In this document: piece after piece, positions 1 to 64,000 of the stretch | Layout of the letters: every line of letters starts with the position of its first letter | Numbering within the stretch: position 1 is the first letter of the stretch | Origin: Chloroflexota bacterium | GTDB taxonomy: Bacteria; Chloroflexota; UBA11872 | Direction of reading: 5' to 3' | Assembly: GCA_022820025.1 (NCBI GenBank) | Contig: JAJEGF010000025.1 | Location: 209,522 to 273,521, forward strand | DNA length: 64,000 nt | Made by a program: the position numbers and the translations under genes | Notes under the pieces: generated by a model | Seen by the model: the letters and a program-made list of their open reading frames with translations, nothing else | Databases searched by the model: none | What the model was told of the DNA's origin: nothing

Positions 1-1
1 G

Positions 2-142
2 CATGAGTTCAACGAGAAGGGCATCAGGTCGGTGTGCCTGGGCATGGGCTATATCGACGTGCACTCGGTGCGCGAGTTCATGCCGCACGACCAGTTGCGG
101 GCGATTACGCAGGTCACGACGGAGTTGATCCGGCTGGCCTAG
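2..142 (+). CDS. M20-family (PepT-like) metallopeptidase, C-terminal fragment
   Basis: The frame is open from the left edge of the window and stops at TAG 140-142, giving the last 46 residues of a protein whose start lies outside. The tail reads HEFNEKGIRSVCLGMGYID and then VHSVREFMPHDQL, which resembles the end of M20/M28-type di- and tripeptidases: a xxFNxxGIxxVxLGxG strand, then a conserved His (VHS/VHT) that helps bind the second zinc, then a closing helix. The likely role is cytosolic removal of amino acids from short peptides. The catalytic Asp and Glu residues are not in the window, so the assignment rests only on this C-terminal pattern. Confidence 0.6.
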   Translation, partial: HEFNEKGIRSVCLGMGYIDVHSVREFMPHDQLRAITQVTTELIRLA

Positions 143-182
143 CCCGCACGCGGAACGACCGGCCAGCGGCGGGTCGTGCGGG
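143..182. terminator. bidirectional hairpin between convergent genes
   Basis: CCCGCACG (143-150) pairs perfectly with CGTGCGGG (175-182) around a GC-rich loop that can pair further. It starts one base after the peptidase stop codon and lies 11 bases from the stop of the convergent minus-strand gene. There is no clear U-run, so the termination strength is uncertain. Confidence 0.5.
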
Positions 183-193
183 TGGTCGGCGGA

Positions 194-613
194 CTAGGCC
201 GCCGCCTCCTTCTGTTGCGGTCCGTTTCGCAGGCCGACGATCAGGCCTTCCAGCACGCCTTCGAGGCGGGCCTGGCCGCGTTCGAGCGAGGCAAGACGTT
301 GTTCGACGGCCGCGCCCTGGGCGTGCAACTCGGCGACTTGCGTTTGCAACGTGGCGATGTGGGATTCCATAGCCGCCAGGCGTGAATCCAAGGACGCGAA
401 TGAGGTCCGCACGTCTGCAAACTGAGCCTTCAGGTCCGTGTACTGCAATTGCAGTGATGCCTGCCGTGCTTCCAACACGGCGAGTCGCGCTTCAACAGCG
501 GATTGGCGTTCGTCAAGCCGGTCCATACGGCCGCTGAGCCGTATCGTCGCGGCGACGATCAGCGCCGCCAGCGCCGCGCCCACGCTTAGTATTCCGATCA
601 AGTCCGGCGTCAC
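194..613 (-). CDS. membrane-anchored coiled-coil protein
   Basis: A 139-residue protein with a GTG start. Residues about 4-24 form one hydrophobic segment (GILSVGAALAALIVAATIRL). The rest, about residues 30-130, is a long heptad-patterned coiled coil rich in Ala, Leu, Glu, Gln and Arg (repeats such as LDERQSAVEARLAVLEARQ). No catalytic motif is visible. The layout, one membrane anchor plus a long coiled coil, is typical of small DUF1640-like or tail-fibre-like bacterial proteins of unknown role. Two shorter proteins with a similar design but the membrane segment at the C-terminus occur at 47853 and 48198. The function is unknown; a structural or oligomerising role is a guess. Confidence 0.65.
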   Translation of the reverse strand: MTPDLIGILSVGAALAALIVAATIRLSGRMDRLDERQSAVEARLAVLEARQASLQLQYTDLKAQFADVRTSFASLDSRLAAMESHIATLQTQVAELHAQGAAVEQRLASLERGQARLEGVLEGLIVGLRNGPQQKEAAA

Positions 614-687
614 GCCGTGGACTCCTGACCCGCCCGACTATGTACGTTGGATCACTGCGGCCATTCTAGCCTTGAGCCTCGCGGGCA

Positions 688-2256
688 TCAGCCTGCGCTG
701 CTCGTTCCGTTCTCCAGCAGGGCGTATTCGTAGCTGTCCTTGAGGGCCAGCCAGGAGGCCTCGATGATGTTGGTGGAACTGCCGACGGTGCCCCATTCGC
801 GTGAGCCGTCGGTGGACTGGATGAGCACGCGCACGCTGGCGTCGGTGGCCGAGGCGGAGTCGAGGATGCGGACCTTGTAGTCGACCAGGTGCACCTCCTG
901 CAGCGCGGGAAAAAAGCGTTCCAGCGCCTTGCGGGCGGCGTGGTCCAGCGCGCTGACCGGGCCGTTGCCTTCGGCGGCGGTGTGAAACATCTCTTCGCCG
1001 ACGCGGATCTTGACCATGGCTTCGGAGAGCATCTCGCGGCCGCCGCGGGTTTCGGCCAGCACCAGGAAGTCGACGAATTCGAACGGCGAGTGGTAATCGG
1101 CGCGCAGGCGGCGAAGCAGTAGCTCGAAGGAGGCCTCGGCGCCCTCGAACTGGTAGCCGCGTTCTTCGAGGTCCTTGACCTTGGCCAGCGCCTCGCTCAC
1201 ACCGGCGTCGTCGGTGCTGAGGCCCAGGCCGCGGGCACGTTCGGCGATGTTGCTGCGGCCGGCAAGTTCGGAAATGAGGATTCGGCGCTCGTTGCCGACC
1301 GCCGCCGGGTCGATGTGCTGGTAGGCCTGCGCGTGCTTGCGCATGCCGCTGCCGTGATAGCCGGCCTTGTGCGCGAAGGCGCTGAGGCCGACATACGGCA
1401 TGAAGGCGCTGGGCGGGGTGTTGGCCAGTTCGCCGACGTAGCGGGAGAGCTCGGTGGTTTGCCGGAGTTGCTCGGGCGTCACGCACTGGTGGCCGAGCTT
1501 GAGTTGCAGGGTCGGGATCAGGGTGGTGAGGTTAGCGTTGCCGCAGCGCTCGCCGAAGCCGTTGACGGTGCCCTGAATCTGCAGGGCGCCCGCCGCCACG
1601 CCGGCGAGCGAATTGGCGGCGGCCAGGTCGGCGTCGTTGTGCATGTGGACGCCGATGGGAACGGTCGTCCACGCGCGGGCCGCTCGCGTCGCTTCACTGA
1701 CCTCGGCCGGCAGGGCGCCGCCGTTGGTGTCGCAGCAGATGATCCAGTCGGCACCCGCCCCGGCAGCGGCCTCCACGCAGGCGTGCGAGTAGATCGGATC
1801 CTGTTTGAAACCGTCGTAGAAGTGCTCGGCGTCGACGATCACCTCGCGTCCGGCGGCTTTCAGGTGCGCGACCGTGTCGCGAATCATCGCCAGGTTCTCG
1901 TCGGTGGTGGTTTCCAGGACCGACTCGACCTGGAAACGCGAGAACTTGGCCACGATGGTTACGGCGGGGGTCTCGCAGGCCAGGAGCGCGGCCACGGTGG
2001 GATCGTCGGCCACGTCGCGATCCTTGTAGCGCGTGGCGCCGAAGGCGCAGATGCGGGCCTGCTTCCAGGAGATTTCGGCGGCGCGGCGGAAGAAGTCGCG
2101 GTCCTTGGGATTCGAGCCGGGGAAGCCGCCCTCGATGTAGTGGACCCCGTAGGCGTCCAGCCGCTGGGCGATGCGCAGCTTGTCCTCGGTCGAGAAGGAG
2201 ATGCCTTCCGTCTGCGCGCCGTCGCGCAGGGTCGTGTCGTAGAGCGAGAGTTGCAT
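688..2256 (-). CDS. cimA: (R)-citramalate synthase
   Basis: A 522-residue enzyme that condenses pyruvate with acetyl-CoA to give (R)-citramalate, the first step of the threonine-independent isoleucine pathway. The N-terminus carries the HMGL-like barrel motif LYDTTLRDGAQTEGISFS. A metal-binding HMHNDADLAAANS segment follows at about residues 205-217, and the C-terminal ~150 residues form the LeuA-type regulatory dimer domain. GAQTEGI after the catalytic Arg-Asp fits CimA better than LeuA, whose paralogue lies in the same operon. It is the last gene of the ilv-leu run, 85 bases beyond leuB. No good Shine-Dalgarno precedes the ATG, so expression may depend on coupling. The product would enter LeuCDB. 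Confidence 0.93.
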   Translation of the reverse strand: MQLSLYDTTLRDGAQTEGISFSTEDKLRIAQRLDAYGVHYIEGGFPGSNPKDRDFFRRAAEISWKQARICAFGATRYKDRDVADDPTVAALLACETPAVTIVAKFSRFQVESVLETTTDENLAMIRDTVAHLKAAGREVIVDAEHFYDGFKQDPIYSHACVEAAAGAGADWIICCDTNGGALPAEVSEATRAARAWTTVPIGVHMHNDADLAAANSLAGVAAGALQIQGTVNGFGERCGNANLTTLIPTLQLKLGHQCVTPEQLRQTTELSRYVGELANTPPSAFMPYVGLSAFAHKAGYHGSGMRKHAQAYQHIDPAAVGNERRILISELAGRSNIAERARGLGLSTDDAGVSEALAKVKDLEERGYQFEGAEASFELLLRRLRADYHSPFEFVDFLVLAETRGGREMLSEAMVKIRVGEEMFHTAAEGNGPVSALDHAARKALERFFPALQEVHLVDYKVRILDSASATDASVRVLIQSTDGSREWGTVGSSTNIIEASWLALKDSYEYALLENGTSSAG

Positions 2257-2341
2257 CGGAATCGGTCAAGCCTCGGCGGGAACTGGTTCGGTTACGCGCG
2301 GGTCGGCTCGCCGGCCTCCCGCAAGACGTTGAAGACGCCTG

Positions 2342-3433
2342 TCAGCCGGCGGCGGGGCCCTCGATGCGGGCAATGACCGCCGCGGTCATGGACTGAGTGT
2401 CCACGAGGCGCGCACCCTCCTCGCCAATATCGGGCGTTCGGAACCCGTCGTTGAGTGTGTATTCGACGGCCGACTCGATTGCCGCGGCCGCCTGCGGCTG
2501 GTCGAACGTGTGGCGAAACAGCATCGCCACGCTGAGGATTGTACCCAACGGGTTGGCAATGCCCTGGCCAGCGATGTCCGGCGCGCTGCCGTGGACCGGC
2601 TCATAGAGCGCCCGCCCTTCGTCGCCCAGGCTGGCCGAGGGCAGCATGCCCAGCGAGCCGGTGAAGACGCCGGCCTCATCGCTCAGCAGATCTCCGAAGG
2701 TGTTTTCGGTCACGATGACGTCGTATTCAGTCGGCTGGCGAACCAGGGCCGCGGCGAAGGCGTCGGCCAGCATGGTGTCGTATTCGATGTCGGGGTGCCG
2801 GGCCGCCACGTCGTTGGCGATGTCGCGCCAGAAACGTCCAGTGACCAGCACGTTGAACTTGTCGACCGACAACACCTTGCGCCGGCGGCCGGCCGCCCAC
2901 TCGAAGGCGCGCTCGACAATCCGGCGGACTTCGCTTTCGCGATAGGCCAGGGTGTCCACGGCGCCGCGCTCGCCGCCGATAAAGCGCATCTCCTTGGGCT
3001 GGCCGAAGTACAGCCCGCCGATCAGCTCGCGCAGGATGACCATGTCAGTTCCGCGAACTACCTCGGGACGCAACGGCGACTGGTCGACCAGGGCGTCGTA
3101 GACGTGCACCGGGCGAACGTTGGCATAGAGTTCCAGGCCCTTGCGCAGCCGCAACACCCCTTCCTCCGGGGTGAACTCGGCGTGCGGGTCTTCCCACTTC
3201 GGACCGCCCACCGCTGCAAGCAATACGGCGTCCGCGTCAAGGGCGTCCTGAAAGACCTCGTCGGTGCAGGGCTCGCCGAAGCGGTCGATGCTGTTGCCGC
3301 CAAGCGGGCGTTCCAACTGCGTGACACCCACGCCGAAGCGTGAGGCGGTGTGGTCCAGCACCGCAGCGCCGGCCGCCATCACCTCAGGCCCGATGCCGTC
3401 GCCCGGGGTGACGACGATGCGCCAGTTCTTCAC
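2342..3433 (-). CDS. leuB: 3-isopropylmalate dehydrogenase
   Basis: NAD-dependent oxidative decarboxylation of 3-isopropylmalate, third step of leucine synthesis; in this operon it would also handle citramalate-derived substrate for isoleucine. The protein starts VKNWRIVVTPGDGIGPEV at a GTG whose first bases overlap the leuD stop (GTGA, 4-base overlap). I chose that start over the longer open frame to 3523 because homologues begin exactly here and the extension would lie inside leuD. The product is 363 residues, the usual length. Family hallmarks include the GDGIGPEV nucleotide loop, ELIGGLYFGQPKE, SVDKFNVL and VTENTFGDLLSDEAG with the Mg-binding Asp residues. Confidence 0.95.
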   Translation of the reverse strand: MKNWRIVVTPGDGIGPEVMAAGAAVLDHTASRFGVGVTQLERPLGGNSIDRFGEPCTDEVFQDALDADAVLLAAVGGPKWEDPHAEFTPEEGVLRLRKGLELYANVRPVHVYDALVDQSPLRPEVVRGTDMVILRELIGGLYFGQPKEMRFIGGERGAVDTLAYRESEVRRIVERAFEWAAGRRRKVLSVDKFNVLVTGRFWRDIANDVAARHPDIEYDTMLADAFAAALVRQPTEYDVIVTENTFGDLLSDEAGVFTGSLGMLPSASLGDEGRALYEPVHGSAPDIAGQGIANPLGTILSVAMLFRHTFDQPQAAAAIESAVEYTLNDGFRTPDIGEEGARLVDTQSMTAAVIARIEGPAAG

Positions 3434-4038
3434 CGAGCGGGCCAGCCGGTGATGTAGGGCAACCGGTCGTGGACGGCGCTGATGGCATCGTCGGACTCCA
3501 GCAGCGACGAGAGAGCGTCCCACTCGCCGCTGACAAAGGCCTCGCGGACGGAGGCCGGCAGCTCGGCCTGGTAGGTGGCCTGCCCGGCCGTGATCGTTCC
3601 GCTGCCAACGTCGATTTCCAGCGCCGTCTCGGGCGCCTCCTCGATCAGGCTTTGCAGCGACTCGATCTGGGTGGCGGGAAGGGTCAGGCAGGGAATGCCG
3701 ATGGTGGTGCAGTTGCCGAAGAAGATCTCGGCGAAGCTCTCGCCGACGATGGCCTTGATGCCTCCACGCATCAGGGCCTGCGGGGCGTGTTCGCGGCTGG
3801 AGCCCGAACCGAAGTTTCGGTTGACGACCAGGACGCTCGCACCCTCAAACCGCGCGTCGTCGAACGGGTGCTTGCCGTTGAGTTGCTTGCGGTCGTCTTC
3901 GAACGCGTGCGGTCCCAGCGTCTCGAACGTGATCTCGCGCAGATAGCGGGCCGGGATGATGCGGTCGGTGTCGATGTCGTTGCCGCGCACCGGCACGCCG
4001 GTTCCGGCGACGTGGGTAATGCGTCCGTCGTCACTCAT
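3430..4038 (-). CDS. leuD: 3-isopropylmalate dehydratase, small subunit
   Basis: Small (swivel-domain) subunit of isopropylmalate isomerase, which works with LeuC to convert 2- to 3-isopropylmalate through a 4Fe-4S aconitase-type reaction. The 202 residues include GNDIDTDRIIPARYL near the N-terminus and the active-site loop FGSGSSREHAPQAL, both diagnostic. GAGG-type ribosome binding bases precede the ATG. It lies 12 bases after leuC and overlaps leuB by four bases, so the two are translationally coupled. Confidence 0.95.
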   Translation of the reverse strand: MSDDGRITHVAGTGVPVRGNDIDTDRIIPARYLREITFETLGPHAFEDDRKQLNGKHPFDDARFEGASVLVVNRNFGSGSSREHAPQALMRGGIKAIVGESFAEIFFGNCTTIGIPCLTLPATQIESLQSLIEEAPETALEIDVGSGTITAGQATYQAELPASVREAFVSGEWDALSSLLESDDAISAVHDRLPYITGWPAR

Positions 4039-4050
4039 CGGTCGCCTCCC

Positions 4051-5457
4051 TCAGCCCGCGGCCATTGCGCGCACGTCGGTCACCTCACCGGCGACCGCGG
4101 CGGCGGCCACCATGGCCGGGCTCATTAGCAGGGTCCGGCCCAGCGGGCTGCCCTGGCGGCCCTTGAAGTTGCGGTTGCTGGACGAGGCGCAGACCTGGTC
4201 GTTCACCAACTTGTCCGGGTTCATGGCCAGGCACATGGAGCAGCCGGCGTCCCGCCACTCGAATCCGGCGGCGCGGAAGATGTCATCCAGGCCCTCGGCC
4301 TCAGCCTCGGTTTTCACCTGCTGCGACCCCGGCACCACCAGCGCCTTGACGTGCGCGGGCACGCGCCCGCCTTCGGCCACTCGCGCGGCCTCGCGCAGGT
4401 CGGAGATACGGCTGTTGGTGCAGGATCCGACGAAGGCCACGTCAATCGGCGTGCCGGCAATCGGCGCGCCCGGCGCGAGCTTCATGTGGTCCAGCGCGTC
4501 CTGGATCGAGCGGCGGTCCAGCCCCTCGACGTCTTCGGGCGACGGGATGAGGTCGTCCACGCCCACAACCTGTCCGGGGTTGACGCCCCAGGTGACCATC
4601 GGCGCGATCGACTCGCCCTCGATCTTGACCTCGTCGTCGTACGCGGCGTCGCCGTCCGAGGCCACGTCGGTCCACCACTGGCGGGCGCTGTCGAACTCCT
4701 CGCCCTTGGGCGAGTACTCGCGTCCCTGGAGGTAGTCGAAGGCGGTCGCATCGGGGTTCACGTAGCCCACGCGCGCGCCGCCCTCGATCGACATGTTGCA
4801 GACGGTCATGCGCTCGTCCATGGACATGGCGTCGAAGACATCGCCGGCGTACTCGTAGGCAAAGCCGACCCCGCCCTGCACGCCAAGCCGCCCGATGATG
4901 GCCAGGATGACGTCCTTGGCGAACACGCCGTCGGCGAGCTTGCCGTTGACGGTTATGCGCCGGCACTGCGGCTTGGCCACGGAGATGGTCTGCGTGGCGA
5001 GCACGTCGCGCACCTGGGAGGTGCCGATGCCAAAGGCGATGGCACCGAAGGCGCCGTGCGTGCTGGTGTGGCTGTCGCCACAGGCGATCGTCATACCAGG
5101 CTGGGTCAGGCCGAGTTCGGGTCCGATGACGTGCACGATGCCCTGGCGGCCGGTGGAGCGGTCGAAAAACGGAATTCCGGTCTGTTCCACGTTCTGTTCG
5201 ATCGCCACGAACATCTGCTCGGCCATCCCATCCACGTAGGGGCGGGTGGACTCGTCCGTGGGGATGATGTGGTCCACGGTGGCGAAGGTGAGGTCGGGAT
5301 AGCGAACCGACAGCCCGCGTTCCGCCAGCATCTGGAACGCCTGTGGACTGGTGACCTCGTGCACCAGGTGCAAGCCGATGAACAGCTGAGTCTGCCCATT
5401 GGGCAACTCGCGCACCGTGTGGGCGTCCCAGACCTTGTCGAGCAGCGTTTGGCCCAT
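4051..5457 (-). CDS. leuC: 3-isopropylmalate dehydratase, large subunit
   Basis: Catalytic subunit of isopropylmalate isomerase, an aconitase-family enzyme. The 468 residues match the bacterial LeuC length. The 4Fe-4S ligands are visible: one Cys in [15 protein letters not shown] and two in [34 protein letters not shown] is the typical substrate-binding segment. AGGAG sits five bases before the ATG, and leuA ends just upstream at 5466. It needs LeuD for activity and a functional iron-sulfur assembly system, which is not in this window. Confidence 0.96.
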
Positions 5458-5465
5458 GTCGTCTC

Positions 5466-7043
5466 CTAGATTCCGGGAACGCCCGAAGCGTCGGCCAGCA
5501 AGGTGGCTTCGGGGGTCGTCGACCAGCCCTTGCCAAGTCCGGCCATCAGGCGGTTCAACGCGTTGACGTAGGCCTGGGCGCTGGCGACCAGGATGTCGGT
5601 GTCAGCGCCGTGCCCGCTGAAGGTCTTGCCATTGCTCTCGATGCGGATCGTCACCTCGCCGATGGCGTCGATGCCTTCGGTCACGGAGTTGATCGAGAAT
5701 TCGGTGAGCTGATTCGGCACCTTCACCAGGCGATTGATCGCCTGATAGATCGCATCCACGGGACCTGTGCCGATGCCGGCGTCGACGTGCTCCTCGCCGT
5801 CGTCCGAGCGCAGCCGCACGGTGGCAGTCGGCATGGCGCCGGTGCCGGTGCTGACCTGCACGTGCAGCAGCTCGAACGTCTGGTGGAAGGCACGGCGCTG
5901 CTCGTTCTGCACGATGGCCTCGAGGTCACGATCCGTGATCGTCTTCTTGCGGTCGGCGATCTCCTTGAAGGCCTGGAAGGCGGCCTGGAACTCGTCGTCG
6001 GCCAGCCGGTATCCCATCCGCTTCAGGCGGTCGCGGAACGCGTGCCGGCCCGAGGTCTTGCCCAGGACGATGCTGCTCTCGTCCAGCCCGACATCCGACG
6101 GGTCCATGATTTCGTAGGTCGTGCGCTCCTTCAGCATCCCGTCCTGGTGCAGGCCGGACGCGTGCGCGAAGGCGTTGGCGCCGATGACGGCCTTGTTGGG
6201 CGGCACGACCATCCCCATGTAGTTGGACACCAGGCGGCTGCTGCGCGCCAGTTCGGTGCTGACCAGCCGCGTGTCGGCCTCGAAGTAGTCGCCGCGCGTA
6301 CGCAGCGCCATCACAATTTCTTCCAGCGAGGCATTGCCGGCGCGCTCGCCGACGCCGTTGATCGTGCACTCGACCTGTGCCGCGCCTTCCTTGACGGCCG
6401 CCAGCGAGTTGGCCACCGCCTGGCCCAGGTCGTCGTGGCAATGGACGGACAGCACGACGTCCTCGATGCCGCGCGTCTGGTCCATCACGTACCTGACCAT
6501 TTCCGCAAACTCGGCCGGCTGGGCGTAGCCGACCGTGTCGGGGAAATTCACAACGGTCGCGCCGGATTCGATGGCGACGCTGAAGACTTCGCTGACGAAG
6601 TCCAGGTCGGACCGCGTGGCGTCCATGGCCGAAAATTCGATGTGATCGGTCAGGGTGCGCGCGTGGCCCACGGAGTCGCGCGTCAGGTCAAGCACAACCT
6701 CGCGACGCTCGTGCAACTGATGTTGCAGGTGAATGTCGCTGGTGGAAATCACGATGTGCAGCAGCGGCCGCGCCGCCGCCTTCAGCGCATCCCAGGTGGT
6801 GTCGATCTGCTCGCGCTTGAAGCCGCTCAGCCCGGCGATTTCAACGTTGCGAAGTTCGCGGGCCAGCAGGTCCACGGCCCTGAAGTCGCCGGGCGAGGTA
6901 AACGGAAACCCGGCCTCGATGACGTCAACATTCAAGCGGGCCAGTTGACGCCCGATTTCCAGCTTCTCGTCGATGGTCAGCGCGCCGCCGGCAGCTTGCT
7001 CGCCGTCGCGCAAGGTGGTGTCGAAGATGCGGACGTTCCGCAT
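5466..7043 (-). CDS. leuA: 2-isopropylmalate synthase
   Basis: Commits 2-oxoisovalerate and acetyl-CoA to leucine. The 525-residue protein has the barrel start [19 protein letters not shown], metal ligands in [36 protein letters not shown], and a C-terminal LeuA dimer domain (about residues 400-515) where leucine feedback normally binds. The usual GEQSPG motif reads GEQAAGG here, a mild variation. GAGGA lies nine bases before the ATG. The gene follows ilvC after a 147-base gap with two hairpins, so the leu half of the operon may have its own level of expression. Confidence 0.95.
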
Positions 7044-7071
7044 GGTGACAGCTTCCTCAGCTAGGTCATGG

Positions 7072-7128
7072 GCGGCCGCGGAGGCGGCCGCGGGATATCC
7101 CGGGATTCCCCTCCGCTAGTGGGAGGGG
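7072..7128 (-). promoter_or_regulatory. two hairpins in the ilvC-leuA intercistronic gap
   Basis: GCGGCCGC (7072-7079) repeats at 7084-7091 as a self-complementary pair around GGAG. CCCCTCC (7108-7114) pairs with GGAGGGG (7122-7128). A GGGATATCCC palindrome lies between them. They may protect mRNA ends, partly terminate, or set the relative output of ilv and leu genes; no U-run is present. This is the only sizeable gap inside the otherwise tight operon. Confidence 0.4.
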
Positions 7129-7190
7129 CCGGGAAGCGCGAGCCGAGAGGTCACCAGGAACATTCGCATCGGTCGTGCGTTACCTGCCGT

Positions 7191-8225
7191 TCATTCGCGC
7201 GTCTTGGGGAGCCAGTCCATCATGCTGCGGAGTTCGCGACCCACCACCTCAACCGGGTGCTCAAGGTCGCGATTCCGAAGTGCATTATACGCCGGGCGAC
7301 CGGCCTGGTTCTCGAGAATCCAGCGGCGCGCGAACTCGCCGTTCTGCACGTCCTCGAGGATACCCTGCATGGCTTTACGCGAGTTCTCGTCGACAACACG
7401 CGGCCCGGAGACGAGGTCGCCAAACTCGGCGGTGTCGCTGATCGAGTAGCGCATGTAGCTGATCCCGCCCTGGTAGATCAGGTCCACGATCAGCTTGAGC
7501 TCGTGCAGGCACTCGAAATAGGCCAGGCGCGGGTCGTAGCCAGCGTCCACCAGGGTCTCGAACGCGTTCTTGATCAGCGCGGTGGTGCCGCCGCACAGCA
7601 CGGCCTGCTCACCGAACAGGTCGGTCTCGGTCTCGTCCTTGAAGGTGGTCTCGATCAGGCCGGCCTTGGCGCAGCCGATGCCCTTGGCGTACGAGAGCGC
7701 GACGTCACGCGCGCGGCCGGTGGCGTCGTGGTGAACCGCCACCAGGCCCGGAACGCCCACGCCCTCGACGAACAGGTCGCGCAGGACGTGCCCCGGACCC
7801 TTGGGCGCCACCATGGCCACGTCCACATTGTCGGGTGGATTGATCTGCCCGTAATGGATGTTGAAACCGTGAGCGAAAAGAATCATGTGACCCGACCGCA
7901 GCACCGGCGCGATCTGCTCCTCGTAGACCTGCGGCTGATCCTGGTCGGGCAGGGCCAGCATGACGGCCTCGGAGGCGTCCACGGCTTCGGAAACGTCAAG
8001 GACCAGCAGGTCCTCCGCCTCGGCGCGGGCGCGCGAGGGGCTGCCGGGGCGCAGACCGACGACCACGTCGGCGTCGGAGTCGCGCAGGTTCAGCGCGTGC
8101 GCGTGCCCCTGGCTGCCGTAACCCAGGACCGCGACCCGCTTGCCCTGCAACTCGTCGGCCGTAATGTCGGCCTCGTAAAGAACCTTGCTATCCACGCGCA
8201 CGTCCATTCCGGGGGCCGACGTCAT
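7191..8225 (-). CDS. ilvC: ketol-acid reductoisomerase
   Basis: Converts 2-acetolactate or 2-aceto-2-hydroxybutyrate to the dihydroxy acids of valine and isoleucine synthesis, using NADPH and Mg. The 344-residue length is that of class I KARI. The Rossmann loop [16 protein letters not shown] is clear at about residues 31-46, followed by VGLRPGS, whose Arg and Ser fit NADPH binding. [16 protein letters not shown] is the conserved central segment. The ATG at 8225 lies inside the 3' end of ilvN (38-base overlap); a second ATG at 8207 would leave 20 bases of overlap, so the exact start is open. Confidence 0.95.
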
Positions 8226-8709
8226 CGCGAGCGATGGCGATCACGCCGGTTCGGGAAATCTCCTCGATCGGGTACTCGGTAATCACGTCCAGGAACCGGT
8301 CGATCTTGGACTGCGCGCCGGTCATCTGCACGATCATCGACGACTTGCTCACGTCCACGATTTCGCCGCGGAAGATGTCGGTGATCTCGGCCAGACCGGG
8401 ACGCTCGGTGGCTTTCACGCGCACCTTGATCATGGCCAATTCACGCGTAACCGCCGGCGCGCCGGTCAGATTCCGCACGGAGACGACCTCGACCAGCTTA
8501 TAGAGCTGCTTCTCGCACTGTTTGACTTCCTCCGCCGAGCCTTCGACGGCAATCGTCATGCGCGAGTAGCCGGGCTCCTCGGAATGCCCGACGGCCAGGC
8601 TGGCGATGTTGAAGCCGCGCCGGCGAAACAGGCTGGCCACGCGGGTCAGGACACCAGGATGGTCGGCCACCGTGGCGACCAGCGTATGGGTTTCAGGCGC
8701 CCCGTTCAT
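8188..8709 (-). CDS. ilvN: acetolactate synthase, small regulatory subunit
   Basis: Regulatory partner of IlvB that carries valine feedback inhibition. It is 173 residues long. The N-terminal ACT domain (about residues 7-80) contains [20 protein letters not shown] and the Asn-Ile-Ala-Ser-Leu segment that forms the effector site; a second ACT-like half follows from about residue 85 ([18 protein letters not shown]). Its ATG overlaps the ilvB stop by four bases (ATGA), giving tight translational coupling and a matched subunit ratio. Confidence 0.95.
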
Positions 8710-10436
8710 CGCGGGTCTTCGATCACGCTGTTCACGCCGGTGCCCGGCACGATCATCGGGTAGACGTTCTCCACGCGGTCCACGTGCAGGTCCAGCACCA
8801 CCGGGCCGTCGTATTCGTGGGCCATGGCGATGGCGTCGTGCATCTCATCGCGCGAGCTGGTGCCCACGCCGTGCAGCCCGAAGGCCTGGGCGACCTTGGC
8901 GAAGTCGGGATTGTCCAGGAAGGCGCCCATGTAGCGGCCTTCGTAGAAGAACTCCTGCCACTGGCGGATCATGCCCAGGTGCGCGTTGTTGAGCACGGCG
9001 ACCTTTACGTTGATGCCCTCGGCGGCCAGCGTGTTGAACTCCTGGATGTTGATCAGCAGGCCGCCGTCGCCGGTGACGCACCAGACGTCCTGCGACTCGT
9101 CAGCCAGCTTGACGCCCATGGCGGCCGGAAGGGCGTAGCCCATCGGCCCCAGGCCGCCGGCGCTGAAGAACATGCGCGGGCGCTCGTACCAGAAGTGCTG
9201 CGATGCCCACATCTGGTTCTGGCCCACGTCGGCGATTACGCGCGCCTCGCCGCCGGAAATGTCGTAGATCGCTCGCACGACTTCCTGCGGCAGCACCGAG
9301 TCGGGGCTGTCGGGAATCTTCAGCGACGGATGGTCGCGCCGCCAGCCGTTCATCTGGTCCAGCCAGGGCGTGCGATCGCGCGATTCGATCAACGGCAACA
9401 GCTTCTGCAGGGTGAGCTTCAGGTCGCCGACGATCGGCACGTCGGTCTCCAGGACCTTGCCGATCTCGGCCGGATCAATGTCGATGTGCACGACCTTGGC
9501 GCCCGGTCCGAATTCGTCCTCCTTGCCCACGGCCCGGTCGTCGAAGCGGGTGCCGAGGCCGATGATGCAGTCGGTCTGGCGCATGGAGAAGTTCGCGTAG
9601 GCCAGGCCGTGCATGCCGAGCATCCCGAAGGAGAGCGGATGGGTCTCGGGGAAGGTGCCCACCCCATGCAGCGTGCTGACGACCGGGATGCTGCCGCGCG
9701 TGGCGAGCTGCATTAGCTCGTCGGCGGCACCGGATATGTCGATGCCGTGTCCGGCCATGATGATCGGGCGCTCGGCGGCGTTAATGACCTCGGCGGCCTT
9801 GCGGACCATCCGGGCGTTGCCGACCTTGGACGGCCGGTAGCCGCGCAGGTTCACCTGGTCGGGCGCGGTCTCGGTGGTGGTTTCCAGGAAGACGTCCTTG
9901 GGAATGTCGACGTGGACCGGGCCCGGGCGGCCGGTGGAGGCCAGGTGGAAGGCTTCCGACATCACGCGCGGCAGGTCGTCCACGTCCATCACCAGGTAGC
10001 TGTGCTTGGTGATCGGAATGGAGATTCCGGTGACGTCGGCTTCCTGGAAGGCGTCCGAGCCGATGGCCGGACGGGCCACCTGGCCGGTGATGTAGACCAC
10101 GCCCACCGAGTCCATGATGTCGTTGGCCATGCACGTGACCATGTTGGTGGCGCCCGGCCCCGATGTGCTGGTGGCCACGCCGACCTTGCCGGTGGCACGC
10201 GCGTAGCCGTTGGCGGCGAAGCCGGCGGCCTGCTCGTGGCGGATCAGCACGTGCCGGATGCGGTCCTGGTAGTGGTAGAGGGAGTCGTAGAACGGCAGCG
10301 AGGCGCCGCCCGGCATCCCAAAGATGACGTCGACGCCTGCGGCGAGCATGGCATCGCACACCACCTCGCCGCCGGTACGCGGCGTCTTGGGCGTGGCGGT
10401 GGAACCGTTGGTGGATTGGCCGTTGATCGCGGACAT
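8706..10436 (-). CDS. ilvB: acetolactate synthase, large catalytic subunit
   Basis: TPP- and FAD-dependent enzyme that makes acetolactate from two pyruvates, or acetohydroxybutyrate from pyruvate and 2-oxobutyrate. It is 576 residues long and complete. The TPP-activating glutamate is E68 in VLIRHEQAAGFAANGYARA. The Mg/TPP motif GDGGLLINIQEFNTLAAEG ends in the NN of AVLNNAHLGMIRQWQ, and GLGPMGYALPAAMG is also present. GGAG sits nine bases before the ATG. It is the first gene downstream of a T-box leader, so the whole ilv-leu-cimA run is probably switched by uncharged tRNA. Confidence 0.96.
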   Translation of the reverse strand: MSAINGQSTNGSTATPKTPRTGGEVVCDAMLAAGVDVIFGMPGGASLPFYDSLYHYQDRIRHVLIRHEQAAGFAANGYARATGKVGVATSTSGPGATNMVTCMANDIMDSVGVVYITGQVARPAIGSDAFQEADVTGISIPITKHSYLVMDVDDLPRVMSEAFHLASTGRPGPVHVDIPKDVFLETTTETAPDQVNLRGYRPSKVGNARMVRKAAEVINAAERPIIMAGHGIDISGAADELMQLATRGSIPVVSTLHGVGTFPETHPLSFGMLGMHGLAYANFSMRQTDCIIGLGTRFDDRAVGKEDEFGPGAKVVHIDIDPAEIGKVLETDVPIVGDLKLTLQKLLPLIESRDRTPWLDQMNGWRRDHPSLKIPDSPDSVLPQEVVRAIYDISGGEARVIADVGQNQMWASQHFWYERPRMFFSAGGLGPMGYALPAAMGVKLADESQDVWCVTGDGGLLINIQEFNTLAAEGINVKVAVLNNAHLGMIRQWQEFFYEGRYMGAFLDNPDFAKVAQAFGLHGVGTSSRDEMHDAIAMAHEYDGPVVLDLHVDRVENVYPMIVPGTGVNSVIEDPR

Positions 10437-10621
10437 GTCGTGGGTCTCCTGAAGAGTCGTGGAAGAAGGTGTCGTCGTATCTGCTGGGGGAAGCGCGGAG
10501 ACGGCGGCTAGGCGGCGTCTCCGTCGGGTACCGCGACCGCGTAGATCCGAGCGCGCGCAACGTCACGCCTGTGCGTGCTGCGTCTCATCGCTCCATGTCC
10601 TTCGCGTCGGCCGGATGTCCG

Positions 10622-10862
10622 GCAACAAAAAACCCGTCCCTCACAGGGACGGGCTGTAACCCGCGGTACCACCCCGCTTGCCCGGCCGGACGACCGAACC
10701 GCTTCGTTACCCGATCACGGCGGGCACCGGACCGGCCTAGCAGGGAAACCCTTCAACCGGTCGGCTCGGGGGCGACCTTCGGCCTTGAGAACCCGCCGGC
10801 TCACACCATCTCCGGCTCGCTCGGGGTTCTCGGGAGGCCTACTCCTCCCCGTCAACACCTTT
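10622..10862 (-). promoter_or_regulatory. T-box riboswitch leader of the ilv-leu-cimA operon
   Basis: The minus strand carries the canonical T-box sequence GGGTGGTACCGCGGG (10661-10675), followed by an intrinsic terminator. Upstream are the stem I elements GGGGAGGAGTAGG, GAGCGAGCCGG with GGTGTGAGCCGG, and the specifier-loop 3' strand AAGGTCGCCCCCGAGCC. Aligned with the ileS T-box of this window (AACATCCTTCCCGAGCC), the specifier triplet falls on GTC, a valine codon. The leader would let uncharged tRNA-Val open transcription of ilvB onward. The T-box call is secure; the specifier identity is inferred from the alignment. About 185 bases with no gene separate the terminator from ilvB. Confidence 0.9.
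10626..10653 (-). terminator. T-box intrinsic terminator of the ilvB leader
   Basis: On the minus strand CCCGTCCC-TGTGA-GGGACGGG is followed directly by TTTTTT. The competing antiterminator would use the T-box bases just upstream, so this hairpin forms when charged tRNA is bound. Confidence 0.9.
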
Positions 10863-11026
10863 GCGTCGTGTGCATTGTGACTCGGAACCGCGACAGGCAC
10901 GATCAGCCAAGCACGCAATGCGCACAGCGCAACCGTAACAACGCCCAGCGCCAGCGGCAAGGGAATTCGGAAGTGGGTCGTGTTGAGTTGCGGAGCAGCT
11001 TGCGCCACGGTCCAAATCGAGCTGGC

Positions 11027-11233
11027 TTAGGCCGGTATCGACACCTCGACGGTATCTGGCACCGGGATTGGAAGGCCGTCCTCACGCAACCCTTCAAGAT
11101 GAAACTCGAGCGCCTCCCGCAGATTGCGGCGACATTCTTCCGCCGTATCGCCGGTGGCTGCACAGCCGGGCACGGCGGGTGCATACCCTGAGTAGTTTCG
11201 AGGGCCAGCCTCAATGATGACCTCGTATTGCAT
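11027..11233 (-). CDS. hicB: HicB-type antitoxin
   Basis: A 68-residue protein starting MQYEVIIEAGPRNYSGYAP, with the HicB core PGCAATGDTAEECRRNLREALEFH (partial RNase-H-like fold). HicB proteins bind and neutralise the HicA mRNA interferase. This one ends after EVSIPA without a separate DNA-binding domain, so autoregulation may depend on the complex. It follows hicA after two bases. The open frame continues upstream to 11383, but that stretch lies inside hicA and lacks homology, so the ATG at 11231-11233 was chosen. Confidence 0.88.
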   Translation of the reverse strand: MQYEVIIEAGPRNYSGYAPAVPGCAATGDTAEECRRNLREALEFHLEGLREDGLPIPVPDTVEVSIPA

Positions 11234-11235
11234 CG

Positions 11236-11430
11236 TCACCTCTCCAACCCTGCCTGTCTTCGGATGGATGCCCACGTTTTTGGATTCAGTTCGTCGCTCA
11301 TCTTTCCGGGAATCGTCACTCGCCCCGGGCGATGCGGATGTTTGTACTGCCGATGGCTGCCACGGGTCGCTACGTGTATCCATCCTGCAGCCCGCACGCG
11401 ACGCTCGGCCTCGCGAACCGTTACGGGCAT
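11236..11430 (-). CDS. hicA: HicA-type mRNA interferase toxin
   Basis: A 64-residue double-stranded-RNA-binding-fold toxin that cleaves mRNA during stress. The core reads VREAERRVRAAGWIHVAT then RGSHRQYKHP, with the catalytic His in the GSHxxYKHP motif, followed by GRVTIPG and a final helix KTWASIRRQAGL. The frame stays open upstream to 11643, but family members start at this point, so the internal ATG at 11428-11430 is used. Together with hicB it forms a compact toxin-antitoxin module just upstream of the T-box leader. Confidence 0.85.
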   Translation of the reverse strand: MPVTVREAERRVRAAGWIHVATRGSHRQYKHPHRPGRVTIPGKMSDELNPKTWASIRRQAGLER

Positions 11431-11621
11431 TGATTCGGCGTCGCTACCCGGGCATTTGCTGCCAGCGCGCCGCCTCGCGTCGGAAAGCAGCCGCGGAGCG
11501 TGGCGATCCCCTTTCCGCTGTGGCGCCCGACTATACAGTGCCGCGTCTGTACGTCCGGTGGTGTTCCTTCCGTTTGCGCCACGACTGGCCCCTCCCCGGA
11601 AAAGCCTGCGCATAATGCGCA

Positions 11622-12281
11622 ATGCGCGCACGCCCTGATCCATCTTCAGGCGACGGCCGTTACGTCGTCTTTGACCTGGAAACGCTGTACCTGAGCCACG
11701 AGGTGCGCGGCGGTTGGCGCAATATCAAGGACTTCGGCCTGGCGGTCGGCGTCACCATCGACGAACACGGGCAGCAGCACGTCTGGCGGGAGCCCGACGC
11801 GCAGGACCTGATCGACTACCTGGCCGAGCATCCGCGCGTGGTTGGGTTCAACTCGCGGCGTTTCGACCTGACAGTGCTGTCGGCGTATGGCGACGTATCG
11901 GCTTTACGTGAGCGGTCATTTGACGTTTTGTTGGAGTTGCAGTCCGTCACCGGCCGCCGCAAGGGCATGCGACTGCAGGACATTGCCGGGGCGATGTTCG
12001 GGGAAGCCAAGTCGCTCAGCGACGGCACCGAGGCCGTCCACCTGTGGCGCACCGGGCGGCCCGAGGACCGCCGGCGGGTGATCGACTACTGCGCCCAGGA
12101 TGTCCACCTCACCAAGCGCATCCTGGAATTTGGCGTCGACAACGGGTACGTGCTGGTGCCGGTGCCGAATCTGCGCCGGGGGCGTACGCCGGTCCCAGCG
12201 GAGGTGGCCGTGGACTGGGCTCAGGACGACGCGTTCACGCGCGGACCTCGCCAGCCTCCCAACCAGCCTTCAAACCTGTAG
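11622..12281 (+). CDS. DEDDy 3'-5' exonuclease-like (YprB-type RNase H fold) protein
   Basis: A 219-residue protein with the three exonuclease motifs of the DnaQ/RNase H superfamily: Exo I in VVFDLETLYLS (Asp and Glu), Exo II in VVGFNSRRFDLTVL (Asp), and Exo III in YCAQDVHLTKRIL (Tyr-x3-Asp, the DEDDy type). These residues bind two metal ions in enzymes that trim DNA or RNA from the 3' end. It resembles the stand-alone YprB-type ribonuclease H-like domain rather than the Pol I proofreading domain. The C-terminal ~40 residues are Pro/Arg-rich and probably disordered. The natural substrate cannot be told from sequence. Confidence 0.8.
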   Translation: MRARPDPSSGDGRYVVFDLETLYLSHEVRGGWRNIKDFGLAVGVTIDEHGQQHVWREPDAQDLIDYLAEHPRVVGFNSRRFDLTVLSAYGDVSALRERSFDVLLELQSVTGRRKGMRLQDIAGAMFGEAKSLSDGTEAVHLWRTGRPEDRRRVIDYCAQDVHLTKRILEFGVDNGYVLVPVPNLRRGRTPVPAEVAVDWAQDDAFTRGPRQPPNQPSNL

Positions 12282-12298
12282 CTGCGGGCGGCCGGCCC

Positions 12299-12760
12299 CT
12301 ACATGAACTCGAGAATCGCCTCGATTTCGACCGGCATGCCGCCCGGTAGCTGCGCCATACCCACGGCGGAGCGGGCGTGGCGGCCATTTTCACCCCAGAG
12401 CTCGACGAACAACTCGGAGTAGCCGTTGATCACCAGCGGCTGATCGGTGTAGTCCTCGGTGCAATTCACCATGCCCAGCACCTTGACAACCTGGAGGATT
12501 CGGTCCAGGTCGCCAAGCGCCTCCTTGAGCGCGCCGAGATGGGCCACGGCGATCGAGCGGGCGAAGTCGGCCGCCTCGGTCGTGTCGAAATCGCGCCCGA
12601 CCTTGCCCACCGGCGTGGCGCCCGAGGCATCCACCGGCCCCGCTCCCGACAGGTACACCAGGTTGCCGCTGATGTTCCACGGCTTCAGCGGCGCGGTGGG
12701 CGGGATCGATGGGGACGGGAGCTCAATGCCCAGATCCGCCAGCTTGCCTTCGATTTTCAT
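12299..12760 (-). CDS. RidA/YjgF-family enamine/imine deaminase-like protein
   Basis: A 153-residue YjgF/YER057c/UK114-type protein. The start MKIEGKLADLGIELPSPSIP and the segment NLVYLSGAGPVDASGA match the subgroup of about 150 residues with a longer N-terminus. VVKVLGMVNCTEDYTDQPLVINGYSELF and the trimer-core end MPVEIEAILEF are also recognisable. Classical RidA uses an Arg (in the RxxVEI context) to bind enamino acids; here the equivalent reads GGMPVEIEAI, so activity may differ. It lies 22 bases after a PLP-dependent GSA-aminomutase-like gene. That pairing fits removal of reactive intermediates released by PLP enzymes. Confidence 0.85.
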   Translation of the reverse strand: MKIEGKLADLGIELPSPSIPPTAPLKPWNISGNLVYLSGAGPVDASGATPVGKVGRDFDTTEAADFARSIAVAHLGALKEALGDLDRILQVVKVLGMVNCTEDYTDQPLVINGYSELFVELWGENGRHARSAVGMAQLPGGMPVEIEAILEFM

Positions 12761-12782
12761 GGGTCCGGAATCCCTTTCATGC

Positions 12783-14108
12783 TCAGTTGTCGAAGAGACC
12801 TTCGGCGGCCACGGCCCCAATCGCCGCATCGAAGGCCGCCACGGTCTGCTCAATGTCCGCTTCCGTGTGCGCCGCGCTCGTGAAGCCACCGCCGGAAATC
12901 AGATGCACGCCCTCATTAAGGAGAGCCTGGCCCAACGCGTCGCCGGCAGCCCCGCCAAGGCCGCTCTTGGCCGGCTGGCCGCTGAGGCTGATGTGGAAGT
13001 ACGACGTCTCGCCGTACACCAGCGCACCCACGTCATGGCGGTCGAACGCCTCCTGCAGGCCTTGCCGCAACGTTTCGCCAAGCACGTCGATGTGCGCGTG
13101 CACCGCGCCGCCGGCCAGGAAGTCCAGCACCGCCGTCCCGGCTGCCGCCGAGACGGGATTGGCGTTATACGTTCCGGGGTGAGCGATGCGCTGACCGCGG
13201 TCCCAGGCCGGGTCGCCGCGCTTCTCCAGGCGGTCCATGATGTCGGCTCGACCGCCCACGGCCGCGCCCGGCAGGCCGCCGGCCACGATCTTGGCCATGG
13301 TGGTCAGGTCCGGTGTGACGCCGGCCATCACCTGGAACCCGCCAGACGACATGCGGAATCCGGTCACGACCTCGTCCAGGATCAGGACGGCGTCGTGCTC
13401 GGTCGTCAGGTCACGCAGGCCCTCGATGAAGGTCGGCGCGATGGGGAGCGCGCCCCAGCCGGCGCCGCTGGGTTCCACGATCACGGCGGCCACGTCGCCC
13501 ATGGACAGTTCCGCGCGAACGAGGTCCAGGTCCGTCGGCAGCGCGGTGATGGTCCCCTGGGTGGCCGCCGGAACGCCGGCGGACGTCGGAATGTCGTACG
13601 GCTCTTCGACTGCCACGGTCGCGTAGTCGTGCCAGCCGTGGAAGTGGCCCTGGAACTTGACGATGCGGTCGCGTCCCGTGTGCGCACGCGCCAGCCGCAT
13701 GGCCATGTGCGTCGCCTCGGTGCCCGACGAGTGGAACCGCACCCGCTCGATGCTGGGCTTCAGTCGCTTGATCTGTTCTGCCCAGCGAATCTCCAGCTCG
13801 TGGCCGGCCCCGTAGTGGGTCCCAATCTCCAGCTGCTCCCGCGCCGCGTCCACCGCCACCGGGTGCCCGTGTCCCAGGATCAACGCGCCATGGCCCATCG
13901 TGTAGTCCACGATCTCGTTGCCGTCCACGTCCCACTTGCGCGCCCCCTTGGCGCGCGCGGTCATAATCGGAAAGGGCGCCTGGATGCGAGTGTCGTGCGC
14001 CACGCCGCCGGCCAACGCCTCGCACGCCCGCGCGCGCAGCGCCGCCGAACCGGCGTGCTGGGTAGCAAACGACTGCTCGATCGCGCCGTTGGCGGAGTCG
14101 GCGCTCAT
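12783..14108 (-). CDS. class III aminotransferase, glutamate-1-semialdehyde 2,1-aminomutase-like
   Basis: A 441-residue PLP enzyme. Typical GSA-aminomutase features are VHFHSSGTEA-like VRFHSSGTEATHMAMRLA, KFQGHFHGWHD, the Asp of ILDEVVTGFR that holds the pyridine nitrogen, and the Schiff-base Lys in TTMAKIVAGGLPGAAVGGR. A strong GGAGG six bases before the ATG at 14108 fixes the start over the longer frame. HemL would make 5-aminolevulinate for heme and siroheme, and hemB and hemC are elsewhere in the window. But the TMAKIVAGGLPGA variant and the RidA neighbour also fit the HemL-like group of unknown specificity, so hemL is not assigned outright. Confidence 0.8.
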   Translation of the reverse strand: MSADSANGAIEQSFATQHAGSAALRARACEALAGGVAHDTRIQAPFPIMTARAKGARKWDVDGNEIVDYTMGHGALILGHGHPVAVDAAREQLEIGTHYGAGHELEIRWAEQIKRLKPSIERVRFHSSGTEATHMAMRLARAHTGRDRIVKFQGHFHGWHDYATVAVEEPYDIPTSAGVPAATQGTITALPTDLDLVRAELSMGDVAAVIVEPSGAGWGALPIAPTFIEGLRDLTTEHDAVLILDEVVTGFRMSSGGFQVMAGVTPDLTTMAKIVAGGLPGAAVGGRADIMDRLEKRGDPAWDRGQRIAHPGTYNANPVSAAAGTAVLDFLAGGAVHAHIDVLGETLRQGLQEAFDRHDVGALVYGETSYFHISLSGQPAKSGLGGAAGDALGQALLNEGVHLISGGGFTSAAHTEADIEQTVAAFDAAIGAVAAEGLFDN

Positions 14109-14255
14109 ATGGAACCTCCAGTGAGAAGAGTCGGAACCCGCGCCCGCGCGGGCGTTCAGTCTGGCCAACAGGATTGAGTGTGCCAGTCCCCCGTGTCAAC
14201 GCGCGCGGGCTCCCGGTGATTGGCCGACCAGCCGAACCGTCCGTAGGCTGAACCC

Positions 14256-15254
14256 GTGCTGTTTGTTTTCTTGGGTGGGCGCGACCCGCGCTTGCGAAAT
14301 GCCGTAGAGGCGGTCCTGGGCCATCCGGCTCCAGGCGACCTGGCCTATACCCGTCTGGACGGTGCGCGGGCCGGGCCCGCCGACCTCAACGCCGCCTGTG
14401 GTGCGGTGTCGATGTTCGGCGAGCGGCGAAGGGTCTTTCTGGACGGTGCCCCGGCCAGCGGGCCACAGGCTCGAAAGCTCATCCAGTGGCTCGCCGCGTT
14501 TGGCGATGCCCGCAAGAACGACCCGGCCACCGACACCTGCGACCTGGCTGTTTCAGTGTATTTGGACCTGGGCGACCGGCGGACCGCCGCGCGCGTGAAG
14601 GCTTTCAACGCGCTTACGCAGAACGGCGCTCGTGTTCAACAGTTCGGACCGTTGCGGGACGCCGAGGCCGTGAGATTCGTTCGCTCCGAGGCGCGACGTG
14701 CTGGAGTAAGCATCTCCGAAGACGCCGCCGCTCGCCTGGTGGAGCTCATGACGTCCGACGCCGGGCTGCTCATTAGCGAAGTCGAAAAGCTGGCGGCCTA
14801 TGTCGGCTTCAATGGCGAGATAACCGAACGCGACGTAAACGCCGCCTGCGCCACCATCGGCGAACACGCCCGCTGGGACTACGTGAACGCCCTGGCCGAC
14901 CGGCGCGGCGCCGAGGCGCTTGGGGTGCTGCACGACATGCTGGCGTTGCGCACGCCGCACGAGATGATTCTGGCCGACGTGACCCGCTCGCTTCGCCAAC
15001 TGGCGGCGGCGCGGCAGGTCGTGGTGGAAGGCGGCAGCTTCCAGCAAGTGGCACGCGCCGCCGGCGCGCCGCCCGGCCGCGGCCGCTACCTGGCCCAGCA
15101 GGCCCGGCGAATGTCCGACCGGCTGATTGAACGCATGTATGCCGAAGTCGTGCGCACGGACGCGGCGCTCAAATCAACCGGCGGCGACAAAGACGCGCTG
15201 CTGGAGATTCTGACCGCGCGGCTGGCCACGCGGCCGGCCGAGGCTCGCGCTTAG
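14256..15254 (+). CDS. holA: DNA polymerase III, delta subunit
   Basis: A 332-residue clamp-loader subunit that opens the beta sliding clamp. The order of segments fits HolA: an N-terminal Rossmann-like part (LFVFLGGRDPRLRNAV), a middle part with DLAVSVYLDLGDRR, the conserved VRFVRSEARRAGVSISEDAA helix, LISEVEKLAAYVG, and the C-terminal collar helices with DALLEILTARLA. As usual for delta, there is no functional P-loop. The gene ends in convergent overlap (4 bases) with rpsT on the other strand, a common bacterial neighbourhood (holA-rpsT). Confidence 0.9.
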   Translation: MLFVFLGGRDPRLRNAVEAVLGHPAPGDLAYTRLDGARAGPADLNAACGAVSMFGERRRVFLDGAPASGPQARKLIQWLAAFGDARKNDPATDTCDLAVSVYLDLGDRRTAARVKAFNALTQNGARVQQFGPLRDAEAVRFVRSEARRAGVSISEDAAARLVELMTSDAGLLISEVEKLAAYVGFNGEITERDVNAACATIGEHARWDYVNALADRRGAEALGVLHDMLALRTPHEMILADVTRSLRQLAAARQVVVEGGSFQQVARAAGAPPGRGRYLAQQARRMSDRLIERMYAEVVRTDAALKSTGGDKDALLEILTARLATRPAEARA

Positions 15255-15538
15255 GCGGCTTGCGCCGCTCGCAGTTGCCGCACCAGGCGCGACAGGCTGC
15301 GCGCCGCCTTGCGGCGGTGGATGACGCCCTTGCGCGCGGCGCTGTCCAGACGGCTCTGCGCCTCGCGAATGGCGGCCTCCGCTGCGTCGGAGTCGCCGGA
15401 CTCGATCGCTGCGCGGGCATGCCTTACGAACGTTCGCACCGCGGAGCGCGTGCTCACGTTACGGGCGCGCAGGAATCGCTGCCGGCGCACTTGCTTGGCG
15501 CGGCGTTGGTGACGGACGAGTTCTTTAGGTGATGGCAC
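15251..15538 (-). CDS. rpsT: 30S ribosomal protein bS20
   Basis: A 95-residue, very basic, helical protein that binds 16S rRNA. Landmarks include the N-terminal QRRAKQVRRQRFLRARNV, SAVRTFVRHARAAIE, and the C-terminal KGVIHRRKAARSLSRLVRQL, which corresponds to the KGxIHKNxAARxKSRL signature. It is transcribed against holA, with the last four bases shared. Confidence 0.93.
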   Translation of the reverse strand: MPSPKELVRHQRRAKQVRRQRFLRARNVSTRSAVRTFVRHARAAIESGDSDAAEAAIREAQSRLDSAARKGVIHRRKAARSLSRLVRQLRAAQAA

Positions 15539-15636
15539 GAGACAAGCGTACCTGGGGACGCAACCGCTCAGTGGTAGGCCACTACTATACCAACCGCACC
15601 GCCGGGTTCGGTCAGCCGCCAGACTAGGGGAGTCGT

Positions 15637-16683
15637 GTGCCGGTAATCGCGCTGGCAGGCGATTTCGAGGCCGGAGTCGATGCCGCCTTCGCCGCCGCCG
15701 TCGGCCGGCACGTTGTTGCCGCGCCGCAAGGACGGCTGGGCGTCCAGACCGGGGCCATGTCCCTGCCGGATCGGCGCCTTCAAGATCTGCAAAAGGTCTT
15801 CCGCGCGGCCCAGACGGTGCCCGTTTCGTTCACCCTTTGGCACGCGCCGGGCCACGCGCTGGCGGCAGGCGAGCCACCCAACGCCGAGTGGGTCGGTCGC
15901 CTCCGCACTGCCGATGCGCTGCTACTGGTCGTCTCGGGCGAAGGCGGCCTGAAAGCCGCCGCCGATCGTCTCGACGCCCTGCGCACCGAACTGGCCGTGC
16001 TGGACCTGGCGGTGCTCGAACCGGCCCAGCAGCGCCTGCAGGAACGCGTGACCAGCGGTCCGCGCATCGAACGTCGCGAGGCAGGTGAGCAACTCTCCGT
16101 CGTCACCCGCGCTCGCGATGCGCTCGAAGCGGACCGCCCAGTACTTGAGGGGTTCGCACCCCAGGAAGTCGTCAGCCTCCGTGGCTTCGGCCTGCTCAGC
16201 GCCAAGCCCTGCGCCGTCGTCTGCAACGCGCCGGACGATGACGCCGCGGACATGAATGCTCGATGCGTCGCGGCCGCCCGCGACGACTGGTGCGTGGTAG
16301 CGGCCGCCACCGAAGCCGAACTGGATGACTTCCCGGACGAAGACGCCGCCGCCTTCCGCGAAGATCTCGGCCTCCCCGGCCTGGCTGCTCACCGCGTGGG
16401 CCAGGCCCTGCGCACGGCGCTCGACCAGATCACGTTCTACACCGGCAATACCAGGTCGCTTAACGCGTGGCTGTTGCCGCGCGGCGCTACCGCTCTGGAT
16501 GCCGCCGGCGCCATCCACACGGACCTGGCCGCTGGCTTCATTCGAGCCGACGCCGTGGCGGCCGACGACCTCATCGCCGCCGGCTCGATGGCCGCGCTGC
16601 GCGAACGCGGCCAGTTGCGCCGCGTCGGGCGCGACTACGAGGTCTCAGACGGCGAAGTTATCCAGGTCCACTTCAGCCGCTAG
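15637..16683 (+). CDS. YchF/OLA1-family protein with degenerate nucleotide-binding motifs
   Basis: A 348-residue protein (GTG start) that aligns along its length with the Obg-like ATPase YchF (about 360 residues). Shared landmarks are ELAVLDLAVLEPAQQRLQER (coiled-coil insertion), FGLLSAKPCAVVCNAPDDD, EDLGLPGLAAHRVGQALRTAL and a full C-terminal TGS domain (about residues 265-348: ITFYTGNTRSLNAWLLPRG, then ADDLIAAGS). The P-loop that should read GLPNVGKST is ALAGDFEAGVDAAF, without the Lys-Ser. The DIAGLV motif is replaced by LWHAPGHAL, and the NVxE base-specificity motif reads NAPDD. Nucleotide hydrolysis is therefore unlikely. It may be a ribosome- or RNA-binding relic kept for its TGS domain, or a specialised paralogue. 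Confidence 0.85.
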   Translation: MPVIALAGDFEAGVDAAFAAAVGRHVVAAPQGRLGVQTGAMSLPDRRLQDLQKVFRAAQTVPVSFTLWHAPGHALAAGEPPNAEWVGRLRTADALLLVVSGEGGLKAAADRLDALRTELAVLDLAVLEPAQQRLQERVTSGPRIERREAGEQLSVVTRARDALEADRPVLEGFAPQEVVSLRGFGLLSAKPCAVVCNAPDDDAADMNARCVAAARDDWCVVAAATEAELDDFPDEDAAAFREDLGLPGLAAHRVGQALRTALDQITFYTGNTRSLNAWLLPRGATALDAAGAIHTDLAAGFIRADAVAADDLIAAGSMAALRERGQLRRVGRDYEVSDGEVIQVHFSR

Positions 16684-17647
16684 CGCACTCGGGCCGGGCC
16701 AGCCCCACCACATCGCCGATGGATTCGAGACCTCGGCGCTCCAGGTATCCGCGTAGCCCATCCACAACGCGCTCCGCCGTGCGCGGCTCCCGAAAGGTCG
16801 CGGTACCCACCTGCACGGCGGACGCTCCGGCCATCAGGAATTGCAACGCGTCGTCCGTTGTCACCACGCCGCCCATGCCGATGACCGGAATCGAAACCGT
16901 TCCGGCGACGTCGTAGACGCAGCGAACGGCCAGCGGCCGGATGGCCGGGCCTGACAACCCGCCGGCGCCGGCGCCCAGAAAAGGCAGCGCCGCGTCGGTA
17001 TCGATCACCATTCCGAGCAGGGTGTTGATTAACGAGAGCGCGTCGGCCCCGGCGTCTTCAGCGGCGCGCGCGATGGGCCGAAGGTCGGTCACGTTGGGCG
17101 AGAGCTTGGCGATCACGGGCAGCGACACGCCCCGCCGCACCGCCTTCAGGGTGGCCGCGGCCGTCGTGGGATCGGTCGAGTAGTCCAGCCCGCCGGCCAC
17201 GTTGGGACACGACAAATTGGCCTCGATGGCCACCACGTTGTCCAGACCATCGAATCTGGCGGCTAACGTCGTCCAACTCTCCGGATCGTGCGCCGCGATG
17301 CTCACGACGACGGGACACGGCAAGTCCGCCCAGATCGGCGCCTTTTCCCGGACGGCGCCTTCGCCGCCCGGATTTGGCAAGCCGATTGAATTCAGCATCC
17401 CGGACGGCGTCTCAACCGTGCGGGGCGTCCGGTTGCCCTCGCGCGGCTCCGGCGTCACCGTCTTCGTGACGATGGCGCCAAGCGCCGCCAGGTCCACGAT
17501 ATCCCGGTACTCGTCGCCGAAGCCGAACGTGCCCGAGGCTGTCAGCACCGGCGCGCGTAGTCGCACGCCGTACGGATGACCGGGCGCGAGGTTGACAGCC
17601 AGCGATGGAGTCTCGGAAGCGTCGGTCGTCGGGGCTATCGCTCGCAT
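16673..17647 (-). CDS. pyrD: dihydroorotate dehydrogenase, class 1
   Basis: FMN enzyme that oxidises dihydroorotate to orotate in pyrimidine synthesis. The 324 residues include PVLTASGTFGFGDEY, the Asn-rich GMLNSIGLPNPG, the catalytic Cys in EANLSCPNVAGG, the Lys of VIAKLSPNVTD and GMGGVVTTDDALQFLMAGASAVQVGTA-type FMN phosphate loops. The catalytic Cys (instead of Ser) marks class 1 cytosolic enzymes. The fit is best to subtype 1B, which needs the PyrK electron-transfer subunit; pyrK is not in the window. It converges with the YchF-like gene with an 11-base overlap. Confidence 0.9.
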   Translation of the reverse strand: MRAIAPTTDASETPSLAVNLAPGHPYGVRLRAPVLTASGTFGFGDEYRDIVDLAALGAIVTKTVTPEPREGNRTPRTVETPSGMLNSIGLPNPGGEGAVREKAPIWADLPCPVVVSIAAHDPESWTTLAARFDGLDNVVAIEANLSCPNVAGGLDYSTDPTTAAATLKAVRRGVSLPVIAKLSPNVTDLRPIARAAEDAGADALSLINTLLGMVIDTDAALPFLGAGAGGLSGPAIRPLAVRCVYDVAGTVSIPVIGMGGVVTTDDALQFLMAGASAVQVGTATFREPRTAERVVDGLRGYLERRGLESIGDVVGLARPECASG

Positions 17648-17696
17648 ACGCCGAGGCTAGCATCGGAAAACGGCGCGCTCTCCGTCGAAACTTATG

Positions 17697-17726
17697 TTGA
17701 CTGCCAGAAAGCATCTGGCATAGCAT
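17697..17726 (+). promoter_or_regulatory. parA promoter with an internal inverted repeat
   Basis: TTGACT (17697-17702) and TAGCAT (17721-17726) are 18 bases apart and fit sigma-70 -35 and -10 elements. The spacer is almost entirely a perfect inverted repeat, GCCAGA-AAGCA-TCTGGC (17703-17719). An operator in that position would block RNA polymerase; autoregulation by ParA or a partner is a guess. Confidence 0.5.
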
Positions 17727-17781
17727 CCCTTCAGATCGTCGCCGTGGGGGCCGGTGGGCGACGCTTCCGTGGAGGCTCCCC

Positions 17782-18558
17782 ATGGCCGTGACCATCGCCA
17801 TCGCCAACCAGAAGGGCGGCGTTGGCAAGACCACCACCACGTCGAACCTGGCGTCAACCCTGGCGCGCGCCGGATCCCGGCTGCTCGTCATCGACTGCGA
17901 CCCGCAGTCCAACCTCACTTCCTCGTTTGGCGTCGAACGCGTGATGGACGCCAGCCTGGCCGACGCCCTGCTGAACCGCGACATTGACCTCCCCCGCTAC
18001 CGGGTCAGCGATCCCGCCGGCGGCATTGTGGACGTGGTACCGGCCTCGCCGGATCTTGCCCGCGTGGAGTCAGCTCTCCAGACCAAGCTGGGACGGGAAC
18101 TGCGCCTGCGCGAGCACGTGCTGCGCGTGGACAAGGATTACGACTACATCCTTTTCGACACCCCGCCGTCCCTGGGCGTGCTCACCATCAACGCCCTGGT
18201 CGCGGCCGAGTGGGTCATCATTCCCACCGAAGCCCGCTTTTTCTCGCTGCAAGGGCTGCAGATGCTGAATGAGAGCATCGAGGAAGTGACCTTCCTCAAC
18301 CCGCGCCTGAAGGTCCTGGGCATCGTCCTCAGCAAGTTTGACCGCCGGTTGCGCGAAGAGAAGACCGTGGCCGAATACCTGCGCGAACGCTGGGGCGCCA
18401 GCGTCTTCGAATCCGACATTCCCACCAACAGCAAGATCCTGGAAGCCGCCAGTACCGGCCTCTCAATCTTTGCGGCCGGCAGTGCCAATCGCGGCGCGCG
18501 GCGTGCCGTCAAGGCCTACGAGACATTGGCCGCGGAGGTGCGATCCCGTGCCGCCTAG
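17782..18558 (+). CDS. parA: ParA/Soj-family chromosome-partitioning ATPase
   Basis: A 258-residue deviant Walker-type ATPase. Walker A is NQKGGVGKTTTTSNLAS (residues about 9-25), with the signature first Lys (KGGVGKT). Walker A' is LLVIDCDPQSNLTSSFG, Walker B DYILFDTPPSLGVL. It lacks the N-terminal helix-turn-helix of plasmid ParA, so it is the chromosomal Soj type that forms nucleotide-dependent dimers on DNA. No parB follows; instead the ftsZ frame begins 11 bases before the parA stop. That arrangement hints that segregation and division proteins are co-produced. A MinD-like role in placing FtsZ is an alternative, but no MinD membrane-targeting helix is visible. Confidence 0.9.
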   Translation: MAVTIAIANQKGGVGKTTTTSNLASTLARAGSRLLVIDCDPQSNLTSSFGVERVMDASLADALLNRDIDLPRYRVSDPAGGIVDVVPASPDLARVESALQTKLGRELRLREHVLRVDKDYDYILFDTPPSLGVLTINALVAAEWVIIPTEARFFSLQGLQMLNESIEEVTFLNPRLKVLGIVLSKFDRRLREEKTVAEYLRERWGASVFESDIPTNSKILEAASTGLSIFAAGSANRGARRAVKAYETLAAEVRSRAA

Positions 18559-19732
18559 AGACCGCGGCGGGTTTGATCCCGACCGCCTGGACGACTTGCG
18601 CCGGCCGGACAACCTGGTGCCGCGCATCCTGCGGCAGGATCCAGACGCGGGGTCCAGGCATGCCGTGCCGGGCCTGACGGACATCCGAGTCATTGGTGTC
18701 GGCGGCGCCGGCAACAACGCCGTCAACCGAATGGTGGCCGCTGAACTCGACGGCGTGGAGTTCATTGCCGTCAACACCGATGCCCAGGACCTGTCGGCGT
18801 CCAACGCCCACCGTCGCCTCCTGATCGGGAGCCGAGCCACCGACCACCTCGGGTCGGGCGGCGATCCGCGCCTCGGCGAGCGCGCGGCCACCGAGAGCAG
18901 CGACGAACTGGCCGACCTGGTTGATGGCGCCGACATGGTGTTCATCACCGCCGGCATGGGCGGCGGGACGGGTACCGGCGCGACGCCGGTCCTGGCTGAC
19001 CGTGCGATGGAGGCCGGCGCGCTCACCGTAGCGGTCGTCACCGTGCCCTTCACCTTCGAAGGCTCGCGGCGCGTTCAGGTCGCCAGTCACGGTCTCGCCG
19101 AACTGGAAAGTCGCGTGGACGCCCTGATCACGCTGCACAACAACAAGCTGCTGGAATACGCCAGCGCCGGCACGGCGTTCGCCGACGCCTTTCTGATGGC
19201 GGACGAGATGCTGCATCGCGGGGTGCAGGGCGTGACCGACCTGATTACCGCGACCGGTCTGGTCAACGTGGACTTTGCCGACGTCCGCTCGGTCATGCGC
19301 GACTCCGGAACGGCCATGATGGGCGTCGGCGAAGCCGCCGGCGAAGAGCGGGCGCTGCGGGCGGTGCGCGAGGCGATGGAAAGCCCGCTGCTCGAGACCT
19401 CGATTGACGACGCACGCGGCGTACTCATCAACATCACCGCCTCGGATGACGTGGCCATTGCGGAAATCAACGCCGCCGCGGAGCACGTCACCGCCGTCGC
19501 CGCGCCCGATGCCAACATCATCTTCGGCACGGTGGTCGATCCGCGCATGGGCCAGACAATCCGGGTCACGCTGATTGCCACCGGGTTCGAGGCCTCGCGT
19601 TCAGCGGATGTTTCGCGGTCCGGGGATGGCCGACGCCAGGGCGCCAGGGCCACGCGGAGCGGGCGAGGTGCTGGCCTGGCGGACGACGAGGTTGACGTGC
19701 CGGCCTTTCTGCGTCGCCGCTCGCCGTCCTAA
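18548..19732 (+). CDS. ftsZ: cell division protein FtsZ
   Basis: Tubulin-like GTPase that builds the division ring. From the GTG at 18548 it has 394 residues. After a ~40-residue N-terminal extension comes IRVIGVGGAGNNAVNRM, then the GTP signature FITAGMGGGTGTGATPVLAD, the T7 synergy loop LVNVDFADVRSVM, and a short linker ending EVDVPAFLRRR, which matches the C-terminal peptide bound by FtsA/SepF-type partners. The GTG lies in the end of parA, in a different frame. The longer open frame back to 18338 lies inside parA and has no homology. No other division genes are next to it. Confidence 0.93.
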   Translation: MPPRDRGGFDPDRLDDLRRPDNLVPRILRQDPDAGSRHAVPGLTDIRVIGVGGAGNNAVNRMVAAELDGVEFIAVNTDAQDLSASNAHRRLLIGSRATDHLGSGGDPRLGERAATESSDELADLVDGADMVFITAGMGGGTGTGATPVLADRAMEAGALTVAVVTVPFTFEGSRRVQVASHGLAELESRVDALITLHNNKLLEYASAGTAFADAFLMADEMLHRGVQGVTDLITATGLVNVDFADVRSVMRDSGTAMMGVGEAAGEERALRAVREAMESPLLETSIDDARGVLINITASDDVAIAEINAAAEHVTAVAAPDANIIFGTVVDPRMGQTIRVTLIATGFEASRSADVSRSGDGRRQGARATRSGRGAGLADDEVDVPAFLRRRSPS

Positions 19733-19786
19733 GCTCTTCGCGCAGGGACGCCGCGACCGGACTGCAGCGGACGGAAGGGCCGACGC

Positions 19787-21817
19787 GTGACCCACGTTCG
19801 AGACGGAACTGAACAGGGCCGGCAATTCGCCCGCTGGCTGGCGGATCAGGCCGACGCCGGGCTGGACGTCTCCATGCTGGACGCCGGCCGGCTCCTCCTG
19901 CAGTTGCGCGCCAACCGCGCATTCCTCCGGCACATCGAGACCGTCGGCACCTCGGTGGCCGAGCGCGGCGGCTCCCTTTCGGGCCTGCTGGCCACCGCCC
20001 TCGAACGCATGGGTGCGCTGGGCGCCGCAGTGTTGCGCGATGCGCCGCCATCGCAGCACGAGGCGGTCGTCGACCAGCTTGTCCAGCTGCAGACGGCCGC
20101 CGTCCAGGCTCTCGTCCGGGGGTACGACGCCATCGTTCCCATCAACGCCACGCCCACCGAGCGCGAACGTCTGCTCGACAATACCGTTCGCGCGTTGGAC
20201 CGCATCAACAGCGTCATCAACTCCTCCCTTGAGTTGGATGAGGTCCTGCTGGCCACCGTCGAGTCCGTCTCGGATCACCTGGGCGTCTCCGAAGTCACCA
20301 TCTACCTCTACGACGAGGCCATCGACCGCCTGACACTCAGCGCGACCCGCGCCTTCAATCCGGAAGCCGTCGGCCAGACCACGCTCGCCCTCGGCGAGGG
20401 CATCATCGGCTGGGCGGCCCAGGTGGGGCAGCCGGTCGCCGTGCGCGACGCCTGGAGCGACCCGCGCTTCAAGTACGTCCCCGGCCTCGGCGAGGAAGAC
20501 CTGCGCAGCTTCCTCGTCGTTCCCATCGTCCTCTTCACGGTCGAACGCCTTATCGGTGTCCTGAGCATGGCCAGCCCGGAGTTCCGCGACTTCACGGACG
20601 AGGAAGCCCGTTTCGCCGAGATCACGGCCGGGCAGCTCGCCATCGCCGTTGAAAACGCCCGCCTCCACGGCCAGACCGACGACGCCCTGCACGGCAAGAT
20701 CGAACAGCTCACCACCGTCCAGAACCTGGCGCGCACGCTCACCTCGGACCTCGAACCCTCATCGGTTCTGGCCCAGATTGCGCAAACCGCCGCCCACCTC
20801 ATCGGCGTTGACAAGGCCGCCATCTGGCAGCTGGACGAGGACGGCAGGCGCATGCGAATCGTCGCGTCCCACAACCTGGGCGACGCCTACCGCCGGCACA
20901 CCCTGGGCATCGGCGACGGCGTGGTCGGCCGGGCCGTCTCCACCCGTGCGCCGGTGGTCGTCAATGACGCGCTGAACGACGCCCGCCTGGTCGCCACCCG
21001 CGAGCTGATCGCGACCGAGGGCTACGGCGCCCTCTTCAGCGTGCCGCTGATCCTGCGCGACCGGGCGGTCGGCGCCATCAGCCTCTACAGCCCCGCCCCC
21101 AACGAATACACCCGGGAGCAGGTCGACCTGGCCTTCACCTTCGCCAATCACGCGGCGATCGCCATCGAGAACGCCCGTCTCTTCGAGGAAGTGCGGCAGG
21201 GCCTGGAAACCAAGTCCATCCTCCTCCAGGAAATGCACCACCGCGTCAAGAACAACATGCAGACCATCGCCTCGCTCCTCGAAATGCAGGCGCGCCGCAC
21301 CGAAACCCAGGAAGCCTCAACCCTGCTCAAGCTCAGTGCCGGCCGCATCGGCGGCATGGCCCGCGTCCACGACCTGCTCTCCCAGGACGCCATCGGCCAG
21401 ACCACCGTGCACCAGATCATCGATTCGATGGCCGACATGCTGCGCGGCGACCTGAATGCCAGCGGCCGCCGCATCGATATCACCGTTGAAGCGCGACCCG
21501 GCCGCATCCAATCCGAAAAGGCCACCGTATTCGCGCTGGTGATTAACGAACTGCTGTGGAATGCCGTGGAGCATGGCATGGCGGGGCGCACGACCGGCCA
21601 CATCCACGTTGATGCGTCAGCGCACAACGGCCGCCTGGCCATTTCCATTGAGGACGACGGCATCGGGCTGCCGGACGGCTTCAGCCTCATGCGTGACCAG
21701 GGATTGGGGCTCACGATCGTTCGCAACCTGGTGGAACGTAATCTTGACGGCGCCTTCGACATCGCCCCGCGGCGTGATGCGCAGGGCGCCGTGGCAACCC
21801 TGCGCTTTCGGCCTTAG
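19787..21817 (+). CDS. GAF-GAF sensor histidine kinase (HisKA_2 type)
   Basis: A 676-residue soluble kinase with no membrane segment. After a helical N-terminal region (1-140) come two GAF sensor domains (about 160-300 and 320-465; each ends in AIAVENARL or AIAIENARLF). The HisKA_2 dimer-phosphoacceptor segment EMHHRVKNNMQTIASLLEMQ has the phosphorylated His at about residue 485. A HATPase_c domain follows, with its N-box INELLWNAVEHG and G boxes IEDDGIGLPDG and QGLGLTIVRNL. HisKA_2 kinases often act in light, stress or general stress-response signalling. No response regulator gene is adjacent, so the partner is unknown. The signal bound by the GAF domains cannot be read from sequence. Confidence 0.9.
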   Translation: MTHVRDGTEQGRQFARWLADQADAGLDVSMLDAGRLLLQLRANRAFLRHIETVGTSVAERGGSLSGLLATALERMGALGAAVLRDAPPSQHEAVVDQLVQLQTAAVQALVRGYDAIVPINATPTERERLLDNTVRALDRINSVINSSLELDEVLLATVESVSDHLGVSEVTIYLYDEAIDRLTLSATRAFNPEAVGQTTLALGEGIIGWAAQVGQPVAVRDAWSDPRFKYVPGLGEEDLRSFLVVPIVLFTVERLIGVLSMASPEFRDFTDEEARFAEITAGQLAIAVENARLHGQTDDALHGKIEQLTTVQNLARTLTSDLEPSSVLAQIAQTAAHLIGVDKAAIWQLDEDGRRMRIVASHNLGDAYRRHTLGIGDGVVGRAVSTRAPVVVNDALNDARLVATRELIATEGYGALFSVPLILRDRAVGAISLYSPAPNEYTREQVDLAFTFANHAAIAIENARLFEEVRQGLETKSILLQEMHHRVKNNMQTIASLLEMQARRTETQEASTLLKLSAGRIGGMARVHDLLSQDAIGQTTVHQIIDSMADMLRGDLNASGRRIDITVEARPGRIQSEKATVFALVINELLWNAVEHGMAGRTTGHIHVDASAHNGRLAISIEDDGIGLPDGFSLMRDQGLGLTIVRNLVERNLDGAFDIAPRRDAQGAVATLRFRP

Positions 21818-22722
21818 GTCCCCGCTGCCGGATTGCGCTCGGCGCGCCCGAATACGACCACGGCGATCACTCCGGCCAACGCCAGCAGCGCGCCCAGCAC
21901 GGCGCTTGGGCCTGGAATCTCGCCGTAGAGCAGCGCGCCCAGGATCACGCCGCCGGTCACCTCCTGGGTTGTGATCACGTTTGGAATCGTCGCCCGAGCC
22001 CTGCGCAGCGCCGCATTCAGCAGCGTGTGACCCAACCCCAGCGGCACCAGCCCCAGGATCGCGATTGCCACGATGCGCCCGCCGTCGTAGGCCCCCGCGT
22101 CAAACGAGACGACCGCATACGGAAGCGCCAGCAGCGCCGCCCAGCCGTACACCGCGAACACGTAGGCCGGCAGCGGCATCGCGCCACGGTAATAGCGCCC
22201 TGCGAGTACGTACGCCGCCAACGCCGCGCCCGATCCGGCCGCCGCCAGGTCTCCGCCCAGCGTGGCCCCGCTCTCGGCCGGCTCGAACCCGACCAGGATC
22301 GCAATCCCGGCCACCGCCGCCAGCACGCCTACGATCTGCATGGCTCGCGGCGGCTCCCGCAGGATTAGCGCCGACCCCAGCGCCACCAGCGCCGGTGACC
22401 CGTACACCAGCGCCAACGTGTGCGCCGTCGTCGTCGTCTGCGCCGCCAGCGTAAACAGCAGGAAATGCGCGTAGAGCGTTGCCCCGAGGATGGCTGTGCG
22501 CCGCTCGCGAGTGTGAGCCAGTGAGACACCGGAAATCCGTGCCAGGCCGAACGCCACCAGCGTCGCCAGTCCCAGCCGCCACAACGTCACTTCCGCGGCG
22601 CTCACCGGCGCCGCCAAACGTGAAAGCGGCGCGCCCAGTGAAAACGCCGCCGCCGCCGCCGCGCTCAACACAACGGCGCGGCGCGTGCTCGACGTCAGTG
22701 CGTCGGTCCCTCGCCCAGCCAC
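21814..22722 (-). CDS. EamA-family (DMT superfamily) transporter
   Basis: A 302-residue membrane protein with ten predicted hydrophobic helices in two EamA repeats (about residues 15-140 and 155-290). Typical segments are FSLGAPLSRLAAPVSAAEVTLWRLGLA at the start of repeat one and GLGHTLLNAALRRARATIPNVIT in repeat two. Such proteins export metabolites or amino acids; no substrate can be named. The GTG start lies inside the 3' end of hemB, with a 28-base overlap, so the two are probably co-translated. It converges with the kinase gene by a four-base overlap. Confidence 0.85.
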   Translation of the reverse strand: MAGRGTDALTSSTRRAVVLSAAAAAAFSLGAPLSRLAAPVSAAEVTLWRLGLATLVAFGLARISGVSLAHTRERRTAILGATLYAHFLLFTLAAQTTTTAHTLALVYGSPALVALGSALILREPPRAMQIVGVLAAVAGIAILVGFEPAESGATLGGDLAAAGSGAALAAYVLAGRYYRGAMPLPAYVFAVYGWAALLALPYAVVSFDAGAYDGGRIVAIAILGLVPLGLGHTLLNAALRRARATIPNVITTQEVTGGVILGALLYGEIPGPSAVLGALLALAGVIAVVVFGRAERNPAAGT

Positions 22723-23720
22723 CGCGCCGCCTCGGGCGCCCAGTACGTGATGATGATGTCCGCCCCAGCCCGCGCCACCGCCGTCAGCGCCTCCAGCGCC
22801 GCCGCGCGTTCGTCCAGCCAGCCCCGCTCGGCCGCCGCCTTGATCGCCGCGAACTCGCCGCTCACCAGGTAGGCCGCCACCGGCGCGTCGTATTCGGCCC
22901 GCACTCGCGCAATGACGTCCAGGTAGGTCAGCGCGGGCTTGACCATCACGATGTCCGCGCCTTCGTCCAGGTCGAGCCCGACCTCGCGCAGCGCCTCACG
23001 CGCGTTGCCGGGATCCATCTGGTAGCCGCGACGGTCCCCGAATGCCGGGGCCGAACCCGACGCTTCCCTGAACGGCCCGTAAAAGGCGCTGGCGTACTTG
23101 GCGGCATACGCCATGATCGCCGTCTCGCAGAATCCCTCCGCGTCCAGCACCGACCGGATCGCGCCCACGCGCCCATCCATCATGTCCGACGGCGCCACCA
23201 CGTCCGCCCCGGCTTGGGCATGCGAAAGCGCCACTTCCGCGATTCGCGCCACCGACGCGTCGTTGTCGATGGTCTGGCCATGCAGCACGCCGCAATGCCC
23301 GTGATCCGTATATGCGCACAGGCACACATCCGTAAACACCACCAATTCCGGCGCGGTCGCTTTAATTTCTCCAATCGCCTGCTGCACCGCCCCGTTTGAC
23401 GCCGATGCCTCACCGCCTACCGGCGACTTCACCGCCGCCTGCCCGAACAGCAGCACGCCTTGAATCCCTGCGTCCGCCACCTCACCGGCCGCCGCGCCGA
23501 TCCGGTCCACCGATCGCTGCATCTGCCCCGGCAACGAGCCAATCTCGATCTCCACGCCCTCGCCCGGAACCACGAACATCGGATACAGCAACCGATCCAC
23601 CGACAGCCGCGTCTCCCGCACCAACCGCCGCAACCCAGCCGACCGCCGCAACCGCCGCGGCCGCTGCGCACCCGCCGCGTCAGCGGCCGCCACCGGTTCA
23701 CTCAGCCGATCGCGCAACAC
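22695..23720 (-). CDS. hemB: porphobilinogen synthase (delta-aminolevulinate dehydratase)
   Basis: Condenses two 5-aminolevulinate molecules to porphobilinogen, feeding heme and siroheme. The zinc site is the Cys-rich DVCLCAYTDHGHCGV, so this is the Zn-dependent type. The two active-site lysines are in AYAAKYASAFYGPFR and MVKPALTYLD. The start was set at GTG 23720, which has a strong GGAGG seven bases upstream and gives 341 residues, the normal length; the frame stays open to 23825 but that part is not homologous. It is followed, with overlap, by an EamA transporter. The rest of the porphyrin branch (hemC, cobA, hemD) is about 7 kb away on the same strand. Confidence 0.94.
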   Translation of the reverse strand: MLRDRLSEPVAAADAAGAQRPRRLRRSAGLRRLVRETRLSVDRLLYPMFVVPGEGVEIEIGSLPGQMQRSVDRIGAAAGEVADAGIQGVLLFGQAAVKSPVGGEASASNGAVQQAIGEIKATAPELVVFTDVCLCAYTDHGHCGVLHGQTIDNDASVARIAEVALSHAQAGADVVAPSDMMDGRVGAIRSVLDAEGFCETAIMAYAAKYASAFYGPFREASGSAPAFGDRRGYQMDPGNAREALREVGLDLDEGADIVMVKPALTYLDVIARVRAEYDAPVAAYLVSGEFAAIKAAAERGWLDERAAALEALTAVARAGADIIITYWAPEAARWLGEGPTH

Positions 23721-23900
23721 TTCGCGTCCTCCAGACTCGGGACATGATTCTAAGGTCGCCGACCTCAGCGACCATTGTCTCGCCTGTCCCCTGCTCGGAT
23801 AGCGATCGGTCAGGTCCCGATTCATGGATGGGTGAAGGTCGGTGGCAACCGGTCGGCCGCTGCGAGCGCCTATATTTCACATGCCGAGATCCTTGCAGGA

Positions 23901-25232
23901 ATGTTCGTGTCCGTCCGCCCAGACCAAAAGCTCGCCGTGGCGCTGCTCACCAGCGGTCGGACGTGGCTTGTCGCAACGTACGGGCTGCTGGCCGCCGTTG
24001 GTCTGGCCCTTCTGCTGTCAGCGTGCGGCCCGGAACCATCGGCGACGACGGCGACCCCGCACGCCGGCGAATCCCCATCAGCCTTGCCCGCCGACATCTC
24101 TACACCTACCCCGCCAGCCGCTTCTGCTCCTGCAGCCACGCCGCACGCGACGCCAACGCCAGGCCAGTCGGCGCGAGCTGGGAAGGCGGACGGCATTTCC
24201 GTGGCCGCCGACCGCGCAGCCCTGGTTGCCCTTTATCGCGCCACGGTCGGCCGCGGTTGGACAAACACGGAGCATTGGCTGAGCGATCGGCCTCTCGGCG
24301 AATGGTTCGGCGTGACCACCGACGGCAGCGGTCGCGTCACCGAACTGAATCTCTGGGACAACCAGCTGCGGGGCGCGATTCCACCCGAATTGGGATCTCT
24401 GACCGGCCTGCGCGCGCTCTACCTTGACCGGAATGATCTGATCGGCACGATTCCCAGCCAGTTGGGCAATCTCACCGGTCTCGTCGCGCTTGGCCTGGCC
24501 GGGAACAAGCTGCGGGGCGAGATCCCCGCGTCGCTGGCCAACCTCGGCAACCTGACAACGCTGCGGCTGGCGGGAAACGATCTGACCGGATGCATCCCGG
24601 GGGAAATCAGGTACGTCCTCACGAATGATCTCTTTGACCTTGGCCTGCCAGTTTGCGAATTCGGCGGGACCGTACGCTCCGACCGAGACGCGCTGGTGAA
24701 GTTCTTCCACGCAGCCGGCGGCAACGAGTGGAAGGACCGCACGAACTGGGGGAGTGAAGCGCCCCTTGGCGAATGGCACGGCGTCTTCACCGACGCTACT
24801 GGCCGCGTCGTCGTCCTCAATCTGGTGGACAACGGGCTGCGCGGAACAATCTCGCCGGAACTTGGCGGCTTGACCGCCCTGATCGCGCTCTACCTGGGCG
24901 ATAACCAGCTGCGAGGCGAGATTCCGCCCGAGATCGGCCGGCTTGTCAACCTGCAGCAACTGGTACTTCGACAAAACCGCCTTGAGGGTGGGATTCCAAC
25001 CGAACTGCGCCAGCTAGCGCAGCTGGAAACGCTGTATCTCTGGGACAACCAGTTGACCGGAGGTATTCCGGCGTGGCTGGGCGACCTGACCAGCCTCAAG
25101 AAGCTATCGCTGTCGGAGAACCACCTGCAGGGCGAGATCCCTCCCGAACTCGCCGGGCTCACCAGCCTGGAGTGGTTGTGGCTGGGCACAATCGACTTGC
25201 CGGCACCATCCCTGCGTTCCTTGGCCAGCTGA
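23901..25232 (+). CDS. secreted leucine-rich-repeat lipoprotein, N-terminal part before a frameshift
   Basis: The protein starts with a signal peptide ending in the lipobox LLLSAC (modified Cys in LSAC-GPE) and a Thr/Ala/Pro-rich linker. Repeated modules follow: an opening cap (RAALVALYRATVGRGW, WLSDRPLGEWFGVTTD), plant-type LRRs of 24 residues (LxxLxLxxNxLxGxIPxxL), and a closing cap with LTGCIPGEIR and LPVC. The first module is complete; the second breaks off after SLEWLWLG near 25185, where one base appears to be missing. From there the frame reads out-of-phase residues and stops at 25232. The ATG at 23901 is used; an in-frame GTG at 23907 has better-placed AGGA. It is probably surface-attached and binds protein or glycan. 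Confidence 0.8.
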   Translation: MFVSVRPDQKLAVALLTSGRTWLVATYGLLAAVGLALLLSACGPEPSATTATPHAGESPSALPADISTPTPPAASAPAATPHATPTPGQSARAGKADGISVAADRAALVALYRATVGRGWTNTEHWLSDRPLGEWFGVTTDGSGRVTELNLWDNQLRGAIPPELGSLTGLRALYLDRNDLIGTIPSQLGNLTGLVALGLAGNKLRGEIPASLANLGNLTTLRLAGNDLTGCIPGEIRYVLTNDLFDLGLPVCEFGGTVRSDRDALVKFFHAAGGNEWKDRTNWGSEAPLGEWHGVFTDATGRVVVLNLVDNGLRGTISPELGGLTALIALYLGDNQLRGEIPPEIGRLVNLQQLVLRQNRLEGGIPTELRQLAQLETLYLWDNQLTGGIPAWLGDLTSLKKLSLSENHLQGEIPPELAGLTSLEWLWLGTIDLPAPSLRSLAS

Positions 25233-26344
25233 CGAATCTCACGGTGCTGGCGCTCGGTGGAAATCAATTCACCGGCGAGATTCCGTTGGCACTGGCCAGC
25301 CTCACGCAGCTTGAGTGGCTCTACCTGCAGCACAACCGGCTGGAAGGCCCTTTGCCGGCCTGGCTGGGAGACCTGCCGAAGCTTGAACGGATCCGGCTTG
25401 ACGGCAACCAGCTACGAGGGACCATTCCGTCCCGGTGGGGTGAACTGAGCACCCTGGTCTGGCTTCGCCTGCGCGGTAATCCATTGACCGGCTGCATACC
25501 CGACGGGCTCCGCAGCGTTCCGGACAACGACGTCCCGGAACTTGGACTTTCCTTCTGCGAGGGCGTTTCGTCTGCGGCCAGGCAAACGTCCGGGGCCACG
25601 GACAGGGAAGCGCTCGTCGCCTTCTACCACGCCGCTGGAGGGCCCGACTGGAAGAACAATGACAAGTGGCTGAGCGACGCGCCCACCGGCGAGTGGTACG
25701 GCGTGACGACCGACGACAACGGCCGGGTCGTGTGGTTGGAACTGATAGACAATGGCTTGCTGGGGACGATGTCCGCCGCCATTGGCGACCTCACCTACCT
25801 GGAGTCCCTGAACGTCCACCACAACCTGCTGGGCGGTCAGCTCCCGCCGGAGCTGGGGGATCTCGCCAGGCTTCAGTGGCTGGCCCTCAGCGAAAACCGG
25901 TTCGAAGGGCCGCTTCCGGCCACGCTCGCCCGCCTGGAGTCGCTGCAGGCGCTCACGCTGCACAACAATCTCATCAGCGGCGAGATTCCCGCGTGGCTTG
26001 GCTACCTCGCCTACCTGAAGTGGCTGTTCCTCAGCGAAAACGACCTCGAAGGCCGGATTCCGGCAGCCCTTGGCAGCGCCGCGAACCTTGAGGCGCTGGT
26101 CCTGCGCGACAATCGATTGAGCGGACCTATCCCTGCCGAGTTGGGCGACCTGGCGAAGCTGGCGTCGCTCAACCTGCAGGGCAATCAGCTCACCGGCGCT
26201 ATACCGGGTGCGTTGGCCGACCTGGCAAACCTTGAGGTGTTGGGACTGACGGGCAATCAACTCATCGGCTGCATTCCGTCGGACCTGCGCCGGATCCCGG
26301 AGAGTGACCTGAGCGACCTGGACCTTCCGTACTGCGCGTCCTAG
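25187..26344 (+). CDS. leucine-rich-repeat lipoprotein, C-terminal part after the frameshift
   Basis: Continuation of the gene starting at 23901, in the +2-related frame. LRR residues resume exactly in register with HNRLAGTIPAFLGQLTNL, finish module two (LTGCIPDGLR, LGLSFC) and go on to a third complete module: DREALVAFYHAAGGPDW, WLSDAPTGEWYGVTTDD, about seven LRRs, then LIGCIPSDLRRI and LDLPYC. It has no start codon with a ribosome binding site of its own; the open frame upstream of 25187 is the wrong frame of module two. So the two halves are one gene with a one-base deletion near 25185. This could be a real pseudogene, a phase-variable state or a sequencing error. Restored, the product would have about 815 residues. 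Confidence 0.75.
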   Translation, partial: HNRLAGTIPAFLGQLTNLTVLALGGNQFTGEIPLALASLTQLEWLYLQHNRLEGPLPAWLGDLPKLERIRLDGNQLRGTIPSRWGELSTLVWLRLRGNPLTGCIPDGLRSVPDNDVPELGLSFCEGVSSAARQTSGATDREALVAFYHAAGGPDWKNNDKWLSDAPTGEWYGVTTDDNGRVVWLELIDNGLLGTMSAAIGDLTYLESLNVHHNLLGGQLPPELGDLARLQWLALSENRFEGPLPATLARLESLQALTLHNNLISGEIPAWLGYLAYLKWLFLSENDLEGRIPAALGSAANLEALVLRDNRLSGPIPAELGDLAKLASLNLQGNQLTGAIPGALADLANLEVLGLTGNQLIGCIPSDLRRIPESDLSDLDLPYCAS

Positions 26345-26464
26345 GCCGCCCGACCAGGCAACGCGACGTTCGGAAGTTCCACGGTGGCGTGGCGAGGAAC
26401 GCAGGGACTCAACGTATGCTGACCGCCGTCGGGCAGACTCCACCAGATTGAGTTTCCGACCGAG

Positions 26465-29173
26465 GTGAATCGTTCAATCCTGGTCGGCCTTCGGCTGTCC
26501 CTGCTTGCTGTGGTGGCGGCGCTCATTGCCGTGCCCGCGTCCGTCGTCGCCGACGACCCGCCGCCCACCTCCCAGTTGGTCGCCACCGTCCTGCGCACCA
26601 CCTTCTCCGAGCCCGATCCCCACCTCGCCCACAACGTCCCGGACCTCCGCCTCACCGTCGGCGATCAGGTCGTTACCTGCGGCTTCCTCACCCACTACCA
26701 GGCCACCGGCGATCTGATCCGCTGGGGCTTCCCCACCTCCGAGGTGCTTGAAGAGCGGCAGGGTGTCCTCACCCAGTACTACCAGCGCGGCGTCGTGGAC
26801 TGTCACCAGCGCGCCGGCGCCTGGCGCATGGAACGGCGCCTGGCCTGGGACTACCTCGGCGGCGGGGTCGGCGGCTCCATCGACCTGGGCGTCGAACCCG
26901 ACCTGCGCACCGAGCAGCCCGGCGTGGAAGCCGGCCCCTGGGGGCACCGCGTCTCCAATTTCGCCATTGACGGCACCCCCATCGGCTTCCTGGACTTCTT
27001 CGACGCCCTCGGCGGCGTCCAGGCCTTCGGCTTCCCCAAGTCCGACGCCCGCTCCGATCTCGATCCCCGCGCCAGCCTTCAGATTCCCGGCGCCAACCCC
27101 AACTTCATCCGCCAGTACTTCCAGGCCGCCGTCCTCGAATTTCATCCCGGCACCCCCCAACCCGTCAAGCTTCGGCTGCTGGGCGACGACGTCCGCAACC
27201 TGATCTACCCCGACAAGAGCTTCCAGGCCTTCCCCAGCTTCAACCCCGCCGAACCGCTGACCACCGGGCAGACCTTCCGCCCCCACGCCCTCACCGAACG
27301 CGCCATCCTGGCCGCCCTCTACCAGGCCACCGGCGGGGCCGGCTGGTCAAATAGCGCGAACTGGCTCAGCGATGCCCCGCTCAACGACTGGCACGGCGTC
27401 ACCACCGCCCCCGACGGCCGTGTCATCCAACTCGCGCTGCCCCGGAATCAGCTGCGCGGCGAACTTGCGGTGCCACTGGAACGCCTGCCCCACCTGGAGC
27501 ACCTCAACCTGTCGGGCAACGAGCTGCAGGGCCCTATCCCCGCCGCGCTCGGGAAACTCGCCAACCTGCGGTCCCTCCAGCTCAGCAACAACCAACTCAG
27601 CGGCGAGCTACCGACCACCCTCAGCAACCTACACGCCCTCACCTGGCTCGACCTCAGCGCGAACCAGCTCGGCGGTCGAATCCCCGGCAACCTGGGCGGC
27701 CTCCGCGCGCTCGCCGTCGTCGATGTCAGTGCCAACCAGTTGGTCGGCAACGTCCCGCCCTCGCTGGGCACCCTGCCCAACCTGCGCGAACTCCGCGTCA
27801 GCCGGAACTTCCTCAATGGCTGCCTCGCCCCCACCCTCCGCCGCATCCCCAGCCACGACCTGGGCGAGCTCATCGAGCGCTTCTGCGACCAGGTCCCCGC
27901 CGAGACCAATGCCGCCAGCGACCGCGCCGCGCTTGAGGCCTTCTACTACGCCACCGGCGGCCCCGCCTGGAACAACAGCGGCTACTGGCTCAGCAGCGCC
28001 CCGCTGCAGGCCTGGCACGGCGTGTGGACAAATAGCGACGGCCGCGTAACTGGCATCGAGCTGAAGAACAACAACCTAAGCGGCGTGCTCCCATCCATGC
28101 TCGGAGATCTCAGTTACCTCGATGGAATCGAGATTCGGGAGAACAAGCTGCGGGGCGTGATTCCGCCGGGACTCGGACGGGCCAAAGAGCTGGACTGGCT
28201 GAATCTCTCCGACAACCAGATGGAGGGCACTATTCCCGACAGCCTCCAGGATCTGACCAAGTTCCGAAGGCTGAGCCTGTCGAACAACCAGTTCGAGGGC
28301 GAGATTCCCGCCTGGCTCGGCAGCTTTCCTCGCCTGCGGGACCTCCATCTCGACCGGAATCAGTTTCGGGGCACCATTCCCGCCACGCTCGGCAACATCC
28401 CCGCCCTGGATCACCTTCACCTGCGTGACAATCAGCTCGAAGGCCAGATCCCGGCTTCGTTGGGCAAACCGCAAGGTATGTCGGTTCTGGCGCTTTCAAA
28501 CAACCGGTTGACCGGCCCGATCCCACCCGAACTCGGTCGCGCGATCGATCTCTCTGGCCTTGGGCTCGCAAACAACCAGCTCAGCGGCGAGATTCCTGCC
28601 ACGCTGGGGGATCTCCCCCGGCTATCCGGTCTGAGTCTCGAGGGAAACCAACTTCACGGCGAGATTCCGTCGACGTTTATCCGGCTGTCGCGGCTGTGGT
28701 CGCTCAATCTCGCCGGCAATCGTCTGGAGGGCGAGATCCCCGCCTGGCTGGGCAACCCGGTAGAACTCCGATCCCTGGACCTATCAAACAATCAGTTCAG
28801 CGGGACCATCCCCGCCAACCTCGGCGCCGCGTCAAAGCTGAGGGAACTACGCCTCGCCGGGAACCGGCTTATCGGCCCGATCCCCCCGGAACTCGGCCGG
28901 CTGTTCCACCTGACGGACCTGACGCTCCACACCAACGGGTTGCAGGGACCTATCCCGGCCGAGTTGGGCAACCTCACCCAACTCACCCAGCTGACTCTGG
29001 ACCACAACCAGCTGACGGGCGACATCCCGCCGGCCTTGGTCCGCCTGCTCAACCTGGAGACGCTGAGCCTGTCGGGCAACGCCTTGACCGGCTGTGCGCC
29101 GGTCACCTGGCGCGAGATCCGGCAGCACGACCTGCCCGCGCTCGGGCTTCCGTTCTGCGACGAGGTGAACTAA
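26465..29173 (+). CDS. large secreted leucine-rich-repeat protein with GFP/QYF repeat region
   Basis: A 902-residue protein with a GTG start and a Sec signal peptide (LSLLAVVAALIAVPASVVADD, cleaved near residue 30). Residues about 45-240 hold two copies of an extracellular repeat common in Chloroflexota: LIRWGFPTSEV with LTQYYQRGVVDC, and VQAFGFPKSDA with IRQYFQAAVLEFHP. Two LRR modules follow, each opened by a (W)LSxAPLxxWHGV cap and closed by a Cys-containing cap (LNGCLAP...ERFC; LTGCAPVTW...LPFC). The second module alone has about 16 LRRs. There is no lipobox, LPXTG or C-terminal anchor, so it is probably released or held by binding. A paralogue lies at 39305. Confidence 0.88.
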   Translation: MNRSILVGLRLSLLAVVAALIAVPASVVADDPPPTSQLVATVLRTTFSEPDPHLAHNVPDLRLTVGDQVVTCGFLTHYQATGDLIRWGFPTSEVLEERQGVLTQYYQRGVVDCHQRAGAWRMERRLAWDYLGGGVGGSIDLGVEPDLRTEQPGVEAGPWGHRVSNFAIDGTPIGFLDFFDALGGVQAFGFPKSDARSDLDPRASLQIPGANPNFIRQYFQAAVLEFHPGTPQPVKLRLLGDDVRNLIYPDKSFQAFPSFNPAEPLTTGQTFRPHALTERAILAALYQATGGAGWSNSANWLSDAPLNDWHGVTTAPDGRVIQLALPRNQLRGELAVPLERLPHLEHLNLSGNELQGPIPAALGKLANLRSLQLSNNQLSGELPTTLSNLHALTWLDLSANQLGGRIPGNLGGLRALAVVDVSANQLVGNVPPSLGTLPNLRELRVSRNFLNGCLAPTLRRIPSHDLGELIERFCDQVPAETNAASDRAALEAFYYATGGPAWNNSGYWLSSAPLQAWHGVWTNSDGRVTGIELKNNNLSGVLPSMLGDLSYLDGIEIRENKLRGVIPPGLGRAKELDWLNLSDNQMEGTIPDSLQDLTKFRRLSLSNNQFEGEIPAWLGSFPRLRDLHLDRNQFRGTIPATLGNIPALDHLHLRDNQLEGQIPASLGKPQGMSVLALSNNRLTGPIPPELGRAIDLSGLGLANNQLSGEIPATLGDLPRLSGLSLEGNQLHGEIPSTFIRLSRLWSLNLAGNRLEGEIPAWLGNPVELRSLDLSNNQFSGTIPANLGAASKLRELRLAGNRLIGPIPPELGRLFHLTDLTLHTNGLQGPIPAELGNLTQLTQLTLDHNQLTGDIPPALVRLLNLETLSLSGNALTGCAPVTWREIRQHDLPALGLPFCDEVN

Positions 29174-29218
29174 GCCTCGTCGGCGGGCTACGTCCGGTGA
29201 GAAGTTCCGACGTCAAGG

Positions 29219-30004
29219 TCACCTCAACGGGCTGCTGTGCGACGTGCCCCTCAGCTGACCAACCACAGCTTCCGCCAGGGATTCGGCCGTTGATGCCGCC
29301 GCCATCACATCCGGTCTCCGTCCGGCGCGTTCACAGGCCGCCGCGGTAGTTGGGCCGATGGCAGCAACCGCGACGCCCTTCGGAATTGCCGCCAGCCCAC
29401 CCAACGCAACCGCAAAGCTGACCGCGCTGGAAGGACTGGCAAATGCCAGCGCGTCGACCTCGGCGTTTCCTACGGCGGCCACAATCTCACGAGGTACCGC
29501 GGCCGGGCGCGTCCGGTACGCCGGAACCCGGGTGACCGATAGCCCGGCGGACCGCAGGCGCTCGGCTGATTCCTCACGTCCATCCTCCGCCTGGACAATA
29601 GCCACCCGCGCCCCAGGCGAGGCCCCCGTGGCTACGGCATCCGCCAGGTCAGCCCCGGTTCGACCATTCGAGCGAACGGTCAGGTCGATGCCCGCCCGTT
29701 CGGCCATGGCGCCTGTGGCGGCTCCGACAACGCCGACCTTAGGACCGGTTGGCACCGCTGGTCCGCCACGACGAAAGCGACGCGCGCGCTGCACGTAGTA
29801 CCGCACGGCGTTCCGGCTCATGAACAGCAGGTAGTCGTATCTGCCCGGCGTGCGCACCAACGCGTCCAGCGCCTCGTAGCTGCGCGGCGGGCCGATTCGG
29901 ATCGCGGGCGCCGCCACCACCTCGCAGCCCAACTCCTGTAGACGTTCCGTCAGCCGATCCGGCCCATTCGCCGGCCGCGTCACCACGACTCGCGGCCGAT
30001 TCAC
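29219..30004 (-). CDS. hemD: uroporphyrinogen-III synthase
   Basis: Closes hydroxymethylbilane to uroporphyrinogen III with inversion of ring D. HemD proteins are poorly conserved, and the call rests on the two-lobed pattern: PRVVVTRPANGPDRLTERLQELG at the start, SRNAVRYYV, VGVVGAATGAMAERAG, VAIVQAEDGREESAERLR, FASPSSAVSF and VAAIGPTTAAACERAG near the end. The 261-residue length is normal. The GTG start overlaps the cobA stop by four bases (GTGA). The frame is open further upstream but lies inside cobA. It is the last gene of the sulfur-siroheme run. Confidence 0.9.
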   Translation of the reverse strand: MNRPRVVVTRPANGPDRLTERLQELGCEVVAAPAIRIGPPRSYEALDALVRTPGRYDYLLFMSRNAVRYYVQRARRFRRGGPAVPTGPKVGVVGAATGAMAERAGIDLTVRSNGRTGADLADAVATGASPGARVAIVQAEDGREESAERLRSAGLSVTRVPAYRTRPAAVPREIVAAVGNAEVDALAFASPSSAVSFAVALGGLAAIPKGVAVAAIGPTTAAACERAGRRPDVMAAASTAESLAEAVVGQLRGTSHSSPLR

Positions 30005-30750
30005 GTGGTCTCGCAGTCGTTCAACACTCCGGCGACAGTTCCCACGACGATCACCGCCGGGGCCTGCAGTTCCGCCTCCTGCGCCAGCTGTTCGATGGTC
30101 GCCAGCGTTCCTGAGAGCACGCGCTGCCCAGGCAGCGTGGCGCGCTCCACCACGCGCACCGGCTCGTGGGGCGACCGTCCGCCCTCGATCAGCTTCCCGG
30201 AAATCGCCCCCAGGTTCCCGACGCCCATCAACACCACGATGGACCCCGGTGTGCCCGCAATCCGTCCCCAATCCACCCCGGAACCGCCAACTGTCAGTGC
30301 GTCGTGCCCGGTTACGACCGTGAAACTCGACTCGACCCCGCGATGCGTCACGGGCACGTCCGCCGCGGTCGGCCCGGCCAGCGCCGAGGAGATTCCCGGC
30401 ACCACGACTACCGGGATCCCGGCCGCTCGCGCCGCCAGCACTTCCTCGCCGCCGCGGCCGAACACGAACGGGTCCCCGCCCTTCAACCGGCACACCGAGA
30501 GACCCTCGCGAGCCAGTTCAATCAGCAAATCGTTGATCTCTTCCTGACTCCGAGAAGCCCGGCCCGGCGTCTTGCCGGCGTCCTCAATCCGCGCATCGGC
30601 GCGGGCCAGCTTCAATAGGTCCGGCGAAATAAGCCGGTCGTGCACCACCGCGTCCGCCGACTCCAGCACTTCCCGGCCATGCACCGTGATCAGCTTCGGA
30701 TCGCCCGGACCCGCGCCCACCAGGTAGATCGTCCCCGCTTGCGCTTTCAC
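30001..30750 (-). CDS. cobA: uroporphyrinogen-III C-methyltransferase (SUMT)
   Basis: Adds two SAM-derived methyl groups to uroporphyrinogen III, giving precorrin-2, the branch point to siroheme and cobalamin. The 249 residues carry the SUMT signatures YLVGAGPGDPKLITVHG, VCRLKGGDPFVFGRGGEE, VPGISSALAGPTAADVPVTHR and the GTLATI segment near the end. It is a single-domain enzyme without the CysG dehydrogenase/ferrochelatase part; no such gene is in the window. Its start overlaps hemC by four bases. Being next to sat, cysC and cysH, and downstream of a siroheme sulfite reductase, points to siroheme as the main product. Confidence 0.94.
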   Translation of the reverse strand: MKAQAGTIYLVGAGPGDPKLITVHGREVLESADAVVHDRLISPDLLKLARADARIEDAGKTPGRASRSQEEINDLLIELAREGLSVCRLKGGDPFVFGRGGEEVLAARAAGIPVVVVPGISSALAGPTAADVPVTHRGVESSFTVVTGHDALTVGGSGVDWGRIAGTPGSIVVLMGVGNLGAISGKLIEGGRSPHEPVRVVERATLPGQRVLSGTLATIEQLAQEAELQAPAVIVVGTVAGVLNDCETT

Positions 30751-31643
30751 TGCGTTTCCTGCCCTCGCGCGGCCAACACACGGGCGGCGGCTTGCCGGCC
30801 CAGCGCGTCGGCGTCGGTTTCACGCCCCCGCAGCGTCAGCGTCGGGTCTTCACTGTCGCCAAACAGCCCCGCCGTCAGTCTGAGCTCGTCGCCGTTCACG
30901 GTCGCCAGCGCCCCCGCGGGCACCGTGCACCCGCCTCGCAGGTCACGCAGAAAAGCCCGCTCCGCGGTCACTACCGCTCGCGACTCTGCGTCATCGATTC
31001 GCTTCACCAGCGCCTCGACGTCCGGCCCATCGGTTCGCACCTCCACCGCCAGCGCCCCCTGCGCCGGCGCCGGCAGGAACGACGGCGGCGCCAGCACCTC
31101 GGCTATGGCGTCGGCCAACCCCGCGCGCTCCAGACCCGCCACCGCCAGTACCGCCGCATCCAGTTCCCCGTCCTGCACCTTGGCCACCCGCGTCCCCACG
31201 TTGCCGCGGAGCGGATGTACCCGCAGATCGGGCCGCACAGCCCGCACCTGGGCGGATCGGCGCGCACTGCCTGTACCAATCGTGGCGCCACCGGGAAGCT
31301 CAGCTAGTCGCTTGCCGCCTCGACTCACCAGTGCATCCCGCGGATCGGCCCGCACCGGCACGGCGGCAATTCGCAGTCCCGCCAGCGGCGCCGTCGGCAG
31401 GTCCTTATAGCTGTGCACCGCAATGTCGGCCCGCCCGTCCAGCAGCGCCGCCTGCACGCCGCGCGCAAATGCGCCCCGCTCGCCCAGTGCCTCAATCGGA
31501 CTGGTCCGGTCCCGGTCACCCGTGGTGTTAACCAGCACGAACTCAACGGTCAATCCCGGATTAGCGGCCACCAGCAGATCGGCCACGAGCGCCGCCTGCG
31601 CCCGTGCCAACGGCGAACGGCGTGTCGCGATGCGAGCCTTCAC
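30747..31643 (-). CDS. hemC: hydroxymethylbilane synthase (porphobilinogen deaminase)
   Basis: Joins four porphobilinogen units into the linear tetrapyrrole used by HemD. It is 298 residues long. The N-terminus RIATRRSPLARAQ, the catalytic Asp region DIAVHSYKDLP, the Arg-rich IGTGSARRSAQVRAVRPDL and the dipyrromethane-cofactor Cys in LRDLRGGCTVPAGA are all in place. It begins 55 bases after sat and overlaps cobA by four bases, linking porphyrin supply to sulfate assimilation. Confidence 0.95.
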   Translation of the reverse strand: MKARIATRRSPLARAQAALVADLLVAANPGLTVEFVLVNTTGDRDRTSPIEALGERGAFARGVQAALLDGRADIAVHSYKDLPTAPLAGLRIAAVPVRADPRDALVSRGGKRLAELPGGATIGTGSARRSAQVRAVRPDLRVHPLRGNVGTRVAKVQDGELDAAVLAVAGLERAGLADAIAEVLAPPSFLPAPAQGALAVEVRTDGPDVEALVKRIDDAESRAVVTAERAFLRDLRGGCTVPAGALATVNGDELRLTAGLFGDSEDPTLTLRGRETDADALGRQAAARVLAARGQETQ

Positions 31644-31698
31644 CGCCGCACCTCGATCGCGCCGCCTGCGTCAGTGGCTAAAGCGTACGCCCCTTCGC

Positions 31699-32784
31699 TC
31701 AACTCCCGGCATAGGCCGCCGCCAACACCTCCGCCACCTCCGGACGCGTGAACTCGGCCGGCGGTCGCTGCCCTTCGCTCAGCATCCCCCGCAGCCGCGT
31801 GCCGCTCAGGAACACGTGGTTGGCGCCGTCGTGCGGGCAGGTCTTGGCCGAGCCCATCGCGGCGCAGGCCGTGCACCAGAAGGCGTGCTCGAAGAACAGC
31901 GGCGTGATGCCCAGTTCACCGGCATCGAACTCGTGGAAGATGTGCTGCGCGTCGTGCGGACCGTAGTAGTCGCCCACGCCCGCGTGGTCGCGTCCCACGA
32001 TGAAGTGCGTACAGCCGTAATTGCGCCGCACCACTGCGTGAAACACCGCCTCGCGCGGGCCCGCGTAGCGCATCGCCGCCGGCAGCGCCGCCAGCACCAC
32101 CCGGTCGCGCGGAAAGTAGCCGTCCAGCAGCACCTCGTAGCAGCGCCAGCGCACCTCCGCCGGCACGTCGTCCTCCTTGGTCACGCCCACCAGCGGATGC
32201 ACCAGCAGCCCGTCCACTATCTCCAGCGCGGCCTTCTGGATGTACTCGTGCGCGCGGTGGATCGGGTTGCGGGTCTGGAACCCGACGACCGTCCGCCACC
32301 CCAGCGCGTCGAACCGCTCGCGCAACTGCGACGGCGTCAGGTGCCGCGGGTCGTCCGCCCGCTCCGGCGATTCCCCGAAGCACCGCACCGGCCCGCCCAG
32401 CAGCACCTCGCCCTGCGCATAGAGCGCGGCCACACCGGGATGCTCGGCGTCGGTCGTTCGGTATACGGCTTGCGCCTCCGCCGTCTTGTCGTAGTGGAAG
32501 CGCTGCTGGACTTCCAACTCGCCACGACGGCTCCCGGCCCCGTCCAGCAAATCCAGCCGGTCCCCCTCGCGCACCAGCGCCGCCGTCTCGGCATCAACCG
32601 CCAGCGTAATCGGCAGCGGCCAGGGCTGCCCGTCCGGCAGGTGCATGTCCTTCAGCACCGCCTTGTATTCGGCCTCCGTCATGAAGCCGGTCAGCGGGCG
32701 GTAGCCGCCGACCCGAAACAGCTCCAGGTCCGCCAGTTGCCGCGGCGTGAGCTCGATCGCCGCGGGCGCTGCCACGGCGCCCAT
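31699..32784 (-). CDS. sat: sulfate adenylyltransferase
   Basis: ATP sulfurylase: ATP plus sulfate gives adenosine 5'-phosphosulfate (APS). The 361 residues show the PUA-like N-terminal part (GGYRPLTGFM), the nucleotide-binding QTRNPIHRAHEYIQ (QxRNPxHxxH) and the GRDHAGVGDYYGPHDAQ loop. A Cys cluster, FWCTACAAMGSAKTCPH, fits the zinc-containing homo-oligomeric type. The ATG shares one base with the cysC stop (TGATG), so I took 32784 over the longer frame to 32832. The homo-oligomeric Sat is unlike the CysDN enzyme of enterobacteria. Confidence 0.95.
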   Translation of the reverse strand: MGAVAAPAAIELTPRQLADLELFRVGGYRPLTGFMTEAEYKAVLKDMHLPDGQPWPLPITLAVDAETAALVREGDRLDLLDGAGSRRGELEVQQRFHYDKTAEAQAVYRTTDAEHPGVAALYAQGEVLLGGPVRCFGESPERADDPRHLTPSQLRERFDALGWRTVVGFQTRNPIHRAHEYIQKAALEIVDGLLVHPLVGVTKEDDVPAEVRWRCYEVLLDGYFPRDRVVLAALPAAMRYAGPREAVFHAVVRRNYGCTHFIVGRDHAGVGDYYGPHDAQHIFHEFDAGELGITPLFFEHAFWCTACAAMGSAKTCPHDGANHVFLSGTRLRGMLSEGQRPPAEFTRPEVAEVLAAAYAGS

Positions 32785-33386
32785 CAGGCCGCCGCCACGC
32801 AGTCGGATACCGGCGCCAGGTAGCCCAGGCATTCCAGCCTGGAGATGATCTTGGCCGCGCTCTCCTCAACCGATTCCATGTCCGTCTCCACCACGATCTC
32901 CGGACTCACCGGTTCCTCGTACGGATCGCTGACCCCGGTGAAGTTCTCGATCTCGCCCGCCAGCGCCTTTGCGTACAGCCCCTTGGGGTCGCGTTCGATC
33001 AACTGATCGAGCGAACACTTCACGTAGACCTCCACGAACTCGCCGATCTGATCGCGCGCTTCGCGGCGTCCTTCGTTGTAGGGGGAAATCGCCGACACCA
33101 GCATCGTCGCTCCGTGCCGCGTCCCCAGCGCCGCCACCCAGGCAATTCGCCGGATGTTCTCGTCGCGGTCCTCGCGCGTGAACCCCAGCCCCTTGCTCAG
33201 GTGCGTGCGCACCACGTCGCCGTCCAGCGACTCCACGCGGTGTCCGCGGCGTTGCAGTTCCGGCGTCAGCCGCTCCGCCAGCGTGGTCTTGCCCGCCCCG
33301 GAAAGTCCCGTCAGCCAGATCGTGACCCCGACCGGTTCCTGCCGCCCGTAGGCGGCAAACCCATTGCAGTCCATTGACTTGACCAT
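32784..33386 (-). CDS. cysC: adenylyl-sulfate kinase
   Basis: Phosphorylates APS to PAPS. The 200 residues carry the P-loop [18 protein letters not shown], the APS site [21 protein letters not shown], the conserved [10 protein letters not shown] and the lid segment [20 protein letters not shown]. The chosen ATG ([10 protein letters not shown]) lies two bases after the cysH stop; the frame stays open to 34136 but only because of the overlapping cysH gene. Since the CysH here looks APS-specific, PAPS may serve mainly sulfotransferases, or the kinase may be a side branch. Confidence 0.94.
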
Positions 33387-33388
33387 CC

Positions 33389-34102
33389 CTAGGTGTTTCC
33401 GTGCAGACCGCACTCGGTCTTTGACAGTCCGCGCCAGCGGCCGCTGCGCAGGGACTCTCCGGGCAGCGGACGCGACGTGCAGCGCGTGTCGCAACCCAGG
33501 CTTGGGTAGCCCTCGTCGTGCAGACGGTTGTAGGGCACGTCGTGGTGGCGGATGTAGTCCCAGATCTCGGCTTCGGTCCAGCCGCTCAGCGGCGCGACCT
33601 TCACCAGCCCGAACTTCGCGTTCCACTCGATCACCGGCGTCGCCGCCCGCTGCGCCGACTGGTCGCGCCGCACACCCGTGATCCAGGCGCGCTTGTCCGC
33701 CAGCGCCCGCGCGTTTGGCCCGACCTTGCGGATCCCGCAGCAGGTATCCGGGTCTCGATCCCACAGCGACGCGCCATGGAGCGCGGCCTGGTCCGCAAGC
33801 GACAACTCCGAGTGATATGCCGTGGCCTCGAACCCGTACTGCGCTTCGATCCGCTCGCGGACCTCGTGTGTGGCCTCGAAGAGCAGGCCGGTGTCCAGGT
33901 AATAGACCTCCACATCGTCCAGCAAGTCCAGCCGCGCCAGCATGTCCACCAGCACCATTCCGCTGGGACCGCCGAACGAACACGACAGCGCCACGTCCGG
34001 CGCATAGGCGCGCACGACTTCGCGCAGCACCTCCTCGGCGGGCAGGCCCTGCAGCCGCGGTCCTTCGCGCCGCAGGTCGATTTCGGCAAGTTGCACGTTC
34101 AC
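33389..34102 (-). CDS. cysH: adenylyl-sulfate (APS) reductase, CysH family
   Basis: Reduces APS (or PAPS) to sulfite. It is 237 residues, with a GTG start. The PP-loop reads [19 protein letters not shown]. The iron-sulfur type is shown by the Cys pair in [13 protein letters not shown] and a second Cys pair in [13 protein letters not shown], plus the redox-active tail KTECGLH. That four-Cys set marks the 4Fe-4S APS-reducing subgroup. The second pair is spaced Cys-x3-Cys where Cys-x2-Cys is usual. GGAGG lies 13 bases before the GTG and can be hidden by a G-run just upstream. The gene is preceded by a cysteine-rich short ORF and a structured leader, suggesting regulation by cysteine supply. Confidence 0.92.
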
Positions 34103-34106
34103 GATT

Positions 34107-34239
34107 GAGAGAAAACCTCCGGGGGCACAGGGGCAAAAAACGCCCCCTCGCTTGAATTCAGGTGCTCGACGCCGTTCTAGGGCGTAGTCAGTGGAGACTG
34201 ATCACGCGGCCGGGGCGCAAACGCCCGGCCGGCGTCGAG
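34107..34239 (-). promoter_or_regulatory. structured leader of cysH with a possible ribosome-site lock
   Basis: On the minus strand, CTCGACGCC (34239-34231) pairs perfectly with GGCGTCGAG (34173-34165) and encloses two hairpins: GGCCGGGCG-TTTG-CGCCCCGGCC (one bulge), and a stem with CAGT-CTCC-ACTG at its tip. This makes a three-way junction. Downstream, GGGGGC (34147-34142) can pair with GCCCC (34134-34130) or with GCCCCC (34126-34121), which touches the GGAGG ribosome site of cysH (34120-34116). It starts about 40 bases after the stop of the polycysteine ORF. A ribosome stalled upstream could change which pairing forms. No match to a known riboswitch class was recognised. Confidence 0.45.
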
Positions 34240-34279
34240 AAGTGCCTGGCATGGCCAGGACTTTGCGGGCGTGAGAGGC

Positions 34280-34441
34280 CTAGACCACCACGCCCCGTAT
34301 ACAGGCGCAGGTGCAGTCGCAACAACAACACGTGCAGCCGCTGGGGTGCTCGCGTGAAGCGATAGCCGCCGACGCAAGCAGCCGCTGGCCGCTCGGCGTC
34401 GGCGCGGGATCGGACGTTTTGTCGGGGGTCAGACCGCGCAT
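34280..34441 (-). CDS. polycysteine short ORF (putative cysteine-responsive leader peptide)
   Basis: A 53-codon ORF whose ATG lies in the last codons of the sulfite reductase gene, overlapping its stop (ATGcgcggtcTGA), and which ends at TAG 34280-34282. It starts MRGLTPDKTSDPAP and carries the run CTCCCCDCTCAC: eight Cys in twelve codons, four of them TGT, three of those consecutive. It ends IRGVVV. It is followed by a structured leader and cysH. In mycobacteria, polycysteine leaderless short ORFs are known cysteine-responsive attenuators of sulfur genes; by analogy, slow decoding when Cys-tRNA is short could expose cysH. Here it is translationally coupled to sir, not leaderless. No homologue could be checked. 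Confidence 0.7.
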   Translation of the reverse strand: MRGLTPDKTSDPAPTPSGQRLLASAAIASREHPSGCTCCCCDCTCACIRGVVV

Positions 34442-36210
34442 TCGCCCTCGCCGCGTTCCAGCACATACAGCCGGTCGCGGTCCCAGTCCACGAAGTGGTC
34501 CGGTTCGTCGTCGTATTCGGGCGGCAGCGCCAGGTCCTTCAACAGTCCGTCGAAATACAGCCGGTCGTGCCGGTCAACGTACTCGTTGAACGACTCGTCG
34601 TCCGCCAGGCGGCTTTCCTCGTAGTCCAGGATCAAGCGCTCCACCACCGTCGGCGCACGCTTGGCCGGCACCCGCGTCCGCAGTAGCAGGCCCAACCGCA
34701 TCGGCGACCCGTAGCGGCGGTTGCCGCCGATGAAGGTGTGGTAGGCCGGCACCTGCCGCCCGCCGGTCTTGATGGCCGCGCCGTGGAAGCCGATGTTCCC
34801 CACGTGGTGCATGCCGCACGAGTTCGGGCAGCCGCTCATGTTGATCAGGATCTGCCGCGTCAGCGGATCCTGGATGTGCATTTCCTCGACCTTGGCCTGG
34901 ATGGCCTTGTTGAGACCCATTGACGACGTGATCCCCAGCTTGCAGCTGTCCGTACCGGGGCAGGACACCACGTCGTTGATCTCGTAGGCGCCCGGATTGC
35001 CCAGACCCAGCGCCCGCAATTCCTTCCAGACGGGGTAGACGCTGTTGTCCGGAATCCAGCGCAGCACGATGTTCTGCCAGTGCGTGGTTCGCGCCCGGCT
35101 GGCGCCGTAGTCACGCAGGATCTGCGCCAGGCCGCGGAATTGTTCGGGACTCAGGTCGCCCTGGTTCACCTTGACTTCCATCGTCGAGTACCCGGCCTGC
35201 ACCTGCGGCGCCACGTTCGTGGAGCAGAAGCGCTCGAACAGGTCGGCGTCCTCTTCCAGGATTACCGGCGCCTCGGCCGGCATCTCGGGAGCTTCCGCCT
35301 CTTCGTTGTCGATGAAGACCAGGTCGTCCAGGTCGTAGTCGCGCTGCGCCCAGGCGCCGGTCAACTCGGCCTCGACCATCTCGCGGAAGCGCTCAATCCC
35401 GACCCGATGCACCAGGAACTTGATGCGGGCCTTGGCGCGGTTGCGGCGCAGTTCGTCGGACCGGTTGAAGATTCGCAGCACCGCCTCGGACACCCGCAGG
35501 TAGTCGCTCAGGGGCACGAAGTCGTACAACTCGAACGCGTGCTTGGGCATGATTGACAGCCCGCCGCCGGTCAGCATCCGGAACCCGCGCTCTTCCTTGC
35601 CGTCCACTTCGCGGATGGTCGAGAAGAACGCCAAGTCGTGAATCTCGCCGATCGTGCGGTCGGTGTCCGATCCGCTGAACGAAACCTTGAACTTCCGGGG
35701 CAGCAACTGGGTCAGCGGGTTACGCACGAAGTAGCGCACGAAGGCCCCCGCGTACGGCGTCGCGTCGAACGTCTCGTCGTCCGCCACGCCCGCCCAGGGA
35801 TCCCCGGTCACGTTGCGCACCGTGTTGCCGCAGGCTTCCCGCGTCGACAGCCCGGCGCGACCCAGCACCCGCAGCGCGTCCCAGGCCAGTGGCAGCGGGA
35901 TGTGGTGCAACTGGATGTTCTCGCGCGTGGTGATGTGACCCTTCTTCAGCGGGGCGAACCGCTCGGCCACCTCGGCAAAGGCATCCAACTGGTCCGCCGT
36001 GACGCCGCCCATCGGCAGCTTCACCCGCAGCATCTGCACGTTCGGCTGGCGCTGGCCGTAGACGCCCTGCTTCAGCCGGTAGCCGATGAACTTCTCTTCG
36101 ACGCGCTGACCGGCCAGGTAGGCCCGGGCCTCCGTGGTGAAATCCTCGAACTCCTCGTCGAGGATCTCGATCACGTGCCCAGCCGTGTCTCTGCGTTCAG
36201 TTACTGCCAT
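34429..36210 (-). CDS. siroheme-dependent sulfite (or nitrite) reductase
   Basis: A 593-residue ferredoxin-type reductase taking sulfite to sulfide in six electrons. It has the two-fold repeat of the family: substrate-binding Arg/Lys in LKKGHITTRENIQLHHIP, GNTVRNVTGDPWAG, and the 4Fe-4S-siroheme ligands in VVSCPGTDSCKLGI (Cys-x5-Cys) and MSGCPNSCGMHH (Cys-x3-Cys). Sequence alone does not separate SirA from NirA, but cysH-cysC-sat downstream and siroheme genes in the same run favour sulfite. It is the first gene of the cluster; its 3' end overlaps the start of the polycysteine ORF. The 112 bases upstream hold its presumed promoter. Confidence 0.92.
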   Translation of the reverse strand: MAVTERRDTAGHVIEILDEEFEDFTTEARAYLAGQRVEEKFIGYRLKQGVYGQRQPNVQMLRVKLPMGGVTADQLDAFAEVAERFAPLKKGHITTRENIQLHHIPLPLAWDALRVLGRAGLSTREACGNTVRNVTGDPWAGVADDETFDATPYAGAFVRYFVRNPLTQLLPRKFKVSFSGSDTDRTIGEIHDLAFFSTIREVDGKEERGFRMLTGGGLSIMPKHAFELYDFVPLSDYLRVSEAVLRIFNRSDELRRNRAKARIKFLVHRVGIERFREMVEAELTGAWAQRDYDLDDLVFIDNEEAEAPEMPAEAPVILEEDADLFERFCSTNVAPQVQAGYSTMEVKVNQGDLSPEQFRGLAQILRDYGASRARTTHWQNIVLRWIPDNSVYPVWKELRALGLGNPGAYEINDVVSCPGTDSCKLGITSSMGLNKAIQAKVEEMHIQDPLTRQILINMSGCPNSCGMHHVGNIGFHGAAIKTGGRQVPAYHTFIGGNRRYGSPMRLGLLLRTRVPAKRAPTVVERLILDYEESRLADDESFNEYVDRHDRLYFDGLLKDLALPPEYDDEPDHFVDWDRDRLYVLERGEGECAV

Positions 36211-36322
36211 GCGTGGCCTCCGCGCGCCGCCCGTCGCGGCCGGGTAATGAGCCTACCTGTTATTCCCCGCGCAGGCAGGCGGGCCGATTCTATGAAGAAA
36301 CACCCGCAGGGCGCCACCCCAC

Positions 36323-37426
36323 TTAGACCCGATCGGCCGACCATTCGTGAAACGCCAGCGGCAGCCCCGCATCCTTCACCCCCGGCGGACGCTCCGGCCC
36401 GAACAGCAGCTTGACCGCATCGTTGCGGCTCAGCCGCACACGCTGGCCGCCGAGCGTCATCGAAATCGTGTCGCCCTCGTCCACCGGGTCCAGGTCCTCG
36501 CGCCCATACGCCCGCACCAGCCCCACCGGATCCTCGATGCGGATCATGCCGATGTAGTCGGTCGATTGCATGATTCCAACGGAATCCAAGACGTCCGTCA
36601 CGTCGTCCGCCCGCGCCGGCGCCATCAGGGTGGCGTGAACCGTCGGGCTTTGGCTGGCCTGGCGCTCGGCGACCGACTGCGTTGACGTCTTGACCGACGG
36701 GTCGTCCCACTGCGCCAGCAGCCGCGCGATCATGGGCACCACCAGGTCGGCCGGTCCGCCGTATTCCGCCATCGCCGTGCCGCGCGCGAAAATGTAGGCC
36801 CCCTCCCGGCCGTCCCGCTCGGCCACCCAGACCGTCGAGTTGCGCCGCTTCAGCATGGCCCGCATGTGGTCGGGCGGACGCACCGCGCCCCAGGCCCGCG
36901 CCTCGCTGATCTCCGAGAGCGCCTCAAAATCCTTATCCGTCGCCGGCCGGATCTCGGGCGCCGGCTCGTCCGGCAGAAACGACCGGTTCCCCCGGTCGAA
37001 GCGATACACCCGAACCGTCCCGCCGTACTCCCACCCCTGCTTGCGGTACCAGCTGGGCACGCCGGTCGAAAGCAGGCTGACGTGGGATCCCAGCTCCGCC
37101 ATGCGCTCGATGCAGGCGTCCAGCACCCGCGTGGCGTAGCCGCGCCGACGGTATGGCACGTCGGTCGAGACCCCGTTGATGCCGCCGATGCGCAACTCCA
37201 CGTCATCCAGCCGCGTGTCGTGGGGATAGATGGCCGTGGAGGCCACGATCTGGTCGTCCTCGCGGACCACGAAGATGTTCGGCACGTTCTCCGGCTGATG
37301 CACGTGCGGCCAGTCCTCGCCGTAGGTGGGATCGCTGCCCACCTCCTCGCGCATCACGCGGTTGACGTGGTCGATCAGGTCCTGCCGCTCATCCAGCCGC
37401 ATCACCCGCGGCCCGTCCGCGCTCAT
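36323..37426 (-). CDS. GNAT-type N-acetyltransferase, Eis-like three-domain protein
   Basis: A 367-residue protein. Residues about 1-150 form a GNAT domain with the acetyl-CoA loop VPYRRRGYATRVLDA. A second degenerate GNAT-like part follows (about 160-280). The C-terminal ~100 residues (DPVGLVRAYGRED to FHEWSADRV) have the sterol-carrier-like fold pattern seen in Eis-type acetyltransferases. Those enzymes acetylate amines such as aminoglycosides or proteins, but the substrate here is unknown. The ATG at 37426 was chosen because the open frame upstream is Arg-rich and not conserved. It is divergent from a methyltransferase gene, with about 100 bases for both promoters. Confidence 0.8.
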   Translation of the reverse strand: MSADGPRVMRLDERQDLIDHVNRVMREEVGSDPTYGEDWPHVHQPENVPNIFVVREDDQIVASTAIYPHDTRLDDVELRIGGINGVSTDVPYRRRGYATRVLDACIERMAELGSHVSLLSTGVPSWYRKQGWEYGGTVRVYRFDRGNRSFLPDEPAPEIRPATDKDFEALSEISEARAWGAVRPPDHMRAMLKRRNSTVWVAERDGREGAYIFARGTAMAEYGGPADLVVPMIARLLAQWDDPSVKTSTQSVAERQASQSPTVHATLMAPARADDVTDVLDSVGIMQSTDYIGMIRIEDPVGLVRAYGREDLDPVDEGDTISMTLGGQRVRLSRNDAVKLLFGPERPPGVKDAGLPLAFHEWSADRV

Positions 37427-37527
37427 GTCAGACCTTCGTGTCTCATCGTGGATTCCCCGCGCGGCGTCTTGCCCTAGCCTGAATCCCCGGCGTCGACCCG
37501 TCCAGCCACGCCGCACGAACAGTCACA

Positions 37528-38337
37528 ATGGACCGTGCCCCCATCCACCGCAACCCGAACCCTCCTGTGAACGAGTACACCGCCGCCAACCGCGATGCCT
37601 GGGACGCCATCGCCGACCTGCGGCAGGACATCTGGCCCTCCGCCGGGTTTTTCGCAAGCGGCGGATCGCTGCTGCGCGAGCACGAACTCGAGGCTGCGGG
37701 CGACGTTCGCGGCCTGCGCCTCTGCCACCTCCAGTGCGGCAGCGGCGAGGAGACCCTCTCCTGGGCCAACGCCGGCGCCCGCGTTACCGGCGTCGACATC
37801 AGCCCCAGGCAGATCGAACTCGCCGCCCGCAAGGCGCGGGACGCCGGCATCTCCGCCGAGTTCCTGGCCGCCGACGTCAGCGCCCGACCTGTGGAACTGG
37901 TTCCTGAGTCCTTCGACATCGTTTACACGGGCGGCGGCGCCCTCGGCTGGCTCCCGGACCTCGATAGCTGGGCTGCCGTGGTCCACCAGTTGCTGAAGCC
38001 GTCCGGACGCCTGATCCTCAACGAGGAGCACCCGCAACTAGGCAACCTCGAGGTCCGCGACGGTTCCATCGCGATCGTTGGCGACTACTTCGACCGCCAA
38101 CCCCACCGAACCACCGGCTGGCGCCACTTCGCCGGGGCCGAACACGCACCCGAACCCAGGTGGGAGTTCCACCGGACCCTCGGCGACATCGTCACCAGCG
38201 TCGCCCGCGCCGGCCTCCGCATCGAAAGCCTCCAGGAATTCCCCAGCACCGCGTCCTGGCGCTTCGGCGACGACCTCCCCACCATCCGTCGCCTCCTCGG
38301 CTCCTTCCTCCTCGTCGCCCGCAAGCCCGACGCCTAG
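37528..38337 (+). CDS. class I SAM-dependent methyltransferase
   Basis: A 269-residue enzyme. Motif I is LRLCHLQCGSGEETLSWANAG (SAM-binding, with CGSGE), motif II VTGVDISPRQIELA, followed by FDIVYTGGGALGWL and the post-motif LKPSGRLILNEEHP. The C-terminal part (TTGWRHFAGAEHAPEPRWEFHRTLGD) matches the subgroup of small-molecule methyltransferases with Trp/His-rich lids. The substrate is not evident. The proximal start MDRAPIHRN is used; an internal GTG at VNEYTAANRD is possible. Confidence 0.85.
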   Translation: MDRAPIHRNPNPPVNEYTAANRDAWDAIADLRQDIWPSAGFFASGGSLLREHELEAAGDVRGLRLCHLQCGSGEETLSWANAGARVTGVDISPRQIELAARKARDAGISAEFLAADVSARPVELVPESFDIVYTGGGALGWLPDLDSWAAVVHQLLKPSGRLILNEEHPQLGNLEVRDGSIAIVGDYFDRQPHRTTGWRHFAGAEHAPEPRWEFHRTLGDIVTSVARAGLRIESLQEFPSTASWRFGDDLPTIRRLLGSFLLVARKPDA

Positions 38338-38362
38338 CGCCGTCAACGAGGCGCGGGCTGGA

Positions 38363-38647
38363 CTACGCCGCCACCAGCGGCTCGATCGAACTCAGATCCG
38401 TCGTCGCCCGCGCAACCTCCAGGTCGTACATCCGCTGCAAATTCAGCCAGAACTCCGGCGTCATCCCCAGCGCCTTCCCCAACCGCAACGCCGTATCCGC
38501 CGTTACTGACCGCCGCCCGTGAACAATCTCATTGATCCGCCGCGGCGGCACGCCCACGGTCCGCGCAAGGCGGTACTGTGTGACCTCAAGCTCCTCAAGC
38601 ATCTCCGCCAGATGCGTTCCCGGATGGATCGGCCCCATGCTGGCCAT
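38363..38647 (-). CDS. higA: HigA-family antitoxin
   Basis: A 94-residue helix-turn-helix protein of the XRE/HigA type: IHPGTHLAEMLEELEVTQYR, then LARTVGVPPRRINEIVHGRR, then LRLGKALGMTPEFWLNLQ, the classical HigA order. It would neutralise HigB and repress the operon. The frame is open upstream to 38767, overlapping higB; the ATG at 38647 (MASMGPIHPG) or three codons later is the natural start. It follows higB by 13 bases. Confidence 0.9.
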   Translation of the reverse strand: MASMGPIHPGTHLAEMLEELEVTQYRLARTVGVPPRRINEIVHGRRSVTADTALRLGKALGMTPEFWLNLQRMYDLEVARATTDLSSIEPLVAA

Positions 38648-38660
38648 GTCGTCGTGCTCC

Positions 38661-38888
38661 CTAGTGGTAGTCCGTGATTTCAATGTCCATGGCGCCCCGC
38701 CCGGTCCAACGAAAGCACACACGCCACTGGTCGTTGATGCGAATGCTGTACCAGCCTGCTCGGTCACCGCGCAACGCCTCGAGGCGATGCGACGGCGGCA
38801 CGCTCAGGTCCGACAGCCTCGTCGCCGCGACGACCCGCTGCAGCCGCATCCGTGCTCGTCGCTGAATGTCTACAGGAAGACGCCGCAC
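38661..38888 (-). CDS. higB: HigB-family mRNA interferase toxin, unusually short N-terminus
   Basis: RelE-superfamily toxin that cleaves mRNA on the ribosome. The diagnostic core is DLSVPPSHRLEALRGDRAGW, YSIRINDQWRVCFRW and DIEITDYH at the C-terminus. From the first usable start (GTG 38888) it has 75 residues, about 17-20 fewer than typical HigB. Family-like residues RFADRRAEQLFNGEF are encoded in frame just upstream, but no ATG, GTG or TTG opens them. It may use a rare start, be truncated, or be inactive. A promoter match lies at 38946-38974. Confidence 0.8.
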   Translation of the reverse strand: MRRLPVDIQRRARMRLQRVVAATRLSDLSVPPSHRLEALRGDRAGWYSIRINDQWRVCFRWTGRGAMDIEITDYH

Positions 38889-38945
38889 AAACTCCCCATT
38901 GAAGAGTTGTTCGGCGCGCCTATCGGCAAACCGCCCTTCGCCTCG

Positions 38946-38974
38946 ATGATAACGCGGCGGGATAATAGTCGCAA
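38946..38974 (-). promoter_or_regulatory. promoter of the higBA module
   Basis: On the minus strand TTGCGA (38974-38969) and TATCAT (38951-38946) are separated by 17 bases. Transcription would begin around 38939, about 50 bases before the GTG of higB and just upstream of the in-frame HigB-like residues. The stretch from 38975 to 39230 shows nothing else I can name. Confidence 0.5.
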
Positions 38975-39230
38975 CCCAGTCGTCCGAGGCGCGGAATCCC
39001 GGGCATCAGCCCCATCCGTCCGCCCCGGGGCGAGGGCCGCGCACCCTCAAGTAGAAACCTAGCAGAAGAGTCGGAAGCAACCGCGCCGGCTGGCGGGCAT
39101 CGCTCAGACGGCGAGACCGATTCTCGCGCCCGGAGGTGACGCTGGGCAGAGCGACCCAAGGAATGCGATGCGCCTTTGCGGTCCCCGGCACAGGCAAGCC
39201 AAAGCGGTGCCGGTTCGTGTTACAGGCGGA

Positions 39231-39266
39231 GAGGGCCCGTCACCTGGTATCCAGACGCGGGCCCTC
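39231..39266 (-). terminator. hairpin downstream of the third LRR gene
   Basis: GAGGGCCCG (39231-39239) pairs perfectly with CGGGCCCTC (39258-39266), about 40 bases after the stop of the minus-strand LRR gene. No U-run follows, so it is a probable rather than certain terminator. Confidence 0.5.
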
Positions 39267-39304
39267 TTGGACCGTCAGTTTTGGCGGGAGCGCCGCCTTG
39301 GCGG

Positions 39305-41113
39305 CTAGACCTCGGCCGGCGCTTCCTCCTCGTCAGCGGAAGGCTCGCAGAGCGGCAGTCCCAGTTCGTCTACGTCGTTACGCGTGCCCTGCGCCAACGC
39401 CGCTGGCACGCATCCGGTGAAGTCGTTCCCCGCGAGGAACAGTCTCTGTAGATTGACGAGACCTTCGAGCGCGGCCGGAATCTCACCAGTTAGCCGGTTC
39501 TGCTCCAGGCCCAACACCGTCAGGCTGCTGAGGTTGCCCAGCTCGGCGGGGATCGGGCCACTGAGCTGGTTGTGCCTGAGCCAGAGCTCATCCAGATTGA
39601 CGAGGTTGCCCAGTTCGGCCGGAATCGCTCCGCTCAAGCGGTTGTGATCCAGGTCCAGTTGGGTAAGGCCGGTGAGATTGCCCAATTCCGCGGGAATCGG
39701 GCCGCTCAACTGGTTGGACCAGAGCCCGATCCAGACGACATCGGGGAGATTGCCCAACTCGGCGGGGATGGGGCCGCTGAGCTGGTTCAACGTGAAGTCC
39801 ATGTGGGTGAGGGTGGTGAGGTTGCCCAGTTCGGGCGGAATCGCCCCGGTGAGCTCGTTGATCCCGAGCGCCACCCACTCCAGGCTCTCCATGTCGCCCA
39901 GCTCCGCGGGAATGGACCCGCTCAGTTGATTGGCCCAAAGGGAGAGACGGGTCACCTTGTCAAGGTCGCCGATCGTGGCCGGAATCCCGCCCGTGAGCTG
40001 GTTCCCAAAGAGGTCCAGGTTCGTCAGACCGGTGAGTTGGCCGATTGCCGACGGGATCTGGCCGCTCAACTGGTTCTGCGAGAGGTCCAGCTCGCTCACG
40101 CGGCCAGCGCCGACGGTGACGCCGTACCACTGGCGCAGCGGTGCGTTGCTGAGCCAGTTGGTGTTGAGGTTCCAGTTTGGGCCGTCCAACGCGTCGTAGA
40201 GCGCAACGAGCGCGTCGCGGTCGGCGTGGTACTGCGCAATCCGCGCGCCAACGCCCGAGACTTCCTGGACGACAAGCTCCTGGCCATCCTCCAGGGGCTC
40301 CGCGGCACGGAAGCTCTCAAACGCCTGATGGATATCAAACGGGTACATCGCGTCGCGGGCGGCGTCGCCCAGGAAGCGCAGATGTACCAGTTCGGGGCTG
40401 TCCGGCCGGTGTTCGAATACCGCGGCCTGGAAATACTGGCGGATCACGCCTGGAGCGGCGCTCCCGAGATTGAAGACGGCGCCGAGCGCATCGTCCGGGC
40501 GAGCCTCGGACTTGGGGTGGCCGAAGGCCTGCAGACCGCCCAGGGCATTGAAGAAGTCCAGGAAGCCGGTCGGCGTGCCGTCGACGGCGACGTTGGACAC
40601 GCGGTGGCCCCACGGCCCCAGCGGCAGGCCAGGCTGCTCGCTGAGCAGGTCCGGCTCCGCGCCCAGACCGCCGAGGTCGTCCCAGACCAGCCGGCGCTCC
40701 ATGTGCCAGCCGCCGTCGCGTTCCTGGCAATCCACGATGCCGCGCTGGTAGTACTGGGTGAGGCTGCCCGCGCGCTCGGCGATGACCTCGGAGGTGGCGT
40801 AGCCCCAGCGATCAACATCGCCAGTCGCCCGGTAAAACGTCAGGAAGTCGCAGGCTATCTCGACGTCGCCGACCGACAACATCAGGTCGGGAATGTTGTG
40901 GCCCAGGGTTTCGTCGGGCTGTGTGAAGGCGGAACGCTCGACCACGGCGGAGGGCCCACTGGTCGCCATTTCGTCCGCGTCGTGCTGATCCGCCACGACG
41001 GGCGCCGCAAACGCCACAAAGGCCAGCAGCGACAGGACGGCAATCGCCGCGATTCGGCGTGAATGTCCACTCAGCCTTCCAGCCCGGGAACGCCGGGCAA
41101 CCAGACTCTTCAT
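39305..41113 (-). CDS. secreted leucine-rich-repeat protein with GFP/QYF repeat region
   Basis: A 602-residue paralogue of the protein at 26465. A signal peptide (IAAIAVLSLLAFVAFAAPVVA) is followed by the same extracellular repeat region: VDRWGYATSEV with LTQYYQRGIVDC, and LQAFGHPKSEA with IRQYFQAAVFEHRP. One LRR module follows: RDALVALYDALDGPNWNLNTN, WLSNAPLRQWYGV, about ten 24-residue LRRs, then the closing FTGCVPAAL and LGLPLC. A short acidic tail ends it. The ATG at 41113 gives a normal signal peptide; an ATG at 41161 is also in frame. It is probably exported and involved in adhesion or ligand binding; no membrane anchor is seen. Confidence 0.87.
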   Translation of the reverse strand: MKSLVARRSRAGRLSGHSRRIAAIAVLSLLAFVAFAAPVVADQHDADEMATSGPSAVVERSAFTQPDETLGHNIPDLMLSVGDVEIACDFLTFYRATGDVDRWGYATSEVIAERAGSLTQYYQRGIVDCQERDGGWHMERRLVWDDLGGLGAEPDLLSEQPGLPLGPWGHRVSNVAVDGTPTGFLDFFNALGGLQAFGHPKSEARPDDALGAVFNLGSAAPGVIRQYFQAAVFEHRPDSPELVHLRFLGDAARDAMYPFDIHQAFESFRAAEPLEDGQELVVQEVSGVGARIAQYHADRDALVALYDALDGPNWNLNTNWLSNAPLRQWYGVTVGAGRVSELDLSQNQLSGQIPSAIGQLTGLTNLDLFGNQLTGGIPATIGDLDKVTRLSLWANQLSGSIPAELGDMESLEWVALGINELTGAIPPELGNLTTLTHMDFTLNQLSGPIPAELGNLPDVVWIGLWSNQLSGPIPAELGNLTGLTQLDLDHNRLSGAIPAELGNLVNLDELWLRHNQLSGPIPAELGNLSSLTVLGLEQNRLTGEIPAALEGLVNLQRLFLAGNDFTGCVPAALAQGTRNDVDELGLPLCEPSADEEEAPAEV

Positions 41114-41273
41114 AGCTCTTGCGAAACCTCCCGTGATTGCACAGCCGCCCGTAATCCTCATGTCAAGCTTAAGACTCGCGTTTGACCGGCGCGAGACGAC
41201 ACCGCCCGAAGCCGCGCACTCCGGGACCGGCGGCGCCGAACGCCGAGATGCTTCTCGCGCGGCGGCGATTCAG

Positions 41274-42359
41274 TCAGCGCGCGGGGCCGTAGGCCTCCAT
41301 GGTCTGGAGGGCGATGCGGTCCCAGCCCAGTTCGTCGGCAACGAGGTGGGCCGCCCGGGTTCGCTCGGCGAGATTCCAGTCCTGGGCGTTCCGCATCGCG
41401 GCACGCAGGGCCGGGATATTGGCCGGTGGTACCAGGACGCCGGCGCCGGTGTCGTCGAGAAGCTCGGGGATGCAGCCGACACGTGTGGCAATGATGGGGC
41501 AGCCGAAGCCCAGCGCAGTGATGATGGCTCCGCTGGTCAGGGCATCGCGATACGGGAATACGGCCACATCGCAGGCGTGGAAGTAGACCTGCAACTTGTC
41601 GATGGGGACTTTGCCCTCGTGCATCAGAATCCGTGGATCGCCCAGGGGCTCGTTGCCCACGGCGCCGTCGTAGAACCGATGGCGCTGCCCGGCCACGACG
41701 AGGCGCAGGTGATCGCCGTCCAGTCCCTTGAAGGCTTCCAGCATGTCGTCGTGGCCCTTGTAGCCGCGGATGTTGCCGAAGGAGGTGTAGACGAAGGCGT
41801 CGTCGGGGATCCCGAGTTCACGGCGGGCGTCCTGGCGGGTGACGTCGGCGGGATAGGCGTTGCGGAAATCGCCGTGCGGAATGACGAACAGACTGCGCCG
41901 GCGGATAAAGCGCCGGGTATAGGCGCGGGCCGCGTACTCGCAGTGGCAGATGATGGAGTTGGCCAGCAGGGCCATGACGTAGCGGCCGACGACGTCGACG
42001 CCCCAATGCGGGCGTTCGTGGGGCAGCATGTTGTGGAGCGTCCAGATGACGCGGTAGCCGAGGATGCGGGCAAGCAGGAGGGACAGGGCGAAGAGGCCCA
42101 TCCGCACCCAGGCCGCGGTGGCGGCGGGGGTGTTGGTGACGCCCAGGAGCCAGTGCAGGTGGATGCCGTGGATGCGGCCTCGGTTTATCCAGACCCAGCG
42201 GAGGTTGACGCTGGGGGTGTCGGCGGTGGGGTAGAGGCTGATGAGTTCGAACGAGTATCCGTGGCGCTGGAGCGCCTCGACCAGCAGCCCGCCGTAGGGA
42301 TTGCCGAGCATGTTGCGGTAGTTGAAGAGGCTCGGATCCCAGCTGAATGCGACGCGCAT
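41274..42359 (-). CDS. GT4-family glycosyltransferase
   Basis: A 361-residue GT-B-fold enzyme. The N-terminal half binds the acceptor (MRVAFSWDPSLFNYRN, VWINRGRIHGIHLHWL, WTLHNMLPHE). The C-terminal donor domain has SFGNIRGYKGHDDML, HACDVAVFPYRDALTSGA, ALGFGCPIIATRVGCIPEL and TGAGVLVPP, the pattern of retaining GT4 enzymes using nucleotide sugars. It may act on surface polysaccharide or a lipid-linked sugar. It is followed on the same strand, upstream, by a sugar isomerase-like gene, but no complete polysaccharide cluster is here. Confidence 0.88.
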   Translation of the reverse strand: MRVAFSWDPSLFNYRNMLGNPYGGLLVEALQRHGYSFELISLYPTADTPSVNLRWVWINRGRIHGIHLHWLLGVTNTPAATAAWVRMGLFALSLLLARILGYRVIWTLHNMLPHERPHWGVDVVGRYVMALLANSIICHCEYAARAYTRRFIRRRSLFVIPHGDFRNAYPADVTRQDARRELGIPDDAFVYTSFGNIRGYKGHDDMLEAFKGLDGDHLRLVVAGQRHRFYDGAVGNEPLGDPRILMHEGKVPIDKLQVYFHACDVAVFPYRDALTSGAIITALGFGCPIIATRVGCIPELLDDTGAGVLVPPANIPALRAAMRNAQDWNLAERTRAAHLVADELGWDRIALQTMEAYGPAR

Positions 42360-42395
42360 GGTCAGTTGCTCTCCTGAAGTGGACGCGGCGTGTTC

Positions 42396-43250
42396 CTAGG
42401 CATGCGCGGCATGGATAAGACTGTCCAACTCGGCGTATTCGTGCCTGGCGGCGGCTACGGACGTTTCCCAGTCGGGCCAGGCGCATTCGGATTCGTTGGC
42501 GATCCACCCTGTGTAGCCGCCGGCGGCAAGCCGGCGCAGGGTGTCGCGGTTGCCCACGTCGCCCTCGCCCAGCGGTACGTGGACGTAATAGCGGCCGTCA
42601 ACTTCCAGGGTGTGTCCGTCGGCGTTTGGCAGGGCGCGCATGTCCTTGACGTGGACATCGAAGATTCGCGTACCGAGTTGGGCGACATCGTCCGCGCCGA
42701 CGGACGTGGCGGCGGCGTGCAGGTTGCCGGTGTCGAGGGCGGCGCCGAGGTTTGGGTGGTCGATGGCGTCGACCAGGCGGCAGGTGGCGGCGGTGCTGGA
42801 GGCGAGCCCCTGGGCGTGGACCTCGATGGTGACGCGGACGCCGGCTTCCGCGGCGATAGACGCAGCCTGGCCGTACCAGGCCGCCGCGGCCGCCAATTCA
42901 TCGGGGTTGCCGACCGACAGGCCGTCGGCTCCGCCCCAGAGGCGGAGCAAGCCAGCGCCAAGGATGTTGGCGGCCTCGAGGGCGCGGCGGACACCATCCA
43001 TTTCGGACCGGGCGGGTTCGCCGGTGAAGGACTGGGGGCGGCCGAGGCCGGAGGCGAGCCCGACGACCTGCAGGCCGGCGTCTGCGAGGATTCGCGAACC
43101 CTCGCGGCCGGAGGAGCCGGGATTGTCCAGGTCCAGGTGCGGCGGGCGGCACATGAGGGCGACGCCGGAATAGCCGATGTCGCTGGCCGCCGGCGCCACC
43201 CGGTCAAGGGGGTATCCGCCGAACATGAGCGTATGAAGCGCCGCTCGCAT
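42396..43250 (-). CDS. sugar phosphate isomerase/epimerase-family (AP endonuclease 2 fold) protein
   Basis: A 284-residue TIM-barrel protein of the xylose isomerase-like group. Metal-binding residues are suggested by VTIEVHAQGLASS (Glu), ALDTGNLHAAA (Asp and His), FDVHVKDMR (His) and ANESECAWP (Glu). Members isomerise or epimerise keto-sugars or inositols. The ATG at 43250 (MRAALHTLMFGGYPLDRV) begins the barrel directly; the frame to 43391 adds an unrelated Arg-rich stretch. The exact substrate cannot be read. Confidence 0.85.
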   Translation of the reverse strand: MRAALHTLMFGGYPLDRVAPAASDIGYSGVALMCRPPHLDLDNPGSSGREGSRILADAGLQVVGLASGLGRPQSFTGEPARSEMDGVRRALEAANILGAGLLRLWGGADGLSVGNPDELAAAAAWYGQAASIAAEAGVRVTIEVHAQGLASSTAATCRLVDAIDHPNLGAALDTGNLHAAATSVGADDVAQLGTRIFDVHVKDMRALPNADGHTLEVDGRYYVHVPLGEGDVGNRDTLRRLAAGGYTGWIANESECAWPDWETSVAAARHEYAELDSLIHAAHA

Positions 43251-43471
43251 GGCCGGGTCTCCAGACCGTACGCGGCGCAAGCGTAACGCTTTGGGCAGAG
43301 GCCGTTTACCGCCGGTGCGGAAGCATGAGATTCCGGCCGCTGTCGAAAGCGGACGCAGGTCCTTCGCCAACCGAGGCGTCGGGAGGGACACTTGGTGGCG
43401 CGTGGGGAAGGGAGCGCGTTACATTGACTGCTTGAAGCCAACAACCAACGGCCTACCCTGGGGGACCGAGT

Positions 43472-44038
43472 ATGAAGATTTCGCTGCGCCGAGGATTGAT
43501 CGGCGCTGTGGCGGTCGCGCTGGTCGCGCTCGCCGTGCTTGCGGCGTGTGAACCTCCGGGGATCACCGAGTTTCCCGAGCCCGCCTGCGTTGCGACGGGC
43601 GACTGCCCGCCGAACCCCTGCCCTGACAACGAGGCCGTGTTGGCCGAGGGTGAGCAGATCTACCTGACGACCTGCGCCACCTGCCACGGCTATGCGGCGG
43701 ATGGCTTTGGCCCGCAGTACCAGCTGTATTCGCCGCGGCCGGCGAGCTTCAAGACCGAGGAATTCCAAGCCGAGCTCAGCGGCAACCCGGGCGCGGTCTT
43801 CCTGAAGGCCTGGCACGGCAACACCGAGATCGGCGAAGACGATGTCGGTGACGTGCCGCACAGCCTGCCGCAACAGCTGGGCACCCAGCACACCGAGTTC
43901 AAGGTCGCGACGCAGACTCGCGAGAACCTTCGCGAGCAGTGCATGGCCGATGCGCCGCGACCGACGGATACCAGCGGCATGACCGAAGAAGAACTCTGGA
44001 AGGTGGTGCGCTTCCTGCGCACCGCGCCGGGCCGCTAG
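43472..44038 (+). CDS. cytochrome c-type lipoprotein
   Basis: A 188-residue exported single-heme protein. A signal peptide ends in the lipobox VLAAC (Cys26). The heme motif is CATCH at residues 68-72, within LAEGEQIYLTTCATCH. The C-terminal helix carries MTEEELWKVVRFLRTA, typical of class I cytochromes c. An extra Cys-rich stretch (CVATGDCPPNPCPDNE) lies between anchor and heme domain and could form disulfides. It probably shuttles electrons at the outer face of the membrane. No oxidase genes are adjacent. A strong hairpin follows the gene. Confidence 0.9.
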   Translation: MKISLRRGLIGAVAVALVALAVLAACEPPGITEFPEPACVATGDCPPNPCPDNEAVLAEGEQIYLTTCATCHGYAADGFGPQYQLYSPRPASFKTEEFQAELSGNPGAVFLKAWHGNTEIGEDDVGDVPHSLPQQLGTQHTEFKVATQTRENLREQCMADAPRPTDTSGMTEEELWKVVRFLRTAPGR

Positions 44039-44061
44039 CTCGCTCAGGGTCCGCTCGCGTC

Positions 44062-44092
44062 GAGGGGCGCCGGGGTACACCCGGCGCCCCTC
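44062..44092 (+). terminator. terminator hairpin after the cytochrome gene
   Basis: GAGGGGCGCCGGG (44062-44074) pairs over 13 bases with CCCGGCGCCCCTC (44080-44092) around GTACA, 23 bases after the cytochrome stop. There is no long U-run. Confidence 0.65.
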
Positions 44093-44146
44093 GGGCGTTA
44101 ACCGAGGCCCTCAACGCATGCCTTTGATTCTGGAAGGCGCCGTAGC

Positions 44147-44174
44147 TTGACGGAGCACGTCTTTTGTGTAGAGT
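44147..44174 (+). promoter_or_regulatory. promoter of the small zinc-protein gene
   Basis: TTGACG (44147-44152) and TAGAGT (44169-44174) are 16 bases apart, a fair sigma-70 match. The start codon at 44253 follows a strong GAGGAGGGA ribosome site, leaving a leader of about 70 bases. Confidence 0.55.
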
Positions 44175-44252
44175 GGAAGTGCTGACAACGGCGTCAGCCC
44201 GAAGACCGGATCGTGGAGATCTGGCGGAAGTTCCCGCAATGAGGAGGGAACC

Positions 44253-44444
44253 ATGACTCACTACGTCGGCCCACGGGCCACCTACACCGCGACCAGCGGC
44301 CACGAAGCTTGCGCCCGCTGCGGTGGGCGCGGATCGCTTCGGTACGCCCCCACCGGTCGCCACGTCAGCCGCGCCCACTACGGTGAGACGGCTTTCTGGC
44401 GCACGTGCTCCCGCTGCCAAGGCACGGGGCACACCCAGGAGTAG
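44253..44444 (+). CDS. small DnaJ-type zinc-finger protein
   Basis: A 63-residue protein with two zinc knuckles, CARCGGRG and CSRCQGTG, the CxxCxGxG repeats of the DnaJ cysteine-rich domain, separated by about 28 residues. There is no J-domain. A strong ribosome site and its own promoter and terminator suggest steady or high expression. Small proteins with this motif may bind unfolded chains or nucleic acid; the role here is unknown. Confidence 0.8.
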   Translation: MTHYVGPRATYTATSGHEACARCGGRGSLRYAPTGRHVSRAHYGETAFWRTCSRCQGTGHTQE

Positions 44445-44487
44445 GACGCCGCTCCAGCAGTAGTCCCGTGGACGCACGGTGATGAAC

Positions 44488-44513
44488 GGAACCCCCGCCG
44501 CGGCGGGGGTTCC
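44488..44513. terminator. bidirectional terminator palindrome
   Basis: GGAACCCCCGCCG (44488-44500) is followed directly by its perfect complement CGGCGGGGGTTCC. It lies between the convergent ends of the zinc-protein gene (44444) and the SDR gene (44553), so it can serve both. Confidence 0.65.
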
Positions 44514-44552
44514 AGTCTGTTGCGGACGTGCCGGTGTGGCCGGCGCGCGGCG

Positions 44553-45293
44553 CTACAGCCCGCAACCGCTGTCCATCACCAGCACCTCGCCCGTCATGAT
44601 GGGGTTCTCGACCAGCAGGAGCACGCCGGCGGCAATGTCCTCTGGCGTGGCGGCGCGATTGACGGGACTGCGGTCGACAGCCCGTTGCAGAAAATCTTCG
44701 TGCCCGATCATCCAACGCGTGTCGATGGGGCCGGGAGCCACGCTGTTGACACGAATCTCGGGCGCCAGCGTGCGGGCCAGCGACTTGGTGATGGTGTTCA
44801 GCGCGCCCTTGGAGGCCGCGTAGGCGATGGAGGAGCCGGTGCCGGTGATGCCCGACAGCGACGAGATGCTGACGATCACACCGTCGCCGCCGGCTTTCAG
44901 GTGCGGGGCGGCGGCGCGGCTGACGAAGAAGGGGCCCTTGAGGTTGACGGCCAGGATGCGGTCCCAGTACTCGTCCTTCATGCCGTCCAGGTCGTCGTAA
45001 TCGACGAAGAACGTGGTGCCGGCGCTGTTGACCACGATGTCCAGGCGGCCGAAGGCGGCGACGGTCTGCTCCACCATGGCCACGACCGCGGCATCCGACG
45101 CAACGTCGGCCTGGATGGCCAGACCCTCGACGCCGTGCGCCTGGATGTCGCTGGCGGTTTCGGCGGCTTCGTCGGCTGAGCGCGAGTAGTTGACGGCCAC
45201 GTTGGCGCCGCGTTTGGCCAGCATGAGCGCGGTGGCGCGGCCCACGCCGGTTCCGCCGCCGGTGACCAGTGCGGCCTTGCCCTGTAACGACAT
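44553..45293 (-). CDS. short-chain dehydrogenase/reductase
   Basis: A 246-residue classical SDR. The NAD(P)-binding motif is LVTGGGTGVGRATALML, then VNSAGTT (NxAG), the catalytic Ser in VSISSLSGITG and Tyr-x3-Lys in YAASKGALNTITKSLA. The C-terminus VAPGPIDTRWM, then GEVLVMDSGCGL is also typical. After the first strand, VNYSRSADEA places an Arg where NADPH-preferring enzymes often have one. GGAG eight bases upstream favours the ATG at 45293 over 45314. Substrate unknown; a 3-oxoacyl reductase or sugar dehydrogenase is possible. Confidence 0.88.
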   Translation of the reverse strand: MSLQGKAALVTGGGTGVGRATALMLAKRGANVAVNYSRSADEAAETASDIQAHGVEGLAIQADVASDAAVVAMVEQTVAAFGRLDIVVNSAGTTFFVDYDDLDGMKDEYWDRILAVNLKGPFFVSRAAAPHLKAGGDGVIVSISSLSGITGTGSSIAYAASKGALNTITKSLARTLAPEIRVNSVAPGPIDTRWMIGHEDFLQRAVDRSPVNRAATPEDIAAGVLLLVENPIMTGEVLVMDSGCGL

Positions 45294-45368
45294 GCGTCCT
45301 GCTCCTTCATTCACGTGTCAGAGCGGCTATTGTGGCACCCAGGAACGCAGCACCGGAGTTGAAACGGC

Positions 45369-46421
45369 ATGGAGAAGGTATTCGCGCTGCCCAACGGCGA
45401 GGAACTGGTGGCGAGCGTGCTGGGGCCGGGTAAAGGGCGCGGTACCACCGCGGTTCAACACGAGATATACAGCTTTCTGACCCGACCGTTCGATCCCTGG
45501 ATGGTCCCGACCGAAGGCGGGTTCCTGGCGGAATTCCTGGCCGGGACGCACGACCCCTCGCTGGCCGACACGATGCTGGTCGGACGGATCGATGGGAAGG
45601 TGGTGGGGACGGCCTGGCACGGGACCGACCGCGACCTGCCCGAGATGGGCGGCTACGGGTTCGTGTTCACGGAACCGGAACAGCGTGGCAAGGGCATCGC
45701 GCAGCGGCTGACCGAACTATCGATCAACGGCTTCTGGGCGGTCGGCGGCCAGGTGAGCTACCTGGGCACCGTGAACCCGGTGGCGCAGCACATCTACGAA
45801 AAGCACGGTTACCGGCACTACAACGGGCTGACCTATCGCGCGCTGCGGCCGGGGACGGACGCGGACACGTTTGACGAGACCTTCTTCGGCCGCGCGGGCG
45901 ACGGGGAGATTCGCGACATCCGGCTGGGGGACATCGGGGCCTACACGGGCCTAGTGATGCTGCTGGAGCCGGCCGAGTGGATCGTGCGCGACTTCACCGA
46001 GGCCATGTTCTACGTACCGCCGGCGGTGCAGGCCAGCGGCTGCCTGCGGCCGTTCTTCAACTCGATGACTCGCCACGCCGCCAGCCCGGCCAACGCCTGG
46101 AAGGTGCTGGTCAACGACCGCGGACGGCTGGTGGCCTCGGCCAACCTGTGGGCGCCCACCCACGCGCCGGTAGCCGCCAACGCGACGATGGAGTTCCAGG
46201 CCGCGCCGGCGTACGTGGACCGCGCCTGCGCGGTGATCGAAGCCGCCCTGGAGCACGCCGCCGTGAACGACGTGCGAGCTGTCCGGGCCTGCGCGGTCGG
46301 GGAAGCGCGCCTGGCGGTACTGCGCGAGGCGGGCTTTGTCGAGGAAGTCGTGCAGCCGGGCGCCCTGGACCCGGGCGACCAACGCGTGGACGTGACGGTG
46401 ATGCGGCGTGACCTCGGCTGA
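45369..46421 (+). CDS. GNAT-family acetyltransferase, two-domain
   Basis: A 350-residue protein. The first half has a complete GNAT domain with the acetyl-CoA loop FTEPEQRGKGIAQRLTELSI and the following strand SYLGTVNPVAQHIYEKHGYRH. The second half (about 190-350) looks like a degenerate GNAT domain (LVASANLWAPTHAPVAANAT, AVGEARLAVLREAGFVEEV). The substrate is unknown. The Rieske gene starts within its last codons, in another frame, so the two are probably translated together. Confidence 0.82.
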   Translation: MEKVFALPNGEELVASVLGPGKGRGTTAVQHEIYSFLTRPFDPWMVPTEGGFLAEFLAGTHDPSLADTMLVGRIDGKVVGTAWHGTDRDLPEMGGYGFVFTEPEQRGKGIAQRLTELSINGFWAVGGQVSYLGTVNPVAQHIYEKHGYRHYNGLTYRALRPGTDADTFDETFFGRAGDGEIRDIRLGDIGAYTGLVMLLEPAEWIVRDFTEAMFYVPPAVQASGCLRPFFNSMTRHAASPANAWKVLVNDRGRLVASANLWAPTHAPVAANATMEFQAAPAYVDRACAVIEAALEHAAVNDVRAVRACAVGEARLAVLREAGFVEEVVQPGALDPGDQRVDVTVMRRDLG

Positions 46422-46740
46422 CGAACCGGAATTCAAACCCGTAGGTCCGGAGTCTCTGCTGCCGCCGCCGGGGCGGCTGTCGTCGGTGTTCCTGGACAAG
46501 GCCGAGATCGTGATCGCCAACGTGGACGGGCGGTACCACGCCCTGGACGGCCTCTGCGAGCACGCCGGCTACCCACTGGCCTCAGGGCAGCTTGTCGGCT
46601 GCGAATTGACCTGCCCGCTGCACGGCTGGATCTACGACGTAACCGACGGCTGGGTGATCAACCCACCCTTCGGCTACCGCACCCGCAGCTACAAGGTGCG
46701 GGTGACGGATGGGGTGGTGGAGGTGGCGTTGGCGGAGTAA
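46408..46740 (+). CDS. Rieske [2Fe-2S] ferredoxin-like protein
   Basis: A 110-residue soluble Rieske protein (GTG start). The cluster ligands are Cys50 and His52 (LCEHAGYPL) and Cys69 and His72 (CPLHGWIYD). It has no membrane anchor or oxygenase domain, so it resembles the small ferredoxins of dioxygenase systems or the NirD-like group. No partner reductase is adjacent; its only close neighbour is the acetyltransferase upstream, with a 14-base overlap. Confidence 0.9.
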   Translation: MTSADEPEFKPVGPESLLPPPGRLSSVFLDKAEIVIANVDGRYHALDGLCEHAGYPLASGQLVGCELTCPLHGWIYDVTDGWVINPPFGYRTRSYKVRVTDGVVEVALAE

Positions 46741-46846
46741 GGGCGTGTCCGAGTCGAAGCGGAATGGATGCGTCGGCTGGCGTGTTGCGCGCTTGGCAGA
46801 CTGTGTCGCGAGATGGCTCTAGTTTCAGTATGCAAGGAGGGAATAT

Positions 46847-47701
46847 ATGGCTGAGGAAACAGCGGTCGACCCGGCGCCACCTATCCTTCTTAAGGAAATC
46901 TGGCCGATTGAGAATGTCAGGGAATACAAGGTCCATTTCGCACGTTGGAATAGCAGCAACCAACCTCTTGATGAGTGGATCAAGGACAGATCGCGCTGGG
47001 TAGGGTGGCAGGAGTTTCGCCCTACAAGGAATGAATTCAGTCGCCCCTACATATTTTCTTTGATGAACTTTCGTCCCGATGGTCTTCAGACTTGGCTGTT
47101 CGGCGGCATCTTCAAGGTTCTGGAGAGGCATTCCGACCGCTACAAGGTCGAACTCACAGACCAGGGGCAATCATTCATTGGTCGGCTAAAGCTGTGGTCG
47201 GCGTATAGGAGTCGAGCAACGAGAGTTAACTTTGAGAATCACTACGCTGGCCGCTATCCGCTGCATGTGGCAGAGGTTCTTCGCGAGCCCTTCTCAGGTC
47301 GAGCCTTCTCTGGCTACGAGAAAATCAATCTTTCCTTCTCGGAATTGGAAGTGCTCGTTCGGAACGACAGACCCGACTGGAAGACGGCCCTCGAGCATGT
47401 GAAGGGCGTCTACTTGATCACGGATACGAGTTCAAGGACAAGTCGACACTATGTTGGCTCAGCGTACGGTGACGATGGGATTTGGTCGCGGTGGCGAAGC
47501 TACGTTGACACGGTGCATGGCGGCAATGCGGAGCTCCGGCAGTTGGCGGAGGCGAAGGGTCTTGCCCACTGCCGGGCAAACTTCCGCTTCGCGCTACTCG
47601 AATACCTGCCGGCCTATGCGCTCGACGAGACTGTTCTGGCTCGGGAGACCCACTGGAAACAGGTCCTTTTGAGCCGCGAGTTCGGGCTCAACCAGAACTG
47701 A
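46847..47701 (+). CDS. GIY-YIG nuclease-domain protein
   Basis: A 284-residue protein. The C-terminal ~100 residues form a GIY-YIG fold: KGVYLITDTSSRTSRHYVGS, then AYGDDGIWSRWRSY, HGGNAELRQL, and a late Glu in LARETHWKQVLLSRE for the metal. The N-terminal ~170 residues (EYKVHFARWNSSNQPLDEW, GGIFKVLERHSDRYKVEL) form a second domain I cannot name. Base composition is visibly lower in GC than the neighbours and an AAGGAGG ribosome site lies just upstream. It is likely a recent arrival; a DNA-cutting defence or repair role is possible. It stands alone without methylase or mobile genes. Confidence 0.8.
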   Translation: MAEETAVDPAPPILLKEIWPIENVREYKVHFARWNSSNQPLDEWIKDRSRWVGWQEFRPTRNEFSRPYIFSLMNFRPDGLQTWLFGGIFKVLERHSDRYKVELTDQGQSFIGRLKLWSAYRSRATRVNFENHYAGRYPLHVAEVLREPFSGRAFSGYEKINLSFSELEVLVRNDRPDWKTALEHVKGVYLITDTSSRTSRHYVGSAYGDDGIWSRWRSYVDTVHGGNAELRQLAEAKGLAHCRANFRFALLEYLPAYALDETVLARETHWKQVLLSREFGLNQN

Positions 47702-47852
47702 CGGTCTTCAAACGGATCGTGCGCTGCTCGCGTCGGCAGCCGTCCAACATCGAGTACGAAGGCTCGGCTCACCAATGACACTGACCAACACTCGCTAGAA
47801 TCCTGTACGGGCGGCGTGACAACACTTCAACCTTCACCTGGAGAAACGTCCA

Positions 47853-48089
47853 ATGGCCGACCCGAGTAGCAACGCCACGGCGCTGACCCGCATCGAATTG
47901 CGCGAGGAACTGCACCGCAGCCTCGTGCAGTTCGCTACGAAAGCGGACTACGCTGACCTGCGTGGCGAGTTGAAGTCCGAGATTGCCAATCTGCGGGCCG
48001 ATCTGATCATGTGGTTCACTGGCCTGATGCTGGGCTCGGTGGCGACGGCCGTCGCAATCGCGGTTGCCGCGGACCGCTTATTTGGTTAG
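47853..48089 (+). CDS. small coiled-coil, tail-anchored membrane protein (first tandem copy)
   Basis: A 78-residue protein starting MADPSSNATALTRIELREEL. Residues about 12-50 are a helical coiled coil (ATKADYADLRGELKSEIANL), and residues 52-75 a single hydrophobic segment (MWFTGLMLGSVATAVAIAVA). The plan resembles DUF1640/CCDC90-like small proteins. It is clearly duplicated in the next gene. GGAG lies about ten bases before the ATG. The function is unknown; an oligomeric membrane scaffold is a guess. Confidence 0.7.
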   Translation: MADPSSNATALTRIELREELHRSLVQFATKADYADLRGELKSEIANLRADLIMWFTGLMLGSVATAVAIAVAADRLFG

Positions 48090-48197
48090 CTCGCCGAAAC
48101 CCCAGCGACTCGGCATCGACGGTCGTGCGCACAACCGTCGCTGGCCGGGATTCTTCCCAGGGCGTCGAGGCAGCACTTCTACAAGGGGGACGTCCGA

Positions 48198-48467
48198 ATG
48201 GCCGACCCGAGCATTGGCGTGGCTACGCTGACCCGCACTGACCTGCGCGAGGAGTTGGACCGCAGCCTTGCGCACTTCGCGACCAAGGAAGACCTCGCTG
48301 CTCAGCGCGCCGATCTCATGACTGAGATCGCCAATCTGCGCGGCGAAATGAAGGCGGAATTCGCCAGACTGCGGGCCGATCTGATCAAGTGGATGATTGG
48401 CTTGATGCTTGGTTCGGTGACTGCCGCCGTCGCCATCGCGGTCGCGGTCGACCGCTTCTTCGGCTAG
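48198..48467 (+). CDS. small coiled-coil, tail-anchored membrane protein (second tandem copy)
   Basis: An 89-residue paralogue of the preceding gene: MADPSIGVATLTRTDLREEL, then ATKEDLAAQRADLMTEIANL, an extra coiled-coil insert (RGEMKAEFARL), and the membrane segment WMIGLMLGSVTAAVAIAVA ending VDRFFG. The upstream regions of the two copies also share short stretches (gggggACGTCCgaATG against aacGTCCaATG), so the duplication probably included the leader. Confidence 0.7.
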   Translation: MADPSIGVATLTRTDLREELDRSLAHFATKEDLAAQRADLMTEIANLRGEMKAEFARLRADLIKWMIGLMLGSVTAAVAIAVAVDRFFG

Positions 48468-48511
48468 GGCGTCAGCAGCTCAGCTCCTCGGCGGCGACGG
48501 TCGGTCCGAGC

Positions 48512-51500
48512 TCAGGTTCGGGTCAGGCGCACCGTAACGGGAACACCGTTCAGGGTCGGGGCGGCCTCGGCGGCACGCTCCGGTGGCGAGCCTTCGTTGA
48601 CCTCGACGGCCAGAACCTCGGCGGCGATTTCGGACTCGTGCGCGGCCAGGGTTTCGTGCAGCGCCGCCGGGCCGTCGAGCCAGAGCTTTATCCGGTCTGA
48701 GACTTCCAGGCCGGCGTCGCGGCGGAGGCCCTGGGTGGCGTGGACGAGTTCGCGGGCGAGGCCTTCGCGGGCCAGTTCGTCGTCGATGTCGGTGGCGATG
48801 GCGACGATGACGCCGTCCTGTTCGGCGACGCCGAAGCCTTCGCGGGGCGTGCGGCGGACATCCAGGTCGCCGGGTTCCAGGGTCTCGTTTACTCCTTCAA
48901 CTTCGATGTGGAGCGAACCGAGCTCGTCCAACTCACGCACGGCCGCCGGCGCGTCAAGCGCGTCCAGCGCGGCGGCGACCTCGCGGACGTGGCGGCCGAA
49001 GCGTGGGCCAAGTGCGCGGTAGTTCGGACGAACCTGGTAGTCCACCAGTTCGTGCTCGGAGGTCATGCGCCGAAGTTCCTTGACATTCAATTCGTCGAGG
49101 ACGTGCGGTTGTAGCGCAGTCACGGCGTCCCAATCGGCGTCGTCGGCGACCCGAACCAGGGCCGAGCGCAGCGGCTGGCGGAGCTTGACGTTGGCGCTGT
49201 TGCGGGCGGCGCGGCCGGCGCGCACGACCTGCTGGGCCAGGGCCATGGCCGCGTCCAGGTCGGGGTCGCGCAGCGTGTCGTCGGCTTCGGGCCAGTCGGT
49301 GAGATGGACGCTGCCCGGCGCCTCGGGGTCGGCGCGGCGGACGAGGTTCTGGTAGATGTCGTCGGTCCAGAAGGGCATGACCGGGGCCAGCAGGCGCACC
49401 AACGAGGTCAGCAATTCATACAGCGTCTGGTAGGCAGCCTGCTTGTCGTCGTCGGAATCCGATTTCCAGTAGCGGCGGCGTCCGCGGCGCACGTACCAGT
49501 TGGACAACTCCTCGATGAACTCCTGGGCGGCCTGCACGCCGCGATGGACGAGGTAGTCGTCCAGCGAGGCGGTCATGGTGTCGATGAGGCCTTGCAGGCG
49601 TGAGAGCGCCCAGCGGTCCAAGTCGGGGCGTTCGGCCACGGGGATGCGCGGCGCCGTGGGGTCGAAGCCGTCCAGCCGCGCGTAGGTCACGAAGAACGAG
49701 TAGACGTTCCAAAGCGTGAGCATGCGGCGCTTGACTTCGGTGGCCGGGCCGTAGCCGAAGTTGATGTTGTACAGCGGGTTGTGCCCGGCATACAGCCATC
49801 GCATCACGTCCGCGCCCATGCGCTCGGCGGCCTCGCCAAAGTCGATGGCGTTGCCCCAACTCTTGTGCATCGCGCGGCCGGTCTCGTCGTTGAGCTTCTC
49901 GTAGACGAAGACGGACTGGTAGGGCGACTGGTTCTGGATGGTGACGCTCATGAAGAGCATGGAGTAGAACCAGAGCCGGATCTGCTCGCGCATCTCGGTG
50001 ATGAAGTCGGCCGGATACCAGTTCTCGAACTCCGCGCTGTTTTGCAGGTAGCCGAGGGTCGAGAAGGGCACGATGCCGGCGTCCAGCCAGGCGTCGCCGA
50101 CGGCGTCGATGCGGTTAGTCGGCGCCTCGCAGGACTCGCAGCGGATCGTCACGCGGTCGATCCAGGGCCGGTGCAGTTCGCGCAGTTGATCCAAGCCCTC
50201 GATGGCCCGATCTTCGAGGTGGGCCTTCGAACCGATCACCGTCAGGTGGCCGCAGGACTGGCAGGGGTAGAAGGGCAGGGGCAGACCCCAGTAGCGGCGG
50301 CGGGAGATGTTCCAGTCGCCCATGTTGCGCAGCCAGTCGGCCATGCGCGCCCCGGCGTACTCGGGCGTCCAGTTGACGGTGGCCGCGGCGTCGAGCATGG
50401 GCTGGCGGACTTCGTCGGCGCGGATGAACCACTCGTCGTCCACCCGAAACACCAGTTCCTCCTGGCAGCGCCAGCAGTGCGGGTAGCGGTGGGTGTAGGT
50501 GTGGTGGCGATGGAGCAGGCCGCGCTGGCGCAGGTCGGCGACGACGTCGTCGGCGACTTCGCGGGCGTCGCGGCCGGTTAGCCAGTCGTAGCCGGCGGTG
50601 TAGGCGCCGTTCTCGTCGATGGGCACCAGGACTTCGAGCCCCAGGTCCTGGCCGAGGCGGAAGTCCTCCTCACCGGCGCCCGGCGCGATGTGCACAACGC
50701 CGGTGCCCTCGTCCGCGCCAACATCGGTCCAGGGGATGACCCGGTGTGTCACGCCATGCACGGCCGGCAGGTCATCGAAGGGGCCGTCGTAGGTCAGGTC
50801 CAGCAGGTCGGCGCCCTGGCGCCAGGCCACGACGTCGGCGTCGACTCCAAAGACCTCAGGCATCGCGGCCTCCGCCAGCAGGTAACGACCGTCGTCCGCC
50901 GCCACCTCCACGTAGGTCAAGTCGGGATGGACGGCCGCCGCCACGTTGGCGGCCAGGGTCCAGGGCGTGGTGGTCCAGATCAGCAGCCAGGTGCCGGGGC
51001 GTCCGTGGATCGGCAGTCGCACGTAGACGGCGTCGTGCTCGACTTCCTCGTAGGTGTCGATCAGTTCGTGCTGCGAGAGCGCGGTGCCGCAGCGGGCGCA
51101 CCAGGGCATGGCGCGCTGCGCCGCCGCAATCCAGCCGCGTTCGTTGCAGCGCCGCAGGAAGTGCCAGATGTGCTCGATGTTGGTGTCGGAATGCGTGAAA
51201 TAGGAGTCGTCCCAGTCCATCCACTGCCCCAGCCGCACGGACTGCTGCGTCTGCACGCCCGAGAACTTCTCCACGCGCTCGCGGCAGGCGTCGGCGAAGG
51301 ATTCAAGGCCGAATTCCTCGATGTCTCGCTTGGAGTTGAAGCCGAGGTCCTTCTCGACCTCCACTTCCAGCCAGAGCCCCTGGCAGTCGAAGCCGTTCTG
51401 GTAGCGCTGGTGGTAGCCGCGCATGGCGCGGTAACGCTGGTAGACGTCCTTGTAGGTGCGGCCCCAGGCGTGGTGGACGCCCATCGGGTTGTTGGCAGTG

Positions 51501-51682
51501 ATGGGGCCGTCGAAGAACGACCAGCGCTGCCCGTCGGCATTCTTGGCGCGCAGCCGGTTGAACGTGTCTTCCGCGGCCCAGAGGTCCAGCATCCGCCGTT
51601 CCATGGACGGGAAGTCCAGTTCGTCCGGCAGCGGCTCAAACGCGGACATGGGCTTCGTGGGGCTTGAGGTGTCGTCACTCAT
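48512..51682 (-). CDS. ileS: isoleucyl-tRNA synthetase (class I, variant signature)
   Basis: A 1056-residue synthetase. The N-terminal HIGH region reads NPMGVHHAWGRTYKD. The CP1 editing domain is present (IWTTTPWTLAANVAAAVHP, EGTGVVHIAPGAGEEDF). Zinc-like pairs occur in WCARCGT and HCWRCQEE. The KMSKS loop is unusual: RAMHKSWGNAIDFGEA. The anticodon-binding and C-terminal parts follow (WYVRRGRRRYWKS). The Ile-type T-box upstream supports isoleucine specificity. The variant KMSKS is shared, as I recall, with a separate IleRS-like group annotated only as class I tRNA ligases. It starts four bases after the AlaX-like gene. Confidence 0.88.
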   Translation of the reverse strand: MSDDTSSPTKPMSAFEPLPDELDFPSMERRMLDLWAAEDTFNRLRAKNADGQRWSFFDGPITANNPMGVHHAWGRTYKDVYQRYRAMRGYHQRYQNGFDCQGLWLEVEVEKDLGFNSKRDIEEFGLESFADACRERVEKFSGVQTQQSVRLGQWMDWDDSYFTHSDTNIEHIWHFLRRCNERGWIAAAQRAMPWCARCGTALSQHELIDTYEEVEHDAVYVRLPIHGRPGTWLLIWTTTPWTLAANVAAAVHPDLTYVEVAADDGRYLLAEAAMPEVFGVDADVVAWRQGADLLDLTYDGPFDDLPAVHGVTHRVIPWTDVGADEGTGVVHIAPGAGEEDFRLGQDLGLEVLVPIDENGAYTAGYDWLTGRDAREVADDVVADLRQRGLLHRHHTYTHRYPHCWRCQEELVFRVDDEWFIRADEVRQPMLDAAATVNWTPEYAGARMADWLRNMGDWNISRRRYWGLPLPFYPCQSCGHLTVIGSKAHLEDRAIEGLDQLRELHRPWIDRVTIRCESCEAPTNRIDAVGDAWLDAGIVPFSTLGYLQNSAEFENWYPADFITEMREQIRLWFYSMLFMSVTIQNQSPYQSVFVYEKLNDETGRAMHKSWGNAIDFGEAAERMGADVMRWLYAGHNPLYNINFGYGPATEVKRRMLTLWNVYSFFVTYARLDGFDPTAPRIPVAERPDLDRWALSRLQGLIDTMTASLDDYLVHRGVQAAQEFIEELSNWYVRRGRRRYWKSDSDDDKQAAYQTLYELLTSLVRLLAPVMPFWTDDIYQNLVRRADPEAPGSVHLTDWPEADDTLRDPDLDAAMALAQQVVRAGRAARNSANVKLRQPLRSALVRVADDADWDAVTALQPHVLDELNVKELRRMTSEHELVDYQVRPNYRALGPRFGRHVREVAAALDALDAPAAVRELDELGSLHIEVEGVNETLEPGDLDVRRTPREGFGVAEQDGVIVAIATDIDDELAREGLARELVHATQGLRRDAGLEVSDRIKLWLDGPAALHETLAAHESEIAAEVLAVEVNEGSPPERAAEAAPTLNGVPVTVRLTRT

Positions 51683-51686
51683 GGGG

Positions 51687-52409
51687 TCAGTCCGTCAGGG
51701 CGATTTCGAGGCGGCGGTTGATGCGCCCCTTGTTGGCGGCGTTGATGATGGCGACGCGGCCGACCTCGTCGGTGTTGGCGACGTGCGTGCCGCCGTCGGC
51801 CTGGCGGTCCAGGCCCTCGATTTCCACGATGCGGATGTTGGCGATGTGGGCGGGGACCAGGTTGACGTGGGTGCGGATCAGGTCGGGCAGTTCCAGGGCT
51901 TCGGCGCGGGGCAGTTCGTAGGCGCGCACGGGCCGGGCGGCGGCCAGTTCGGCGTTGAGACGCTCCTCGATCTCGTCGCGCACTTCGTTAATCCGGATGC
52001 CTTCCAGCGAGAAGTCCATGCGGGCCTTGCCACCGTCGTCGTAGATGTGGCTGCCGGTCACATCGGCCTGCCAGCCGGTCCAGACCACGCCGGAAAGGGC
52101 ATGCAGCGCGGTGTGCAGGCGCATGAAGGCGTAACGCAGGTCCCAGTCCAGGTGACCGGTAACGGCGGTTCCGGCCGGCGGCGATTCGCCCTCCAGCCGG
52201 TGGACGATGTCCCCGCCCTGGCGGCGCACGGCGGTTACCGGCCAGACCTGCCCATGGGCGCGCAGTTCGCCGACGTCGGTGGGCTGCCCGCCGCCGTGCG
52301 GATAGAAGGCCGTACGGTCCAGCGCCACCCCGTCCGGCCGCACGGCCGTGACCGTGGCCTCGAAGTCGCGCAGGTAGCTGTCGGCGTAGAACAGTGCTTC
52401 GGTCGCCAT
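51687..52409 (-). CDS. AlaX-like alanyl-tRNA editing-domain protein
   Basis: A 240-residue protein with the second additional domain (SAD) of AlaRS/ThrRS. The N-terminal part has DRTAFYPHGGGQPTDVG, the AlaX entry motif. Zinc-site residues are HTALH (HxxxH, in MRLHTALHALSG) and the final His of DRQADGGTHVANTDEVG; the Cys of the usual CGGTH motif is replaced by Asp. AlaX proteins hydrolyse Ser or Gly wrongly attached to tRNA-Ala. Here the gene is the first behind an Ile-type T-box and is co-transcribed with ileS, which suggests a link to isoleucine charging. GGGAG lies six bases before the ATG. Confidence 0.85.
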   Translation of the reverse strand: MATEALFYADSYLRDFEATVTAVRPDGVALDRTAFYPHGGGQPTDVGELRAHGQVWPVTAVRRQGGDIVHRLEGESPPAGTAVTGHLDWDLRYAFMRLHTALHALSGVVWTGWQADVTGSHIYDDGGKARMDFSLEGIRINEVRDEIEERLNAELAAARPVRAYELPRAEALELPDLIRTHVNLVPAHIANIRIVEIEGLDRQADGGTHVANTDEVGRVAIINAANKGRINRRLEIALTD

Positions 52410-52420
52410 CTCGCTCCCAC

Positions 52421-52700
52421 AAAGAAAAAACCCGTCCCCGACGGGACGGGTCGAAAAACCCGCGGTACCACCCGCGTTGCGCGGCCACGAGGACCGCGCC
52501 GCTCACCCGGCACGCGCCGCGAGGCGGATGCCGTTGCGCCGATTACGGAGCGCAACTCCGTCCGGTTCTACCAGCCCCTGGGGCCTTCGACCGGCGGCTC
52601 GGGAAGGATGTTCCAGCGGGACCCTGACCGCCCGGCTTCCACCGTCCCGGGCTCGCTGCGGCGGGCCGCCCGCCAAACGCGTTTCCGTCAACGCCTTTGC
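52421..52700 (-). promoter_or_regulatory. T-box riboswitch leader of alaX-ileS
   Basis: The minus strand has the T-box GGGTGGTACCGCGGG (52459-52473) just before a terminator. Stem I elements upstream are GTTGACGGAAACG, GCAGCGAGCCCGG with GGTGGAAGCCGGGCGG, and the specifier-loop 3' strand GGAACATCCTTCCCGAGCC, in which the triplet at the specifier position is ATC (isoleucine). That agrees with ileS as a downstream gene. Uncharged tRNA-Ile would stabilise the antiterminator. Confidence 0.92.
52425..52450 (-). terminator. T-box intrinsic terminator of the alaX-ileS leader
   Basis: On the minus strand CCCGTCCC-GTCG-GGGACGGG is followed by TTTTTT. The stem is the same as in the ilvB leader terminator, so the two leaders probably derive from a common ancestor. 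Confidence 0.92.
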
Positions 52701-52749
52701 TACAGGGATGGAGTGTCGCCGCCGACTTTGCGACGGTCAAGACTTTGAG

Positions 52750-52807
52750 CAGTGGCTGGTGGTCAGTGGCTAGTGAAGCGACTGGCCGCCGATCACCAGC
52801 CACTGAC
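52750..52807. repeat. nested inverted repeats between an ABC operon end and the T-box
   Basis: CAGTGGCTGGTG (52750-52761) is matched perfectly by CACCAGCCACTG (52794-52805). GTCAGTGGCT (52762-52771) is matched by AGCCACTGAC (52798-52807). The right arm can thus pair with either left arm. The element ends 13 bases before the stop codon of the permease gene and could terminate or stabilise its mRNA. Confidence 0.6.
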
Positions 52808-52820
52808 TACCGGTCGCCGG

Positions 52821-53723
52821 CTACTCCCCCTTTGCGCCGGCGATATCGCGGCGCTGGAAGATCCAGAAGGACAGGCCGCTGAGGACCACGATGTAGGCCA
52901 GCGAGACGAGGAAGCCCTGCAGGGCTTCGGGTTGCATGGCGAGGACCGCGGCTTCGCCAAACGACTCGTCGCCGCCACCGGAAAAGAGCGCGCCGCCGGT
53001 GGTGCCCAGCCAGCCGCCGACCGCCTGGCCGAGGACGAAGCCGGATATCCGCTCGAACCAGTCGAAGTTGGTCAGGATGCTGAGCACGATGCCCTCGGCC
53101 ACGGCATAGCCGAGCGCCAGCCCGATAGCCGTGCCGGAGGACGTGGTAACGACGGCGAAGAACAGACCCAGCGCCACGTACGGCAGCAACCCAAAGATGG
53201 CCTTACCGAACGTGCGCCCCACCTCGACCCATTCCGCCGACTCGGCAAGCCAACTGCCGCCTTCCAATGTCAGCGAGGCGATGAAGCTGCTCAGCGCCAT
53301 GCTGAGGGCCCCGACGATCAGCGCGCCAACGCCCAGGAGGGCGACGAGCAGCAGCTTGGAGGCCAGCAATTGCCAGCGCCCGGCGCCGCGCGTCAGGACC
53401 GTGCGCACCGTGCCCCAGCCGTACTCGGTGCCGGTCAACGAGGCGGCCAGGATCATGATGAGGATGATGCTGAACCCGTGCGAGATCGCGAGCCCGATCA
53501 CCGCGTTGTTTGGAAAGGCCAGGAGTCCCAGGAAGTCTCCGCTGACGCTGGCGGTGCCGCCGTCGCCCAGCGTCACCTCGTCGCCGACGCGGAACAAGGC
53601 ATAGGCGCTCCAGAACGTGATTTGCAACAGCAGCACGCTGACGAACAGCAGAATCCAGGGCATGCGCCGGCGGCGCAGCTTGAACCACTCCCAGCGGGTG
53701 AGGGACAGGGTTTCAGCAATCAT
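52821..53723 (-). CDS. ABC-2 type transporter permease (second of a pair)
   Basis: A 300-residue membrane protein with about six hydrophobic segments, starting LTRWEWFKLRRRRMPWILLF (cytosolic basic coupling helix then TM1). FSIILIMILAASLTGTEYGW, then GTVRTVLTRGAGRW is the conserved ABC-2 loop. It is closely related to the next gene upstream (same length, LTRLEWYKLRHRRMPWILL), so the exporter may use a heterodimeric channel. It is the last gene of an ATPase-permease-permease operon; the substrate is unknown. The ATG at 53723 begins the conserved part. Confidence 0.85.
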   Translation of the reverse strand: MIAETLSLTRWEWFKLRRRRMPWILLFVSVLLLQITFWSAYALFRVGDEVTLGDGGTASVSGDFLGLLAFPNNAVIGLAISHGFSIILIMILAASLTGTEYGWGTVRTVLTRGAGRWQLLASKLLLVALLGVGALIVGALSMALSSFIASLTLEGGSWLAESAEWVEVGRTFGKAIFGLLPYVALGLFFAVVTTSSGTAIGLALGYAVAEGIVLSILTNFDWFERISGFVLGQAVGGWLGTTGGALFSGGGDESFGEAAVLAMQPEALQGFLVSLAYIVVLSGLSFWIFQRRDIAGAKGE

Positions 53724-53806
53724 TTGGGCCGTTCCCTCTTTTGATAAGGAGAGTTCAGGAGGTCGAGCGCAGCGAATGTGCGGGGCGCATTGTCCTGCAT
53801 GGGCCG

Positions 53807-54694
53807 CTACTCGCCCCTGGCGCCGGCGACTTCGCGGCGCTGGAATACCCAGAAGGCCGCGCCGCTCAGCACGACGACATAGGCCAGGAGGACAAGAAAT
53901 GACTGCGAAGCGTCCGGGAGTCCGGCGGTCGTCCCTGACGACTGGAACGACACGCCGGTTTCGGTCTGCACCCATCCGCTGACGGCTCGCCCCAGGATGA
54001 AACCGGCGACGCGCTGAAACCAGTCGAAACCGGCCAGCACGTTAACCAGGATCGACTCCACGAAGTAGTAGCCCAGCGATATGCCGATAGCGGCGCCCGA
54101 GGATGACGTCAGGACCGCCGCGAATACCGCCAGCGCAATGTAGGGCAGCATGCCGAAGACGGCTTTGCCGAACCCGATGCCAAGATCGGACCAGTCGGCG
54201 GAGGACGAGATCCAGTCTGCGTCCAGGGTTGCCAGGTCTATAGCGCTACTCACGGCTACCGACGCGGTGGCAACGATAAGGACGGCGACGCTGAGCCCGG
54301 CCAGCATCAGTAGCTTGGCGGCCAGCAGCGGCCAGCGACCCGTGCCCTTGGTCAGCGCGGTGCGCAGCGTGCCCCAGCCGTATTCCGTTCCGATCAGCGA
54401 CGCGGCCAGGATCATGAGCAGGATGCCGCCGAACCCGTGCGCGACGATGAGCCCGTTGGTGAGGCTGGTCGGAAAGGCAAACATCTCGAGAAACTGGTCG
54501 GTGGTCGAGATCGTGGTCGTGCTTGACGCTCCACCTTCACCGACCGCCACCTCGCCGCTACGGAACAGCGCATAGCTAGCCCAGAAGGCGATCTGCACCA
54601 GCAGCACGGCGAAACCCAACAGGATCCAGGGCATGCGGCGGTGGCGGAGCTTGTACCACTCCAGGCGGGTCAAGGGCAGAACCTGGGCAATCAT
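53807..54694 (-). CDS. ABC-2 type transporter permease (first of a pair)
   Basis: A 295-residue permease with six hydrophobic segments, including ILLMILAASLIGTEYGWGTL and YVVVLSGAAFWVFQRRE at the C-terminus. Its ATG overlaps the ATPase stop by four bases. It is the tandem paralogue of the gene at 52821, about half identical by eye. The two permeases probably pair with the ATPase at 54691. Confidence 0.86.
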   Translation of the reverse strand: MIAQVLPLTRLEWYKLRHRRMPWILLGFAVLLVQIAFWASYALFRSGEVAVGEGGASSTTTISTTDQFLEMFAFPTSLTNGLIVAHGFGGILLMILAASLIGTEYGWGTLRTALTKGTGRWPLLAAKLLMLAGLSVAVLIVATASVAVSSAIDLATLDADWISSSADWSDLGIGFGKAVFGMLPYIALAVFAAVLTSSSGAAIGISLGYYFVESILVNVLAGFDWFQRVAGFILGRAVSGWVQTETGVSFQSSGTTAGLPDASQSFLVLLAYVVVLSGAAFWVFQRREVAGARGE

Positions 54695-55605
54695 TCGGAC
54701 CGTTCTCCGTTCTCGCCGGTGATGTCCAGGAAGTACTGCTCGAGGGAGACCTGGAGCGGGGCGATTTCGGTGACGTAGACCTCGGACTTGCTGAGCAGGG
54801 CGGTCAACTCGGACGAGCGCTCGTGCGCGATCGTGACTACCAGCGCGTCGTCTTCGGCGCTGGCGGACTCCACCTCGTCCGACGCTGTCAGGATCTCCAG
54901 GGCCTTGGCGTCGTCGGTCGTCCGCAAACGCACCTGCTCCTGCGGACGCAGCAGGTCGGCCACGTCGCCCTGCACCACCAGGCGCCCCTTGGCGATGATG
55001 GCCACGCTGTCGCAGACCTGTTCGACCTCGTTGAGCAGGTGGCTGGAGAGCAGGATCGTGCGGCCTTCGGATCCGAGATCGCGAATCAGGTCGCGAACTT
55101 CGGCCATGCCGGAGGGATCCATGCCGTTGGTGGGCTCGTCCAGCAGCAACAATTCGGGATCGCCCAGCAGCGCGTAGGCCAGGCCCAGGCGTTGCTTCAT
55201 GCCGAGCGAGTAGGTTTTAAAGGCGTCGTTCGCGCGCCCGGCCAGCCCCACGAGTTCCAGCAACCGGTCCAGTTCGCGGGAGTCGTTGCGACCCATGACG
55301 CCCTGGAAGTAGGCGAGGTTGCGGCGGCCCGAGAGGTAGGGATAAAACGCCGGCGTTTCCACGATCGCGCCGATGCGGCGCAGGGCGTCCCTGCCGCCGC
55401 CGTTAGTTCCCAGCAGGCTGAAGCTGCCGGACGTGGGCCGGACCAACCCGAGCAGCATGCCCATCACGGTGGTCTTGCCCGCGCCGTTGGGGCCGAGCAG
55501 TCCGAACACGTGGCCGCGGGGGACCTGCAAGGAGAGTTGGTCCACGGCCAGCACGCGGCCATAGCGCTTGGTGAGCGCCTTGGTTTCAATCACGGTGTCG
55601 GTCAT
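54691..55605 (-). CDS. ABC transporter ATP-binding protein
   Basis: A 304-residue ATPase driving the two permeases downstream. Walker A is GLLGPNGAGKTTVMGML, the Q-loop region GAIVETPAFYPYLSGR, the signature YSLGMKQRLGLAYALLG and Walker B LLLLDEPTNGMDP, followed by the switch His in LSSHLLNEVE. The C-terminal ~80 residues are the extension typical of the bacitracin/antibiotic-resistance-like DRA subfamily. The ATG at 55605 is used; the longer frame is not conserved. Confidence 0.93.
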   Translation of the reverse strand: MTDTVIETKALTKRYGRVLAVDQLSLQVPRGHVFGLLGPNGAGKTTVMGMLLGLVRPTSGSFSLLGTNGGGRDALRRIGAIVETPAFYPYLSGRRNLAYFQGVMGRNDSRELDRLLELVGLAGRANDAFKTYSLGMKQRLGLAYALLGDPELLLLDEPTNGMDPSGMAEVRDLIRDLGSEGRTILLSSHLLNEVEQVCDSVAIIAKGRLVVQGDVADLLRPQEQVRLRTTDDAKALEILTASDEVESASAEDDALVVTIAHERSSELTALLSKSEVYVTEIAPLQVSLEQYFLDITGENGERSE

Positions 55606-55769
55606 GGCCGAGGTCTCCTGGGCAAGCTGCGCATCTGACGCTCCTTGTGCGGCGTTCACGCGGCTCACTGTAGGCGGGGCCGCGCAATGCGCCATCGCCC
55701 GAACGGCGTAATTTCGGGCCCGCGGGTCGGCCGAAAGGACTACGAACGTTCGGTCGGCGGCCGATGAAT

Positions 55770-56333
55770 TTAGCTATAGGCGGCGCCATCGATGATGGCG
55801 AGAAGGTTGCCGGAATCCGGCCAGTCGCGTTGGTGGGCGCCGACGCTGATGAAGCGGATACGGCCCCCGGGGTCGACCAGGAACACGCTGGGACGCGCGA
55901 TGTTCCAGGACTCGAAGTTGGCGCGAACGTAGACGCCATAGCGGCGGATCGCGGCGCGATCGGGATCGGCCAGGAGCGGGAACGGCAGCGTCAGGCCTCT
56001 CGCGAAGCGCCGCACGCCCTCCGGCCCTTGACCGTAGACGCCGACGATTGAGACCTTGCGCCGCTCCCATTCCTCCAGCTCGCCCGCGAGCTGCGCCAGA
56101 TATCTCCGGCAGTTCGGTCACCAAGTATGGCGGAGGAAGATCAGGAGTTGCCACTGGCCGGAGGCGGGGATTTCACAGAGTTGGTCGGGGTCCGAAGCGA
56201 GCGGCAGGGTGAAGCGGGGCGCGGGGTCACCGAGCCCGAGCGTTTCCGAGCCCTCGGCACGCGGCAAGGCAGGACTTTCGTGGGTGTCTGGGCGAGTGGC
56301 GCAAACCTGAGTATCGCAATGCCGCGCGCCCAC
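55770..56333 (-). CDS. selenoprotein redoxin (peroxiredoxin-like, UxxC), in-frame UGA read as Sec
   Basis: Read through the in-frame TGA at 56118-56120, this is a 187-residue thioredoxin-fold protein. It opens with LGLGDPAPRFTLPLASDP, then WQLLIFLRHTWUPNCRRYL with Sec72 and Cys75 at the place of the redox CxxC, followed by RKVSIVGVYGQGPEGVRRFA, PFPLLADPDRAAIRRYGVY and ARPSVFLVDPGGRIRFISVG: the full AhpC/TSA order. The frame is intact for 115 codons after the TGA. A hairpin with a G-containing loop sits at the distance expected of a bacterial SECIS. The GTG start lies 12 bases after the permease gene. Its likely role is thiol or peroxide reduction. The alternative is a nonsense mutation at a former Cys. 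Confidence 0.75.
56076..56093 (-). promoter_or_regulatory. candidate bacterial SECIS hairpin
   Basis: On the minus strand CAGCTCG-CGGG-CGAGCTG forms a perfect 7-bp stem with a 4-base loop. It starts 25 bases after the TGA, with its loop 32-35 bases after it and a G among the first two loop positions. These features fit the general bacterial SECIS rules (loop 16-37 bases downstream, G in the loop). Confidence 0.55.
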
Positions 56334-56345
56334 GGCAGCCGGAAT

Positions 56346-57155
56346 TCAGGCGACGATGTCGCGGCGCCGGAAGATGACGAGCGAGATGGCCGCCGTTACG
56401 ACGGCGGTGACGCCCAAAACCAGCGTGTCGCGCCAAATGAAGTCGCCGGGCCCGAGCTGATCCACCGGGTTCCAGTAACCGAAGATGCTGGCTTTCTCCA
56501 GCCACTCCAGGTTGGAGGCAATGTCCGCCACGAGCAGCAACACGAACATGATCACGATGATGCCGGCGGCCAGACCATAAGTTCGACCGGGCTGCAGGAT
56601 CAGCGTGGCCAGCAAGAGCCCGCCGCCGGCGATGGCCAGCGTGAAGACCAGCATCTGCAGGTGGACCAGCAGCAACTCGAGCGCGCCCAACTCAACCTCG
56701 CTGGCCCAAATGGCCGCGCCGATCAAAATCGCAACGTACGAAGCGGCAATCACCACGGTGGTGAGAATCAGCAAGGCCGCGATGCGCGATAGCAGGAAGC
56801 GCGTGCGGCTGATCGGCGCGGACAGAAGTACATCCAGCGTGCCGGACCCGAAGTCGCGCGTAATCAGCCCGGCGCCGAACCAGATACCGAAATAAGCCAG
56901 CACCAGCATAAGGGTGCTGGTGTACTGCGAGCTGAAGTAGCTGTAGAACGTGTTCTGCTGGGCCGTCGCCCCCGCAACCTGGGTGCCGCCAAAGACCTCG
57001 CTGCCACCCATGGCCTGGGTGAGGTCGTCCCAGTTTTCGGCAAACAACGGCCACAGGCCCATGATCAGCAGGCCCAACGCGAATATCCCGAAGTCAAACC
57101 ATAAGGTCGCGAGCCGCCGGGTACGCAGGGTCACGCGGATGATGCTGAGGTTCAT
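56346..57155 (-). CDS. ABC-2 type transporter permease
   Basis: A 269-residue membrane protein with six hydrophobic segments, starting LSIIRVTLRTRRLATLWFDF. Segments include the conserved ARDFGSGTLDVLLSAPISRTRF-like TRDFGSGTLDVLLSAPISRT and TLVLGVTAVVTAAISLVIF near the end. The ATG overlaps the ATPase stop by four bases. With the ATPase it forms a simple exporter of unknown substrate; the selenoprotein redoxin follows directly. Confidence 0.88.
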   Translation of the reverse strand: MNLSIIRVTLRTRRLATLWFDFGIFALGLLIMGLWPLFAENWDDLTQAMGGSEVFGGTQVAGATAQQNTFYSYFSSQYTSTLMLVLAYFGIWFGAGLITRDFGSGTLDVLLSAPISRTRFLLSRIAALLILTTVVIAASYVAILIGAAIWASEVELGALELLLVHLQMLVFTLAIAGGGLLLATLILQPGRTYGLAAGIIVIMFVLLLVADIASNLEWLEKASIFGYWNPVDQLGPGDFIWRDTLVLGVTAVVTAAISLVIFRRRDIVA

Positions 57156-58042
57156 GCACCACCCTCGCTTTCGTAGTGCTGCAGGAACGATTCCTCAAAG
57201 CTGGGCTCGTCGGTCTCCAGATCGACCACCGTGTGCCGCGCCAGCGCCTTGATGACCGGATCGATTGAGCCGCTGACCTCGAAGCGCGCCGTGCCGTCCT
57301 CAACGCTGATGTCGCTGACGCCCGGGATTGTCAGGTCGGCGGGCGCCTCGCCGTCGAAGGTGACGGTGACGCGCCGGACACGCGCGACGCTGAGATCGGC
57401 GACGGTGTCCACCTGAACCAGCCGCCCCAGGCGCAGGATGCCGACGCGATCGCAGAGAGCTTCGGCCTCGGACAGCACGTGCGTGGAGAGCAGCACGGTG
57501 CGGCCCTCGTCGCGCAACTCGCTGATGATCTTGCCGAACTCCTGCTGCACCAGCGGATCGAGACCTCGCGTTGGCTCATCGACGACGTAGACAGGCACGT
57601 CCTCTTGCAGCGCCCGCACCACGACGACCTTCTGGCGGTTGCCCATCGAGAGGTCGCCGATCTTGCGGGACGTGTCAAGTTCCAGCCGCTCGGTCAGCTC
57701 GTCGCGCCGCTTCCGCGGCGCGTCGGTCAGGCTGCCGAAAGTGTCCAGATACTGCCCGACCTTCATGAACTCATAGAGGCTGCTGTCGCTGGGTAGGAAG
57801 CTCATGGCGTCGCGGGCGGCGGGACCGTCGCGGTGAACATCGAGCCCCAGCACCTCGGCGCGTCCGCGCGTGGGCCGCATCAGCCCCATCAGCAGGCGGA
57901 TGGTGGTGGTCTTGCCGGCGCCGTTTGGCCCGAGATAGCCGAAGATCTCACCGGTACGAACTTCCAGGTTCAGGTCGGTGAGGGCCTCAACGTCGCCGTA
58001 GTGCTTGGTCAAGCCCCAGGTCTGGATGGCGATGTCGCTCAT
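57152..58042 (-). CDS. ABC transporter ATP-binding protein
   Basis: A 296-residue ATPase. Walker A is GYLGPNGAGKTTTIRLLMGL. The signature LSMGNRQKVVVVRALQ has NR where GQ is common. Walker B is PVYVVDEPTRGLDP, followed by LSTHVLSEAEALCDRVG. The C-terminal extension (TVTFDGEAPADLTIPGV) is typical of drug or lipid exporters. It is the first gene of a three-gene set: ATPase, permease, redoxin. Confidence 0.93.
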   Translation of the reverse strand: MSDIAIQTWGLTKHYGDVEALTDLNLEVRTGEIFGYLGPNGAGKTTTIRLLMGLMRPTRGRAEVLGLDVHRDGPAARDAMSFLPSDSSLYEFMKVGQYLDTFGSLTDAPRKRRDELTERLELDTSRKIGDLSMGNRQKVVVVRALQEDVPVYVVDEPTRGLDPLVQQEFGKIISELRDEGRTVLLSTHVLSEAEALCDRVGILRLGRLVQVDTVADLSVARVRRVTVTFDGEAPADLTIPGVSDISVEDGTARFEVSGSIDPVIKALARHTVVDLETDEPSFEESFLQHYESEGGA

Positions 58043-58182
58043 GGCGGCCCGGAAGCCTCCGCTCGCGCCCTCGGGCGGCTGTCCGGTGGGTTCTCTTGGC
58101 TCGGGCGCCTCAATGTATCAGCCACTGCGGCACCGGCTATGTGGCAAACGTTACGGCCGCCGCGTACCGCCTAGACTGCCGC

Positions 58183-58815
58183 ATGCGGCTGGACCTGTTT
58201 CCGCTCAATACCGTCCTGTTTCCCGGCATGCGCCTGCCGCTGCACATTTTCGAGCCGCGCTACCGGTCCATGCTGGGCCGCTGCATCGAGACCAAGGGCG
58301 AGTTTGGGGTGGTCCTGATCGCCGAGGGCGAGGAAGTGGGCCCGACGGCCATTCCCTACCAGATCGGCACCACGGCACGGGTGGAGAAGGTTGAGTACCT
58401 GCCCGACGGCCGCTTCAACCTGCTGGCCCTGGGCGAGACGCGCTTCCGGATCGAGCGCATCGTGGCCGAAGAACCGCACGTCGTCGGCGAGGTGGAACTG
58501 GCGCCCATGCCGGCCGATTCCGACGACGCCACGTTGCAGGCCGTGGAGGACGTGCGGGAGCGCTTCGAGCGGCTGGTGACCCTGATGATCGAGATCCAGG
58601 CCGGCTACATGCCGGAGTTCGAACTACCGGACGATCCCATCCAGCTGGCCTATCTGATCGCGGCCGGAATACCCACCGGTCCGGGGAGCGCCCAACGCCT
58701 GTTGGAAGCCGACTCGCTGGCCGATCTACTGTCGCTGGAGCGCGAACTGCTGGACCTGCGCATGGAACAGGCGCTGCGCCGCCTGCAGGAAAAGCTGGAC
58801 GCTCGGCGGAACTGA
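58183..58815 (+). CDS. Lon N-terminal (LON substrate-binding) domain protein
   Basis: A 210-residue stand-alone LON domain protein. The start LDLFPLNTVLFPGMRLPLHI and then EPRYRSMLGRCIE is the family hallmark, followed by FGVVLIAEGEEVGP, IGTTARVEKVEYLPDGR and LLALGETRFRIERI. A helical part from about residue 110 ends in a coiled-coil-like LDLRMEQALRRLQEKLDARR. There is no AAA+ or protease domain. Such proteins are thought to bind unfolded or partner proteins; in some lineages they are named peptidase S16 N-terminal proteins. The ATG at 58183 begins the domain exactly. Confidence 0.9.
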   Translation: MRLDLFPLNTVLFPGMRLPLHIFEPRYRSMLGRCIETKGEFGVVLIAEGEEVGPTAIPYQIGTTARVEKVEYLPDGRFNLLALGETRFRIERIVAEEPHVVGEVELAPMPADSDDATLQAVEDVRERFERLVTLMIEIQAGYMPEFELPDDPIQLAYLIAAGIPTGPGSAQRLLEADSLADLLSLERELLDLRMEQALRRLQEKLDARRN

Positions 58816-58978
58816 GGTTCAGACCCCTTGCGCGCCGCGCGGGCCGCTACGGGCAGGTAGGACCGGTGGCGCCTCCCGGATTGGGGTCGGCGCGCGGCAG
58901 TCGACAGACTTCCTGGTTCATGCGCTCGCTGTCTCGGCTAGAGTCAAGTACACGTGGGCCAGGAACTGAGGCGGTCTG

Positions 58979-59287
58979 ATGGACGACTACCCGGTTGATG
59001 TTGTTGCCGAATACCCGGAGCGAAGCTCCCGCCTGCTGGCGCTGGCGGCCTTGCTCGGCGGCGTGATCAAGCTGCTGCTTCTACTTCCGCATCTCATCAT
59101 CCTCTCGATCCTGGGGTTCGTGGCCGGCATTGCGGCCGTGATCGGCTGGATCGCCGTGTTGTTCCTGGGCTCCTACCCGCGCGCCCTCTTCGACTTTCAG
59201 GTGGGGATCCTGCGCTGGAATCTTCGGGTGAACGCCTACTTCCTGAGCGTGACCGACCGCTACCCGCCGTTCCGTTTGGATCCCTAA
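58979..59287 (+). CDS. DUF4389 membrane protein
   Basis: A 102-residue protein. It has a short N-terminal tail (DDYPVDVVAEYPERSSR), two close hydrophobic segments (about 20-65: LLALAALLGGVIKLLLLLPH, then LGFVAGIAAVIGWIAVLFLG), and the conserved end YPRALFDFQVGILRWNLRVN, then AYFLSVTDRYPPF. That Phe-Trp-Arg pattern defines DUF4389. The function is unknown. It stands alone upstream of mutS2. Confidence 0.87.
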   Translation: MDDYPVDVVAEYPERSSRLLALAALLGGVIKLLLLLPHLIILSILGFVAGIAAVIGWIAVLFLGSYPRALFDFQVGILRWNLRVNAYFLSVTDRYPPFRLDP

Positions 59288-59417
59288 ACCGCGCACCTGC
59301 GTTTCTGAGTCCCGATCTGTTAGCGCGGGCGTCCTGCAGGCCAGCGCATGCTGGCGAGATGCGGGAGCGACCGGGTGACCGGCTCCGTCGGCGACTGTGG
59401 ACAATGATGGCCGGAGC

Positions 59418-61745
59418 ATGAACGTCGCCGACTCCCAAACTCGGGAACTGCTGGAGCTGCCAGCGGTTCTTGAACGGATAGCCCACTTCGCGTCATTCTC
59501 GGCTGCGCGGGCCGGGGTGCTGGCGCTGCGGCCAGACGCCGATCGTGCAAGGGTCCGTGATCGCCTGGAACTCACGGCCCAGGGTCGTCAGTTCCTCGAG
59601 GGCAGCCCGTCGTTCAGCGTGGGCGCCGCGCGGGACGTGCGTGACCGGGCGGAGCGGGCGGCCCGTGGCTCGCGCCTGGATCCCGCCGACCTGCTGGACG
59701 TGCACGACCACCTGCGCGCCACCCGCCTGGCCGTGGCGGCCGTGGGCCGGCAGGCGGCCGAGCTTCCCGCCCTCTGGTCGCTGGTGGAGGTCGCCAGCGA
59801 TCCGCCGGATCTGGAAGGTCGCATCTCAGCCGCCATCGATGAAGAAGCCAATGTTCGTGACGAGGCCTCGCCGGAGCTCGCGCGCCTGCGACGCCTGCTG
59901 GCGCAGGCGCGCGGACGGCTGACGCGCCTGCTGGAGCGCATGATTCAGCAGGTTTCGTCGGACGTACTCCGCGAACGCCTGGTGACGGAGCGCCGCGGAC
60001 GGCTGACCGTGCCGGTACGGCGCGAACGGCAGCGCGACTTCCCGGGCGTCGTCCACGACGTGTCGGCCAGCGGCGCCACCGTCTTCATGGAACCGCTGTC
60101 GGCGATCGAAGCCGGTAACGAGATTCGTTCGCTGGAGGTGGCCGAGCGCCGCGAAGTCGAGCGCATCCTGCTCGAGCTTTCCGCGGCGGTTGGCGCGGAG
60201 CGGCAGGCCCTCACCGCCGCCGTGCAGGCCCTGGCCGACCTGGACCGGACCCTGGCGGTGGCCCGTTATGCAATCGCCACGCGCGCCATTTCGCCGGCAG
60301 TGAGCGACGACACGTCGTTCAATCTGCAAGCCGCGCGCCATCCGCTGCTCGATCAGCCGGTGCCCATTGACGTCCATCTGGACGGCGTCGCGGCGCGAGC
60401 GCTGGTGATTACCGGCGCCAACACCGGCGGCAAGACCGTGGCGCTCAAGACGGTCGGCCTGTTGCACCTGATGGCCGCCTGCGGATTGCACGTGCCTGCG
60501 AAACCAGGGTCGCGGGTGGCCGTGTTCGAGCGGGTCGTGGCTGACATCGGCGACGCGCAGAGCATTGAGCACAGCCTCAGCACGTTTGCCTCGCACGTGC
60601 GCAACTTGCGGGCCATGGTCGAGGCCGCCGGCCCAGGCGCCCTGGCGCTGGCCGACGAAATCGGCGCCGGCACCGACCCGGACGAGGGCGCGGCGCTGGG
60701 CCAGGCTGTCATTCACGCCCTACTGGACCGCGGCGCGACCGTGGTGGCCACCACGCATCATCCGGCCCTCAAGGCCTTTGCCGCGGCGCACCCGTCGACG
60801 CGCAACGCCAGCGTGGAGTTCGATCACGCCACCCTGCGCCCGACCTACCGCCTGCGGCTGGGCATTCCGGGGTCCAGCAATGCCCTGGAAATCGCGGACC
60901 GGCTCGGCATTGACGCCGCGATCGTCGACGACGCCCGCGCCCGCATGTCGAAAGGGGCGCTGGACCTGGAACGCGCCATTGTCGATGCGGAAAACGAGCG
61001 AGCGACCGCCGAACGCGAACGCACGGCCAGCGCGCAGGCCCGCAGCGCCGCCGAACGCTCGCGGCGGGAGTTCGACAAGCAAGTGGACGAACTGGACAGC
61101 GAACGCGAGACACTCCTGCGTGACGCGCGGCGTGAGGCGCGCGGACTGCTGCGCGACGCACGCCAGGCGCTCCAGGACGCGAGGCGCGCCGCCCGCACCG
61201 GGCAGGCTGCCGCCCGGCGTACGGCGCGTACCAGCCTGGCGGCCACGGAGAATCGACTGGCCCCGGCGTGGTCTCCGCCAGAGCAACCCGCCCAGCCCGA
61301 CCCGCTTGAGGTGCGCGTCGGAGACGAGGTGGAGGCGGACGGGTTCTCCGGCCGCGCCCTGGTGTTGAGCAGCACGGATCGGTCCGTGGAGGTCGCAATC
61401 GGTAGTGCTCGCGCCACCTTCGACCGCGCCCGCCTTCAGCGCGTGTTCCCGGCGTCACCCCGTCCAAAACGCCGTCGCCGCCGCCCGTCGAGCGGCGGAG
61501 GGACGCAGGAAATCGACATTCGCGGCATGCGGGCTGACGAGGCGGCCGAAATGGCGGAACGCAGCCTCGATGAGGCACTGCGCCAGGGCGCCGACGCGCT
61601 GCGCATCATCCACGGCAAGGGTACGGGCGCCCTCCGCGCGGTGGTGGCCGAGGTTATGTCCGGACACCCCTCGGTTCGGAATCACGCGCCCGCGCCGCTG
61701 AACGAAGGTGGCGACGGGGTTACGGTCGCGGCGCTGCGAAGTTGA
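59418..61745 (+). CDS. mutS2: MutS2 endonuclease/ribosome-rescue ATPase
   Basis: A 775-residue MutS-family ATPase with a C-terminal Smr domain. After the helical core come Walker A (VITGANTGGKTVALKTVGLL) and Walker B (ALADEIGAGTDPDEG) with the downstream ATTHHPALKAFA. A long Arg/Glu/Ala-rich coiled coil follows (about 520-620), then KOW-like and Smr parts (TQEIDIRGMRADEAAEMAE, IIHGKGTGALR). MutS2 suppresses recombination and, in Bacillus, splits collided ribosomes. It lacks the mismatch-recognition N-terminal domain of MutS. The ATG at 59418 was chosen; an in-frame GTG at 59397 would add seven residues. Confidence 0.94.
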   Translation: MNVADSQTRELLELPAVLERIAHFASFSAARAGVLALRPDADRARVRDRLELTAQGRQFLEGSPSFSVGAARDVRDRAERAARGSRLDPADLLDVHDHLRATRLAVAAVGRQAAELPALWSLVEVASDPPDLEGRISAAIDEEANVRDEASPELARLRRLLAQARGRLTRLLERMIQQVSSDVLRERLVTERRGRLTVPVRRERQRDFPGVVHDVSASGATVFMEPLSAIEAGNEIRSLEVAERREVERILLELSAAVGAERQALTAAVQALADLDRTLAVARYAIATRAISPAVSDDTSFNLQAARHPLLDQPVPIDVHLDGVAARALVITGANTGGKTVALKTVGLLHLMAACGLHVPAKPGSRVAVFERVVADIGDAQSIEHSLSTFASHVRNLRAMVEAAGPGALALADEIGAGTDPDEGAALGQAVIHALLDRGATVVATTHHPALKAFAAAHPSTRNASVEFDHATLRPTYRLRLGIPGSSNALEIADRLGIDAAIVDDARARMSKGALDLERAIVDAENERATAERERTASAQARSAAERSRREFDKQVDELDSERETLLRDARREARGLLRDARQALQDARRAARTGQAAARRTARTSLAATENRLAPAWSPPEQPAQPDPLEVRVGDEVEADGFSGRALVLSSTDRSVEVAIGSARATFDRARLQRVFPASPRPKRRRRRPSSGGGTQEIDIRGMRADEAAEMAERSLDEALRQGADALRIIHGKGTGALRAVVAEVMSGHPSVRNHAPAPLNEGGDGVTVAALRS

Positions 61746-61791
61746 TAGGCGCCTGCCGCCAGTTTCCTTCCGGGCCCGAGTTGAATCGCGC

Positions 61792-61971
61792 TTACTGGTG
61801 AAGCGACTCGAAGTCGACGCCCGGCTCGACGCCGAAGACCTTGCGCGCGACTTCACGCCGAAAGTTGGCGGTCTGCTCAGACGTCAGGACGTACGCGGTC
61901 GCGACTCCGGCCGCGAATCCGGCGGGAAAGGCAAGCGCCAATCCCAGCAAGAGCATCTTTACTCCACGCAT
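61792..61971 (-). CDS. small membrane protein downstream of rsfS
   Basis: A 59-residue ORF. It starts MRGVKMLLLGLALAFPAGFA, a hydrophobic segment that runs on through AGVATAYVLT, then a charged tail with TANFRREVARKVFG and ends DFESLHQ. The start lies eight bases after the rsfS stop, on the same strand. It is probably co-transcribed with nadD and rsfS. The N-terminus could be a signal anchor. No family was recognised. Confidence 0.6.
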   Translation of the reverse strand: MRGVKMLLLGLALAFPAGFAAGVATAYVLTSEQTANFRREVARKVFGVEPGVDFESLHQ

Positions 61972-61979
61972 CGTCGATC

Positions 61980-62330
61980 CTACTGAACCCGCAATACAAC
62001 GGGCGCTTCTGTCCAGAACTCTTCCAATTGATAATACGCCCGGCTGTCCTCGGAAAATACGTGGACGACGACATCCCCAAAGTCGGCAAGCACCCAGGCG
62101 TCCGCCGCCTCGCCTTCGATGAGGGGTCGCCGACCGGCCACGGACTTCAACTCGCGATCCAGCAGATCCCGCACAGCACGCATCTGAGGCGTGCTGGAAA
62201 CCGTAGTGATGACGAAGTAGTCCGCCAGGACGCTCAGGCCGCGGATGTCCAACAGCAGGGTATCCGCGGCGCCGCGCGCGGCCACCGCATCCACGACGTG
62301 GCGCGCGAGTTCGATCGGGCTCAGGGGCAA
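61980..62330 (-). CDS. rsfS: ribosomal silencing factor RsfS
   Basis: A 116-residue RsfS/RsfA protein that binds uL14 on the 50S subunit and blocks subunit joining when nutrients are short. Landmarks are ARHVVDAVAARGAADTLLLD, LSVLADYFVITTVSSTPQMR, AVRDLLDRELK and the C-terminal WVLADFGDVVVHVFSEDSR, then YYQLEEFW. The only suitable start at the domain edge is TTG 62330 (reading LPLSPIELA); no ATG or GTG is nearby. The frame stays open upstream, across nadD. nadD-rsfS adjacency is common in bacteria. Confidence 0.9.
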   Translation of the reverse strand: MPLSPIELARHVVDAVAARGAADTLLLDIRGLSVLADYFVITTVSSTPQMRAVRDLLDRELKSVAGRRPLIEGEAADAWVLADFGDVVVHVFSEDSRAYYQLEEFWTEAPVVLRVQ

Positions 62331-62355
62331 ACCGGGATGAGCGCAGGCGGCTGAA

Positions 62356-62982
62356 TCATATCGCTCCCGGCTGCTCGGTTCCGCTGGCGGCGTACAAGTG
62401 GTGAGCGGCAATGTACTCGGCCACGGCTCGCGGCACCCAGGCATCGATTGGTCGACCCCGCGCACATGCTGCCCGGATCCGGGAGGCGGCGATGTCCACC
62501 GCCGGCATCTCGTGTACCAGGATTCGCTGCTCGGCATTCGGGTGCAGGTCCAGCACCTCCCGAGGTGTCTCCGTGGAATGCCCGGGCCGCGGCACGGTGA
62601 TGATCTGCGCCGCCGCCAGAATCCGTCCGGCCTGGCGCCAGGCTGGAAGTTCATCCAGGGCATCGGCGCCAAGAATCAGAAAAAGCTCGGCCGCTGGCCG
62701 CTGGGCAGCCAGACCTTGCAGCGTGTCGACCATGTACGACGGGCCGGGCCGCTCGATGTCGATGGCCGAGACCTCCAAGCCCGGTGCGCCATCGATGGCG
62801 CGGCCGATCATCGCCAGCCGGTCGTTCGCCGAGGCCAGCGGCGGAGCGCGCAGCGGCGACTGGCGCGCCGGGATGAAGAGGATGCGGCTCAGGGCAAACG
62901 CCTCGCGCACGCTCTGCGCCACGGTCAGGTGCCCGCAGTGCACGGGATCGAACGTCCCCCCGTAGATTCCAAGGCGCGGCAT
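62356..62982 (-). CDS. nadD: nicotinate-nucleotide adenylyltransferase
   Basis: Adenylylates nicotinate mononucleotide in NAD synthesis. The 208 residues start RLGIYGGTFDPVHCGHL, with the nucleotidyltransferase GGTFDPxHxGH motif. FIPARQSPLRAPPLASANDR is the substrate segment. LILGADALDELPAWR and IAASRIRAAC (the ISxxxxR-type motif) complete the set. It sits between the oxidoreductase (one base away) and rsfS. Confidence 0.95.
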   Translation of the reverse strand: MPRLGIYGGTFDPVHCGHLTVAQSVREAFALSRILFIPARQSPLRAPPLASANDRLAMIGRAIDGAPGLEVSAIDIERPGPSYMVDTLQGLAAQRPAAELFLILGADALDELPAWRQAGRILAAAQIITVPRPGHSTETPREVLDLHPNAEQRILVHEMPAVDIAASRIRAACARGRPIDAWVPRAVAEYIAAHHLYAASGTEQPGAI

Positions 62983-62983
62983 G

Positions 62984-64000
62984 TCAGGCGCCGTGTAGCG
63001 TCTGCGTGCGGCCCGACGCGGCGCCGGCCAGCACCGCGCGGGTCAGCGCCACCGCCCGAACGCCGTCAGACAGGTCCGGAACCCGCGGATCGCTCCCGCC
63101 GGGGCAAATGAAGGCCCGCACAAGAGCGCGAAGCGATTGCCGTTCGGCCTTTACTCGCGCCAGCCAGCTGCGACCGTCATGCTCCAACGTGACGCCCGGC
63201 AGCCGTGGCGGGTCCACGGATCGATCGCCGACAGGCTCGATCTCCGCGACCGTCCAGTTGGACCGGATCCGCACTCGCGTTGCGCCGTCGGTTAGATCCA
63301 CGACCACGGGTCCATGCTCGGGATCGGCGTCGCCGCCGGCGACCGTGAGCGACGCATGGTGCTCGCGGTCGAAGTAGAAGTCGGCCACCAGGGCATCGGC
63401 GCGTGGCGGCACGGTAACGGTCGCGCCTGCGATCTGCCCGGTCGACAGCGGGCCGCCGTCGGCCACGATTTCCGCCGGTGCCGCGCCAAACAGGTGCATC
63501 AGCAAATCCAGCGCGTGGTGGGGTGTGGCCCAAACGGCTTCAAGAACGGACGATGGGGCCCGCGGCGGACCAGGATCGACCACCGCGATCGCGTGTGCGA
63601 ACCGCGGCTCCGGCACGATCTCGCGTAGCAATTGCACCAAAGGCTCAAATCGCCACGCAAAGGCCATGCCTATTCGACCCGGCCCGCCCGCGACCTCGCG
63701 AGCCGTGCGCCGAGCACTGACAACACCCCGGGACAGCGGCGGATCCGCCAGCACGTGGATACCGGCCCGCGCGGCGGCCGCAAGACGATCGGAATCGAAC
63801 GGCGCACGCGCCACAACAAGCGCGTCAAGCGTCTGGCCAGTCCAGTCCGCGGCCGCCTTGCCGCCGTGGACGCCGGCGCACGCTTCCGCCGCCTGCGGGT
63901 CTTCGTCCATGCAGAGCACCAGGTCGGCGTCGTCCAGAGACGCGATCGCGGCGGCAAAGGCCTGGCCACGAGAGCCGCAGCCCATGATCCCGATGCGGTG
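62984..64000 (-). CDS. Gfo/Idh/MocA-family oxidoreductase (N-terminus beyond the window)
   Basis: At least 338 residues in frame; the reading frame is still open at the right edge. The N-terminal Rossmann fold reads RIGIMGCGSRGQAFA (GxGxxG), then LVLCMDEDP with an acidic residue after strand two (fits NAD preference). The domain boundary has VLADPPLSRG, where EKP is usual, so the catalytic Lys is missing. The C-terminal domain has VWATPHHALDLLMHLFGA. Loss of EKP Lys suggests a divergent or non-dehydrogenase member. A likely gene start lies just beyond 64000. Confidence 0.8.
   Translation of the reverse strand, partial: HRIGIMGCGSRGQAFAAAIASLDDADLVLCMDEDPQAAEACAGVHGGKAAADWTGQTLDALVVARAPFDSDRLAAAARAGIHVLADPPLSRGVVSARRTAREVAGGPGRIGMAFAWRFEPLVQLLREIVPEPRFAHAIAVVDPGPPRAPSSVLEAVWATPHHALDLLMHLFGAAPAEIVADGGPLSTGQIAGATVTVPPRADALVADFYFDREHHASLTVAGGDADPEHGPVVVDLTDGATRVRIRSNWTVAEIEPVGDRSVDPPRLPGVTLEHDGRSWLARVKAERQSLRALVRAFICPGGSDPRVPDLSDGVRAVALTRAVLAGAASGRTQTLHGA

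Follow-up and report, generated by a model that had tools for sequence, protein, structure and literature searches.

The operon and its polycysteine short ORF

The window, that is, the whole 64,000-nucleotide stretch of Chloroflexota contig JAJEGF010000025.1 analysed here, contains an operon in which sir, a polycysteine short ORF, cysH, cysC and sat all lie on the minus strand (Table 1), the genes 3' of the short ORF being assigned to sulfate assimilation by their Pfam domains. The order sir-cysH-cysC-sat was found in all 12 relatives checked, and cysH, cysC and sat are located downstream of the short ORF in each of the 11 genomes that carry it (by Pfam in the window, by gene order in the ten relatives). 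The GTG at codon 1 of cysH is unchanged across the 10 sequences of our alignment A3. As listed, the end of cysC and the sat ORF overlap by 49 nt (window positions 32784-32832, minus strand), and the true start of sat may be further in.

Table 1. Positions of genes, sequence elements and predicted RNA folds at the sir-cysH locus, in window coordinates
Feature	Position	Strand	Basis or remark
sir, sulfite reductase, upstream gene of the operon	34429..36210	-	Pfam NIR_SIR and NIR_SIR_ferr
GAGGG, possible ribosome site for the short ORF, 3 nt 5' of its ATG	34445..34449	-	sequence
Polycysteine short ORF of 53 codons, with its ATG within the end of sir, ending SGCTCCCCDCTCACIRGVVV*	34280..34441	-	ORF list and sequence; in frame in 11/11 leader-bearing genomes
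12 codons with 8 cysteine codons (C36, C38-C41, C43, C45, C47)	34301..34336	-	sequence
51-nt block, from cysteine codon 43 to 15 nt past the short-ORF stop	34265..34315	-	no variation in 11/11 sequences
Hairpin 0 (segments 1:2), 10 bp, over the last two cysteine codons	34286..34313	-	-14.0 kcal/mol, z -2.85, 2/200 shuffles as good
Hairpin A (segments 2:3), spanning the short-ORF stop	34267..34295	-	-16.7 kcal/mol, z -3.21, 1/200 shuffles as good
GCCUCU, candidate anti-Shine-Dalgarno segment	34274..34279	-	pairs with the cysH Shine-Dalgarno in models, mainly with hairpin A blocked and little cysH coding sequence
Hairpin B (CCUGG..CCAGG)	34242..34261	-	5/5 core pairs invariant; z -2.28 for 34242-34262
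Three-way junction, 9-bp closing stem around two hairpins	34165..34239	-	MFE -45.0 kcal/mol, z -5.97, 0/200 shuffles as good
Hairpin 3 (GGGGC..GCCCC), just 5' of the cysH Shine-Dalgarno	34125..34151	-	z -3.47; 5 core pairs kept in 9/9 distinct sequences
GGAGG, Shine-Dalgarno of cysH, 13 nt before the GTG	34116..34120	-	sequence
cysH, PAPS/APS reductase, GTG start	33389..34102	-	Pfam PAPS_reduct
cysC, APS kinase, downstream in the operon	32784..33371	-	Pfam APS_kinase
sat, ATP sulfurylase, downstream in the operon	31699..32832	-	Pfam ATP-sulfurylase

The short ORF begins at an ATG (34441-34439) within the 3' end of sir, which stops at 34431-34429 (minus strand), and this overlap, together with the GAGGG just upstream, argues for coupling to sir. 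The GAGGG is identical in the 11 ORF-bearing genomes and altered in loci L015 and L016, and no sigma-70-type promoter was detected in window positions 33900-34700. In a scan for cysteine stretches, the cysteine run of the short ORF gave the highest count within the window; a six-cysteine stretch at 53662 (minus strand) was set aside as a polycysteine site, since it overlaps long ORFs on both strands. A genome-wide search with the pattern TGYTGYTGYTGYNNNTGY returned the short ORF as its single match, the reversed control pattern also returning one match. The short ORF had no Pfam or NCBIfam match.

An initial annotation, based on the letters of the window and a list of its ORFs, had placed a polycysteine ORF upstream of a folded RNA, and comparison among relatives indicates that this ORF is real and conserved: it stays open in every leader-bearing genome, with 6-8 cysteines per 12 codons, and its final 11 residues, CTCACIRGVVV, are common to all 11. 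Codon variation was compared among ten genomes (G005 was left out; nine for sir, because the L040 contig is short). Codons 6-35 had 13, 17 and 14 variable sites of 30 at positions 1, 2 and 3, a nearly equal variation suggesting that the peptide there is unselected, though the frame stays open; codons 36-54 had only 3, 2 and 2 variable sites of 19. Third codon positions were variable at 125 of 237 codons in cysH and at 88 of 201 in sir.

CysH was found in 60 of the 151 genomes searched, and a covariance model of the leader matched 11 of the 151, the window's own included, all from one Chloroflexota genus; outside this genus, the model (R1), whose strict filters can lose weak matches, detected no leader among the 151 genomes. 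When 28 sources were searched with a covariance model, two matches were strong, the window leader and L013, and three further rows had E values of 0.37-0.90. The leader is present in one copy per genome, before cysH. The closest named relatives by CysH are nine Chloroflexi/Chloroflexota metagenome bins (L034-L042, 87-97% identity). The two other members of the genus in the genome set, G001 and G002, with CysH identities of 69% and 65%, respectively, have the same operon order, and neither the polycysteine ORF nor the leader RNA is present in them. A scan of Chloroflexota loci for polycysteine stretches (31 loci, 160,755 bases, no gene filter; the second G075 place from the CysH search not among the loci) gave nine rows, of which one of the two in L153 was discarded as antisense within a gene that we take to be permease-like.

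Predicted folds of the leader RNA

The invariant 51-nt block covers the last three cysteine codons, the remainder of the short ORF and 15 nt beyond it, and its synonymous sites are also unchanged. Both hairpin 0 and hairpin A are predicted to fold inside this block, and they are mutually exclusive, having the strand GGGCGUGGUG in common. In folding models in which the first free base lay 33-54 nt before the stop, hairpin A had a probability of 0.41-1.0 and hairpin 0 of up to 0.49, the two being near-even at -42 in L034, L036 and L035. Closer to the stop, the modelled probability of hairpin A drops to 0.04-0.5 in several genomes before this hairpin is blocked, and in the shortest RNAs it is weak in L010 and L039 (0.03-0.35, edges -60 to -27).

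In enterobacterial attenuators of the trp and his type, a leader peptide holds the regulatory codons, the 1:2 and 2:3 hairpins overlap, and a 3:4 terminator with a U run is present. The Chloroflexota leader has in common with them the leader-peptide codons and, in its predicted folds, the exclusive 1:2 and 2:3 hairpins, but it lacks the 3:4 terminator hairpin and U run. Specifically, a trp-type intrinsic terminator (a GC-rich hairpin followed by a T run, between the leader ORF and cysH) was sought and rejected, with 0 terminator-like sites found in window positions 33900-34700; the T run of hairpin 3 sits in its loop and, judged by eye in A3, is not conserved among the relatives. In its geometry, the modelled overlap of hairpins 0 and A corresponds to a leader-peptide attenuator; its position is not within the stretch at 34107-34239 that the initial annotation had singled out. 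Judging from the coordinates, stalling at the start of the cysteine run would free segment 1 and so favour hairpin 0, which is the wrong direction for the simple model; the attenuator model calls for stalling at C40-C47, towards the end of the run, and not at C36.

Farther downstream, the 9-bp closing stem around two hairpins that the initial annotation had described was borne out by the folding of the window sequence (Table 1) and of five relatives, with z of -5.08, -4.80, -5.34, -4.95 and -3.94, respectively; the entire 133-nt stretch at 34107-34239 gave a folding z of -4.02. The remark that the leader belongs to no recognised riboswitch class also held, as no Rfam family reached its gathering score in the leader, either in the whole-window scan or in relatives L034 and L040. 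The T-box covariance model had no match at the leader. In the whole-window scan its only match was at 10642-10864 (minus strand, 98.5 bits), before a 576-codon ORF (10436..8706) that, from its sequence, presumably encodes the large subunit of acetolactate synthase.

The leader evolves slowly. Of the 122 post-stop leader columns 39-160 of A3, 28 were variable, less than half the rate at third codon positions of cysH. Over columns 20-195, variation was found in 12 of 96 paired versus 31 of 80 unpaired columns (p = 8e-5, with gaps counted as variation and shared descent ignored), and within the junction in 11 of 56 paired versus 11 of 19 unpaired columns (p = 0.003, shared descent again ignored). 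For the leader fold as a whole, 48 pairs in nine distinct sequences, 98.4% of the cells were paired. The initial annotation had proposed covariation as a check on the stems, and the outcome falls on neither side: two-sided changes were seen in 0 of the 48 pairs because the relatives are too alike, and a shuffled control did equally well, so that covariation neither supports nor refutes the fold.

One genome, G005 (L013/L041), was excluded from A3, and hence from the pair and variation tests, for its deletion, and was included in alignments A2 and A4. In this genome, about 73 nt are deleted between two GAAATCGA repeats, which removes the cysH ribosome site and start codon; from the preceding stop to the cysH codons, the reading frame holds no ATG, GTG or TTG. 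The deletion may be genuine or may stem from a faulty assembly.

Pairing at the cysH ribosome site

The initial annotation had suggested that the three-way junction could hide the cysH ribosome site, with a separate G-run able to pair with C-runs next to the GGAGG. In nine of ten genomes, the probability of the closing stem of the junction did not fall below 0.90 at any of the 14 modelled ribosome positions, and in the tenth, L037, it was at least 0.65; the junction thus stays folded wherever the modelled ribosome stands, suggesting that it is probably a scaffold and not a switch, and its role as a switch was rejected. Both the G-run and the C-run do exist in the window, but their pairing is improbable (model probability about 0.02) and the C-run is not conserved, the CCCCC beside the GGAGG being found only in the window, 1 of the 10 A3 sequences, whereas the nine relatives have CCAUC, CCAUU or CCACC; this switch was also rejected. 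The structure initially described is true, but the job given to it was probably wrong. What stands of the attenuator-like alternative folding is found elsewhere, in the exclusive hairpins of the invariant block and in the joint conservation of the ORF and the RNA. Another candidate, an ACCU adjoining the junction, pairs with AGGU in the isolated 133-nt fold, but only to 0.22 at most in longer RNAs, and was rejected as an anti-Shine-Dalgarno.

The remaining candidate is the GCCUCU segment. When the modelled ribosome edge stood 0 or +3 from the short-ORF stop, this segment paired with the GGAGG in all ten genomes; the probabilities were 0.81-0.99 in RNA that stopped 3 nt short of the cysH start codon and 0.34-0.97 in RNA that included this codon. 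With the edge at -15 or further upstream, the probability was at most 0.09, with the exception of L040 (0.63-0.67 with the shorter RNA), and at -6 it was already 0.01 to 0.87. The pairing weakened as coding sequence was added past the start codon, to at most 0.26 with 12 nt and 0.46 with 21 nt (both maxima in L040, the others at most 0.12) and at most 0.04 with 37 nt, and forcing it in RNAs with coding sequence costs approximately 2-11 kcal/mol relative to the best fold. A terminating ribosome should, from its footprint, have its edge at +6 to +12, and at these edges the probability of pairing is 0. Dinucleotide shuffles of the 20 nt past the stop paired with the Shine-Dalgarno equally well in 30, 27, 29 and 50 of 200 cases in four genomes; with 13-25% of shuffles matching it, the pairing is a possible output step that does not go beyond chance.

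When the RNA took in 36 nt counted from the cysH start, the Shine-Dalgarno was unpaired with a mean probability of 0.13-0.34 at every ribosome position, so that no clear switch was seen, and its main partner was the stretch behind it, CUCUC or coding sequence (0.46-0.79). The local hairpin at the Shine-Dalgarno is worth only -2.0 kcal/mol, versus -12.3 for its pairing with the 16S tail. The pyrimidine stretch between the cysH Shine-Dalgarno and the GTG (34103-34115, minus strand) can pair with the Shine-Dalgarno; in the alignment, the genus member L015 lacks 6 nt of it.

Taken with these data, the reading that we favour, by a little over even chances, is a ribosome-mediated cysteine attenuator inside the sir-cysH-cysC-sat operon, acting on cysH-cysC-sat. 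Ribosomes finishing sir would start again on the polycysteine ORF, whose ATG overlaps sir, and would stall in the cysteine run when Cys-tRNA is short or reach the stop when it is plentiful. The position of the ribosome would then choose between hairpin 0 and hairpin A through their common strand, and this choice would set the expression of cysH and the genes downstream, with initiation of translation as the likeliest step. Formation of hairpin A would sequester the GCCUCU and leave the cysH ribosome site free, and without hairpin A the GCCUCU could pair with the GGAGG. The junction, hairpin B and hairpin 3 may represent a permanently folded spacer joining the two ends. The sensor side of such an attenuator is well supported by conservation, and the output step proposed for the cysH ribosome site, as modelled, is weak.

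The same sensor might instead be read out by Rho, a version that we consider doubtful: ribosomes finishing the short ORF would leave the 177-nt leader untranslated, and Rho would stop transcription before cysH, with stalled ribosomes or hairpin A giving protection. Rho requires a long unstructured C-rich stretch. A C-rich stretch (CCTCTCACGCCCGC) does lie directly past the short-ORF stop, and the region at 33900-34700 contains no intrinsic terminator, but the leader is strongly structured and its structure is conserved. Rho has been proposed for the terminator-less cysteine leaders of mycobacteria in excerpts of Seliverstov 2005 (PMC1262725).

The junction and its neighbours might also be mainly an element of mRNA processing or stability that sets the levels of cysH-cysC-sat apart from those of sir, the ORF being a modulator or a separate device. 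The junction lies between two genes of one operon, remains folded in the modelled ribosome states and has paired columns less variable than its loops, as would be expected of such an element; we nevertheless regard this explanation as unlikely, as it accounts neither for the invariant block nor for the shared presence of ORF and RNA in all 11 genomes and their joint absence from the two other genus members of the set. That the leader is a riboswitch of an undescribed class, with an incidental cysteine-rich ORF, is quite improbable: a compact, conserved junction with no Rfam match, occurring once per genome before cysH, would suit a riboswitch, but a binding site would be expected to keep its unpaired bases, which in the junction vary more than the paired ones, and the best conserved piece is the end of the cysteine run. 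Chance folding of a GC-rich intergenic region with an accidental ORF and no regulatory role was already disfavoured and is very improbable, since, although two-sided covariation is absent and shared descent among such close relatives alone preserves much sequence, all six sequences fold with z between -3.9 and -6.0, the leader evolves slowly with less variable paired columns, and the block at the end of the ORF is invariant.

Polycysteine leaders in other bacteria

We scanned 90 loci (647,150 bases) for 12-codon stretches with at least five cysteines outside long ORFs and obtained 17 rows. Fourteen of these were Acidobacteriota-type loci (L046, L050, L052-L054, L056, L058-L062, L065, L067 and L068, with the element at approximately 85-860 in each), in which an ORF such as CMCACCCCACVCSGAGRLLT is located 13-115 nt before an ORF of 564-593 codons, and in all 14 the gene behind the polycysteine ORF is sir-like (tblastn, 30-33% identity to the Sir of the window). 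The Acidobacteriota ORF is followed by an 11-bp hairpin (98.1% of cells paired) and a T run, and a UCUGGCG strand inside the ORF can pair with the 5' arm of this terminator (95.9% of cells); two-sided covariation was seen in 1 of 11 pairs of the terminator and in 0 of 7 pairs of the antiterminator. The two leaders searched against Rfam, L050 and L053, had no match. From their sequences, these 14 loci have the anatomy of a textbook cysteine transcription attenuator.

In two further loci, L066 and, in a separate ORF analysis, L072 (approximately 3640-4010 in both), a different polycysteine ORF (CCCCCPEA...) lies directly before cysH, and the sequence behind it shows an inverted repeat rich in GC and then a T run; the fold of L072 forms the hairpin and that of L066 pairs a hairpin arm with the end of the ORF. 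Similarly, L079, from Phycisphaerae, has a short ORF, CACCRCSC, before cysH, followed by a hairpin and a T run (3640-3935). Either type of polycysteine leader is present in 16 of the 19 loci titled Acidobacteria, Acidobacteriaceae, Terriglobia, Terriglobales or Sulfotelmatobacter; neither type was found in L049, L070 and L071, and in L049 and L071 the locus extends only 1.7 and 2.6 kb, respectively, upstream of cysH. The remaining row of the scan is a minus-strand stretch of L068.

The Acidobacteriota and Chloroflexota leaders have in common a polycysteine ORF at the sir-cysH locus and a strand near the end of the ORF that is available for alternative pairing. In Acidobacteriota, however, the partner is the 11-bp terminator with its T run and the leader precedes sir, whereas the Chloroflexota leader has no terminator and is situated between sir and cysH.

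Polycysteine leader ORFs of mycobacteria are described as cysteine-responsive attenuators (Canestrari 2020, as cited in PMC9094748 and PMC13236596), and one of the citing papers, PMC13236596, refers to that work as translation attenuation. In excerpts of Seliverstov 2005 (PMC1262725), cysteine runs are reported upstream of cys genes in Mycobacterium and P. acnes and upstream of cbs in B. longum, and the mycobacterial leaders are without conserved terminator hairpins. The Chloroflexota ORF resembles the mycobacterial ones in being a short ORF of cysteine codons that, as proposed for them in the same citations, may attenuate downstream genes of cysteine biosynthesis; its cysteine-codon run lies near the stop, and it is located upstream of sulfur-assimilation genes. 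It differs from them in that the mycobacterial ORFs, from another phylum, are called leaderless in the title of Canestrari 2020 as cited in these two papers, whereas the Chloroflexota ORF starts inside the end of sir and is followed by a conserved structured leader with a junction. The leaders of Seliverstov 2005 (Mycobacterium, Propionibacterium acnes and Bifidobacterium longum) are, in its excerpts, from Actinobacteria only, and the Chloroflexota leader differs in its conserved exclusive hairpins and junction. No report of a polycysteine attenuator in Chloroflexota or Acidobacteriota was present among the literature matches listed. The Chloroflexota leader is thus best read as a different RNA behind the known type of polycysteine sensor of mycobacteria.

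Tentatively, the attenuator may be specified further, in a form that we think possible and hold with less confidence than the general one: a terminator-free device in mid-operon, in which sir ribosomes would be handed to the polycysteine ORF, the place they reach would decide between the two hairpins, the folded junction would bridge approximately 150 nt, and the post-stop segment would lock or free the cysH site. In this form, it may represent one of several independently wired polycysteine attenuators acting on sulfur assimilation, in Chloroflexota, Acidobacteriota, a Phycisphaerae genome and Actinobacteria.

Cysteine sensing by a run of cysteine codons had been reported in mycobacteria and predicted in a few other Actinobacteria, according to the excerpts and citations above. 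The occurrence of such a sensor in Chloroflexota, where a different RNA follows it, and, ahead of plain terminators, in Acidobacteriota and one Phycisphaerae genome suggests that several bacterial groups employ it with different outputs. In the Chloroflexota genus, the ORF and the folded RNA probably let the cell tune its cysteine production to its cysteine supply, and an attenuator placed in the middle of the operon could separate the expression of sulfite reductase from that of the genes supplying it.

Follow-up and report, generated by a model that had tools for sequence, protein, structure and literature searches.

A short ORF with a dense run of cysteine codons overlaps the end of sir and precedes cysH in the 64,000-nucleotide stretch of Chloroflexota DNA analysed here (the window), and it is probably a cysteine-sensing switch located inside the operon and not at its front. 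On balance we favour a cysteine-responsive ribosome-stalling attenuator within the operon, by which starvation would raise the expression of cysH and of the later genes. Such a device would be of a known kind; new would be that it sits inside an operon, begins within sir and has no output element that can be recognised. Among the explanations considered, attenuation by cysteine accounts best for the gene context together with the Cys run, the freeze at the initiation site, the neutral spacer and the two competing hairpins.

The ORF is found on the minus strand (34441..34280, ATG...TAG), comprises 53 codons and is translated as MRGLTPDKTSDPAPTPSGQRLLASAAIASREHPSGCTCCCCDCTCACIRGVVV. Its Cys run occupies codons 36-47, CTCCCCDCTCAC, with 8 Cys in 12 codons (4 TGT and 4 TGC); the last Cys is codon 47 and the stop is codon 54. 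Counted from its ATG, the short ORF overlaps the end of sir by 13 nt, the sir stop codon included. Thus far the initial annotation, which had reported a 53-codon ORF with eight Cys in twelve codons, four of them TGT, and an overlap with the sir stop, was confirmed; its spacing of 178 bases between the stop and cysH was about right, the distance from the TAG to the cysH GTG (34102) being 177 nt. No other case of 8 Cys in 13 codons was encountered in 266 kb, sampled as 533,000 six-frame windows, in which the runner-up had 6. TGT accounts for 4 of the 8 Cys codons of the short ORF versus 3 of 28 in seven genes of the window. The features of the region are collected in Table 1.

Table 1. Features of the sir-cysH region, in window coordinates.
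Feature	Position	Strand	Basis or remark
sir, nitrite/sulfite reductase, C-terminal end GEGECAV*	34429..36210	-	Pfam NIR_SIR
Last 20 sir codons, frozen synonymous sites	34432..34491	-	lowest of 574 windows
Candidate SD (GAGG) of short ORF, within sir	34446..34449	-	GGCGAGGGCGAATG in all members
Short ORF with Cys run	34280..34441	-	53 codons
Cys run, codons 36-47, CTCCCCDCTCAC	34301..34336	-	ORF translation and window scan
53-nt block: last Cys codons, stop, hairpin beyond	34265..34317	-	identical in 11/11 sequences
Hairpin P0, Cys codons 43-47 with codons 49-52, -15.4 kcal/mol	34286..34313	-	predicted
Hairpin P1, codons 49-52 with CACGCCC past stop, -18.3 kcal/mol; excludes P0	34267..34295	-	predicted
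Hairpin P2, CCTGGYCAYGCCAGG	34242..34261	-	predicted
Three-way junction, about 10-bp stem CTCGACGCCG/CGGCGTCGAG and two inner hairpins	34165..34239	-	one-sided G-C/G-U changes only
GGGGC/GCCCC hairpin, no U tract after	34130..34146	-	predicted
cysH SD (GGAGG)	34116..34120	-	sequence and alignment
cysH, (P)APS reductase, presumed regulated gene	33389..34102	-	Pfam PAPS_reduct, NCBIfam phosphoadenylyl-sulfate reductase

The genes around the short ORF follow the order sir, cysH, cysC, sat, hemC, cobA and hemD, as had been annotated, in agreement with the Pfam order NIR_SIR, PAPS_reduct, APS_kinase, ATP-sulfurylase, Porphobil_deam, TP_methylase and HEM4. Placement within this sulfur-assimilation operon and the overlap with sir support the earlier view of an ORF embedded in the operon and coupled to the upstream gene, and with its ATG within sir and a candidate GAGG SD ahead the ORF appears, as had also been proposed, not to be leaderless. 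A second Cys-run ORF was not found upstream of any of the PALP genes examined, which counts against the attenuator reading.

Near genomes were gathered by a sir search, and the sir-cysH gap was obtained from the window genome and 10 near genomes, the nearest named relatives being Chloroflexi/Chloroflexota MAGs. The short ORF is present in all 11, at equal length, with no indel and with 6-8 Cys, and hence the Cys run, whose conservation had been put forward as a check, is kept in every near relative sharing the gene order. Neither the two outliers classified in the same genus (sir 86% and 82% identical) nor six genomes of the sister genus have it. Across 90 Chloroflexota cysH upstream regions, the near clade (n = 10, window included) has 6-8 Cys per 13 codons and the other 80 have at most 5; an antisense control reached 6. 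Judged by this distribution, the Cys-run ORF is a lineage-specific invention of one small uncultured Chloroflexota group, because the near clade alone has the Cys run, while the outliers, the sister genus and the 80 other cysH regions are devoid of it. The suggestion of a widespread element is therefore not supported, a single clade of the phylum having it. Matches to CCCxCxCxC outside the clade, in 400 Chloroflexota genomes, were about as many as in a reversed control, and nine of them, when checked, proved to be other frames of ordinary genes or to have no sulfur context. Only one copy of the element occurs in the genome, and the idea of a mobile or repeated element was rejected on this ground.

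Conservation is concentrated at the two ends of the ORF. In ten aligned near sequences, variable third positions amount to 1/20 in the last 20 sir codons, against 306/593 gene-wide, the lowest third-position variation among 574 windows; in the sister genus the same 20 codons vary at 4/20, with a gene-wide average near 6.4 per 20. This frozen sir end contains GGCGAGGGCGAATG, that is, the candidate SD and the ATG of the short ORF. Two Glu codons at the sir end read GAG then GAA in the members, yielding GAGG and ATG, and GAA then GAG in eight Chloroflexota outgroups. Spacer codons 5-36 present 14, 19 and 16 variable columns by codon position and differ at up to 34/96 sites between genomes; they bear no sign of selection on the peptide and appear free to drift. 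The open frame alone is weak evidence, because the spacer remains stop-free in 14% of column shuffles. Downstream, a stretch of 53 nt is invariant; it begins at codon 42, includes the stop and extends 15 nt further. None of the three codon positions varies in the later Cys codons, and Cys36, Cys38 and Cys40 are replaced by Ser in some genomes. Since the Cys tract is frozen alike at every position, the constraint acts on nucleotides, and the freeze by itself does not demonstrate codon-level selection for Cys. The synonymous-site pattern that the initial annotation had proposed to look for is present at the initiation region, while the invariant Cys tract, frozen at all positions, does not display it and three 5' Cys codons give way to Ser in some genomes. 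Two frozen ends joined by a neutral spacer would be the pattern expected from a leader peptide read for its codons.

Two mutually exclusive hairpins, P0 and P1, are predicted at the end of the ORF. Of 3000 dinucleotide shuffles, 1 gave both hairpins at such strength (p about 3e-4), a figure that is somewhat optimistic because the segment borders were picked after seeing the fold; among window segments, 2 of 6396 did. In folding of the growing RNA, P0 is predicted to form first and P1 then to replace it. This modelled competition would correspond to an attenuator layout with the sensor codons in the first arm, and the invariance of the block may be explained by bases that have to serve two pairings as well as a codon and are therefore unable to drift. 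Two-sided covariation was not found in any helix; the structures further downstream (P2, the three-way junction and the GGGGC/GCCCC hairpin) have one-sided changes as their only support. The sir-cysH gap has no intrinsic terminator, and in the window no consensus promoter within it passed the scan. Rfam, T-box and known riboswitches included, returned no match other than one chance match at E 2.9, so a known RNA family was dropped. CCTCTC past the stop, considered as an anti-SD for cysH, was also dropped, because 21% of random 20-mers pair equally well.

Our reconstruction adds translation, stalling, a direction and an output step to the ORF, overlap and conservation read from the sequence and to the hairpins predicted from it. 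Ribosomes finishing sir would restart on the overlapping short ORF. At low Cys-tRNA they would stall in the Cys run and mask the 5' arm of P0, and P1 could then form around the stop codon; with ample cysteine they would proceed to the stop codon and block P1 for as long as they remain there. The P0/P1 state would set the expression of cysH and of the following genes, with more under starvation, the direction in which starvation opens cysH being inferred from biology. As output, the Cys-codon segment could mask the cysH SD, or Rho-dependent termination could act in the C-rich stretch past the stop, and the evidence favours neither. Rho-dependent attenuation is possible, given that 22 of the 50 nt past the stop are C and 12 are G, and that Rho is encoded. 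A more detailed version can be advanced tentatively, although it is rather less likely than not to hold: an operon-internal attenuator fed by sir ribosomes, in which the sir end doubles as SD and start of the Cys-run sensor, cysteine supply sets the sulfite-reduction and sulfate-activation halves apart, and two competing hairpins at the sensor stop act through an output without an intrinsic terminator.

In the folding models the ribosome was placed at Cys41-47 or on the stop codon, or was left out. Exposure of the cysH SD was nearly constant across ribosome positions (means 0.15-0.24 in all states), and its opening cost shifted by no more than about 1 kcal/mol, a difference that lies within the error of models of this type; a ribosome-dependent SD switch at equilibrium is thus not predicted by folding, and this, like the missing intrinsic terminator, counts against the attenuator reading. 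When the RNA ends at the cysH start codon, the Cys-codon segment is predicted to pair with the cysH SD with a probability of about 0.45 if the ribosome is upstream at Cys36-39, and of 0 if it is over Cys43. Such pairing is seen only in RNA cut at the start codon, and covering the segment lowers the opening cost by about 1 kcal/mol.

Three other explanations have to be weighed. The element could be a structured RNA in the operon that serves mRNA processing or stability, or that is a riboswitch not yet described, with the cysteine reading incidental. The nucleotide-level constraint on the Cys tract, the loss of 5' Cys codons of the run in some genomes and a structure that extends over the 150 nt up to cysH and has one-sided G-C/G-U changes all agree with it; nevertheless, it leaves unexplained the synonymous freeze around the ORF ATG 100 nt upstream, the constant 32-codon neutral spacer and a cysteine frame ahead of a cysteine-pathway gene, and it has no Rfam match. 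We regard it as unlikely, though deserving of consideration.

An internal promoter or operator of cysH within the invariant block (TTGCCA or TTGTTG, then TATACG) is improbable. Two ORF-less relatives do carry sigma70-like promoters in the sir-cysH gap, but none in the window gap passes the consensus scan, the best -35/-10 pairs picked by eye are 15 or 18 apart and lack the last T of the -10, and the sequence between the boxes varies no more than the boxes do, which is not what a promoter would show. Even less credit can be given to a functional Cys-rich peptide, for example a metal- or Fe-S-binding one: its C-terminal CCxCxCxC pattern and the replacement of Cys by Ser only would suit such a product, yet codons 5-36 are without visible constraint, no family matches, and the constraint continues past the stop codon into untranslated RNA.

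At operon fronts, attenuators that sense an amino acid are textbook knowledge. In those of trp and his the sensor codons lie in arm 1, the 1:2 and 2:3 hairpins exclude each other and the stop codon adjoins arm 2, all of which the present element shares by prediction; the trp and his attenuators also have a 3:4 terminator with a U tract, which the Chloroflexota gap lacks. Canestrari et al. reportedly described polycysteine leaderless short-ORF attenuators of mycobacteria in 2020. According to three papers that cite this work, such attenuators respond to cysteine and lie upstream of cysteine or sulfur genes at several loci (PMC9031893, PMC9094748, PMC13236596). As portrayed there, they resemble our element in a Cys run near the short-ORF stop and in the position upstream of a cysteine or sulfur gene, and differ in being leaderless and at the transcript 5' end, whereas the Chloroflexota ORF is operon-internal, led by a candidate SD and overlaps sir. 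Several mycobacterial loci are described as being under the same control, compared with the one copy found here. A ribosome stalled on the mycobacterial ORF is described as exposing the RBS of the gene that follows; in the folding models of the present element the exposure of the cysH SD is nearly unchanged. Candidate cys leader peptides have been proposed in Mycobacterium, Propionibacterium acnes and Bifidobacterium longum (PMC1262725, 2005); they too have Cys-codon runs near the stop and no conserved terminator, and Rho termination was also proposed for them, but they are found in Actinobacteria, ahead of operons and without conserved terminator-like hairpins, in contrast to the conserved, predicted competing hairpins in mid-operon here. 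Ribosome-mediated attenuation has also been proposed for the uORFC-8-2 motif upstream of cysS in Rhodobacterales (PMC8632094), which likewise has a conserved AUG and Cys codons in the first stem and occurs outside Actinobacteria; it has two tandem Cys codons and an intrinsic terminator ahead of a tRNA-synthetase gene, whereas the Chloroflexota element precedes cysH and has no terminator. The proposed occurrence outside Actinobacteria would not in itself be a novelty, a Rhodobacterales cysS uORF with Cys codons being already described (PMC8632094). If the attenuator is real, it is a cysteine sensor outside the groups where such sensors are described, and a single-lineage, mid-operon device started from the preceding gene shows how such sensors are born; its signature of a frozen start, a free spacer and a frozen sensor with RNA could guide the search for further cases among uncultured bacteria.

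Some further observations concern the relatives and the neighbouring regions. In one locus (L012:5779-6040, same genome as G014) some 75 nt are missing from the gap, among them the SD, the start and the first codons of cysH, and the junction lies at a GAAATCGA repeat, reflecting either a true deletion or an assembly error. The promoters of the two relatives without the Cys ORF are TTGACT-16-TAGGAT and TTGATA-16-TAGACT, between sir and cysH (L035:3378-3405 and L040:3537-3564), the former region also containing a TTGTTGGTCAACAA dyad, and in these relatives cysH may be a separate transcription unit. The sir leader (window 36210-36323, minus) has a conserved TAGAAT -10-like box in the near genomes, where an inverted repeat, CCTRCCTG...CAGGTAGG, is conserved as well; in the sister genus this position is taken by another inverted repeat. 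For Cys/Met metabolism PLP enzymes, PF01053 gave weak matches only, the best at 35 bits, in G000, G009 and G018, where cystathionine-type enzymes may be missing or diverged. Finally, two adjoining small ORFs at window 38363-38888 (minus) resemble, by eye, a HigBA-type toxin-antitoxin pair.

Follow-up and report, generated by a model that had tools for sequence, protein, structure and literature searches.

A redoxin gene on the minus strand of the window (the whole stretch of 64,000 nucleotides analysed, from a Chloroflexota bacterium) is a well-supported candidate for a bacterial selenoprotein, in which a UGA codon at the active site would be read as selenocysteine (Sec) ( Table 1 ). Its product is very probably a 165-residue Sec protein, which would serve as a cytosolic peroxiredoxin (Prx)-like oxidoreductase and would be made together with an ABC-2 exporter. 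The computed evidence comprises coding on both sides of the UGA, conservation of the UGA itself, the presence of the selenocysteine machinery, constraint on the RNA following the codon, and conservation of the operon.

Table 1. Features of the Sec-redoxin locus, given in window coordinates and in the order of transcription.
Feature	Coordinates	Strand	Remarks
ABC transporter ATPase (PF00005)	57152..58042	-	Overlaps permease start
ABC-2 permease (PF12679)	56346..57155	-	Directly upstream of redoxin, 78 nt gap; stop at 56346
Candidate Sec-redoxin gene	55770..56267	-	TTG start, 165 codons + TAA; PF00578; predicted active site WUPNC
Putative Sec-encoding TGA	56118..56120	-	Codon 50 of 165
Partner Cys codon TGC of UxxC	56109..56111	-	Residue 53, three codons past TGA
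Hairpin 1	56094..56111	-	Loop GAUA; compensatory changes; UGA-to-loop 13 nt
Hairpin 2, candidate SECIS core	56076..56093	-	7 bp, loop CGGG, 31 nt UGA-to-loop, -10 kcal/mol

A redoxin gene interrupted by one TGA

The minus-strand frame from 56333 to 55770 contains a single internal stop, the TGA at 56120-56118, and is otherwise open to a TAA. When this TGA is read through, the product matches AhpC-TSA (PF00578) with an E-value of 1.8e-24 over profile positions 2-123 of 124, scoring 86.5 bits against a gathering score of 26. Both the frame and the domain match agree with the preliminary description, in which two frames of the same phase, split by one TGA, join into a complete AhpC/TSA redoxin with TWUPNC; the frame that it placed at 55770-56333 is real, but lies on the minus strand. 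The start was set too early, at a GTG (56333), and is most likely the TTG at 56267: all 11 close orthologues have TTG or GTG at this codon, the remaining 19 of the 30 relatives taken in have ATG or GTG there, and the 22 codons 5' of it evolve like non-coding sequence (pN/pS 0.97).

Within the gene, pN/pS is 0.134 before the TGA and 0.145 after it (raw proportions, 55 pairs of 11 orthologues), bearing out the earlier claim that the downstream frame is conserved. At 67% GC, the 115 codons 3' of the TGA would have a chance of about 7% of staying open, so that the open frame alone is weak evidence, and homology, conservation and machinery carry the case for a selenoprotein.

Predicted fold and active site

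An AlphaFold2 model built from 25 sequences has a pLDDT of 84.8 and is weak at residues 1-7 and 115-122. Structural comparison with VIA gave Z 22.1 to Bcp4 (rmsd 2.5 over 155 residues) and Z about 20 to AhpE and AhpC2, while the Foldseek TM-score of the query was about 0.8 for peroxiredoxins versus 0.66-0.67 for ResA. The 25 sequences show no variation at Arg46, Trp49, the Sec column, Cys53, Arg125 and Pro126.

Canonical peroxiredoxins carry the motif PxxxT/SxxC together with a catalytic Arg. The redoxin departs from this motif, its Pro, Ser and Arg positions being held by R46, U50 and P126. This follows from alignment to the thiol peroxidase 2cx3, which sets Cys53 at the peroxidatic position, Sec50 at the Thr/Ser, Arg46 at the Pro and Pro126 at the Arg. 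In the alignment to ResA, Sec50 coincides with the leading Cys of CxxC, and Pro126 lies close to ResA's Pro. In the model, a peroxiredoxin scaffold carries a WUxxC active site resembling that of thioredoxin, with Pro126 taking the cis-Pro place; this combination favours a cytosolic thiol:disulfide (possibly peroxide) oxidoreductase. By eye, no N-terminal signal or anchor is visible in the redoxin sequence. In the proposed reaction Sec50 would act as the nucleophile and Cys53 would resolve it via a selenenylsulfide, the Sec50/Cys53 site reducing disulfides or peroxides.

The main rival to thiol:disulfide chemistry, which is the preferred reading, is that the selenoprotein acts mainly as a peroxidase, that is, as a peroxiredoxin proper. 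Peroxiredoxins dominate both structure lists, among the matches listed, and by sequence the best match among proteins of solved structure is a thiol peroxidase (BCP); yet Cys53 alone stands at the peroxidatic place, the other three Prx positions being differently occupied, and a mainly peroxidatic role appears possible but somewhat unlikely.

Conservation of the UGA in relatives

At E 1e-15 or better, a search of the host's order recovered a redoxin match in 20 of 24 genomes. In all 30 matches, the most divergent at about 45-47% protein identity, the TGA occupies the same place in WUxxC, and the random stops in relatives that the preliminary description had named as counter-evidence were not seen. 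A set of named loci gave the same picture (TGA in 24 of 24); these are the relative-encoding members of 40 stretches that fitted the search pattern, all from Chloroflexota MAGs, and they overlap the order set and are not independent of it. Among 400 genomes of the phylum, 30 reach E 1e-25 or better, giving 40 matches in total, and one TGA is present in 39 of these. The lone match without TGA (genome G059) has SxxT at the site, neither Sec nor Cys. A comparison with homologues bearing Cys at this position, as had been proposed, thus returned TGA or, once, Ser, and no close Cys homologue was found among the 40 phylum matches; in more distant relatives, of which ResA is an example, CxxC aligns with UxxC. 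In locus L116 the residue at the site is Ser.

If the TGA were a true stop, the gene would be a pseudogene or would encode a truncated protein of 49 residues. Translation table 11 treats TGA as a stop, and the list of open reading frames divides the frame there, a splitting by which the gene is easily missed. Against this, purifying selection is equal on either side of the TGA, the site is identical in all 30 matches, and invariant residues run past it to W149-P150. Conservation refutes the pseudogene or truncation reading, which was rejected as very unlikely.

Apparent additional stops in some relatives were traced to ordinary termination. The extra TGA of G018 and G007, considered as a second Sec, is the in-frame stop of the upstream permease, and in G012 the extra TAG terminates the gene itself, 3 residues short of the query end, and is not an internal stop. 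In L039 (near 1504) and L040 (near 1513) the permease's TGA is in frame with the redoxin start; it was taken as an ordinary stop, and its read-through would fuse permease and redoxin.

Selenocysteine machinery

Genome G000, to which the window belongs (3.63 Mb in 92 contigs, 93.6% complete), encodes selA (510 bits), selB (347 bits), selD (372 bits) and tRNA-Sec (selC) with anticodon TCA. The selB gene is on the same contig, 20 kb from the redoxin and about 12 kb beyond the window end, and selD carries one TGA at its GAGUACK motif. The check suggested in the preliminary description, which regarded absence of these genes as grounds against a selenoprotein, therefore found all four. Across the order, selA is above cut-off in 23 of 24 genomes; the sole exception, G023, is also without a redoxin match. 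Another SelB-like match, a partial one (196.8 bits, covering positions 1-261 of 581), occurs at the very start of its contig (G000:C20:5-877, L010). Machinery, conserved TGA site and coding constraint on both sides support the suggestion that the gene likely encodes a selenoprotein, in which the UGA at codon 50 would be decoded by SelB with Sec-tRNA-Sec.

Genome-wide reassignment of TGA, for example to Trp or Gly, could draw on the finding that 7 of 14 AhpC-TSA matches in the genome contain a TGA. However, ABC_tran, the control family, has an in-frame stop in 0 of 58 matches of the same genome, which is a strong argument against a change of code; several relatives' genes terminate in TGA, and the genome has selA, selB, selC and selD. 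The control family refutes reassignment, which was rejected as extremely improbable. An error of sequencing or assembly turning TGC or TGT into TGA, for which the draft state of the genome would speak, was likewise rejected and has a negligible probability, since the same TGA recurs in 20 of 24 genomes, down to the divergence given above, and in every named locus.

RNA hairpins following the UGA

The preliminary description placed a single SECIS-like hairpin 25 bases past the TGA. A hairpin is indeed found there, hairpin 2 starting 24 nt after the TGA, but it is one of two in tandem, set back to back. The published bacterial SECIS model has a loop of 3-9 nt, a stem of 4-16 bp, G in the first two loop positions, 16-37 nt from UGA to loop and an energy <= -7.5 kcal/mol (PMC13188914). 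Hairpin 2 satisfies every one of these constraints, and hairpin 1 misses the model on spacing only (13 nt vs 16-37).

The two-hairpin fold, which RNAalifold also yields, leaves 97.8% of cells paired over 25 sequences (23 distinct). Eleven cells are altered on both sides, versus 2.4 in shuffles (0 of 500 as high), and compensatory changes occur in 2 pairs only, a count reached by 74 of 500 shuffles; the shuffles behind both figures ignore the relatedness of the sequences. Over codons +1 to +14, synonymous change is low in the orthologues (0.081 vs 0.269; as low in 18 of 20000 random sets and 4 of 112 contiguous windows) and in the g1 paralogues (0.113 vs 0.356; 6 of 20000 and 4 of 94), but in g2 the depletion falls short of significance (0.092 vs 0.183; 1644 of 20000 and 16 of 91). 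Over 8 TGA genes of the genome that were folded, the energy z was about -2 or lower in 3 and unremarkable (z > -1.4) in 5. It is proposed that decoding would be aided by the RNA hairpin lying just 3' of the UGA, within the coding sequence.

The Rfam search gave no SECIS at gathering score. Elsewhere in the window, a T-box leader (RF00230; 10642-10864, minus strand; 98.5 bits vs gathering 93) lies upstream of a gene for a thiamine-pyrophosphate enzyme, perhaps acetolactate synthase (8706..10436, minus strand).

Linkage to an ABC-2 exporter

As first described, the redoxin lies directly behind an ABC exporter operon, with permease and ATPase upstream on the same strand. ATPase, ABC-2 permease and redoxin follow one another on one strand in 14 of 24 named loci (L064-L073, L083-L086), which belong to two genera and whose permeases are as little as about 42% identical. 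The other 10 (L074-L082, L087) have no match to the ATPase or permease within 3 kb, and no ABC-2 permease of this kind was found in the flanks of about 1.5 kb of 10 distant loci of the phylum. In the redoxin tree (39 rows, several on long branches), unlinked WULSC copies of the host genus group with linked WULSC genes of the sister genus (100/100), placing the linkage in both redoxin lineages and suggesting that one copy probably moved. A second ABC-2 cluster (52821-55695, minus strand), with an ATPase and two permeases, follows the redoxin; within 3 kb flanks it stands beside some relatives (L064, L066, L071) and not others (L065, L068, L070).

The conserved linkage suggests that the redoxin would be co-produced with the exporter, probably for the same process. 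The exporter is of ABC-2 type and NCBIfam gives no substrate for it. Tentatively, ATPase, permease and Sec-redoxin could form a selenium-dependent export module, in which the Sec-redoxin might keep the exporter, or a thiol- or peroxide-bearing cargo, redox-correct in the cytosol. The conserved linkage offers a testable partner for a selenoprotein class of mostly unknown function.

A lineage that looks rich in selenoproteins

Six of the 7 TGA redoxins of the genome have the TGA at a UxxC site (FWUGVC, TWUPNC, TWULSC, HWUSHC, FCUINC, HWUPHC). The seventh is a peroxiredoxin with a TPGU site (TxxU type; G000:C51:62530-62901, L007), whose TGA is followed by a strong hairpin (z -3.08). Together with selD these make at least 8 selenoprotein candidates. 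Half of the AhpC/TSA matches thus carrying TGA, the host lineage looks selenoprotein-rich, and the redoxin points to an order of Chloroflexota whose genomes would each encode several Sec-redoxins. In the rows for the order, among the matches listed, the internal stops are single TGAs only. The search of the host genome for the CMD/AhpD family gave no match, and that for the thioredoxin family gave 3, none with an internal stop. By way of comparison, most selenoprotein-rich bacteria, meaning those with at least six such genes, fell into three other groups in a 2016 survey (PMC5029168), and three selenoproteins were counted in Chloroflexi (PMC1794560).

Comparison with known systems

Selenoproteins of this general kind are already catalogued, and on domain and motif the redoxin would add a member. 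A 'Prx-like thiol:disulfide oxidoreductase, PF00578, UxxC/UxxU' is listed, as predicted with high confidence, in Table 1 among 119 prokaryotic selenoprotein families/subfamilies (PMC13188914), and 225 'Prx-like 1' UxxC selenoproteins were counted in ocean (GOS) samples (PMC2398784). The word 'unusual' in the preliminary description is therefore only partly apt: it does not suit the UxxC redoxin of PF00578 as such, but it does suit the conserved linkage to an ABC exporter, since literature searches, mostly at listing level, found no description of an ATPase/ABC-2 permease/Sec-redoxin operon. 'Chloroflex' is absent from the main text of PMC13188914, PMC2398784, PMC9312934 and PMC12013277, and no literature joining sponge, Chloroflexota and selenocysteine was found. 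What stands out is that the exporter linkage is conserved and that this Chloroflexota lineage looks rich in selenoproteins.

The redoxin shares the PF00578 domain and the UxxC motif with the listed Prx-like selenoproteins (type protein WP_010940744.1), of which domain and motif make it a putative member; it differs from them as a Chloroflexota member in an ABC-2 exporter operon. Its best NCBIfam match is the SelL-related redox protein NF040769 (E 3.5e-17), but its 62.6 bits are below the cut-off of 120, placing it outside that family by this model. With Peroxiredoxin Q/BCP and AhpE it has in common the fold (VIA Z about 20-22) and the position of Cys53, whereas it is without the canonical Pro, Thr/Ser and Arg and would carry Sec at the Thr/Ser place. 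With the ResA/TlpA thiol:disulfide oxidoreductases it shares the WCxxC position and a Pro at or near the same place, and is set apart from them by a lower Foldseek TM-score and by its lack of a visible N-terminal signal/anchor. Finally, in the SAO system, Sec proteins including a thioredoxin-like one are joined to ABC transporter parts (PMC13188914), but the ABC subunits of SAO, as described there, are themselves selenoproteins.
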